A DNA stretch of 32,223 nucleotides from Streptosporangiales bacterium. GTDB lineage: Bacteria > Actinomycetota > Actinomycetes > Streptosporangiales > WHST01. The notes beneath the pieces are model-generated. The model had not been told where the DNA came from, made no database searches, and saw only the letters and a list, made by a program, of their open reading frames with translations. Made by a program: the position numbers and the translations under genes. The stretch is taken from the NCBI GenBank assembly GCA_009379825.1, contig WHTA01000016.1, positions 1 through 32,223 of the forward strand, given 5' to 3'. Shown here piece after piece: positions 1 to 32,223 of the stretch. Positions within the stretch are counted from its first letter, which is position 1; the number at the start of each line of letters is the position of its first letter.

Positions 1-524
1 ACGGGCCGCACGGGCGTCGCCCGCCGACTCGGCACAGCCGGCCCGCCTGCGGGCGGCCGTGGGCGGCCGTCCTCGGCAGGCACGGCACTCCGGCCGGTCG
101 GGCACGGGCGCGCCCACGCAAGAAGACCGCCGAAGCCGGTAGACGTACTCACCAGCTCTCGGCGGTCACATTCACAGGCACTCGCTAAGCGGGCGCTGAT
201 CACGACGCTCACGGTGGCCTGAGGGGCTGCCTCACCCCGCTAGGGCATCATGGGGGAGACCGGCCCGCGCACCACGCGTCAAGGGCGCCTACGGCGTCGC
301 TACGCGATCGAGCGAGCTCGACCCTTGACCCGTGCCACTCGGGCCTGAGGGCGGCACCTATCGGGGTGAGGCAGCAGTGTGGTCGGACAGTCGCCGCTCC
401 TACCAGGCTGGCCGGATTCTGGCCGTACGGCACCATCAGACGACACCAAACAACCGCCGCCGTCAGACACAACATGCCCAGCTCACACCGGATAGCACTA
501 GGCCACCGAACGCCCCGGCGCATG
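1..524. other. Non-coding or eroded flank of the tRNA/att scar
   Basis: No convincing gene is seen in this stretch. Very GC-rich sequence near the left edge has an open frame on the plus strand ending at a TAG at about 140-142, which could be the tail of a gene cut by the window, but it carries no recognisable motif. An imperfect inverted repeat at 273-334 is the only clear structure. The position just outside a tRNA 3'-half scar suggests this may be the inner end of an integrated or partly lost mobile element, but no integrase or conjugation gene is visible. Confidence 0.3.
273..334. repeat. Imperfect 13-bp inverted repeat, 62-nt structured element
   Basis: CACGCGTCAAGGG at 273-285 is complementary, with one mismatch, to CCCTTGACCCGTG at 322-334. 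The 36-nt middle contains two small self-complementary stretches (CGCCTACGGCG and CGAGCGAGCTCG). It could fold as a branched hairpin. No gene adjoins it closely, so it may be a mobile-element terminal structure or a transcription terminator; the role is unknown. Confidence 0.4.
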
Positions 525-569
525 CTTGTAAACAGAAGGTCGTCGGTTCGAGCCCGACTGGCGGCTCCA
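525..569 (+). mobile_element. Probable attachment-site scar: 3' half of tRNA-Thr(TGT)
   Basis: Seen directly: anticodon loop CTTGTAA (anticodon TGT at 527-529), the 3' anticodon strand ACAGA, variable loop AGGTC, a perfect T arm (GTCGG, loop TTCGAGC, CCGAC), the 3' acceptor strand TGGCGGC, discriminator T and encoded CCA (567-569). The bases before the anticodon loop (GCATG) do not pair with ACAGA, and no D arm or 5' acceptor (GCCGCCA) lies at the right distance. A tRNA 3' half running from the anticodon loop to CCA is the usual identity block of actinobacterial integrative elements that insert into tRNA genes, so this is probably attL/attR or its remnant rather than a working tRNA. Confidence 0.6.
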
Positions 570-572
570 CAC

Positions 573-622
573 CACAAGAGGCTCCTCACCAGCGTAATCG
601 CCGGTGAAGAGCCTCTCTTGTG
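573..622. terminator. Long hairpin between the tRNA scar and the pseudogene
   Basis: CACAAGA (573-579) pairs with TCTTGTG (616-622), GGCTC (580-584) with GAGCC (609-613), and TCACC (586-590) with GGTGA (603-607), giving a long interrupted stem. It ends three bases before the stop codon of the minus-strand pseudogene at 626 and four bases after the tRNA CCA, so it probably served as a terminator for one or both directions. Confidence 0.6.
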
Positions 623-625
623 TCG

Positions 626-1343
626 TTACTGGATACGGGTCATGGTGGACTTGTAGCCCCCGCCGCCCGGATAGACCCATTCGCTGTCCATGGAGTTGCC
701 GTCGGCGTCGAAGGTGCCGCGCATGTAGGCCGGTGAACCTTTCTCGCCTCCCCAGATGGTGAGGGTGTCGCCGTCGATCTCGTAGACGTAGTCGAGGGTG
801 TTGCCGTGGTTGTCGTAGAACCGGGACCATACGTCCTCGCTGGGTTGCTCGCGGGACACACCCAACCACATGGTGTCCTCGTACCCATCGACGAAGAGCA
901 GACCAACGGGGCCCGTCACCGCGCAGACCGGGGACGCTACCCAGCAACGTCGCGCAGTCACCGCCATAGACCAACGGGAAACGGCCACCAGCTACCGCCC
1001 CGGAAACACGTGACCCAAGGGCCCCGACCATGGCAAACAGCGCCGCCTCATCGACCAGTGAAATCCTCAACCCGCGGCCGGCGCCCGGACCAGGCAACAC
1101 CAAATCATCACCCAACACCACCGGGTGCGCACCAAAAACCTCAACCACGCCAGCATCACGCAACACTCTCGCCGCCAAGAGCGCGCGCCGTTCTCGGGTG
1201 GTGCGGCCAACCGCGCGACGCGGTTCCGGCAGCTCTTGAGCATTACTCAATAGGCTGCCTAGTGCGTTATTTGCTGGACTCGCATTGACCGTCAAGGGGT
1301 TTACCTGACAGGGGGCGAGAGTTAGGTTTGTCAGGGGACACAC
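626..1343 (-). pseudogene. Chimeric, frameshifted arginase-family remnant
   Basis: The upstream part reads like the arginase/agmatinase family, with FPLVYGGDCATLLG matching the family's metal-binding GGDxS region. The frame then breaks at a GGGG run (plus strand 908-911). Removing one base restores GPVGLLFVDGYEDTMW, close to the family's FVDGHED segment. From there the sequence switches to an unrelated C-terminus (DGDTLTIWGGEKGSPAYMRG and a final WVYPGGGGYKSTMTRIQ) like the tail of a small uncharacterised actinobacterial protein. So there is one single-base insertion and one apparent gene-to-gene fusion that removed the second half of the arginase domain. The 5' end is uncertain: no convincing start or ribosome site is seen, and the usual N-terminal arginase strand is missing. 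Confidence 0.6.
1304..1335. promoter_or_regulatory. Small dyad upstream of the pseudogene
   Basis: CCTGACA (1304-1310) and TGTCAGG (1329-1335) form a perfect 7-bp inverted repeat with an 18-nt centre. TTGACCGTCAA at 1285-1295 is a second small palindrome close by. This may be the old regulatory region of the arginase-like gene, which argues that its true start lay below about 1285. Weak on its own. Confidence 0.25.
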
Positions 1344-1494
1344 TGGTACGTGCCTCCCAAGGAAGACCGGCTCTCGGCTGCGCCGATCGCTGATGTGTCA
1401 TGGAAGCTTGGGGCCTTCCAGGGCGTAGGTCACGCGGGGAGGCGCGCCGCACATCCGCTGGGTGCGGTCGAGGGCACCAGGTACGGGGGTGCCT

Positions 1495-1599
1495 ATGGTG
1501 TTGTTGGCTTTTGCGCTTACGCCGCTACTGCTGCTGATGTTGCTCGGCATGGGATGGCTCGAACAGCACCTCCTCGGTGACGACCAGACGCGACATTGA
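1495..1599 (+). CDS. Small single-span membrane protein (34 aa)
   Basis: An ATG at 1495 follows a GGGGG run at 1485-1489 with suitable spacing. The product begins with about 20 hydrophobic residues (LLAFALTPLLLLMLLGMGWL) and ends with a short polar tail (EQHLLGDDQTRH). The shape, one leucine-rich span then WLE and a short charged tail, resembles small orphan membrane proteins common in actinobacteria, but I cannot assign a family or function. The composition is clearly coding-like for a membrane segment. It lies in a 270-base gap and ends just before the convergent DinB gene. Confidence 0.45.
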   Translation: MVLLAFALTPLLLLMLLGMGWLEQHLLGDDQTRH

Positions 1600-1615
1600 C
1601 GAGGTGTGAGCCAGC

Positions 1616-2098
1616 TCAGGTGCCGGCGGGAACGCTTGTGCGTAGGTCGAGAAGTTGTTGGGTGTGCTCGGGTACGTGGTTCTCGGCGAGACCATCGATG
1701 AGGCCGGCTAGGGGGACCGGCTGGTCCAGCGCGAGCGTGTTGTTGGACAGGAGGAGTGTGGGCACCAGGACCGAGGCTGCCTTGTCGTTCAGCTGATCGG
1801 CGATGTCGCAGAGGATAGCGGCTTGGCTCCGGACGTGTTCGATCAGGTCCGCTCTGGCGGAGTGCTCGGCGATGATCCGGTCGAGGTTCCAGGTGTCGAG
1901 GGCGATCCGGTTGTCGAACGTGGGGCGCGAGCCCAAGACGACCCCCAGTGCAGTCGCGGCGATCGCGGCGTCGACGCTGAGGATGTGGGCCAGGATCTGA
2001 TCGGCGTTCCATCCTCCGTCGGCGGCGTCGCCGAGGTCGGGGGTCGCGGCCGCATCGAGCAGTCGCTCGTAGGCAGCGCGGAGTGCTGTCGTCTCCAC
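1616..2098 (-). CDS. DinB-like metal-binding protein (160 aa)
   Basis: The protein has the four-helix DinB/YfiT pattern, in which three histidines normally bind a metal: one in the second helix (QILAHILSVD) and two near the C-terminus (ENHVPEHTQQLLDL). Family members include mycothiol-dependent enzymes and many uncharacterised stress proteins; the substrate here is unknown. GTG at 2098 was chosen because AAGGACG precedes it and it lies 14 bases after the ArsR stop; the longer open frame upstream runs through the ArsR gene. It is the third gene of the SRPBCC-ArsR-DinB operon and is presumably controlled by the palindromes at 2951-3003. Confidence 0.75.
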   Translation of the reverse strand: METTALRAAYERLLDAAATPDLGDAADGGWNADQILAHILSVDAAIAATALGVVLGSRPTFDNRIALDTWNLDRIIAEHSARADLIEHVRSQAAILCDIADQLNDKAASVLVPTLLLSNNTLALDQPVPLAGLIDGLAENHVPEHTQQLLDLRTSVPAGT

Positions 2099-2112
2099 TG
2101 TGTGCGTCCTTG

Positions 2113-2481
2113 TCAGTCGTGTCGTGTCGAGCGGGAGTCTCGGTCTGCTGCCTCGGCGACGCGTTTGATCTTCGCCAGGCGTCGATCCCAGTCGGCCGCG
2201 AGCGCGGCCATCCACCGCGCGGTCGCGTCGAGTGCCGCGGGTTGCACCGCGTACCGGGCCTCGCGTCCGACCCGGCTCGCGGAGGCCAGCCCAGCAGCGT
2301 CGAGGACGGCGAGGTGCTTGACCACGGCCTGTCGCGAGATGGGCAGGCGTTCGGCGAGCGTCGTCGCGGTGGCCTCGCCCTGTGCGGCGAGCAGGTCGAG
2401 CACCTTGCGCCGCGTGGGGTCCGCCAGTGCGGCGAGGACGTGGTCGACCTCCTCGCCGGCACTGCGAGGTTCTTCGGTCAT
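2113..2481 (-). CDS. ArsR-family transcriptional regulator (122 aa)
   Basis: A winged helix-turn-helix typical of ArsR/SmtB proteins paired with SRPBCC partners: LAALADPTRRKVLDLLAAQG, then ATTLAERLPISRQAVVKHLAVLDAAGLASASRVGREARYAV. No cluster of metal-binding cysteines is seen, as usual for this subgroup. The ATG at 2481 overlaps the stop of the SRPBCC gene (ATGA), so the two are translationally coupled. Here the regulator is the second gene rather than the first. It probably binds the two palindromes upstream of the operon and represses its own expression; the inducer is unknown. Confidence 0.88.
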   Translation of the reverse strand: MTEEPRSAGEEVDHVLAALADPTRRKVLDLLAAQGEATATTLAERLPISRQAVVKHLAVLDAAGLASASRVGREARYAVQPAALDATARWMAALAADWDRRLAKIKRVAEAADRDSRSTRHD

Positions 2482-2924
2482 GCGGCCAGCTGTTCGGCGC
2501 GCGTCTTGAGCGCGTCGAAGCACTGCGGCCAGCCGGCGGTGTGGTCCTTGATCACGTTGCGACGGTTCTCGTCGGACGTGGGCAGGGCTGCGAACCCGCT
2601 CTCCACGACGCGGAGCCGCGTCTTGTCGCCTTCGCGGCTCAACGTGAACTCCACGAGGGTGCTGTTGTCCTCGCGCAGCTCCTCGCCAGGGAACGCGCTG
2701 ACCCAGCGGTACGCCACGTACGTCGGCGGCTCCACCTTCTCCACCCGTACGGGGAAGTCGCCGTGCTCGGTGTGCCTCGCCACCGCCGACTCACCTTCCT
2801 TGGCCACCGCGCCGGACGGGTTCGTCTCGTCGGTCGCCCAGAACCCGGGTTCGGCCACCAGTGACCAGACCCGCTCGAGTGGTGCCGCTATCAGCGTGTC
2901 GCGTTCGATCCGATCTACGTCCAT
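2478..2924 (-). CDS. SRPBCC (AHSA1-like) ligand-binding protein (148 aa)
   Basis: The START/Bet v1-type fold is recognised from IERDTLIAAPLERVWSLVAEPGFW at the start, a central GDFPVRVEKVEPPTYVAYRW and the C-terminal helix GWPQCFDALKTRAEQLAA. Such proteins bind hydrophobic small molecules in a cavity; actinobacterial ArsR-linked members have no settled substrate. AAGGAG lies at good spacing before the ATG at 2924. It is the first gene of a three-gene operon with ArsR and DinB. Confidence 0.82.
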   Translation of the reverse strand: MDVDRIERDTLIAAPLERVWSLVAEPGFWATDETNPSGAVAKEGESAVARHTEHGDFPVRVEKVEPPTYVAYRWVSAFPGEELREDNSTLVEFTLSREGDKTRLRVVESGFAALPTSDENRRNVIKDHTAGWPQCFDALKTRAEQLAA

Positions 2925-2950
2925 GAGGACTCCTTCATTCAGCGTCCGAT

Positions 2951-2970
2951 GTGCAACTCCATAGTTGCAC
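2951..2970. promoter_or_regulatory. Palindromic operator 1 (probable ArsR site)
   Basis: GTGCAACTCCATAGTTGCAC is a 20-bp palindrome with perfect 8-bp arms (GTGCAACT and AGTTGCAC) around CCAT. It lies 27-46 bases upstream of the SRPBCC start, in the promoter region, and is repeated 33 bp away. This is the right place and shape for an ArsR dimer site. Confidence 0.75.
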
Positions 2971-2983
2971 CTCGCATAGCGAT

Positions 2984-3003
2984 GTGCAACCCCAGGGTTG
3001 CAC
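2984..3003. promoter_or_regulatory. Palindromic operator 2 (probable ArsR site)
   Basis: GTGCAACCCCAGGGTTGCAC repeats operator 1 with the same arms and the same preceding GAT. The centre-to-centre distance is 33 bp, about three helical turns, so two dimers would sit on the same DNA face and could bind cooperatively. Confidence 0.75.
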
Positions 3004-3092
3004 TGGCCGGCAAGGCGGGACCTTCGGCCCTATGGCAGGAAGGCGGTACGGCGGGACGATGCGTGCGCCTCTGGTCGGAAGGGCTCTGGTAG

Positions 3093-3503
3093 ATGCGCGA
3101 TTCAGCTGGGTTCGAAGTCCTCGGGTCCGATGAGTGCTTGCGACTGCTCGGCTCCGTCCCGGTCGGCCGTGTCGTCTTCACCGAGAACGCTCTGCCTGCG
3201 GTGCACCCGGTGAACTTCCTCGTCCACGCAGGTGCCGTGATCATCCGCTCCGGTAACGACCGGAGCATCACAGCGGGTGTCGACGGGGCCGTGGTGGCGT
3301 TCGAGGTCGACGACATCGACGTCGACAACCGCACGGGATGGAACGTCACCGCGGTGGGGCGGGCGAGCGTGGTGAGCGACAGCGCAATGATCGGTGAGCT
3401 CTCGTCACTCCCCTTTCATCCCTGGGCTCCCGACTGCGCATGCTTCATTCGCATCCAGATAGAACGTGTCACCGGCCGGCGTATCGACGAGGCGACGGAA
3501 TGA
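3093..3503 (+). CDS. Pyridoxamine 5'-phosphate oxidase-fold protein (136 aa)
   Basis: A split-barrel flavin/F420-binding fold of the Pyridox_ox_2 type: LGSDECLRLLGSVPVGRVVFTENALPAVHPVNFLVHAGAVIIRS, then VVAFEVDDID and GWNVTAVGRASVV. Members bind FMN, F420 or heme; the cofactor and substrate here cannot be told from sequence. The ATG at 3093 is preceded by GGAAGGG. It stands alone and ends before a perfect hairpin at 3542-3565. It is divergent from the ArsR operon, so operator 2 may also touch its promoter. Confidence 0.8.
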   Translation: MRDSAGFEVLGSDECLRLLGSVPVGRVVFTENALPAVHPVNFLVHAGAVIIRSGNDRSITAGVDGAVVAFEVDDIDVDNRTGWNVTAVGRASVVSDSAMIGELSSLPFHPWAPDCACFIRIQIERVTGRRIDEATE

Positions 3504-3541
3504 TCTACCAGTTCTCGAACTGCCGGGCGTGCGGGAATATC

Positions 3542-3565
3542 GCACAGCTGACTGGGTAGCTGTGC
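3542..3565 (+). terminator. Perfect 8-bp hairpin
   Basis: GCACAGCT (3542-3549) and AGCTGTGC (3558-3565) form a perfect stem with an 8-nt loop, 39 bases after the PPOX-like gene. No U-tract follows, as is common in actinobacteria. Confidence 0.5.
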
Positions 3566-3601
3566 TCCCGGACGCAACTCCACGAGTGAGGGTGAATAGC
3601 C

Positions 3602-3844
3602 GTGGGCAAGAATATGACGGATACGATCCGCCCGAAGGTGCGGCAACCAAGTGTTCAGCCGTTGCGCGCCAGCCAGCTTGCACAGCGACGGACCAAGCAG
3701 GCTGTACGGGTGATGCAGGGGAAGTCACCGAAGCCGTGGACTCGTTGGAGCGCCGGGATGACCTTGGGCATCGGGCTCCTGCTCGGCTTCGTGCTGGGTC
3801 GCTACATCGTGCGGATGTCGGACCGCTCGGCGGACGCCGAGTGA
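3602..3844 (+). CDS. Small membrane protein, unknown (80 aa)
   Basis: A basic N-terminal half (about residues 1-45, rich in K, R and Q) is followed by one glycine-patterned membrane span (WSAGMTLGIGLLLGFVLGRYIV) and a short acidic tail. No family was recognised; the layout resembles small YtxH-like or stress-linked membrane proteins. GTG at 3602 has GAGGGTG upstream; an ATG four codons later (3614) is an alternative start. It lies between two decayed loci and has no obvious operon partner. Confidence 0.55.
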   Translation: MGKNMTDTIRPKVRQPSVQPLRASQLAQRRTKQAVRVMQGKSPKPWTRWSAGMTLGIGLLLGFVLGRYIVRMSDRSADAE

Positions 3845-3874
3845 AGGTGGGACGTACGAGGCAACCGACGAACG

Positions 3875-4349
3875 CTACGAGAACGCCAGCTTGTCCGGCG
3901 TGATCGGGAGGTCGCGTACTCGCACTCCGGTGGCGTGCCGTACGGCGTTGCCGATCGCCGCCGCGGTGCCGACGATGCCGATCTTGCCGATGCCCTTGGT
4001 GCCCGTGGCGTTCACGAACTCGTCTTCCTCGTCGAGCCAGTCGATCTCGATCGACTCGACGTCCGCACAGGTCGGAATGTGGCCATGGAGAGGCCCATGG
4101 TCGGTCGCGTAGCACGCGCGCTGGCTCGACGACGGCCGAGCCCCAGGAGCTGATGCCGGACGAACCGCCGGCGACTGTGGGCGTTCGTCGAGGAGCAGCG
4201 TGCAGGCGCCGCACTGCCCATGATCACAGCCCCTTCTTCGCCGACGTGACGTCCAGGTGGTGGCGTAGCGTATCGAGCAATGTCGTCCTGGTGTCCACAG
4301 CCAGCTCGTGCGGCCGCCCGTCGACCCGCAATGTGATGCTGCGTCTCAC
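3875..4349 (-). pseudogene. Decayed xanthine dehydrogenase-family remnant (fused small and large subunit ends)
   Basis: From a GTG at 4349 with GGGAGG upstream, the sequence reads as the [2Fe-2S] N-terminus of a molybdenum hydroxylase small subunit (ITLRVDGRPHELAVDTRTTLLDTLR, then KKG). A one-base insertion in a CCCC run (plus strand 4230-4233) hides the cluster motif CDHGQCGACTLLLDE in another frame. Soon after, the sequence becomes the C-terminus of the large molybdenum subunit (TKGIGKIGIVGTAAAIGN, then VRHATGVRVRDLPITPDKL and a stop at 3875), with a piece of GLSMA in a third frame. The rest of the small subunit, the FAD subunit and most of the large subunit are gone. This is a deletion scar of a full three-gene operon. 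Confidence 0.75.
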
Positions 4350-4500
4350 CTGGCCTCCCGAGACAGCTCAGCGATGCGGCTTCCCTCGGCGGCCGGGCCC
4401 AAACGTGCGCCCAACTGGTCGCGCTCGCCGCGATCATCGGCGGTGCGCGCATGTTCGTCATGGTGATGGAGCACCTCGCGGGCCGGGAGCGATCGAATCC

Positions 4501-4525
4501 GTTTGACGGGGTCCCTGGCGGGTAA
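4501..4525 (+). promoter_or_regulatory. SigB/SigF-type stress promoter for the gas vesicle operon
   Basis: GTTT at 4501-4504, a 15-base spacer, then GGGTAA at 4520-4525. This matches the GTTT-N14-16-GGGTA(A/T) pattern of actinobacterial general stress sigma factors (SigB/SigF family). Transcription would start near 4532, giving a leader of about 55 bases before the gvpA ATG. Streptomyces gvp genes are known to respond to salt stress, which fits. Confidence 0.65.
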
Positions 4526-4587
4526 CCCGAACGTCGAGAAGGCGTGTTTGGGAACGCTCACCACATTCGTCGGAGAAGGGGTAGGAC

Positions 4588-4977
4588 ATGACCGTTCAGC
4601 CGGGTTCGGCAGGCGCGGTGGAGCGCAGCCAGGAGAGCTCGCTCGCCGACGTCGTCACGACCATTCTCGACAAGGGTGTGGTCGTCGACGTCTTCGCCCG
4701 CGTCTCGCTCGTCGGTATCGAGCTGCTGCGCGTCGACGCACGGGTCGTCGTCGCGAGCGTGGATACGTACCTGCGCTTCGCCGAGGCGGCCAACCGTCTC
4801 GAGCTCGGGCAGGACGAACCTCGAGATCTGCCGGACGTCGTGGAAGACGTGGCGGAGTCCGGCTCGAAAGGCAAGAGCCGGGGCGCGATCGAGGCCGGTG
4901 CCGAGAAGCTGGACGACTGGTTGCGGTCGGACGGACAGCAAGAGCGCAGTGCCGACCGTGGGAGGAGGTCGCAATGA
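4588..4977 (+). CDS. gvpA: Gas vesicle structural protein GvpA (129 aa)
   Basis: The conserved GvpA core is clear at about residues 18-68: [40 protein letters not shown] and [13 protein letters not shown]. GvpA builds the rigid rib wall of the protein-shelled gas compartment. This copy has a short polar N-terminal extension and a charged C-terminal tail of about 50 residues, as usual in actinobacteria. GGAGAAGGGG precedes the ATG. It is the first gene of the nine-gene cluster; its stop overlaps the next start (ATGA). Confidence 0.93.
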
Positions 4978-5741
4978 GTGCCGAAGCGCAGACCTTGTGG
5001 GTGTACGGCGTCGTGCCTGTCCCGGTGGATGCCTCGCTCGATGATCTCGAGAGGCACGACGATCTTCCCGATGTGCGACTGGTCGAGTCCGGTGAGTTGG
5101 CCGCCATCGTGGGTGACGCCCCCGACGATGACGCGAAGGCGACGCGGAACCAGGCACTCGCTCACGCCCGAGTGCTCGAGACGGCCGTACGCGATGCGCC
5201 TGTGGTGCCCTTCCGGTTCGGCATGATGGCATCCGGCGGCGAGCAGCAGGTGAGCAGCGAGCTACTCGATGCCCGTCACGACGAGCTGGCACAGCTCCTC
5301 GAACGGGTCGAAGACCGGCTGCAGATGACGTTGAAGGTGTACTACCACGAGGATGCCGTCCTCCGCGAGATCGTTGCCAACGAGCCGGAGATCGCGCGGC
5401 TCCGGGAGGCTGCACAGCAGGGCTCGGAGGAGGCGACGAAGGACGTGCGGATACGTCTGGGCGAGATCGTGAACACCGCCGTCGAGCAGCGCCGCGAGCG
5501 CGACAGTGCCGAGCTGCTCGAACACCTCAAACCCGTGTCGCTCGCGGGCGTGGTCGAACCGCTCGAGCTGGAGTTCATGGTGCTCAACGCTCCATTCCTC
5601 GTGGAGCGCGACCGGCTGAGTGAGTTCGAGGCCGCCGTCGAGGAGGCAGCCGAGGAACGTCGGGAACGCATGCGCTTCCGGCTGCTCGGTCCGATGCCGG
5701 CGTACAACTTCATCGACGTGGAGCGACCGGCGTGGGTCTGA
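4974..5741 (+). CDS. gvpF: Gas vesicle protein GvpF/GvpL family, copy 1 (255 aa)
   Basis: A GvpF/L family protein: it opens with [11 protein letters not shown], has the central [14 protein letters not shown], a long helical region with [15 protein letters not shown], and the typical end [17 protein letters not shown]. GvpF/L proteins are accessory factors that contact GvpA and help start vesicle assembly. The ATG at 4974 sits after GGAGGAGG and overlaps the gvpA stop by four bases. The longer open frame that starts at 4503 is an artefact of reading through gvpA in another frame. Confidence 0.92.
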
Positions 5742-5995
5742 TCAAGGAGATCGTGTTGCTGCCCGTCGCACCGGTGCGCTTCACCCTGTGGGTCTCGGAG
5801 AAGGTCGCGGACCAGGTCGATCAGGAGCGGCTCAGTGCAGGTGCGGGCGCGGAGCAACTCCACGCGATCGAGGAAGCACGCGCGCAGGGCGAGCTGGACG
5901 ACGAGCGGGCCGAAGAGCTCGAGGGCAAGGTGATCGAGGAGCAGATCGGCGGGTTACCGGCCACCGAGCAGGACGAGGGAGCCGACCGTGGCTGA
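5732..5995 (+). CDS. gvpG: Gas vesicle protein GvpG (87 aa)
   Basis: A short helical protein with the GvpG signature at the N-terminus ([20 protein letters not shown] then SEKVADQVDQE) and an acidic coiled region (LHAIEEARAQGELDDERAEELEGK). GvpG is an assembly factor that associates with GvpF/L and GvpA. The GTG start at 5732 lies inside the last codons of the preceding gvpF (10-base overlap), indicating coupled translation. Confidence 0.9.
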   Translation: MGLIKEIVLLPVAPVRFTLWVSEKVADQVDQERLSAGAGAEQLHAIEEARAQGELDDERAEELEGKVIEEQIGGLPATEQDEGADRG

Positions 5996-6365
5996 GAAGA
6001 GGCAGGGACAGCGTACGTCGCAGAAGCGGCAACAGGAGTCTGGCGGCGAGAAGAACCGGACGTCCGAACGCCGCTCGACCCGGCGGCCGTCCGGCGCACA
6101 GCTCGCGAAGAGCGCGCGTGACGAGTTGGCCGAGATCACCGGGTTCAGTGCGGAGTCCGTGACGTCGCTCGAGCAGGTCGACGACGACACCTGGAAGGTG
6201 CGGGTCGAGCTGCTCGAGGTCGAGCGGGTGCCCGATACCGACGACGTGCTCGGCAGCTACGAGGTGCAGCTCGACGGGGACGGCGGTCTCCTCGGGTACC
6301 GAAGGGTCCGCCGTTACCCCAGGAGCCACGCGGGTGAGGACGACGCGGTTGGAGGCACTCCATGA
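5988..6365 (+). CDS. gvpO: Gas vesicle protein GvpO (125 aa)
   Basis: A lysine/arginine/glutamine-rich disordered N-terminus of about 40 residues is followed by the GvpO domain: ARDELAEITGFSAESVTSLE, DDTWKVRVELLEVERVPDTD and DVLGSYEVQLDGDGGLLGYR. GvpO is essential for gas vesicle formation in haloarchaea and is induced by salt in Streptomyces; its exact role is unsettled. GTG at 5988 overlaps the gvpG stop by eight bases. Confidence 0.88.
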   Translation: MAEKRQGQRTSQKRQQESGGEKNRTSERRSTRRPSGAQLAKSARDELAEITGFSAESVTSLEQVDDDTWKVRVELLEVERVPDTDDVLGSYEVQLDGDGGLLGYRRVRRYPRSHAGEDDAVGGTP

Positions 6366-6760
6366 CGAGCACGGGGCCCGCCGATGCAGCTGGTGCCGGA
6401 CAACTGACGCCCGCAGGATCGGCGTCGGCACCGAGCAGGTCGGAGAACGGCACCAACCTGGCCGACGTGCTCGAGCGGGTACTCGACAAGGGCGTTGTCA
6501 TCGTCGGTGACATCCGGGTGAACCTGCTCGACATCGAGCTGCTGACCATCAAGCTGCGTCTGGTCGTCGCCGGCGTGGACACCGCACGGCGGATGGGCAT
6601 CGACTGGTGGGAGACCGATCCGTGGTTGGCCGGACGCGATGACGACGACGACCGCAGGTCGTTGAGGGAACGCGTCGGGCAGCTCGAACGCCAGCTGGAG
6701 TCGGCGGGCCGCGGCGGCGACCGTGCCCTCGAGGAAGAGGAGGCGACGGGTGACCGCTGA
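6362..6760 (+). CDS. gvpJ: GvpA-family minor protein, GvpJ-like (132 aa)
   Basis: A second member of the GvpA fold: NLADVLERVLDKGVVIVGDI, RVNLLDIELLTIKLRLVVAG and VDTARRMGIDWWETDPWL. The WWETDPWL segment after the core is typical of GvpJ-like minor wall proteins thought to act at vesicle tips or in nucleation. The C-terminus is a charged coiled region. It starts with ATG overlapping the gvpO stop. Confidence 0.87.
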   Translation: MTSTGPADAAGAGQLTPAGSASAPSRSENGTNLADVLERVLDKGVVIVGDIRVNLLDIELLTIKLRLVVAGVDTARRMGIDWWETDPWLAGRDDDDDRRSLRERVGQLERQLESAGRGGDRALEEEEATGDR

Positions 6761-6944
6761 CACCGAGGTCGACACGGACAGGGACGTCGCACTCGTCGAG
6801 GTACTCGACCGCGCGCTCGGCGCAGGCGTGGTGATCACCGGCGACGTCACACTGTCGCTCGCCGACATCGACCTGGTGTACGTGAGTCTCCGCCTACTGG
6901 TCGGCTCCGTGCCGACGGTACGCGGCCAGATGGAGCCACCGTGA
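6750..6944 (+). CDS. gvpS: GvpA-family minor protein, GvpS-like (64 aa)
   Basis: The smallest of the three GvpA-fold proteins: VALVEVLDRALGAGVVITGD, VTLSLADIDLVYVSLRLLVG and SVPTV. Actinobacterial clusters usually carry such a short copy, named GvpS (GvpM in other groups), a minor wall or cap component. GTG at 6750 was chosen because GAGGAAGAGGAGG precedes it and it overlaps the gvpJ stop; the longer frame from 6723 begins inside that ribosome site. Confidence 0.82.
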   Translation: MTADTEVDTDRDVALVEVLDRALGAGVVITGDVTLSLADIDLVYVSLRLLVGSVPTVRGQMEPP

Positions 6945-7600
6945 TCTACGTCTACGGTATCGGCGAGTCGTCGAGCGGAGCTCCTGCGCTACCGGGCCTC
7001 GACGACGCACCGCTGCAGGTTCTCGACCGTGCGGGCGTCGCCGCCGTCTACAGCCGTCATGCCGCTCTGCACCTGAGCGTCGCGGCCGAGCTCGTGTTCG
7101 CGCACGAACGCGTCGTCGAGGCGATGCTGGCGCGTGGGTCGGTGCTGCCGCTGCGCTTCGGGACCCGGCTCGACAGCGAGGAGCGCCTCGCGCGCGAGCT
7201 CGCCCAGCGGCGGGACGAGCTGGTAGACGGACTGCGCCGGGTGCGCGGACGTGTGGAGGTCGGTGTGCGCATCCTCCGCGAGCGATCGCACCCGGCCGAC
7301 GCCGAGGACCGGGTGCGGAGTGGCCGCGATTACCTGCTCTCCCGTGCGGCCGAACAGCGTCGCGCGAGCGAGGTGACGCGCGATCTCCACGAACCGCTCG
7401 CCGAGCGCGCGGACGCCAGTGTGCTGCGGGAGTATCCCGCGCCGCCGGACGTCATGGTCGGCACCTATCTGCTGCCTGCGGACCGTGCCACTGACTTCTC
7501 GGCGTACGCGGAGGCGCTCGGTACGCGCCACGCGGACATGCGTGCTCACGTCACCGGGCCGTGGCCGCCGTACAACTTCGTCAGTGAGGGGACCCGATGA
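6941..7600 (+). CDS. gvpL: Gas vesicle protein GvpF/GvpL family, copy 2 (219 aa)
   Basis: A GvpF/L paralogue: IYVYGIGESS at the N-terminus, SVLPLRFGTRLDSEERLA in the middle, and AHVTGPWPPYNFVSEG at the end. It differs enough from copy 1 to be a separate functional subunit. GTG at 6941 overlaps the preceding stop (GTGA), and its own stop overlaps the gvpK start. Confidence 0.9.
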   Translation: MIYVYGIGESSSGAPALPGLDDAPLQVLDRAGVAAVYSRHAALHLSVAAELVFAHERVVEAMLARGSVLPLRFGTRLDSEERLARELAQRRDELVDGLRRVRGRVEVGVRILRERSHPADAEDRVRSGRDYLLSRAAEQRRASEVTRDLHEPLAERADASVLREYPAPPDVMVGTYLLPADRATDFSAYAEALGTRHADMRAHVTGPWPPYNFVSEGTR

Positions 7601-7857
7601 GAGTGGACGCGAATGGAGAGGACACCGCACGCGGCCTCGCACAGCTCGTGCTTACGCTGATCGAGCTGCTGCGACAACTGATGGAACGACAGGCGATCCG
7701 CAGAGTCGAAGCGGGTGGTCTGAGCGACGAGCAGATCGAGCGGCTCGGTCAGGCACTGATGGGACTCGAAGAGCGGGTGGACGACCTCAAGGAGGAGTTC
7801 GGTCTCGACGACGAGGACCTGAACCTCAACCTCGGTCCGCTCGGGAACCTCCTCTGA
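7597..7857 (+). CDS. gvpK: Gas vesicle protein GvpK (86 aa)
   Basis: Matches GvpK throughout: GLAQLVLTLIELLRQLMERQ, AIRRVEAGGLSDEQIERLGQ, ALMGLEERVDDLKEEFGLD and the LNLNLGPLG end. GvpK is a small accessory protein required for normal vesicle formation. The ATG overlaps the preceding gene's stop (ATGA). Confidence 0.92.
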   Translation: MRVDANGEDTARGLAQLVLTLIELLRQLMERQAIRRVEAGGLSDEQIERLGQALMGLEERVDDLKEEFGLDDEDLNLNLGPLGNLL

Positions 7858-7879
7858 CGGATACGAGCAGGAGTCGACG

Positions 7880-8629
7880 ATGGAACGGACGGGTACGTAC
7901 ATCTACGGTGTGGGCAAGGTGATCCCTTCCGGATCGCTCCACGGGTTGCGCGGGGTTGCAGGTGCCGAGGTGCGGACGCTCGAGCACCGTGGGCTCGCGG
8001 CCGCCGTGAGCGACGTAGACCTGGACGAGTTCGGCGCGGAGGGTCTGCGGCGGAACCTGGAGAACCTCGACTGGGTCGCCAACGTCGCGTGGGCACACGA
8101 CGAGGTCGTCAAGGCGGTAGCGGCGCGCGCGGCCGTGGCACCGCTGCGCATGGTGATCGTCTGCCTCGGCGACGACAGCGTTCGCGCCAAGCTGGACGAG
8201 ATGTACGACGACATCCAGGCGATCCTGTCCCGGATCGAACATCGAGTCGAGTGGGGCGTCAAGGCGTTCCTCGACGACGGACCGAGGCGTGCCGATCGTA
8301 CGCAGGTCGAGTCCGGCGCTGCCTATCTGCGGAGGCGTAGCACCGAGCTCGAGTCGCACGGGACGACAGAAACAGCGGCCGCGGAGGTGGCCGACGGGTT
8401 GCATGCCGCGCTCGACGTGGAGGCGTTCGCGAGTCGGCGGCATCCGCCGCAAGACAAGACGCTGAGCAGACACCGGGGGCGGATGATCCTCAACGGCTCA
8501 TACCTCGCCGGTACGGGCGAGGGCGGTGCGTGGGAGGACAGGATCGAGTACCTGCGTCAGCAACACCCCGACGTGCGGCTCCGACTCACCGGTCCCTGGC
8601 CGCCGTACTCGTTCGCCGAGCTGGACTAG
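7880..8629 (+). CDS. Gas vesicle protein GvpF/GvpL family, copy 3 (249 aa)
   Basis: A third GvpF/L paralogue: TYIYGVGKVIPSGSLHGLRG, then AVAPLRMVIVCLGDDSVRAK and EHRVEWGVKAFLDDG, ending RLRLTGPWPPYSFAELD. The region GRMILNGSYLAGTGEG corresponds to the family's second domain. It is the last gvp gene, 22 bases after gvpK with a clear AGGAG before the ATG. No gvpN (AAA ATPase) is present in the window, as in several actinobacterial clusters. Confidence 0.9.
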   Translation: MERTGTYIYGVGKVIPSGSLHGLRGVAGAEVRTLEHRGLAAAVSDVDLDEFGAEGLRRNLENLDWVANVAWAHDEVVKAVAARAAVAPLRMVIVCLGDDSVRAKLDEMYDDIQAILSRIEHRVEWGVKAFLDDGPRRADRTQVESGAAYLRRRSTELESHGTTETAAAEVADGLHAALDVEAFASRRHPPQDKTLSRHRGRMILNGSYLAGTGEGGAWEDRIEYLRQQHPDVRLRLTGPWPPYSFAELD

Positions 8630-8658
8630 CCGGTGGCAGCCTGGGCACTGGCCGCCGG
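8630..8658 (+). promoter_or_regulatory. Hairpin between the last gvp gene and the LigD-like gene
   Basis: CCGGTGGC (8630-8637) can pair with GCCGCCGG (8651-8658, one G-U pair), leaving a 13-nt loop. It starts one base after the gvp stop codon and reaches into the GGAGG (8657-8661) of the next gene. It could weaken read-through or translation of the polymerase gene. The fold is a prediction by eye. Confidence 0.35.
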
Positions 8659-8664
8659 AGGTGT

Positions 8665-9624
8665 ATGCATTACGGGCCCTGGGTAGAAGCGGATCCCATG
8701 GGACGGCGAGATGGTGACGGCGAGCTGAAGGTCGGTCGGCGCCGGGTCGGCATCGGCAACCCGGGGAAGGTGCTGTTCCGCGACGTCGGTGTCACCAAGC
8801 GCGACCTCGCTGCCTACTACCGTGACGTCGCCGCGGTGATGCTGCCGCATATCCGCGGGAAGCCGTTGGCACTGCACAGGTTCCCCGACGGGATCGATGC
8901 AGACGGGTTCTTCCAGAAGCAGCTGCCCGCGAGTGCACCCGAGTGGCTCGGCCGGGTCACCGTACCCCGCGAACGTGGCGGCGAGATCACCATGACCCTG
9001 TGCGAGGACGCGGCGTCGCTCGTCTACCTTGCCGATCAGGCCGTGGTGGCCATTCACCCGTGGCTGACGACGACGGAGGACCTGTGGCTGCCGGACCGCA
9101 TGGTCTTCGACCTCGATCCTCCAGGCGACGACTTCGTTGTGGTGCAGCGCGCCGCGCTCGAACTGCGTGACCTGCTCGACGACCTCGGGCTGCCGTCGTT
9201 CGTCATGACGACGGGGTCGCGCGGTCTGCACGTCGTCGTACCGTTGCGCCTTGTGGAGGACATCGACGACGTGCGCGACTTCGCCAGGCAGGTCGCGGAC
9301 CTGCTGGCGGGACGTCATCCCGAGCAGCTGACCACGGAGGTGCGCAAGGAGAAGCGAGCCGGTCGGCTGTTCTTGGACGTGCTGCGTAACGCGTACGGAC
9401 AACACGCTGTGGCGCCCTACTCGGTGCGTGCGCTGGTAGGTGCTCCAGTGGCCATGCCGCTGCGCTGGAACGAGGTGGCGGACGACCAGCTGACACCGCG
9501 GCGATGGGGCGTCCGCGACGTCGAGAAGCGATTGGCCGACGATGGTGCTCCGTGGCACGGCATGCGAAGGCGTGCACACACGCTCGGACCGGCCCGTAGC
9601 CGGTTGGCAGCCGTCAGGGACTGA
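8665..9624 (+). CDS. Stand-alone LigD-type primase-polymerase (319 aa)
   Basis: Matches the polymerase (POL, archaeo-eukaryotic primase) domain of the NHEJ enzyme LigD. The catalytic aspartates are visible: FDLDP at 148-152 (D149, D151) and the third in LFLDVLRNAYGQ (D238), followed by APYSVRA. RGLHV (H189) is the nucleotide-binding histidine motif. No ligase or nuclease domain is attached, so it is a separate polymerase as in several actinobacteria, probably filling DNA ends with Ku and a ligase encoded elsewhere. ATG at 8665 has GGAGG but a short spacer; ATG at 8698 is an alternative start. It follows the gas vesicle operon in the same direction after 35 bases, so co-expression under stress is possible. 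Confidence 0.85.
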   Translation: MHYGPWVEADPMGRRDGDGELKVGRRRVGIGNPGKVLFRDVGVTKRDLAAYYRDVAAVMLPHIRGKPLALHRFPDGIDADGFFQKQLPASAPEWLGRVTVPRERGGEITMTLCEDAASLVYLADQAVVAIHPWLTTTEDLWLPDRMVFDLDPPGDDFVVVQRAALELRDLLDDLGLPSFVMTTGSRGLHVVVPLRLVEDIDDVRDFARQVADLLAGRHPEQLTTEVRKEKRAGRLFLDVLRNAYGQHAVAPYSVRALVGAPVAMPLRWNEVADDQLTPRRWGVRDVEKRLADDGAPWHGMRRRAHTLGPARSRLAAVRD

Positions 9625-9890
9625 GGGAGGACGCCTGCTCCGGCAGCACCTCGTTCGCGTAGAAGTCGAAGAATGCTTCTTGTTCGTTGCCGATCTGCTG
9701 TACGTAGAGCTCGTCGAAGCCGGCGTCGGCGTACTGCCGGATCGCATCCAGGTGTTCCTTCGGGTCAGGGCCGCACGGCATCGCCTGCCTGGCCATCTCG
9801 GGCGTGACGAGGCTGGCGGCTTGCTGGAAGTGTCGCGGGTCGGGTAGTTCCTGCCCGAGCTCTCCCGGCAGCAGGGCGTTCTGCCGTTGC
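9614..9890 (-). pseudogene. C-terminal fragment of an F420-type LLM oxidoreductase
   Basis: The last 80 or so residues read like the C-terminus of the TIGR03557-type F420-dependent LLM family: NALLPGELGQELPDPRHFQQ, MARQAMPCGPDPKEHLDAIR and FDELYVQQIGNEQEAFFDFY. The first three quarters of the gene, including the cofactor-binding strands, are missing. It joins directly, in a different frame, to the udgX remnant at about 9890. Its stop overlaps the LigD-like gene's end by 11 bases in convergent orientation. Confidence 0.7.
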
Positions 9891-10210
9891 GCCGAGGCAG
9901 ACGAGCACCGTCGGCTGCAACAAGGCGAACTCGGCGAGCGGCCAGGGCCGGCATGCCGTGACCTCACTCGTGTCGGGGCGCGCTCGTGGATTCGGCGTTT
10001 GCCCACGTGTCTCGCCGAACTTGAAGGGCTTCACCACGTTCGTGCGGTACGTGCGCGCAGGGTCGATGCCTGCCTCGGCGAGTCCTCGCACCAACAACCC
10101 ACCCGCGGACCGGCGCGCTCGTGCAGAGCGCAGCCCTTGCAGTCCTGGGCGGCGTCGCGGAGCTCACGGAGTCCCGCACCGGACGGTACGTACTCGCTGG
10201 CATCACGCAT
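9890..10210 (-). pseudogene. udgX: Decayed udgX (family 4/5-like uracil-DNA glycosylase)
   Basis: An ATG at 10210 opens a UdgX-like N-terminus (EYVPSGAGLRELRDAAQDCK followed by GCALHERA, an iron-sulfur cysteine pair). The sequence then jumps, with a frame change, to GGLLVRGLAEAGIDPARTYR and TNVVKPFKFGETRG, so the catalytic GEQPGDxED segment is deleted. The defining KRRIH loop is present in the DNA only in a shifted frame: one extra base before it and two after restore the frame at DTSEVTACRPW. The gene ends abruptly in VLVCLGA, where it is fused to the LLM fragment. Clearly non-functional as read. Confidence 0.75.
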
Positions 10211-10234
10211 GGCTGCCCGATTCCGTGCGCTAGC

Positions 10235-10729
10235 TCAGACCTGGCGGGGACGGTCGGGAGCGGCCGGATGCGGCCGGGTAGGTGCCATTGTCTTCGCCGC
10301 GGTGAGCTTCGCACCCAGGTCGAGCAGCTCGTCCCTGCTGCACCGTTGTCGCAGTCGGCGGAAGAGATCGCCTTCCTCCTCCTCGATGTGGTGCCGTACG
10401 TCGCTGAACACTGAGTCGAGCAACGAGTCGAACTCAGGGTCGGTGGCTGCCACACCCTCCAGCTGCTTCAGCAGCCTCTCGGCGTTCGCGTGTTCCTCGA
10501 TCTCGTGGTCGGCGATCTTGTTGCCGTCGTCGAGCACCGCTCGCGCCGTGGGGTAGAGGTGCTCTTCCTCCGCGACGGAGTGCCGGATCAGCTCTGCGGT
10601 CATCAGGTTTGCGAGCTGTCGCCGTTGCTCAGGGGTTCCCTCCCCTGACTCCAGGCGGCCGAAGATGGCCTCGATCTCGCGATGGTCCTCGATCAGCAGG
10701 TTCACCATGTCCTTGCCCTCGGTGCCCAT
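10235..10729 (-). CDS. Hemerythrin HHE domain protein (164 aa)
   Basis: A four-helix hemerythrin-like domain with its di-iron ligands in place: H16 (LIEDHREIEAIF), H50 with E54-E56 and H57 (RHSVAEEEHLYP), H75/H80 (IADHEIEEH), and H113/H114 with E116-E119 (VRHHIEEEE). Such proteins bind oxygen or nitric oxide or act in oxidative-stress responses. The C-terminus is basic and unstructured. GGAGGAAGGAACG precedes the ATG at 10729. It overlaps the upstream zinc-ribbon ORF by 28 bases and is probably read with it and the DUF2795 gene from the stress promoter at 11217-11241. Confidence 0.88.
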   Translation of the reverse strand: MGTEGKDMVNLLIEDHREIEAIFGRLESGEGTPEQRRQLANLMTAELIRHSVAEEEHLYPTARAVLDDGNKIADHEIEEHANAERLLKQLEGVAATDPEFDSLLDSVFSDVRHHIEEEEGDLFRRLRQRCSRDELLDLGAKLTAAKTMAPTRPHPAAPDRPRQV

Positions 10730-10890
10730 CGACGTTCCTTCCTCCCGTCGAGTACGTCCATGTCGCTGCTGTGGTCGAGCAAGTCCGGGTCATCAGCCTG
10801 GTAGGTGGTGCCGCATCGGGGGCACCACACTCTCGCGGGGCCGCCACAGCACACCTCGTTGTGGCAGGGGCTACATAGCCGTCCCCTCAT
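10702..10890 (-). CDS. Small zinc-ribbon-like protein (62 aa)
   Basis: Six cysteines in the first 26 residues, arranged CSPC, CC and CPRC (LCSPCHNEVCCGGPARVWCP then RCGTTYQ), suggest a zinc ribbon. A perfect GAGGAGG lies eight bases before the ATG at 10890, supporting translation. No named family was recognised. Its end overlaps the hemerythrin start by 28 bases, which suggests coupled translation, though such an overlap also leaves room for it being a chance frame. Confidence 0.5.
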   Translation of the reverse strand: MRGRLCSPCHNEVCCGGPARVWCPRCGTTYQADDPDLLDHSSDMDVLDGRKERRWAPRARTW

Positions 10891-10920
10891 CGTGTCGCCT
10901 CCTCGTCGAGAACGAGCACG

Positions 10921-11187
10921 TCAGGGCCGATGAGTGGGTGAGTGCCGTGCACTGCTGCGTGCCACGCCGCCGCGCTCGTCACCTTCCGGCTCCTGCGGTG
11001 TGGCATCGATGACCTGGTCCATGCTCCGGTACGTCAGCTCAGGCAGTTGCCTCAATGCTTCGAGTGCCTTCGAGTTCGCGCCACGCGCCTCGGCGTAGGC
11101 CACCAACGAGTCGCGGTCCGCGGGAAAGTCGATGCCTTGCAGGACCTTCGCAACACGTCCCTCGTCCTGATCCGTCAACCTCGTCAC
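10921..11187 (-). CDS. DUF2795 protein (88 aa)
   Basis: The core VAKVLQGIDFPADRDSLVAY, AEARGANSKALEALRQLPEL and TYRSMDQVIDA is the DUF2795 fold, a small helical domain very common in actinobacteria near stress genes; function is unknown. The charged C-terminal tail is probably disordered. GTG at 11187 is the best start, though its ribosome site is only a GGGGG directly before it. It is the first gene after the SigB/SigF-type promoter and lies 30 bases upstream of the zinc-ribbon gene. Confidence 0.72.
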   Translation of the reverse strand: MTRLTDQDEGRVAKVLQGIDFPADRDSLVAYAEARGANSKALEALRQLPELTYRSMDQVIDATPQEPEGDERGGVARSSARHSPTHRP

Positions 11188-11216
11188 CCCCTGGTGCGAC
11201 GCTTCATGTCGAATGG

Positions 11217-11241
11217 TTACCCGAGCCGGTCGGGTGGAAAC
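11217..11241 (-). promoter_or_regulatory. SigB/SigF-type promoter for DUF2795-hemerythrin operon
   Basis: On the minus strand: GTTT (11241-11238), a 15-base spacer, then GGGTAA (11222-11217). It is identical in both boxes and spacer length to the gas vesicle promoter at 4501-4525. The predicted start of transcription (about 11210) lies some 23 bases before the DUF2795 GTG. Confidence 0.65.
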
Positions 11242-11299
11242 GTTTGGCTGCCGGGCGTGGCGCAAGACGTGGAGGTAGGGCTGGCATAGGGAGGTCAGC

Positions 11300-11620
11300 A
11301 TGCGCATCCTCATGGTGCTCGCGCTCATCGGGCTGGCCGTGGTCTTCGTCGTGAGCTTCGTGCGTCCACGGGAGTCGCGGGAGGTGCAGGAACGGCTCAA
11401 GAGATACACAAAAGAGTGGGCGGAGAAGGCGCGCGGACGCGGAGACAGGGCCGGCGAGCGGACGGCGGAGACGATCGAGAAGATGGGGCACACGACGCAA
11501 CGCGTGGAGCATGCCGGCCGCAAGGCGCACGACAAGGTCTTCAGGTCGTCGGCGGGCGCGGGCCAGGAGCGTGCGCTCGAACGTCGCTACGGGGAGGGCG
11601 CCGAGCGCGGCGAGGAGTAG
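11300..11620 (+). CDS. Small membrane-anchored coiled protein (106 aa)
   Basis: One N-terminal membrane span (RILMVLALIGLAVVFVVSFV) is followed by a long, highly charged helical tail rich in R, E, K and A. No family was recognised. AGGGAGG precedes the ATG at 11300. It is divergent from the DUF2795 gene and faces the tandem TetR gene; a GC-rich palindromic stretch after the stop (CCCC 11623-11626 with GGGG 11637-11640) may terminate it. Confidence 0.65.
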   Translation: MRILMVLALIGLAVVFVVSFVRPRESREVQERLKRYTKEWAEKARGRGDRAGERTAETIEKMGHTTQRVEHAGRKAHDKVFRSSAGAGQERALERRYGEGAERGEE

Positions 11621-11708
11621 CACCCCGGGCCCGGATGGGGACTACTGACCGGTCCGTGCACCATAATGGCACCGTACGTGCGCGAGCTGCGCGGAGAGGC
11701 GGTGCCAG

Positions 11709-12971
11709 GTGGCTTCCCGGGTGTCGGCGAAGCAGCGGCGGCGGCTGAAGATCGTCGACGTCGCCACCGAGCTCCTCGACGAGAGGGGCTACGGCCGCAC
11801 CACGATGGACGACATCGCGGCCGCGGCCGGGATCACCAAGCGCACCCTCTACCGTTACGTGCCGAGCAAGCCGGTCATCCTGCCGATGATCCACGAACGG
11901 TTCGTCGAGGCCGCGGACGAGCTGATTCCACCCGACGCCCAGCATGACGACCCGGCCGAGCACATGGCCGCCTTCATCGAGTCGTACGTCACGGTCGTCG
12001 TCCGGCACCAGGGCGCGATCCGGGTGTTCTTCGAGGAGGAGTACAACCTCACCGCCGAGGCGCGGGAACAGATCGTCGGCCGGCGCGATACGTTCGAGGC
12101 GCGCTTCCGCAAGCTCGTGCGCAAGGGCCAGGAGTCCGGCCAGTTCCGCGGCTGCGACGTCGAGGTCGTGTCCGCCGGGGTGTTCGGCGCGCTGGCGAGC
12201 ATCTACCGCTGGTACTCGCCTTCCGGGCGGTTCGGCATCGGTGACCTGGCCTCGTTGATGTCCAGGCTCCTGCTCGTCGGTCTCACCGAGACCGACGACA
12301 CGTCGCCCCGAGCCGACGACGTCATGCCACCGCGGACGGCCACCGGGTCGGACGCCGAGCAGGAGCCGCCGACCGCGGTGCCGGCCGCGGTCCTCTCCGC
12401 TGCGACCAGGCTCTTCGCCACCCAGGGGTACCTGGAGACCAACACCCGCGAGATCGCGGAGGCAGCGGGGGTCACGAAGAGCGGGCTCTTCTACCACATC
12501 GGGTCGAAGGAAGAGCTCCTCTACGCCATTCACCACCGGTTCGGGATGGAGAACCTCGAGAACCTGGCGAGGTGGACAGCCGAGGCGGGACCGGCTGCCG
12601 ATGCCGCGGCGAGGCTACGCAAGCTGGTCGTAGAACACAGTCGGGTGATGGGCGACCGGCCGTACCACGTAAGGGTTTTCACCGACCAGGCGCGCTACCT
12701 GAGTGCGGCGAAGCGCCCTCATATCGAGGCGCTGCGGGCACGTTACGTCGACGGTTTCGAGGACGTCGTACGGGCGGGGATCGCCGACGGCGTGTTCAAG
12801 AACCTGCACCCGCGCATCACGACGCTCGCCGTGCTCGGCATGTTGAACTCGATGTCCCGGTGGTTCCGGCAGGACGGCCGGCTGTCGGCTGACCGCATCG
12901 GTGCCGTCTTCGCCGACCTCGTCCTCACCGGGCTGGCGGCGCGCGACGGGCGCGGTCAAACCACCTCGTAG
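11709..12971 (+). CDS. Tandem double TetR-family regulator (420 aa)
   Basis: Two complete TetR units in one chain. HTH 1 at about 14-60: DVATELLDERGYGRTTMDDI then AAAAGITKRTLYRYVPSK. HTH 2 at about 226-272: SAATRLFATQGYLETNTREI then AEAAGVTKSGLFYHIGSKEE. Each is followed by its own helical ligand-binding half; a polar linker at about 195-222 joins them. TetR proteins normally work as dimers of about 200-residue chains, so this is effectively a single-chain dimer with two different halves. GTG at 11709 follows GAGAGGCGG. It converges on the monooxygenase gene (16-base overlap) and probably controls the divergent promoters that carry the shared 24-bp motif. Confidence 0.88.
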   Translation: MASRVSAKQRRRLKIVDVATELLDERGYGRTTMDDIAAAAGITKRTLYRYVPSKPVILPMIHERFVEAADELIPPDAQHDDPAEHMAAFIESYVTVVVRHQGAIRVFFEEEYNLTAEAREQIVGRRDTFEARFRKLVRKGQESGQFRGCDVEVVSAGVFGALASIYRWYSPSGRFGIGDLASLMSRLLLVGLTETDDTSPRADDVMPPRTATGSDAEQEPPTAVPAAVLSAATRLFATQGYLETNTREIAEAAGVTKSGLFYHIGSKEELLYAIHHRFGMENLENLARWTAEAGPAADAAARLRKLVVEHSRVMGDRPYHVRVFTDQARYLSAAKRPHIEALRARYVDGFEDVVRAGIADGVFKNLHPRITTLAVLGMLNSMSRWFRQDGRLSADRIGAVFADLVLTGLAARDGRGQTTS

Positions 12972-14917
12972 TCGTCGAGCCGTGGTGCCCTGGTCATCTG
13001 CCAGAGGTCGATCAGCCGCCACGGTGAGTTCGTCACCACCCGGCCACGGTCGTTGCGGTACCAGGTCTGCATGCCCGGATGGCTCCAGATCAGGCCGGCG
13101 TGCGCCTGGTCGATCTCGTCGTTGTGCCGGTCGCGTAGGTCCTGCCTGCACTCCAGGCTGGTGCCGCCACGTTGGATCAGCTGCTCGATCAGCCCCATGA
13201 TGTAGCGCACGTGGCATTCGGTGATGAACAACAGGCTGCCGCCGTGCCCGAGGTTGGTGTTGGGGCCGTAGAGGAAGAACATGTTCGGGAACCCGTGCTC
13301 GGTCATGCCGAGATACGCACGCGCGTCGTCGTCGCCCCACTGGTCCCGCAGCGCGACCCCGTCGCGTCCGCGGACGTCGAAGGAACCGAGCAGCCGTAGG
13401 CTGTCGAAGCCGGTGGCGTAGACGATGACGTCGACCTCGTGGTCGACACCGTCCTTCGTGCGGATCGCGTCGGTGCCGATCGACTCGATCGGCGTGGTCT
13501 CGAGCGAGACGTGCGGCAGCCGCAGTGCACGGAACCAGCCGCTGTCGAGCAGCATCCGCTTGCCGAACGGCGGGTAGTCGGGCAGTGCCTTCTCGAGCAG
13601 GTCCGGCCGGCCTTCCAGCTCGCTCCGGATGTACGACGTGAAGTACCTCCGGTACCCGTCGTTGATCGAGTTGACGGCGGTGTCGGTGCACGACCAGTCG
13701 GGGTCGATGACGAGGTTGTCGTAGACCTTGTCGCCGAACACCCAGGCCTGCCGCATGCGGTACCAGGCGGCGTAGAAGGGCACGTGCGCCATCAGGTAGC
13801 GGGTGTCGTCCGAGACCTCGCGCGTGTACTCGGGGTTCGGCGCGATCCACTGCGGTGAACGCTGGAACACCGTCAGCTCGGCGACCTCGTCGGCGATCGC
13901 CGGCACCAGCTGCATGGCACTCGCTCCGGTGCCGACGACCGCGACCCGCTTGCCGCGCAGCGAGAGGTCGGCCGGCCACCGCGCGGAGTGGAACTGGTCG
14001 TGCGCGAACGTCTCCTGGCCGGGGATCGACGGGATCTTCGGTTGGTTGAGCTGGCCGACGGCCGTCACGAGGAACCTCGCGTCCAGCTCCACCTGGGTGT
14101 CGTCGGGGCCGGTGGCGCGGACGTGCCAGGTGTCGGTCGCCGCGTCGTAGCTGGCCGCGTCGACGCAGGTGTCGAAGAGGATGTGCTCGCGGAGCCCGAA
14201 CCTGTCGACCGTCGCGTCGAGGTACGCTTGTACGTCGTCGCGCTTGGAGTAGTAGTGCGACCAGGAGACCGGGTTGAAGGAGAACGAGTACCAGTAGCTC
14301 GGCGTGTCCACGCCGCAGTCCGGGTAGCGGTTCTCGTACCAGGTGCCGCCCACGGTCGGGTTCTTCTCGACGATGGTGAACGGGATGTTGGCCTGCTTCA
14401 GCTGCACCGCCATGCAGATGCCGGACGCACCGGCGCCGACGATGACGGCGGAGTACTCCTCGTCAGGACGCAGCCGCGCGAGCCGCTCGTTGTCGAAGCG
14501 CGGGCGCATCCCCATCTCCTCGGCCATCATGCCGACGTACTTGGGGGCGACCGGCTCGCCCATGCAGAGCTCCATGATGCGGCCGAGCGCACCCTCGTCG
14601 AGCGCTCGGATCCCGTCCGGGTCATCGGCCCACCGCAGCACAGCCGCCAGCGCCGCGGCCCTGACGGCGGCCCGGGCCTGCTCGGTGAGGCCGCCCGAGG
14701 TGTGGTCAGAGAGCCCCTTCGTCCGGGTCGGCGTGTACGGCGGGTGGAACCAGCGTTCCTCGCCGGTGAGGTGGGTAAGCACGGCGACGAGCGTGGGGAC
14801 GTTCGCGTCGCCGAGCGCGCGTGCCAGGCGGTCGGCGTCGAGTGGCTCCGCGGCGGCGTCGCCCAGCGTGACGATCGGTCGGAATGGTGCACGGCATGAC
14901 GTCGCCGGACGTGGCAC
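12956..14917 (-). CDS. Baeyer-Villiger-type flavin monooxygenase (653 aa)
   Basis: A class B flavoprotein monooxygenase: FAD site VIVGAGASGICMA (161-166), NADPH site VAVVGTGASAMQ (about 327-335), and the Baeyer-Villiger fingerprint region FAHDQFHSARWP (304-315). An N-terminal extension of about 155 residues before the FAD motif is like that of 4-hydroxyacetophenone monooxygenase, which acts on aryl and larger ketones. The reaction would be ketone + O2 + NADPH to ester or lactone. The fingerprint glycine (FxGxxxHxxxWP) is histidine here. GTG at 14917 was chosen because AAGGGGTG precedes it; the open frame above it runs antisense through the ligase gene. A TATACT -10 lies 38 bases upstream, within the shared motif. 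Confidence 0.85.
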   Translation of the reverse strand: MPRPATSCRAPFRPIVTLGDAAAEPLDADRLARALGDANVPTLVAVLTHLTGEERWFHPPYTPTRTKGLSDHTSGGLTEQARAAVRAAALAAVLRWADDPDGIRALDEGALGRIMELCMGEPVAPKYVGMMAEEMGMRPRFDNERLARLRPDEEYSAVIVGAGASGICMAVQLKQANIPFTIVEKNPTVGGTWYENRYPDCGVDTPSYWYSFSFNPVSWSHYYSKRDDVQAYLDATVDRFGLREHILFDTCVDAASYDAATDTWHVRATGPDDTQVELDARFLVTAVGQLNQPKIPSIPGQETFAHDQFHSARWPADLSLRGKRVAVVGTGASAMQLVPAIADEVAELTVFQRSPQWIAPNPEYTREVSDDTRYLMAHVPFYAAWYRMRQAWVFGDKVYDNLVIDPDWSCTDTAVNSINDGYRRYFTSYIRSELEGRPDLLEKALPDYPPFGKRMLLDSGWFRALRLPHVSLETTPIESIGTDAIRTKDGVDHEVDVIVYATGFDSLRLLGSFDVRGRDGVALRDQWGDDDARAYLGMTEHGFPNMFFLYGPNTNLGHGGSLLFITECHVRYIMGLIEQLIQRGGTSLECRQDLRDRHNDEIDQAHAGLIWSHPGMQTWYRNDRGRVVTNSPWRLIDLWQMTRAPRLDDYEVV

Positions 14918-14950
14918 AGGATCACCCCTTGGCGATAAAGTATCCTGGTT

Positions 14951-14974
14951 GGTCAGTATACATTTTGCCGGCGG
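14951..14974. promoter_or_regulatory. Shared 24-bp motif, copy 1 (divergent promoter)
   Basis: GGTCAGTATACATTTTGCCG followed by GCGG. It matches copy 2 at 18686-18709 in 21 of 24 positions and in the same orientation relative to the flanking genes. On the minus strand it contains TATACT (14960-14955), a good -10 for the monooxygenase. On the plus strand it would cover the -35 area of the ligase gene, whose possible -10 is TATGGT (14976-14981). Its centre, CAGTAT-AC-ATTTTG, is an imperfect dyad. Probable operator of the tandem TetR regulator. Confidence 0.7.
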
Positions 14975-15019
14975 GTATGGTCGCGACACGGGTACACCCG
15001 AGGGCGGGAGGTGTGGCGG

Positions 15020-16594
15020 ATGCTCGAGGTGGCACGGAGGCTCGGCTCGTACGGCGACGTCGAGGCACTCGTGACCGACGACGAGCGGTTGACGTACCAG
15101 GAGCTGGACGAGCGGGTCACGCAGGTCGTGCGCCGGCTGAGCGGACTCGGTGTACGGCGCGGCGGCCGGGTCGGGCTGCTGATGCCGAACACCGCGAGCA
15201 TGATCTGCCACCTGTTGGCCGCGTGGGACATCGGCGCGGTCGTCGTGCCGCTGAACACCCGGTACCGGTCGCACGAGCTGCAGTACGTGGTCGGTCACTC
15301 CGACATCGAGGTACTCGTGACCGGACAGTTCGGCGGTGGCTTCCCTGACCTGGGGGAGCGGCTGCTGGCCGCCTTCCCCGCACTGCGTACGCAGGCCGAC
15401 CCGCTCGCACTGTCCGTGCCGGACGCGCCGGCGCTGCGCAGCATCGTCATGCTGGGCGCGGCGCCCGTCGAACCGGCGTTCGTCACCGCCGAGCAGTGCG
15501 ATGCGCTCGCGGCGGACCTGCCGGCGGACCGCGCGGCCGACGACGAGCTGCTGCTGATCTACACATCCGGCACGACAGCGCACCCCAAGGGCGTCGTGCA
15601 CTCGCTCGGCGCCTTCGTGCAGACAGCCCGCCACACTGCCGCGTCGATGGGGGTGCAGGTGGGTGACGTGGTGTGGGACCCGCTGCCGCTGTTCCACACC
15701 GGCGGCCTGCTGCCGTTGCTCGGCACGCTCGACCTGGGCGCCACCTTCGTGACGTCCGCGCACTTCGACCCGGGCACCGGGCTCGAGCTGCTCGCCAGGG
15801 AGCGGGTGACCGCCGCGTACGTCGCGTTCTCCACCTTGGTCACGTCGCTGCTCGACCACCCGGACTTCGCGACCACCGACGTGTCGGCGCTGCGGTGGAT
15901 CCTCGCCATCGGTCCCGAGGGTCTGCTCGACCGCGTACAACGGAGCCTGCCGGGTGCTGTGCAGGTCTCCTGTTACGGGTGCACGGAAGCCGGCGGCGTC
16001 GTCGTGTACAACGATGTGACAGACCCCGCGGCGGCACGCGCCACGACGGCGGGGAACCCGTTCCCCGGCGTGCAGATCCGCATCGTCGACCCGGTGCAGG
16101 GACGGCAGGTGAACGCCGGCGGTACGGGGGAGATCCAGGTGCGCAGCGACGCGGTGCTACGCCGCTACCACCGCGAGCCAGCGTCACCCGTGGACGGCGA
16201 GGGGTGGTTCGCCACCGGCGACCTCGGTCGGTTCGACGACGACGGCAGGCTGGTCTTCCTCGGCCGGCTGAAGGACATGTTCAAGATCGGCGGCGAGAAC
16301 GTGGCTGCGTCGGAGATCGAGTTCGTGCTGGCCGCACACCAGGCGGTGACCTTCGCGCAGGTCGTCTCCGTGCCTGACGAGCGGCTGTCCGAGGTGGCCG
16401 CGGCGTTCGTCGAGCTGAAACCAGGCGCGGCGGTGACCGCGGACGAGCTGCGCGAGTTCTGTGCGCAGCGGCTGGCCTCGTTCAAGGTGCCACGGCACGT
16501 ACGGATGGTGGAGGAGTGGCCGATGTCGGCGACGAAGGTGCAGAAGTTCAAGCTCCGCGACCAGCTCCTCGACGAGCTCGCTGTCGGCGCATGA
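15020..16594 (+). CDS. AMP-forming acyl-CoA ligase (524 aa)
   Basis: An ANL-superfamily ligase: ATP P-loop LLIYTSGTTAHPKGVVHS, SCYGCTEAGG, then GWFATGDLGRFDDDGRLVFL followed by GRLKDMFKIGGENVAASEIE, and a C-terminal SATKVQKFKLR carrying the adenylation lysine. It would activate a carboxylic acid with ATP and CoA; the acid may be that released by the adjacent esterase. ATG at 15020 is preferred over a GTG at 15011 because GGGAGG (15006-15011) is eight bases before it and the GTG overlaps that ribosome site. Divergent from the monooxygenase; ATGA overlap with the next gene. Confidence 0.87.
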   Translation: MLEVARRLGSYGDVEALVTDDERLTYQELDERVTQVVRRLSGLGVRRGGRVGLLMPNTASMICHLLAAWDIGAVVVPLNTRYRSHELQYVVGHSDIEVLVTGQFGGGFPDLGERLLAAFPALRTQADPLALSVPDAPALRSIVMLGAAPVEPAFVTAEQCDALAADLPADRAADDELLLIYTSGTTAHPKGVVHSLGAFVQTARHTAASMGVQVGDVVWDPLPLFHTGGLLPLLGTLDLGATFVTSAHFDPGTGLELLARERVTAAYVAFSTLVTSLLDHPDFATTDVSALRWILAIGPEGLLDRVQRSLPGAVQVSCYGCTEAGGVVVYNDVTDPAAARATTAGNPFPGVQIRIVDPVQGRQVNAGGTGEIQVRSDAVLRRYHREPASPVDGEGWFATGDLGRFDDDGRLVFLGRLKDMFKIGGENVAASEIEFVLAAHQAVTFAQVVSVPDERLSEVAAAFVELKPGAAVTADELREFCAQRLASFKVPRHVRMVEEWPMSATKVQKFKLRDQLLDELAVGA

Positions 16595-17517
16595 GTGACG
16601 GCGTGAGCGAGCTCGCGGACGACGGCCGGCTGAACCCGTCCGTCGTCGGTCTGGTGCGTGCGCTGCGGCGGCACGCGCCGCAGCCGGACTGGCCGATCAC
16701 CGAGCACCACCGACGGTTCGAGGATGCGGCCGCGGGCAGGCAGCTCGCGCCGGGCGTGGACCTGCGGTCGGTCGCGACGCCCGGCGGGCAGGCGGAGTGG
16801 GCGGTACCCAGTGGCGCCGAGCACGGCGATGCCGTGCTCTACCTGCACGGCGGCGGGTTCATCATGGGGTCGCTGGCCACCAGCCGCCCGTTCGCCACCC
16901 ACCTCGCGGCCGCCGTCGGCCGGCCGGTGCTGACGCTCGGCTACTCGCTGGCGCCTCAGGTGCGGTTCCCCACCCAGCTGGACGAGGTGCTGCGCTGCCA
17001 CGCCTGGCTGCTGGACGAGGGGTTCGCGCCCGAGCGGCTGGTGCTCGTCGGTGACTCGGCCGGTGCCTGGCTCGTGTTGGCCGCGCTGCTGCGGCTGCGC
17101 GCGAGCGGCGCCACGCTGCCGGGTCGGGCCGTGCTGCTCTCGCCGTTGCTCGACCTCGCGCTCGCCTCGCCGTCGATCGACGAGTTCGCCGGTTACGACC
17201 CGCAGACGCCGCGCTGGCTGCTCGAGACGATGTGCGACGCGTTCCTCGGCGACGTCTCGGCCACCAGCCCGGCCGTGGCGCCGCTGCATGCCGACCTGCG
17301 CGGCCTGCCGCCCACGCTCGTCCAGGCCGCCGAGCTCGAGGGGCTGCGCGGCGACGCGGAACGCTTCCACGCGGCGGCCGTAGCGGCTGGCACCGACTGC
17401 GAGCTGGAGACCTGGCCGGGCTTGATCCACGTCTGGCACGCGTTCGCGCCACGGCTGCCCGAGGCGGTCGACGCACTGCAGCGGATCGGGGCCTGGCTGG
17501 ACGCTAGGCAGCCCTGA
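16591..17517 (+). CDS. HSL-type alpha/beta hydrolase, esterase (308 aa)
   Basis: A hormone-sensitive-lipase family esterase: oxyanion motif HGGG (86-89), nucleophile elbow GDSAG (S156), and the catalytic histidine near the end (GLIHVWHAF). It would hydrolyse an ester, plausibly the product of the neighbouring Baeyer-Villiger enzyme. The ATG at 16591 overlaps the ligase stop by four bases. The longer frame from 16516 lies inside the ligase gene. Its end overlaps the convergent thiolase by 14 bases. Confidence 0.86.
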   Translation: MSDGVSELADDGRLNPSVVGLVRALRRHAPQPDWPITEHHRRFEDAAAGRQLAPGVDLRSVATPGGQAEWAVPSGAEHGDAVLYLHGGGFIMGSLATSRPFATHLAAAVGRPVLTLGYSLAPQVRFPTQLDEVLRCHAWLLDEGFAPERLVLVGDSAGAWLVLAALLRLRASGATLPGRAVLLSPLLDLALASPSIDEFAGYDPQTPRWLLETMCDAFLGDVSATSPAVAPLHADLRGLPPTLVQAAELEGLRGDAERFHAAAVAAGTDCELETWPGLIHVWHAFAPRLPEAVDALQRIGAWLDARQP

Positions 17518-18631
17518 GTACGGTGGCGGTGCCGAGACCACCGCCGCAGCACATGGTGACGAGCGCGCGCTGCTTGCCGCGCAGCCGCAGCTCGTGCGCC
17601 GCCGTAAGCAGCAGCCTGGTGCCGGTAGCGCCGACCGGATGCCCGAGCGCGATCGCGCCGCCGTTGACGTTCACCGCTTCGAGCGGGACGTCGATGTCCG
17701 CGAGCCACGCGCCGAGCACGCTGGCGAACGCCTCGTTGACCTCGAACGTGTCGATGCCCGACACGGGGATGTCCGCGCGCTTCAGGATGCGCTGGGTGGC
17801 GGGGATCGGGCCGGTCAGCTTGAGTACCGGGTCGACGCCGACGAGCTGCTGGTGCTCGATCTCCGCCAGCGGCGCGAGCCCGTGCGTCCTGACGTACGCG
17901 TCCGACGCCACGACGACACAGGATGCGCCGTCGGAGATCTGCGAAGAGTTGCCCGGGGTCAGCACGCCTTCGGGACGGAACACCGGCTGCAGCCGGCCGA
18001 GCGACTCCAGCGTGGACGGGCGGGGTCCCTGGTCGGTCTCGACGCCGCCTACGGGGCTGATCTCGCAGTCGAACCGGCCGGTGGCGACGGCAGCCGCGGC
18101 GCGTTCCTGCGAGGCCACGGCGATCTGGTCGCAGCGGGCGCGGTCGAGCCCCCACAGGTCGGCGATGCGCTCGGCAGCCTCGCCCTGGCTGGTGACCTCG
18201 TAGTGCGACCGGTAGGCCGGGGAGTAGGCATCGCCCATCCCGTCGCCGATGTCCTCGCCCAGCGGGTGGCGTGACATGTGCTCGATGCCACCGCAGAGCA
18301 CGACGTCCACCGCGCCGCTGGTCACCAGTGCCGCCGCGTAGTGCACGGCCTGCTGGCTCGAGCCGCACTTGGCGTCCACGGTGACACCGGGCACCTCCTG
18401 TGGCAGGCCCGCGCTGAGCCAGGCGGTGCGCGCGACGTTGTTCGCCTGGTCGCCGGTCTTCGTCACGCAGCCCACGATGACCTGGTCGACGTCGGCCGGT
18501 TCGACCCCGGCCGCGTCCACTGCGGTGACCATGGTGCCGGCGAGGAGGTCGCCGACGTGCTCGTCGGCGAGTACGCCGCCGCGCCTGCCGATCGGAGTTC
18601 GGCGGCCCGCGAGCAGGAAGGCAGCGGTCAT
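17504..18631 (-). CDS. Thiolase family protein (375 aa)
   Basis: A degradative-type thiolase: nucleophilic cysteine in VDAKCGSSQQAVHYAA (C89), GGIEHMSRHP, the covering loop NEAFA, the active-site histidine in NVNGGAIALGHPVGATGTRL, and the C-terminal MCCGGGLGTATV. It would cleave a 3-ketoacyl-CoA with CoA to release acetyl- or propionyl-CoA. ATG at 18631 was chosen with GCGAGGA upstream. Its -10 (TATACT, minus strand 18695-18690) lies in copy 2 of the shared motif, so it is probably co-regulated with the monooxygenase and ligase. Confidence 0.88.
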   Translation of the reverse strand: MTAAFLLAGRRTPIGRRGGVLADEHVGDLLAGTMVTAVDAAGVEPADVDQVIVGCVTKTGDQANNVARTAWLSAGLPQEVPGVTVDAKCGSSQQAVHYAAALVTSGAVDVVLCGGIEHMSRHPLGEDIGDGMGDAYSPAYRSHYEVTSQGEAAERIADLWGLDRARCDQIAVASQERAAAAVATGRFDCEISPVGGVETDQGPRPSTLESLGRLQPVFRPEGVLTPGNSSQISDGASCVVVASDAYVRTHGLAPLAEIEHQQLVGVDPVLKLTGPIPATQRILKRADIPVSGIDTFEVNEAFASVLGAWLADIDVPLEAVNVNGGAIALGHPVGATGTRLLLTAAHELRLRGKQRALVTMCCGGGLGTATVLRAA

Positions 18632-18685
18632 CGTGGTCCTCGCATCCAGTCCGACGGGCCGGGTAGACAAAAACTAACCCTGTCC

Positions 18686-18709
18686 GATCAGTATACATAT
18701 TGCCGTCGG
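18686..18709. promoter_or_regulatory. Shared 24-bp motif, copy 2 (divergent promoter)
   Basis: GATCAGTATACATATTGCCG followed by TCGG; 21 of 24 positions equal copy 1 at 14951-14974. It overlaps the thiolase -10 on the minus strand and lies just upstream of a possible MFS -10, TATCTT (18715-18720). The core CAGTAT-AC-ATATTG is an imperfect palindrome; the conserved CCGxCGG extends it on one side only. Confidence 0.7.
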
Positions 18710-18774
18710 CCGGCTATCTTCGTGCGAAGGCGGGGCACTGGTGGCGTCCGTACACCCGAGAGGATGAACCGGCC

Positions 18775-20040
18775 ATGGGGTCAATGGAGATCGACGGAGC
18801 GCGACGCGTCCGTCGTGGCCTGGACAAGTCGCAGCGGGGCGCGTTCCTCGGTGCCCTGATCGGATGGATCTTCGACTACTACGAGGTCTTCCTGCTCACG
18901 CTGTTGGTCATCCCGCTCGCGGACGAGTTCGGTCTGAGCTCGGGCCAGGTCGGGCTGATCCTGTCCATGCAGCTGCTGTTCATGGGCCTGGGCGGCATCC
19001 TGTTCGGGAACCTCGCGGACCGCATCGGGCGCAAGAGAGTGCTCGTGCTGACCGTGTTGATCTTCTCCGTGTTCACACTCGCCCGCGCCGCCTCGCCCAG
19101 CTACGAGGTGCTGCTCGTGCTCACCATCTTCGCGGCGCTCGGCATCGGCGGTGAGTTCGGCGTCGGCCAGACGCTGGTGTCGGAGACGGTGCCCTCGGAG
19201 AGGCGCGGCTGGTACAGCGGCCTGCTCTACGGCGGCATCTACATCGGCATCGTGCTCGGTGCCTTGGTCGGTGGTCAGCTGATGCCGGTGATCGGCTGGC
19301 GGTGGACGTTCGTGGTGTCCGGTCTGCCGGTGCTGTTCGCGCTGTGGGTGCGGCGGCACACGCCGGAGTCTGACGTCTGGCGGCACCACCGCGAGCGGGG
19401 CGAGCAGCGTAAGCAGCGCACGCAGGTCACGCCGCAGATCGTGCGGCTCTGGCTGCTCTGCCTGCTGGCTGCGTGCCTGCAGTTCTTCGCGTACTACGGT
19501 CTCGCCTCGTTCTTCCCCACCTACCTGGTCGAGCAGGGCTCGGACGTCACTGGCGCGTCGACGTGGCTGCTGTTCACCGCGGTCGCGGGCGGCGTGGGCT
19601 GCCTGATCGGTTCCTTCCTGAGCGACCGGCTCGGGCGCCGGCTGACGTTGAGCCTGCTCGCCGCGACCGCGTTCGTCAGCGGCTGCGTGCTCGCGCTCAC
19701 CTGGGAGCACCTGCTCACCAGCACCTGGGTGCTGATCCCGTTCTTCGGGTTCTTCATCGGTGCGAACGGTCCCTCGGTCTTCGGCGCGCTGTTCAGTGAG
19801 AGCTTCCCGGCGCCGATCCGGGCGACCGCGGTGTCGTCGGCACTGCAGGTGGGCAGGAGCATGTCGTTCTTCCCGCCCCTGGTCGCCGCGGCGCTCGTAC
19901 CGACCTTCGGCTACCTGGGAATCGTCTGGGCCAGCGCGGGACTGTTCGGTGCGCTGGCACTCGTGGCCTGGGCCTTCAAGGAGACCCGCGGCAGCGACCT
20001 GGCGGTCGACGAGCAGGCCGCGGCCACCAGCTCGGCGTGA
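18775..20040 (+). CDS. MFS transporter, aromatic-acid/metabolite:H+ type (421 aa)
   Basis: Twelve hydrophobic segments with the MFS signature FGNLADRIGRKRVLV after the second span and a second copy (FLSDRLGRRLTLSLL) in the C-terminal half. The opening GWIFDYYEVFLLTLLVIPLA is typical of proton-coupled organic-acid importers. Import of the pathway substrate is likely but unproven. ATG at 18775 follows GAGAGGA; ATG at 18784 is possible. Divergent from the thiolase and sharing the motif at 18686-18709. Confidence 0.85.
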   Translation: MGSMEIDGARRVRRGLDKSQRGAFLGALIGWIFDYYEVFLLTLLVIPLADEFGLSSGQVGLILSMQLLFMGLGGILFGNLADRIGRKRVLVLTVLIFSVFTLARAASPSYEVLLVLTIFAALGIGGEFGVGQTLVSETVPSERRGWYSGLLYGGIYIGIVLGALVGGQLMPVIGWRWTFVVSGLPVLFALWVRRHTPESDVWRHHRERGEQRKQRTQVTPQIVRLWLLCLLAACLQFFAYYGLASFFPTYLVEQGSDVTGASTWLLFTAVAGGVGCLIGSFLSDRLGRRLTLSLLAATAFVSGCVLALTWEHLLTSTWVLIPFFGFFIGANGPSVFGALFSESFPAPIRATAVSSALQVGRSMSFFPPLVAAALVPTFGYLGIVWASAGLFGALALVAWAFKETRGSDLAVDEQAAATSSA

Positions 20041-20080
20041 TTGGACATCAACTCCGGTTGAGGTCGTAGCGTTCCTGGCA
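20041..20080 (+). promoter_or_regulatory. MerR-type promoter, leaderless (aldo/keto reductase)
   Basis: TTGGAC (20041-20046), a 20-base spacer, and TAGCGT (20067-20072). Seven bases later is the ATG at 20080, the position expected for the first base of a leaderless mRNA. The long spacer holds a dyad ACATCAAC-TCCG-GTTGAGGT (20045-20064, one mismatch), which is the arrangement bound by MerR-family activators. No merR gene is in the window. Confidence 0.65.
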
Positions 20081-20910
20081 TGTCTACAGCGACCTTCGGA
20101 CGGCAGGGATTCGGCGCGATGCGGTTGAGCGAGGAGACCGTAGGGGACCCCGATCGTGACCCGGTGGCCGTGGTGCACGCCGCCCTCGACGCGGGAGTCA
20201 CCATGGTGGATACCGCCGACGCGTACCAGAACGAGGAGTTGGTCGGTCGGGCGATCCGCGGGCGCCGTGACGAGGTGCTGTTGGCCAGCAAGTTCGGGCT
20301 GGTCCGGCACGACGACGTCGCCGGCGGTTTCGACGTACGGGCCGACCCGGCGTACGTAAGGCAGGCGTGCGAGGCCAGCCTGCGACGTCTCGGCGTGGAC
20401 GTGCTCGACCTGTACTACCTGCACCACCGCAGCGAGAAGACGCCGATCGAGGAGACCGTCGGAGCGCTGGCCGAGCTGGTCGACGAGGGCAAGGTGCGCG
20501 CGGTCGGCCTCTCCAACGTGACGGCGGCCGACCTGCGCCGGGCACACGCCGTGCATCCGGTGGCCGCGTTGCAGGAACAGTGGTCGTTGACACAGCGCGA
20601 CATCGAGCGGGAGCTGCTGCCCACGGCGGCGGACCTCGGTGTGGTCGTCGTCGCGCACTCGCCGACGGGTCACGGGCTCCTGCACCGCGCCGAAGGCAAC
20701 GCCTCGTCGGTCCTGGACGAGATCGCCGCGATCCACGGCGTCACGGCGGGACAGGTCGCGCTGGCCTGGGTCCACCACCGGCAGCAGGCACACGGGGTGC
20801 CGGTCGTGCCGCTGCCGGGCACGACCCGCGTCAGCCACCTGCACGCCAACGTCGCAGCGGCCGACCTGGAGCTCACCGAGGAGGAGCTGCGTCGCCTGAC
20901 CGTCACTTGA
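20080..20910 (+). CDS. Aldo/keto reductase (276 aa)
   Basis: The (beta/alpha)8 AKR tetrad is visible: D44 and Y49 in MVDTADAYQNEELVG, K71 in LLASKFG, H115 in YYLHHRS. It would reduce an aldehyde or ketone with NADPH; the substrate is unknown. The catalytic elements and length are normal. There is no ribosome binding site; the ATG lies seven bases after a -10, so a leaderless transcript is likely. The upstream long-spacer dyad suggests MerR-type induction, often by electrophiles or xenobiotics. Confidence 0.88.
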   Translation: MSTATFGRQGFGAMRLSEETVGDPDRDPVAVVHAALDAGVTMVDTADAYQNEELVGRAIRGRRDEVLLASKFGLVRHDDVAGGFDVRADPAYVRQACEASLRRLGVDVLDLYYLHHRSEKTPIEETVGALAELVDEGKVRAVGLSNVTAADLRRAHAVHPVAALQEQWSLTQRDIERELLPTAADLGVVVVAHSPTGHGLLHRAEGNASSVLDEIAAIHGVTAGQVALAWVHHRQQAHGVPVVPLPGTTRVSHLHANVAAADLELTEEELRRLTVT

Positions 20911-20945
20911 CTTCGAGTACGCTCCAACTCCTAGCGTTCCTGGCA
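20907..20945 (+). promoter_or_regulatory. MerR-type promoter, leaderless (LLM oxidoreductase)
   Basis: TTGACT (20907-20912), a 19-base spacer and TAGCGT (20932-20937), seven bases before the ATG at 20945. The 16 bases TAGCGTTCCTGGCATG are identical to those before the aldo/keto reductase. The spacer has a weaker dyad, CTTCGAGT-AC-GCTCCAAC. The -35 overlaps the stop codon of the preceding gene. Confidence 0.6.
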
Positions 20946-21832
20946 TGGAACTCGGTACTCATATCTGGTCGTTCACCGGCGCAACACAGACCGAAGGCGG
21001 TGTCGCGGAAGAGCTGGCGCGTACCGCGAAGGCCGCGGAGGACGCAGGCGTCGCCCACCTCACCGTCATGGACCACTTCTTCCAGCTCGGGCACCTGGCC
21101 CCGCCCGAGGACTCGATGCTCGAGGGGTACAGCGCGCTGAGCTACCTCGCCGCGCACACCGAACGCGCGCGGCTCGGGTTGCTCGTCGGCGGTGTGACGT
21201 ACCGGCATCCCGGCGTGCTGGCGAAGACGATGACGACGCTCGACGTGCTGTCCGGCGGTCGGGCGACGTTCGGCATCGGCGCCGCCTGGTACGAGCGGGA
21301 GCACGATGCGCTCGGCGTGCCGTTCCCGCCGGTGGCGGAGTGCTTCGAGCGGCTGGAGGAGACGTTGCGCATCTGCCTGCAGATGTGGGACCAGGACGAC
21401 GACGGCCCGTTCGAAGGCAAGCACTACCAGCTCGCAGAGACGATGTGCCGCCCACGACCGCTGGCCGAGCCGCACCCGCCGATCATGGTCGGCGGCGGTG
21501 GCGAGCGGAAGACGCTGCGACTGGTCGCGAAGTACGCAGACGCGTGCAACGTCGGCACCGACACCCGCTCTCCTGAGCAGGTTGCGCACAAGCTCGACGT
21601 GCTGCGCAAGCACTGCGCGGACATAGGCCGCGACTACGACGAGATCGAGAAGACCCTGCTCTACACCGGCCCCGAGCTGGGTGCCGGCGACTTCGACGGG
21701 TTCGTGGACACCATGTCGCGCTACGCCGACGTCGGTATCACGAAGGTGTTCGTGATGGCGCCCGACGGCCTGGTCGCGGACTGGGTAGAGCGACACTGCG
21801 CCCCGGTCGTGCCCCGGCTTGGGCAGCTCTAG
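20945..21832 (+). CDS. F420-type LLM-class oxidoreductase (295 aa)
   Basis: A luciferase-like TIM barrel of the F420-dependent (TIGR03560-like) group: ELGTHIWSFTGATQ, AEDAGVAHLTVMDHFFQLGH, RARLGLLVGGVTYRHPGVLA, KTMTTLDVLSGGRATFGIGA then AWYEREHDALGVPF, and PPIMVGGGGERKTLRL. Such enzymes use F420 (or FMN) in hydride transfer to small organics. The full length is present, unlike the fragment at 9614. It has its own leaderless-type promoter matching that of the aldo/keto reductase just upstream, so both probably respond to the same signal. Confidence 0.87.
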   Translation: MELGTHIWSFTGATQTEGGVAEELARTAKAAEDAGVAHLTVMDHFFQLGHLAPPEDSMLEGYSALSYLAAHTERARLGLLVGGVTYRHPGVLAKTMTTLDVLSGGRATFGIGAAWYEREHDALGVPFPPVAECFERLEETLRICLQMWDQDDDGPFEGKHYQLAETMCRPRPLAEPHPPIMVGGGGERKTLRLVAKYADACNVGTDTRSPEQVAHKLDVLRKHCADIGRDYDEIEKTLLYTGPELGAGDFDGFVDTMSRYADVGITKVFVMAPDGLVADWVERHCAPVVPRLGQL

Positions 21833-21840
21833 GCGTTCTG

Positions 21841-21896
21841 CGAGGCACCGCCCGTTGTTGGGTAAACGTTGTGTAACGGGCGAGTTGTTAGCCTCG
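21841..21896. promoter_or_regulatory. Nested dyads upstream of the LuxR-type sensor gene
   Basis: CGAGGC (21841-21846) pairs with GCCTCG (21891-21896), and inside it GCCCGTT (21850-21856) pairs with AACGGGC (21875-21881). GTTGT occurs three times (21854, 21868, 21884). The block lies between the LLM gene stop (nine bases before it) and the sensor ATG (21901). It could be a terminator, an autoregulatory site, or both. Confidence 0.45.
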
Positions 21897-21900
21897 GGGA

Positions 21901-23703
21901 ATGTCGCGAACACCGGTTGCCTGGCACCCGCGGGGAGAGCTGCGGGTCCGGCTGACGATCGACACGGATCGTCGTGTGCTGTGTGCGAACCGGGAGTTCC
22001 TGGAACGTAACCCTGCGCTGCTCGAGCATGCGCGCAACGCGCTCGCCGACGGCACCCCAGCGGTTCGCTACTACTGGGTGGCCGCGGACGGGCAACCGGC
22101 GCGGGTGACGATCGAGACGTCGGACACCGAGCGTGGGCGGGTCGCGACGCTGCAGGCGGTCGCGGAGCCGCCGCCGTGGGGTCTGACGGTGCGTGAGCAC
22201 GAGGTGCTGACGTGCGTGGCGACCGGGATGACCAACCCGGAGATCGCGGAGTTCCTCAACTGCGCGCGGCGTACGGTCGCGACGCACGTCGAGCACATCC
22301 TCAGCAAGCTGGGGGTGCGGTCGCGTGGCACGGCCGCCGCGTACGCGATGGTCGAGGACGCGTTGCTTGCGCCGCTGCCGCCGATGGTGCAACCGGAGAT
22401 CACGCCGGTCGGGCGGGTGACGTGTGCGCGGGCACGCGCAGCACGTGCCGCCGTCGCGTCCGGGATCGTCGGCAAGCAGGCGAAGGAGAAGCGGGCGATC
22501 AGGCTCGGCGGGATCTACCCGATGCGCGGTGGCCGGCGGCTGGACGCGCTGGCCATGCGGCGCGGCGCGGCGATGGCCATCGAGATGATCAACGAGCGCG
22601 GCGGCATCGGCGGGCGGCGGGTCGAGCACGTGATCGCCGAGGTCACCGGCGACAGCGCGGACGATCTCGTGCCGGCCGTGGAGCGCCTGCAGGCGCACGA
22701 CGTGGACGCCATCACGTTCGGCAACGTGAACCCGCACCACAGCCTGCAGGCGATCAGGCTCGCCGCGCAGTACCGGGCGCCGGTGCTGCACGGCATGGTG
22801 TCGCCGAACATCGTCGAGCACGTGCACGACAACCCGGGCACGCTCGGCCAGACGTTCCAGGTGTGCGCGACCGAGACCACGTACGTCTCCGGGTTCTTCC
22901 GCGCGCTCGACCTGCTGGTGCGTTCGGGGCAGTGGACGCCGCGCAACCGCAGGCTCGCGGTAGTGGTCAGGCAGGCGTCGTACGAGCCGTACCTGAACGA
23001 GCTGGAACGCCTCGGCGCCGCCTACGGCTGGGAGATCCACACCTGCATACCGATCGACGAGGTGGGCACGTCGTGGCCGGACGTCGTGAACGCCGTCGAG
23101 CGCGACGATCCTGCCGCCGTTTTCGTGTGCAGCTACATCGAGGCGGAGCTGCGCAAGTTCCTCGAGGAGATGTACCGCCGTCGGCCGCTGCCGTTGATCT
23201 ACACCGTCTGGACGCCGTCCATCCCGGCGTTCGTGTCGCGGATGGGCGGGCTGGCCGAGGGTCTGCTGTGGTCGACGGTCATCGGCACGTACGAAGACCC
23301 GATCAGCCGCCAGTTCCACCGCGACTTCGCCCGGCGGTTCGGTGAGGACCCTGGCAGCGGCAGCACGGCCATCCATTACGACATGGTCAACATGCTTGCG
23401 GGTGCCTGGTCGCGGCTGGACCGGCCGTGGGACTTCGACGGCGTGGTGCGCTCGCTACGCGAGTCCGTGTACCGCGGCGTCGCCGGCCCGTACTACTTCG
23501 GCGGCAAGGGTCAGCGCGCACTGGCCTATCCGGACGACACCCGCGACGCCTCGCTCGCGCACGTGCACCTCGTGCACCAGATCCAGGACGGGCGCAGCAG
23601 GGTGATCGCGCCGGTCGAGGTGGCCGAGAGCAGCTACCGCGCGATCCAGGACGGCGTCGAGGGCGAACCGAGGCTCGCGCCGCCGTCCACGACGAGGACC
23701 TGA
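21901..23703 (+). CDS. LuxR-type HTH fused to a periplasmic-binding-protein-like sensor (600 aa)
   Basis: Three parts. Residues 1-90: a PAS-like stretch (LTIDTDRRVLCANREFLERN). Residues 94-151: a GerE/LuxR HTH (LTVREHEVLTCVATGMTNPE then IAEFLNCARRTVATHVEHIL). Residues about 199-585: a type I periplasmic-binding fold of the AmiC/urea/branched-chain group (IRLGGIYPMRGGRRLDALAM, RRGAAMAIEMINERGGIGGR, and LIYTVWTPSIPAF). There is no signal peptide or membrane span, so the binding domain works in the cytoplasm as a ligand sensor, like AmiC but joined to DNA binding. It converges on the amide-hydrolase operon (70-base overlap with the SDR gene) and is the natural candidate regulator of the 28.5-kb divergent promoter. 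Confidence 0.85.
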   Translation: MSRTPVAWHPRGELRVRLTIDTDRRVLCANREFLERNPALLEHARNALADGTPAVRYYWVAADGQPARVTIETSDTERGRVATLQAVAEPPPWGLTVREHEVLTCVATGMTNPEIAEFLNCARRTVATHVEHILSKLGVRSRGTAAAYAMVEDALLAPLPPMVQPEITPVGRVTCARARAARAAVASGIVGKQAKEKRAIRLGGIYPMRGGRRLDALAMRRGAAMAIEMINERGGIGGRRVEHVIAEVTGDSADDLVPAVERLQAHDVDAITFGNVNPHHSLQAIRLAAQYRAPVLHGMVSPNIVEHVHDNPGTLGQTFQVCATETTYVSGFFRALDLLVRSGQWTPRNRRLAVVVRQASYEPYLNELERLGAAYGWEIHTCIPIDEVGTSWPDVVNAVERDDPAAVFVCSYIEAELRKFLEEMYRRRPLPLIYTVWTPSIPAFVSRMGGLAEGLLWSTVIGTYEDPISRQFHRDFARRFGEDPGSGSTAIHYDMVNMLAGAWSRLDRPWDFDGVVRSLRESVYRGVAGPYYFGGKGQRALAYPDDTRDASLAHVHLVHQIQDGRSRVIAPVEVAESSYRAIQDGVEGEPRLAPPSTTRT

Positions 23704-24383
23704 CCCGTCACCCACGACGAGCTTGGATGGCTCAGCCACATCAGGTTCGGCACGATGTCGGCGGCCTTCCCCACCCGCCCCATCGGTACCGCCGCGCCGA
23801 CCGCGTCCACGTACTCACGCGGCATCGGGTTGAGCGTCGACCCGACGTCGACGAAGCCGGGTGCTACCGCGTTCACCCGGACGTTCGACTCGGCCAGCTC
23901 GAGCGCCAGCCCGCGCGTGATGGCTTCGAGCGCGGCCTTGGAGGCGCTGTACGCGACGGTGCCCGGCCGCGGTCGGTGCGCCGCGCCCGAGCTGGTGAAC
24001 ACCACGGTGGCGGCACGCCCGGCTGCCGCGCAGAGTTCGGCCAGCTTGGTGGTGGCAGCGAGCGCCGACCGCGCGTTGACGGCGAGCACCGTGTCGAACA
24101 GCTCCTCGGTCGTCGCGAGTGCGGGCTGCGCCGGGTACAGGCCGGCGACGTGCGCCAGTACGTCCAGCGGGCCGTACGTCTGCCACGCCCGTTCCACCAC
24201 CGCTGCCGCAGCGCCCCGCTGGCTGAGGTCGGCTTCCAGGTGCCGGTCGGACGCCTGTGCCGCAGGCGCGTCCGCAGCGACCACCTCGGCGCCGGCTTCG
24301 GTCAGCGCCGCGCACAACGCCGACCCGAGCCCGCCGCCGGCGCCGAGCACGAGGACCCGCTGGCCGGTGAAGGAGAGCGTCAC
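23634..24383 (-). CDS. Short-chain dehydrogenase/reductase (249 aa)
   Basis: Classical SDR: cofactor motif VLVLGAGGGLGSALCAAL, a serine in VVFTSSGAAH, YSASK as the YxxxK catalytic pair, and the end SSSWVTGQVLVVDGGASLG. The usual TGxxxGxG is GAGGGLGS here and the usual NNAG is HVAG. The GTG start at 24383 overlaps the deacetylase stop (GTGA), so it is the last gene of the operon. Its 3' end overlaps the convergent sensor gene by 70 bases. Confidence 0.84.
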   Translation of the reverse strand: MTLSFTGQRVLVLGAGGGLGSALCAALTEAGAEVVAADAPAAQASDRHLEADLSQRGAAAAVVERAWQTYGPLDVLAHVAGLYPAQPALATTEELFDTVLAVNARSALAATTKLAELCAAAGRAATVVFTSSGAAHRPRPGTVAYSASKAALEAITRGLALELAESNVRVNAVAPGFVDVGSTLNPMPREYVDAVGAAVPMGRVGKAADIVPNLMWLSHPSSSWVTGQVLVVDGGASLGSPSTPSWIAR

Positions 24384-25228
24384 GCCGACTGCTCCGCTGC
24401 CCGGAACCGCCGTGCCACGTCGAGGCAGGTGCGGAACGCCACGTCGCGCTCGCGGCACGCGTCGAGGAATCGCTCCAGCCCGAGCATCCGGTGGCCGCGG
24501 CCGATCACCTGCGGGTGGAACGTCAGCACGCAGACGCCGCCGGGTTCCTCGCGCAGCATGTAGTCGACGTCGTCGAGGAAGTTCCCGAACACCTCGTCCG
24601 GACGGCGCAGGCCGGGCATGACCGACGTGCCGGTGCGGAAGTACTCGAACTGCGGGTAGTCGTCGAGCGACCAGGTGACGGGCAGCTCGATCAGCGGCGT
24701 CGGTTCGCCGAAGACGTACGGCCCGTCGGGGCTGGCGACGTCGCCGTGCCTGGCGTAGAAGGGCGTGTAGTCGGTGCACATCAGGCTGGAGTCGTACTCG
24801 CAGCCGGCCTCGAGCAGGATGTCCACCGTGGCGTCGGTGAAGTCCCAGCTCGGGGTGCGGTTCCCCTTCGGGTCGTAGCCGGTCGCCTTGCGGATCGCAT
24901 CCCGGCCGCGCTGCACGATCTCCGTCTCGCCGGCTCGGTCGAGGTTGGAAACCTGCTCGTGCAGGTAGCCGTGCATGGCGATCTCGTGCCCGGCCTCGGC
25001 GATGGCGGCGCACTGCGCGGGGTAGGTGTCCGCGGTGTGGCCAGGGATGAAGAACGTCGCAGGGAGCTCCCGCTCGCGCAGCATCTCGAGGATCCGCGGG
25101 ATGACGTGTGCGCCGAACTCGCCGCGCGACAACGGACCCGGCGAGTTGAAGCCGCGCATCAGCCACAGCGATATCGCGTCGAAGTCGAAGGTGAGGCAGA
25201 TACTGGACTCGCTCTGTGTGTCAGGCAT
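24380..25228 (-). CDS. Polysaccharide deacetylase-fold hydrolase (282 aa)
   Basis: A carbohydrate esterase 4 (NodB)-like barrel: TFDFD (D15, D17), the metal histidines in HGYLHEQ (H86, H90), RTPSWDFT and the C-terminal VLTFHPQVIGRGHRM. The sequence is closer to the PuuE/allantoinase-like branch, which hydrolyses small cyclic amides, than to cell-wall deacetylases, and there is no signal peptide. With a C45-type amidase and an amide-type sensor nearby, a cytoplasmic C-N hydrolase is likely. Seven bases separate it from the upstream C45 gene. Confidence 0.8.
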   Translation of the reverse strand: MPDTQSESSICLTFDFDAISLWLMRGFNSPGPLSRGEFGAHVIPRILEMLRERELPATFFIPGHTADTYPAQCAAIAEAGHEIAMHGYLHEQVSNLDRAGETEIVQRGRDAIRKATGYDPKGNRTPSWDFTDATVDILLEAGCEYDSSLMCTDYTPFYARHGDVASPDGPYVFGEPTPLIELPVTWSLDDYPQFEYFRTGTSVMPGLRRPDEVFGNFLDDVDYMLREEPGGVCVLTFHPQVIGRGHRMLGLERFLDACRERDVAFRTCLDVARRFRAAEQSA

Positions 25229-25234
25229 GCTTCC

Positions 25235-26392
25235 CTACTCGTTGTCCGGTAAAAAATGGGGTTCTGTGCCGGCGTCCGACTTGAACACGTCGGCCAGGTC
25301 CCATCGCGCGTACGCGTTCGTACAGGCCGGGTGGTTGGCGATGTACAGCTCGCGGGCGTCCAGGTCCATGACGATCGAGTAGACCGACATGATCGCCTCG
25401 TTCTTCGGCACCTCGGGATCGACGTGCCGGCAGATGCTGTCCGGGTACGAGTAGTGGTCGCGCAGGGTGTGCACGATGTCGGTCATCCGCGCCGTTCGTG
25501 CGTCGACCGTGTCCTGCAGCAGGTGTCGCGCTCTGGTCGGCCGCAACAGCGTCAGCGCCGACGTTGCGGCCTTGCGGTCGACGACGGGGATGTCGCTGGC
25601 GAAGTGGTTCGAATGGGTGAGCATCCCGTTCTCCGGCAACAGGTGCCCGAAGATGTCGGGTGCCACCTCGAAGTTGATGGCCTCGCCGCCGGCGTCGGCG
25701 ATCAGCAGGTTGCCGGACGAGATGCGCGGTACGTCGAGCACCTTGCGGTGGGCACGTCCCATCCGCTGCGCCTGTAGCACCCCGCGGAGCAGGTAGTGGT
25801 ACGGCACGCCGACGCCGCCAGCGTCGCGGTCGGAGACCAGCAGGTTGGCGCAGACGCCGATGCCGGCGGAGTTGAGCCCGCTCTTGGCGAGCATGCCAGC
25901 CTCCGCCAGCGTCAGCACGGTGAAGCCCTCGGTGTCGCGGGTGGCCAGCAGGAAGGTGATCGGTCCCTGTTCCGGGTTCCAGTCCCAGTTCTGCGCGAGC
26001 AGCGTGTGCCCGTCCGCCGTGTGCCTGCCGAGGATCGCCACCGACGTACACCCCTCGTCGCGGTAGCCGGTGCCGAAGAGCATCTCCGTTCTCGCGTTGA
26101 GCGCGGTGATGTGCTCGACGGGTTGGTCGGCGCCCTGGGCGAGTCCTTCGAGCATCTCCGCGATGGCCGGGTCGTAGTCCCGTGCGACCTGTCGGTACGT
26201 CGCCCCCCACCGCATCACGTCGGCGTCAGACAGCCCGGCCTCGTCGCGGAACCTGCGCAGGTAGATCTGCAGGTTCGCCTCGACCGGCTCCTTCGTGCGG
26301 GTGCCGAGCTCGGCGCCCATCTCCCGGTAGCTGCCCTCGACGGCGATCAGCGGTGGGCCGGCCGGCGAATTCGCTTGACCGTAGCTGGTCAT
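25235..26392 (-). CDS. C45 family (acyl-CoA:6-APA acyltransferase-like) amidohydrolase (385 aa)
   Basis: An N-terminal-nucleophile hydrolase of peptidase family C45: RDEGCTSVAI gives the self-cleavage site before the catalytic C115, followed by LLAQNWDWNPEQGPITFLLA, SGLNSAGIGVCANLL and LTHSNHF. After autoproteolysis, Cys becomes the N-terminal residue of the large subunit. The fungal relative acylates 6-aminopenicillanic acid; bacterial members hydrolyse or transfer acyl groups on amides. ATG at 26392 has GAGGAGG at good spacing; a GTG two codons earlier overlaps that site. Operon with the MFS gene upstream and the deacetylase downstream. Confidence 0.83.
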   Translation of the reverse strand: MTSYGQANSPAGPPLIAVEGSYREMGAELGTRTKEPVEANLQIYLRRFRDEAGLSDADVMRWGATYRQVARDYDPAIAEMLEGLAQGADQPVEHITALNARTEMLFGTGYRDEGCTSVAILGRHTADGHTLLAQNWDWNPEQGPITFLLATRDTEGFTVLTLAEAGMLAKSGLNSAGIGVCANLLVSDRDAGGVGVPYHYLLRGVLQAQRMGRAHRKVLDVPRISSGNLLIADAGGEAINFEVAPDIFGHLLPENGMLTHSNHFASDIPVVDRKAATSALTLLRPTRARHLLQDTVDARTARMTDIVHTLRDHYSYPDSICRHVDPEVPKNEAIMSVYSIVMDLDARELYIANHPACTNAYARWDLADVFKSDAGTEPHFLPDNE

Positions 26393-26414
26393 GCGCACCT
26401 CCTCGTTCGGTTCG

Positions 26415-27728
26415 TCAGCGCAGGGCGCGGTGTGCGCTCTCGCGGATGGTGAGGATCACTATCAGCGTGATCACTGCGGCCGCGGTCGGCAAGGCGGCGG
26501 CGGACAGCGGCGACTTGGTCAGCCCGATGATCCCGGTCGCGACGAACGGCGCAGTGCCACCGAACGCCATTACGGAGAAGTTGTAGCCGATGGACATCGT
26601 CGAGTAGCGCAGCTTCGTCGGGAAGAGCTCTGCGAGTGCGGCCGGTCCAGGGCCGGAGAACATCGCGAGTATGACGGCGATCATCAGCTGGCCGATGAAG
26701 ACGGCGGCCGTGTTGCCGCTGTACAGCATGGCGATCACGGGGAAGCTCAGTACGAGGAAGCCGATCGTCGCGGCGAGCAGCAGCGGTTTGCGGCCGATGC
26801 GGTCGGAGAGCAGGCCGAAGCCGGCGATGAGCACGGTGAAGACGGCCAGTGCGACGAGGTTCGACGTGCGTGCGATACCCGGGTCGACGTCCGCGTTCTG
26901 GGTGAGGAACGTCGGCACGTAGGTGAGGAAGAAGAAGTACGCGACCGTCCACAGCACGGTGAAGCCGAACCCGCGGAGCACGGCGGGGAACTCGTTGCGC
27001 AGGCTGTCCCACAGGGGGTTCTTCGCGGTGGTGCCCTTCGCCTGCTCCTCCTTGAACGCCGGTGTCTCGCCGAGCCCCCACCGCAGCCACAGCGCGACCA
27101 CTGCGGTGACCAGCGAGAGCAGGAACGGGAACCGCCATGCCCAGGCGAGCACCTGCTCCTCGGTGAAGATGCTGGAGTTCAGCGCCACCACGCCGGCGGC
27201 GAGCAGGAAGCCCGCAGCAGTCGACACCTGGTTGAAGCTGCCGAAGAACCCGCGCTTGCGCGGCGGTGCGTACTCCACCAACAGCGCGGTCGAGCCGGCC
27301 CATTCGCCACCTACAGAGAAGCCCTGCAGCAACCGCATAAGCACCAGCAGGATCGGTGCGGCGATGCCGATGGACGCGTACGAGGGCAGCAGCCCGATCG
27401 CCGTGGTCGCCAGGCCCATCATCATCACGCTGACGACGAGTGCGCCTCTACGGCCGAACTTGTCGCCGAAGTGCCCGAACGTCAATGCGCCGAGCGGACG
27501 GATCAGGAAGCCCACCGCGAACACCGCGAACGTGTAGAGCGTGCCGGCAAGCTCGCTCGACTCGGGGAAGAACAAACTGCCGATGGTCACCGCCGAGTAG
27601 GCGTAGACCAGGTTGTCGTAGTTCTCCATCAGGTTGCCGCAGCTGCCCGCTACGACGGCCCGTACCGAGTTGGGCTCGCGGTCGGGGCCCGTAGCCGTCG
27701 GTTTCGGCTCGGTGGCGTCTGTGTGCAT
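26415..27728 (-). CDS. MFS transporter, MHS (shikimate/proline symporter-like) type (437 aa)
   Basis: Twelve hydrophobic spans with the metabolite:H+ symporter pattern: FFPESSELAGTLYTFAVFAV, GFLIRPLGALTFGHFGDKFG (then RR), RLLQGFSVGGEWAGSTALLV and GLLSDRIGRKPLLL. It probably imports the substrate of the operon. ATG at 27728 is preferred because GGAGAAAG lies just before it; ATG at 27743 overlaps that ribosome site. Second gene of the five-gene minus-strand operon. Confidence 0.87.
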   Translation of the reverse strand: MHTDATEPKPTATGPDREPNSVRAVVAGSCGNLMENYDNLVYAYSAVTIGSLFFPESSELAGTLYTFAVFAVGFLIRPLGALTFGHFGDKFGRRGALVVSVMMMGLATTAIGLLPSYASIGIAAPILLVLMRLLQGFSVGGEWAGSTALLVEYAPPRKRGFFGSFNQVSTAAGFLLAAGVVALNSSIFTEEQVLAWAWRFPFLLSLVTAVVALWLRWGLGETPAFKEEQAKGTTAKNPLWDSLRNEFPAVLRGFGFTVLWTVAYFFFLTYVPTFLTQNADVDPGIARTSNLVALAVFTVLIAGFGLLSDRIGRKPLLLAATIGFLVLSFPVIAMLYSGNTAAVFIGQLMIAVILAMFSGPGPAALAELFPTKLRYSTMSIGYNFSVMAFGGTAPFVATGIIGLTKSPLSAAALPTAAAVITLIVILTIRESAHRALR

Positions 27729-27781
27729 GTCTGCTTTCTCCATCGTGTTTGCCCCGTGTGGACGAAAGGAACCGGCGTCGG

Positions 27782-28519
27782 TCAGCCGGCCAGGTAGCCG
27801 CCGTCGACGGGTAGGAGCGCACCGGTCACGTAGGAGGCGCGGTCGGAGGCGAGGTAGGTGACCGCATCGGCGAGCTCGTCGAACTCGCCGGGCCGGCCCA
27901 TGGGGGTCGGCCCGACCCGGGTCTGCAGCTGCTCCTCGGTGAGGTCCTGCAGCAGGGTGGTGACGAAGACGCCGGGCAGTACGGCGTTGACCCTGATGCC
28001 GCGGCCGGCGAGCTCGACTGCGGCCGACTTGGTCATCATGTGCAGCCCGGCCTTGCTGACTTGGTACGCGATCGACGACGGTGGCGCCGGTGGGCCTGGC
28101 GGCGGTGCCTGGCCGTAGATCGAGCCGATGTTGACGACACTGGCGTGCCGGCTCGCCGCGAGCTCGTCGACGAAGGTGCGGATGCCCGTCCACGGCGCCC
28201 AGAGGTTGGTTCGCAGCACGCGGTCCCAGTCCTCGTCCGAGGTCTCGAGGAACCCCCGCCGTGCGCTGGTGCCGGCGTTGTTGACCAGGATGTCGAGCCG
28301 GCCGTACGTGGCGCGTACGTGGTTGGCGAGCGCGTCCCAGGACGCCCGGTCGCACACGTCGAGCGGGTGGTAGGCTGGGGCGTCGGTGTCCCCGGTGTCG
28401 TGGGTGTGCAGGTCACCGTAGACCACCCGCGCGCCCGCCGCGTGCAACCGGTCGACGATTGCGGCGCCCAGACCACGGGCGCCGCCGGTGACCACCGCGA
28501 CCAGACCGGTCAGTCCCAT
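27782..28519 (-). CDS. Short-chain dehydrogenase/reductase (245 aa)
   Basis: Classical SDR: VAVVTGGARGLGAAIVDRLH, NNAG (DILVNNAGTSARRG), catalytic serine in NIGSIYGQAP, YQVSK (YxxxK) and the end YVTGALLPVDGGYLAG. A proline-rich insert (PPPGPPAPP) lies between the serine and the tyrosine, unlike the neighbour at 23634. Oxidoreduction of an alcohol or ketone is expected. First gene of the minus-strand operon, directly downstream of the palindrome at 28552-28571; GAGGATG precedes the ATG. Confidence 0.87.
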   Translation of the reverse strand: MGLTGLVAVVTGGARGLGAAIVDRLHAAGARVVYGDLHTHDTGDTDAPAYHPLDVCDRASWDALANHVRATYGRLDILVNNAGTSARRGFLETSDEDWDRVLRTNLWAPWTGIRTFVDELAASRHASVVNIGSIYGQAPPPGPPAPPSSIAYQVSKAGLHMMTKSAAVELAGRGIRVNAVLPGVFVTTLLQDLTEEQLQTRVGPTPMGRPGEFDELADAVTYLASDRASYVTGALLPVDGGYLAG

Positions 28520-28551
28520 GGCGGCATCCTCGTGCCGCGCGCGGCGGCGGG

Positions 28552-28571
28552 CATCGGTCAGATGACCGATG
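28552..28571. promoter_or_regulatory. 20-bp palindromic operator in the divergent promoter
   Basis: CATCGGTCAGATGACCGATG has perfect 9-bp arms around a 2-base centre. It lies 33 bases upstream of the SDR start and ends one base before the -35 of the MFS gene on the other side, so one protein could control both operons. A half site CATCGGT recurs at 28623-28629. The inverted arms with a 2-bp gap resemble NarL/LuxR-type 7-2-7 sites, which would suit the LuxR-type sensor at 21901; TetR-type binding is the alternative. Confidence 0.75.
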
Positions 28572-28572
28572 G

Positions 28573-28601
28573 TTGACACGGTATGAGGCGAACCGTAATC
28601 T
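28573..28601 (+). promoter_or_regulatory. Consensus-like promoter of the MFS-SDR-ALDH-UbiD operon
   Basis: TTGACA (28573-28578), a 17-base spacer and TAATCT (28596-28601). Within the spacer, ACGGT (28578-28582) and ACCGT (28592-28596) form a second inverted repeat. The start of transcription would be near 28608, about 57 bases before the MFS ATG at 28665. A strong basal promoter flanked and filled by dyads suggests repression. Confidence 0.7.
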
Positions 28602-28664
28602 TCAGACCGTCCTAAATGGATCATCGGTGCTCCGTGGCCGCGCGGACCTCACACGGAGGTGGGC

Positions 28665-29945
28665 ATGTCCGCTCCTCGACCTGCCGCCCAGCCCAGGAAG
28701 GCGGTCTTCTTCGCCGCGTTCGCCTCGGTCGCCGGGTGGGCGTTCGACCTCTTCGACCTGTTCATCCTGCTGTACGTCGCCAGCACCGTCGGCAAGCTGA
28801 TCTTCTCGGCGTCCAGCCCGACCCTGAGCCTGGTCGCGGTCTACGCCTCGTTCGCGGTGAGCGTGCTGATGCGTCCCGCGGGTGCCGCCATCTTCGGTGG
28901 CGTCGCGGACAAGCACGGCCGGAAGAAGACCATGGTGATCGTGCTCGCCGGCGTGGGCCTGTCCACGGCCGCGATGGGGGCCGTGCCGACGTGCGCCACC
29001 GCCGGCCTGGTCGCCCCGTTGATCTTCCTGCTGCTCCGGCTGGTGCAGGGCGTGTTCGTCGGCGGTGTCGTCGCTGCCACGCACACCCTCGGCACGGAGA
29101 GCATCGGACCGCGCTGGCGCGGCCTGCTCTCCGGACTGATCGGCGGCGGTGGCGCCGGCTTCGGCGCCGCGCTGGCCAGCGGTCTGTTCATCGCCGTGAG
29201 CCAGGTGTTCCCCGGCGCGCAGTTCGACGTGTGGGGCTGGCGGGTGATGTTCTTCGCCGGCCTGGCGGCCGCGATCCTCAGCTACCTGGTGCTGCGCGGT
29301 GTGGAGGAGTCACCGCTGTGGCGGGCGCAGCAGCAGGCCGGACCGCCGCCGAAGGTGCGGCTGGTCGACCTGGTCCGACGTGGCCGGGCACCGCTGTTCG
29401 TGCTGAACGTGGTGCTGGTGGCCGGTGCGGCGTCGCAGTACTACCTGACGTCCGGGTACCTGCCGACGCTGCTCGGTGAGATCACGGAGGTGCCGCAGGG
29501 CGCGCAGGGCCCGATCCTGCTGGCGTCCAGCATGGGCGTGGTCGTGGCGTGTATCGCGGCCGGCGAGCTCAGCGAGCACATCGGCCGCAGGCGGACGATG
29601 CTGCTCATCGGCGCGGTCAACCTGGTCGCGCTGCCGACGCTCGCCTGGGTGTTGGCCCATGCGGACCCTGGCAACACTGGTCTGGTGCTCGCGTACTCGA
29701 TGGCGATCGGGTTCTTCGCCAACGCCGCGTACGCGCCGGTGCTGGTGTTCCTCAACGAGCGCTACCCGACCGCCTTGCGGTCGCGGGGCACCGCGGTCAG
29801 CTGGAACACCGGGTTCATGATCGGCGGCCTGATGCCGACGTTCGTGAACCTGGTCAGCCCGGAGACCCGCGGTGCCATGGAACGCGAGCACGCCGACGCC
29901 GAGGAGCAGGCGCAACCGGCAACCGTCCAGGGAGGAACGCGATGA
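28665..29945 (+). CDS. MFS transporter, MHS-like, apparently lacking its last span (426 aa)
   Basis: MFS fold with FGGVADKHGRKKTMVIVLAG after the second span, RLVQGVFVGGVVAATHTLGT and LSEHIGRRRTMLLIG. Near the end, SWNTGFMIGGLMPTFVNLVS runs straight into PETRGAMEREHADAEEQAQ. In relatives about 25-30 mostly hydrophobic residues (the twelfth span) come between these two parts, so an in-frame deletion is likely. Function may be impaired or the topology altered. ATG at 28665 has GGAGGT upstream. Its stop overlaps the next start (ATGA). Confidence 0.8.
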   Translation: MSAPRPAAQPRKAVFFAAFASVAGWAFDLFDLFILLYVASTVGKLIFSASSPTLSLVAVYASFAVSVLMRPAGAAIFGGVADKHGRKKTMVIVLAGVGLSTAAMGAVPTCATAGLVAPLIFLLLRLVQGVFVGGVVAATHTLGTESIGPRWRGLLSGLIGGGGAGFGAALASGLFIAVSQVFPGAQFDVWGWRVMFFAGLAAAILSYLVLRGVEESPLWRAQQQAGPPPKVRLVDLVRRGRAPLFVLNVVLVAGAASQYYLTSGYLPTLLGEITEVPQGAQGPILLASSMGVVVACIAAGELSEHIGRRRTMLLIGAVNLVALPTLAWVLAHADPGNTGLVLAYSMAIGFFANAAYAPVLVFLNERYPTALRSRGTAVSWNTGFMIGGLMPTFVNLVSPETRGAMEREHADAEEQAQPATVQGGTR

Positions 29946-30718
29946 CCACAGCGACCATGCAGGGCCGGGTGGTGCTGCTCACCGGTGCCACCGGCGACAT
30001 CGGGGCGACGTACGTGCGGGAGCTGGTCGCCGCGGGCGCGGCCGTCGTCGTCGCCGACCTGCCGCAGCTGGCGGCCGAGGGCGAGCAGGCGGTCGAGCAG
30101 GCGGTCGCGGACGGCGTGGGGCAGGCGGTCTTCGCCCCGTGCGACATCACCGACCAGGACGCCGTGGATGCAGCGGTGGCCACGGCCGTGGACCGGTTCG
30201 GTCGGCTGGACGCGGTGGTGAACAACGCGGCCATCTACCGCACCATCGGCGCGAAGCGCCCGCTGACCGAGCTCACCGCCGCCGACTGGGACACCATGCT
30301 CACGGTGAACGTGCGGGGCACCTGGCAGGTCATCAAGGCCGCGGTGCCCGCGCTGCGGGCCCGTGGCGGCGGCAGGATCGTGAACGTGGCCTCGGTGGTC
30401 ACCCGCACCGGCGCCGCCGGCTTCGCGCACTACGTCGCGTCGAAGGGCGCGGTCGAAGGGCTCACCAGGGCCGCGGCGCGCGAGCTCGGCCAGTACGGGA
30501 TCGGCGTGAACGCGGTGTCGCCCGGCCTCGTCGACGACGCCGCGACGCGGGCGATCAACGACGCCGCGTACCTGGACAAGATGGCGCAGACCCGTTGCCT
30601 GGCACGGGGAATGACACCCGACGACCTGGTGGGTGCCGTGCTCTGGCTGGCCGGGCCGCACAGCAGCTTCGTCACCGGTCAGACCCTCGTGGTCGACGGC
30701 GGCGGAGTGTTCGTATGA
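29942..30718 (+). CDS. Short-chain dehydrogenase/reductase (258 aa)
   Basis: Classical SDR: VVLLTGATGDIGATYVRELV, NNAA (DAVVNNAAIYRT), serine in NVASVVTRTG, YVASK (YxxxK) and the end SSFVTGQTLVVDGGGVFV. The cofactor is probably NAD(H), since an acidic residue follows the second strand (VVVADLPQ). Likely oxidises an alcohol to the aldehyde or ketone handled by the next gene. AGGGAGGAACG precedes the ATG, which overlaps the MFS stop; its own stop overlaps the dehydrogenase start. Confidence 0.88.
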   Translation: MTTATMQGRVVLLTGATGDIGATYVRELVAAGAAVVVADLPQLAAEGEQAVEQAVADGVGQAVFAPCDITDQDAVDAAVATAVDRFGRLDAVVNNAAIYRTIGAKRPLTELTAADWDTMLTVNVRGTWQVIKAAVPALRARGGGRIVNVASVVTRTGAAGFAHYVASKGAVEGLTRAAARELGQYGIGVNAVSPGLVDDAATRAINDAAYLDKMAQTRCLARGMTPDDLVGAVLWLAGPHSSFVTGQTLVVDGGGVFV

Positions 30719-32121
30719 CGGCAGGGTGGCCGGTGCTGCAGGACGCGGCACCCGTCGACCCGACCTCGCTGCGGCCGCTTGAGACGGTTGCCGCTACGAC
30801 GCCGGCGGAGCTGGACGAGGCGGCGAAGGCGGCCGCCGGCGGGCAGCGCGGCGACTGGCCGGTGGACGCGAAGCGTCGGCAGGCGGTGCTGTGGCGCTGG
30901 GCGAACCTACTCGGCGAGCACGCCGACGAGCTGGCCCTGGCGCTCGTCAGGGAGAGCGGGAAACCCGTCCGCGAGGCGCGGACCGAGGTCGCGGGCGCGG
31001 TCGAGGCGCTGCGCTACAACGCCGGACTGGCCAGGTGGATGGGTGGCCGCGCCGGTACGTTGCCGGACGGCTCGCAGGCGCACCTGGTGCGGGAGCCAGT
31101 GGGCGTGACGGCGTTCATCGTGCCGTGGAACTGGCCGGTGCTGCTGCTGTTCCGCGATCTCGCACCCGCGCTCGCCGCGGGTGTCACGGCCGTGGTGAAA
31201 CCCGCGCCGCAGACGACGTTGGTCACCCGGCGGGTGATCGAGATCGGCCGGGCGGCCGGCGCCGACGCGGACGTCGTTCAGCTCGTGGTCGGCGACGCGG
31301 CGGTGGGCGAGGCGCTTGTGACGCACCCCGAGGTGCGTGCGGTCGCGTTCACCGGTTCGACGGCCGTCGGGGCCGCCATCAGGCGGGCGGCGGCCGGTGA
31401 CATGACGCGCGCCCTGTTGGAGCTCGGCGGCAAGGCGAGCATGGTGGTGTTCGCCGACGCGGACGTGGAACGCGCGGCCGAGGCCGCCGCGCGGGCGTCG
31501 GTCATCACCACCGGGCAGATGTGCATGGCCTGCACCAGGTTGCTCGTGCAGCGCCCGGCGGTCGAGCGCGCAAAGGACCGCGTGGTGGACGTCCTGCGGT
31601 CGCTGCGGGTCGGCGATCCAGGCAGCGAGAGCACCGACGCCGGGCCGCTGATCTCCGCGAGCGCCGCCGACCGGTTCGTCGGCTTCGCCGACCAGGCGCG
31701 GCGCGAGGGCACGTTGCTGACCGGCGGCGAACGCGCCGCGGCGGACGGGCTGCCCGGCCACTTCGTCACGCCCGCGGCGGCGACCGGCGTCCCCGTCGTC
31801 TCGCCGCTCGTGCAGGAGGACCTGTTCGGCCCGCTGCTGTTGATCGAGCCGTTCGGCGGCGAGCCGGACGCGGTCGCGGCGGCCAACGCCACGCCTTACG
31901 GCCTGGCCGCCTCGGTGTGGACGGCGGACGGTTCGCGGGCGTGGCGGGTCGCGCGAGCGCTTCGAGCTGGCACGGTATGGGTGAACGGTTATAACCGCTC
32001 CTACCCGGAGATGCCGAGCGGCGGCTACGGGTCGTCCGGCATCGGCCGTACCCGCGGGGTGGAGGGACTGGAGCAGTTCACCGAGCTCAAGCATGTCCAC
32101 TTCGATGTCGAGGAGCGATGA
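30715..32121 (+). CDS. Aldehyde dehydrogenase (468 aa)
   Basis: NAD(P)-dependent aldehyde dehydrogenase with all key residues: N139 (VPWNWPV), K162 (VVKPAPQT), E236 (LLELGGKAS) and the catalytic C270 (TTGQMCMACTR), plus the C-terminal MPSGGYGSSGIGRTRGVEGL. It resembles the aromatic (benzaldehyde/vanillin-type) branch. It would oxidise an aldehyde to a carboxylic acid, which the following UbiD-type enzyme could decarboxylate. ATG at 30715 overlaps the SDR stop (ATGA). Confidence 0.9.
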   Translation: MTAGWPVLQDAAPVDPTSLRPLETVAATTPAELDEAAKAAAGGQRGDWPVDAKRRQAVLWRWANLLGEHADELALALVRESGKPVREARTEVAGAVEALRYNAGLARWMGGRAGTLPDGSQAHLVREPVGVTAFIVPWNWPVLLLFRDLAPALAAGVTAVVKPAPQTTLVTRRVIEIGRAAGADADVVQLVVGDAAVGEALVTHPEVRAVAFTGSTAVGAAIRRAAAGDMTRALLELGGKASMVVFADADVERAAEAAARASVITTGQMCMACTRLLVQRPAVERAKDRVVDVLRSLRVGDPGSESTDAGPLISASAADRFVGFADQARREGTLLTGGERAAADGLPGHFVTPAAATGVPVVSPLVQEDLFGPLLLIEPFGGEPDAVAAANATPYGLAASVWTADGSRAWRVARALRAGTVWVNGYNRSYPEMPSGGYGSSGIGRTRGVEGLEQFTELKHVHFDVEER

Positions 32122-32223
32122 TGGCCGAGATCTGGCCGGCGGCAGCCGACCTGCGTGGCTGGTTGGGGCTGCTCGCCGAGCGCGGCGAGCTGCGTCGGCT
32201 GGGCAGCGAGATCGACCCGGAGT
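32121..32223 (+). CDS. UbiD-family decarboxylase, N-terminal part (cut by window edge)
   Basis: The 34 visible residues include DLRGWLGLLAERGELRRLGS then EIDPE, the N-terminal signature of UbiD-type (de)carboxylases, which use prenylated FMN to decarboxylate aromatic or alpha,beta-unsaturated acids. The start is ATG 32121 (GAGGAG at suitable spacing), with ATG 32118 possible; it overlaps the aldehyde dehydrogenase stop. The prenyl-FMN maker UbiX is not in view. The rest lies beyond 32223. Confidence 0.75.
   Translation, partial: MAEIWPAAADLRGWLGLLAERGELRRLGSEIDPE

Follow-up and report, generated by a model that had tools for sequence, protein, structure and literature searches.

Double TetR regulators and the gene cluster of the window

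Mce3R of Mycobacterium tuberculosis (Rv1963c; structure 9B7Y) is a single-chain pseudo-dimer, in which two different HTHs bind a non-palindromic 25-bp site and Arg53 and Lys262 contact the DNA (PMC11667970). A literature search for other double TetR regulators found none beyond Mce3R with a studied operator. KstR2, FadR, AibR and PfmR are single-module TetR repressors, several of them of acyl-CoA metabolism. They are homodimers with palindromic operators, and the regulons of repressors of this type resemble the cluster described here in gene content (ligase, thiolase).

The window, i.e. the whole stretch of 32,223 nucleotides from a Streptosporangiales bacterium that was analysed, contains the following genes:

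11709-12971, + strand: double TetR regulator, 420 aa; two TetR_N and two TetR_C_24-type domains (Pfam)
12956-14920, - strand: Baeyer-Villiger-type flavin monooxygenase (Pfam, PDB search); 62-68% identity in related loci
15020-16594, + strand: acyl-CoA ligase (AMP-binding); 56-62% identity in L034 and L035
16591-17517, + strand: hormone-sensitive-lipase-type esterase, in line with the ligase (Pfam)
17504-18631, - strand: thiolase (Pfam); 66-68% identity in related loci
18775-20040, + strand: MFS transporter, aromatic acid/H+ symporter-like; 72-73% identity in L034 and L047
21901-23703: LuxR-type HTH (GerE) fused to a Peripla_BP_6 ligand-binding domain, an unusual predicted regulator (Pfam)

Outside the cluster, two open reading frames were assigned by eye: 7880-8629 resembles a gas-vesicle GvpL/F protein, and 8530-9624 a LigD-type polymerase domain.

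The 11709 protein contains two complete TetR modules in one 420-aa polypeptide according to Pfam. Its structure was predicted from an alignment of three sequences that left out the Rhodococcus homologues. The top Foldseek match of the model is 9B7Y (E 3.7e-12), which is also the only full-length match among the solved structures listed. The superposition on Mce3R aligns 367 residues over positions 4-411 (Z 20.2, rmsd 7.7), with the relative placement of the modules being uncertain at a pLDDT of 74. The recognition helices TKRTLYRYV and KSxLFYHIGSK differ from each other, and each is invariant in all five double TetRs. R49 and K267 correspond to Arg53 (module 1) and Lys262 (module 2) of Mce3R and are likewise invariant in 5/5 homologues.

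Like Mce3R, the protein joins two TetR modules in one chain of roughly 400 aa. Mce3R represses lipid/steroid-type metabolism genes from operators in intergenic promoter regions, which is also where the predicted operators of the window lie. Unlike the published Mce3R sites, which are non-palindromic, 25 bp long and paired 53 bp apart, the window has one recognised site per promoter region, and its class A site (see below) is near-palindromic. Mce3R targets mce3, whereas the cluster of the window consists of ketone catabolism genes. The 11709 protein is not an Mce3R orthologue: it matches 9B7Y only locally (E 3e-16), compared to 72-86% identity among the Mce3R orthologues of Mycobacterium. The fold of KstR2, FadR, AibR and PfmR matches the second module of the 11709 protein over its whole length, but the latter differs from these repressors in having two non-identical modules fused in one chain.

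Repeated blocks and extent of the predicted operator

A sequence-only reading of the window had reported a 24-bp motif that occurs twice in the same orientation, upstream of the ligase and MFS genes, with 21 of 24 positions identical. This could be confirmed. Both copies are on the + strand, they lie between monooxygenase (-) and ligase (+) and between thiolase (-) and MFS (+), and their mismatches are at positions 2, 14 and 21:

14951-14974, + strand: block 1, GGTCAGTATACATTTTGCCGGCGG; right half-site plus window-specific tail TTGCCGGCGG
18686-18709, + strand: block 2, GATCAGTATACATATTGCCGTCGG; right half-site plus window-specific tail TTGCCGTCGG

Searching the window with the 20-mer pattern GRTCAGTATACATWTTGCCG and up to 3 mismatches yielded these two blocks only, with 0 matches expected from shuffled windows. 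For an 18-mer, the next-best match in the 6.15-Mb genome after both blocks had 3 mismatches. No match with at most 1 mismatch was found across 344 other genomes of the order, and the search of family and order returned the genome's own copies only.

The repeat is thus real, but the unit that is conserved between genera extends from further left than had been assumed (14940 and 18675) to about ATACAT. The tail TTGCCG-NCGG is common to the two window sites only and missing in the relatives; as it is unconserved among them, we ruled it out as part of the operator. The leaders of the ligase and MFS genes share a second element, GTACACCCGAGRG, at 14992-15004 and 18750-18762, both on the + strand and just before the gene starts. 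The loci of the relatives contain nothing closely similar, and its resemblance within the window may be due to chance.

Comparison of 12 sites from four genera defined a conserved unit of 22 bp, which consists of a left half GTATM-CTGA, a 4-base spacer (often GCGG or CCGG) and a right half TCAG-KATAC, often followed by AT. The predicted operator is a dyad, CTGA-N4-TCAG, with the outer arms GTATM/KATAC; the left CTG and the right TCAG are invariant in 12/12 sites. Each 24-bp block corresponds to the right half and the downstream flank of this unit, with the left half lying upstream. Because the block of the sequence-only reading began at the right half, the left half was overlooked; the motif is more than a one-sided element. 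The complete predicted operators in the window are:

14940-14961, + strand: operator 1 (class A), GTATCCTGG-TTGG-TCAGTATAC, between monooxygenase (-) and ligase (+); 7/9 dyad matches; counterparts before the monooxygenase in the same orientation at L034 9114, L035 11290 and L038 26904
18675-18696, + strand: operator 2 (class B), TAACCCTGT-CCGA-TCAGTATAC, between thiolase (-) and MFS (+); weak left half, 4/9 dyad matches; counterparts before thiolase/MFS in the same orientation at L034 4415 and L047 10590, and a further counterpart at L038 21191

Class A sites (the monooxygenase promoter and others on the Rhodococcus plasmid) have both arms and are near-palindromic, with 6-9 of 9 dyad matches; the Streptomyces site of this class is a perfect palindrome (9/9). 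Class B sites (the MFS promoter and others) keep the CTG but are missing the outer left arm, and are asymmetric with 3-5 of 9 dyad matches. The information content is 9.7 bits for the left and 10.3 bits for the right half in class A, and 7.8 and 11.6 bits, respectively, in class B. A classical TetR operator, bound by a homodimer and forming a symmetric inverted repeat everywhere, was rejected as a description of these sites, since the outer left arm is absent from class B.

Conservation of the sites together with the regulator

A scan with the regulator against one genome per species (84,980 species) turned up close relatives in just two of them, Mycobacterium sp. NAZ190054 (L034) and Streptomyces sp. 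AJS327 (L035). Two further ones are paralogues on a plasmid of Rhodococcus sp. DMU1 (L038 9294-10559 and 15001-16242). These full-length relatives are 47-57% identical to the 11709 protein, and the comparison comprises five double TetR proteins from four genomes in all. The subtype is rare: it occurs in 1 of 297 Mycobacterium species, 1 of 296 Streptomyces species and, among 394 genomes of the class, in the window's own genome only. A search of 150 relatives gave essentially single-module matches. A literature search on Mycobacterium sp. NAZ190054 found nothing further.

At L034 and L035/L047 (Streptomyces), the monooxygenase (-) lies beside ligase-esterase (+) and the thiolase (-) beside MFS (+), as in the window, with 52-73% identity. 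The Rhodococcus plasmid (L038) carries homologues of the monooxygenase and thiolase and, per annotation, an MFS gene. All matching intergenic regions at these loci contain the 22-bp element. Genome-wide dyad searches of the relatives' genomes found matches only within or beside these clusters. When a weight matrix was trained on the other genomes only, the two window sites ranked first with scores of 41.3 and 37.2, compared to 13.8 for the best of 30 first-order random windows. No comparable site was found at six Rhodococcus plasmid loci whose monooxygenases are 43-50% identical and which lack a double TetR; the best score, 19.6, is located within a ligase gene. The exact class B core was found in the window's own genome only among the 394 genomes of the class, with two others at 1 mismatch.

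The Rhodococcus DMU1 plasmid has a region with seven or more operator-like sites (also L049 19701 and L050 700), which includes two further FAD-monooxygenase genes and an esterase gene. An identification of this module with the skatole cluster of Rhodococcus DMU1 is unsupported: PMC13101512 names a LuxR regulator and makes no mention of TetR.

Searching the window's own genome for the dyad with at most 3 mismatches gave the window sites and one other place, GTAACCATACCGGTCAGTATAC at G000:C20:25486-25507 (L037 1501-1522), with 3 mismatches and a matrix score of 22.9. It lies upstream of a TetR-like gene with a single module and of a divergent gene that resembles a transporter, and is probably that TetR's own operator.

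The double TetR is the sole regulator found in all of L034, L035/L047 and L038. For this reason, and because the same motif stands before the same genes, we assign the predicted operators to it. In principle, they could belong to another regulator. The LuxR-HTH/periplasmic-binding-protein fusion at 21901-23703 is a plausible sensor-regulator of the same cluster, and an unlinked single TetR, such as the one at L037 that is preceded by a similar sequence, could also be considered. However, the fusion has no homologue at L034, L035/L047 or L038, all of which keep the motif, and no single TetR shared by the loci could be identified, so that we regard this explanation as very unlikely. The two sites could also be similar by descent and not by function, if one promoter region had recently been duplicated within the window. 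The tail TTGCCG-NCGG and GTACACCCGAGRG, which are common to the two window regions only, would fit such an event, but the site cores match their own orthologous sites in other genera (class A with A, class B with B), which is unexpected from a recent local duplication and makes it extremely improbable. From these comparisons, it is very likely that the double TetR of the cluster itself (11709-12971) uses both sites as operators; it would be a ligand-released repressor of the whole cluster. The binding by the double TetR that the sequence-only reading had predicted is thus upheld as very probable, though not by way of its asymmetry argument.

Probable overlap of the predicted operators with divergent promoters

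The right half-sites overlap promoter-like hexamers:

14955-14960, - strand: TATACT, probable -10 of the monooxygenase promoter, within the right half-site; about 35 nt before the likely start at 14920
18690-18695, - strand: TATACT, probable -10 of the thiolase promoter, within the right half-site; about 59 nt before the likely start at 18631
18692-18720, + strand: probable MFS promoter; TATACA 18692-18697 (-35 position), 17-bp spacer, TATCTT 18715-18720 (-10)

An overlap of the blocks with the -10 elements of monooxygenase and thiolase, as proposed before, is probable, with TATACT, a good -10 hexamer, on the - strand both times. A strict sigma-70 consensus scan reported no promoter at either site; scans of this kind often find no promoter in high-GC actinobacteria. 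TANNCT, a fair -10, is present on the - strand in the right half of all sites, including 6/6 of class A. In class B, + strand TATAYA/TATACT is followed by TANNNT 16-18 bp downstream in 6/6 sites, compared to 0/6 in class A. The chance of this spacing is 1-5% per site in shuffled flanks; it was first noticed in two of the class B sites, and the remaining four thus constitute an independent test. TTGCCG was ruled out as a -35, as neither promoter has a correctly spaced -10 for it.

Judging from these spacings, the right half would serve both as the -35 of the MFS-type promoter and as the -10 of the opposite gene. Such a double role would account for its stronger conservation without the need for an asymmetric protein. 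Because the class B right half coincides with promoter elements, one-sided conservation does not discriminate an asymmetric from an ordinary TetR, and the sequence-only reading's use of it as a sign of the asymmetric double TetR is not supported on this ground.

The same overlap raises the question of whether the blocks are basal promoters only, i.e. conserved -10/-35 elements that no regulator acts on. The TATACT on the - strand of the right half and the spacing of the class B -35 to TANNNT on the + strand would agree with this. However, the left CTG, the CGG spacer and the TCAG are conserved far beyond what a promoter needs, and the motif is missing from the six related monooxygenase loci without a double TetR and from almost every genome of the class. 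We therefore consider a basal promoter alone to be highly improbable, and repression by the double TetR remains our preferred reading.

Possible autoregulation and possible Mce3R operators

One weak candidate for an autoregulatory site was found upstream of the double TetR gene:

11640-11661, + strand: GACTACTGACCGGTCCGTGCAC, 5 mismatches to the dyad

Its matrix score of 10.4 is within the random range and not significant alone. The Rhodococcus homologue is likewise preceded by a sequence similar to this region, TGACCGG..CGTG..CCATA.TGG. At L034, where the regulator gene comes after the MFS gene, autoregulation may proceed via the class B site.

Scanning the upstream regions of Mce3R orthologues with the matrix gave no match clearly above the random range (best score 14.2). 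An ATACAT-centred element (e.g. ATCAAGATACATC and CAGTACTATCAAGATACATC) is located upstream of 9 of 12 Mce3R orthologues (L054-L065), always in one orientation, pointing away from mce3R. Its right part, TCAAGATACAT, is identical to TCAGTATACAT at 9 of 11 positions. It is possible that this element is the Mce3R operator, with a right half resembling that of the window operators.

Proposed circuit and its significance

What is observed are the sites, the co-occurrence of site and regulator in four genera, and the promoter-like hexamers that the sites overlap. Beyond this, we infer binding, repression and a ligand as follows. The ligand-free double TetR, with two different DNA-reading heads in a single chain, would sit on CTGN-N4-TCAGTATAY. 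On the - strand, it would then cover the -10 of monooxygenase and thiolase; on the + strand, it would also cover the -35 of the MFS gene. Since the right half-site coincides with promoter elements, binding would obstruct RNA polymerase at both promoters of a divergent pair, so that the genes for monooxygenase, ligase-esterase, thiolase and MFS would be silenced together until a ligand, presumably a ketone substrate or a CoA intermediate of the pathway, releases the repressor. An activator instead of a repressor role for the double TetR is possible as well.

A more speculative idea, to which we give little credence, is that a single-chain TetR with unequal heads reads both near-palindromic (monooxygenase) and one-sided (MFS) operators, with the strength or orientation of the second half-site grading the repression of enzyme versus transporter. 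TCAGTATACAT might also be an ancient half-site in common with Mce3R; elements resembling TCAAGATACAT stand upstream of the Mce3R orthologues.

Beside Mce3R, the cluster would represent a second double TetR subfamily. A candidate operator has been defined for it from 12 sites in four genera, its promoter geometry is described, and the target module is intact. This makes near-symmetric versus asymmetric DNA recognition by a two-headed single-chain TetR directly testable. It also provides a candidate ketone-responsive switch for actinobacteria, and the predicted control circuit is present in Mycobacterium, Streptomyces and Rhodococcus, too.
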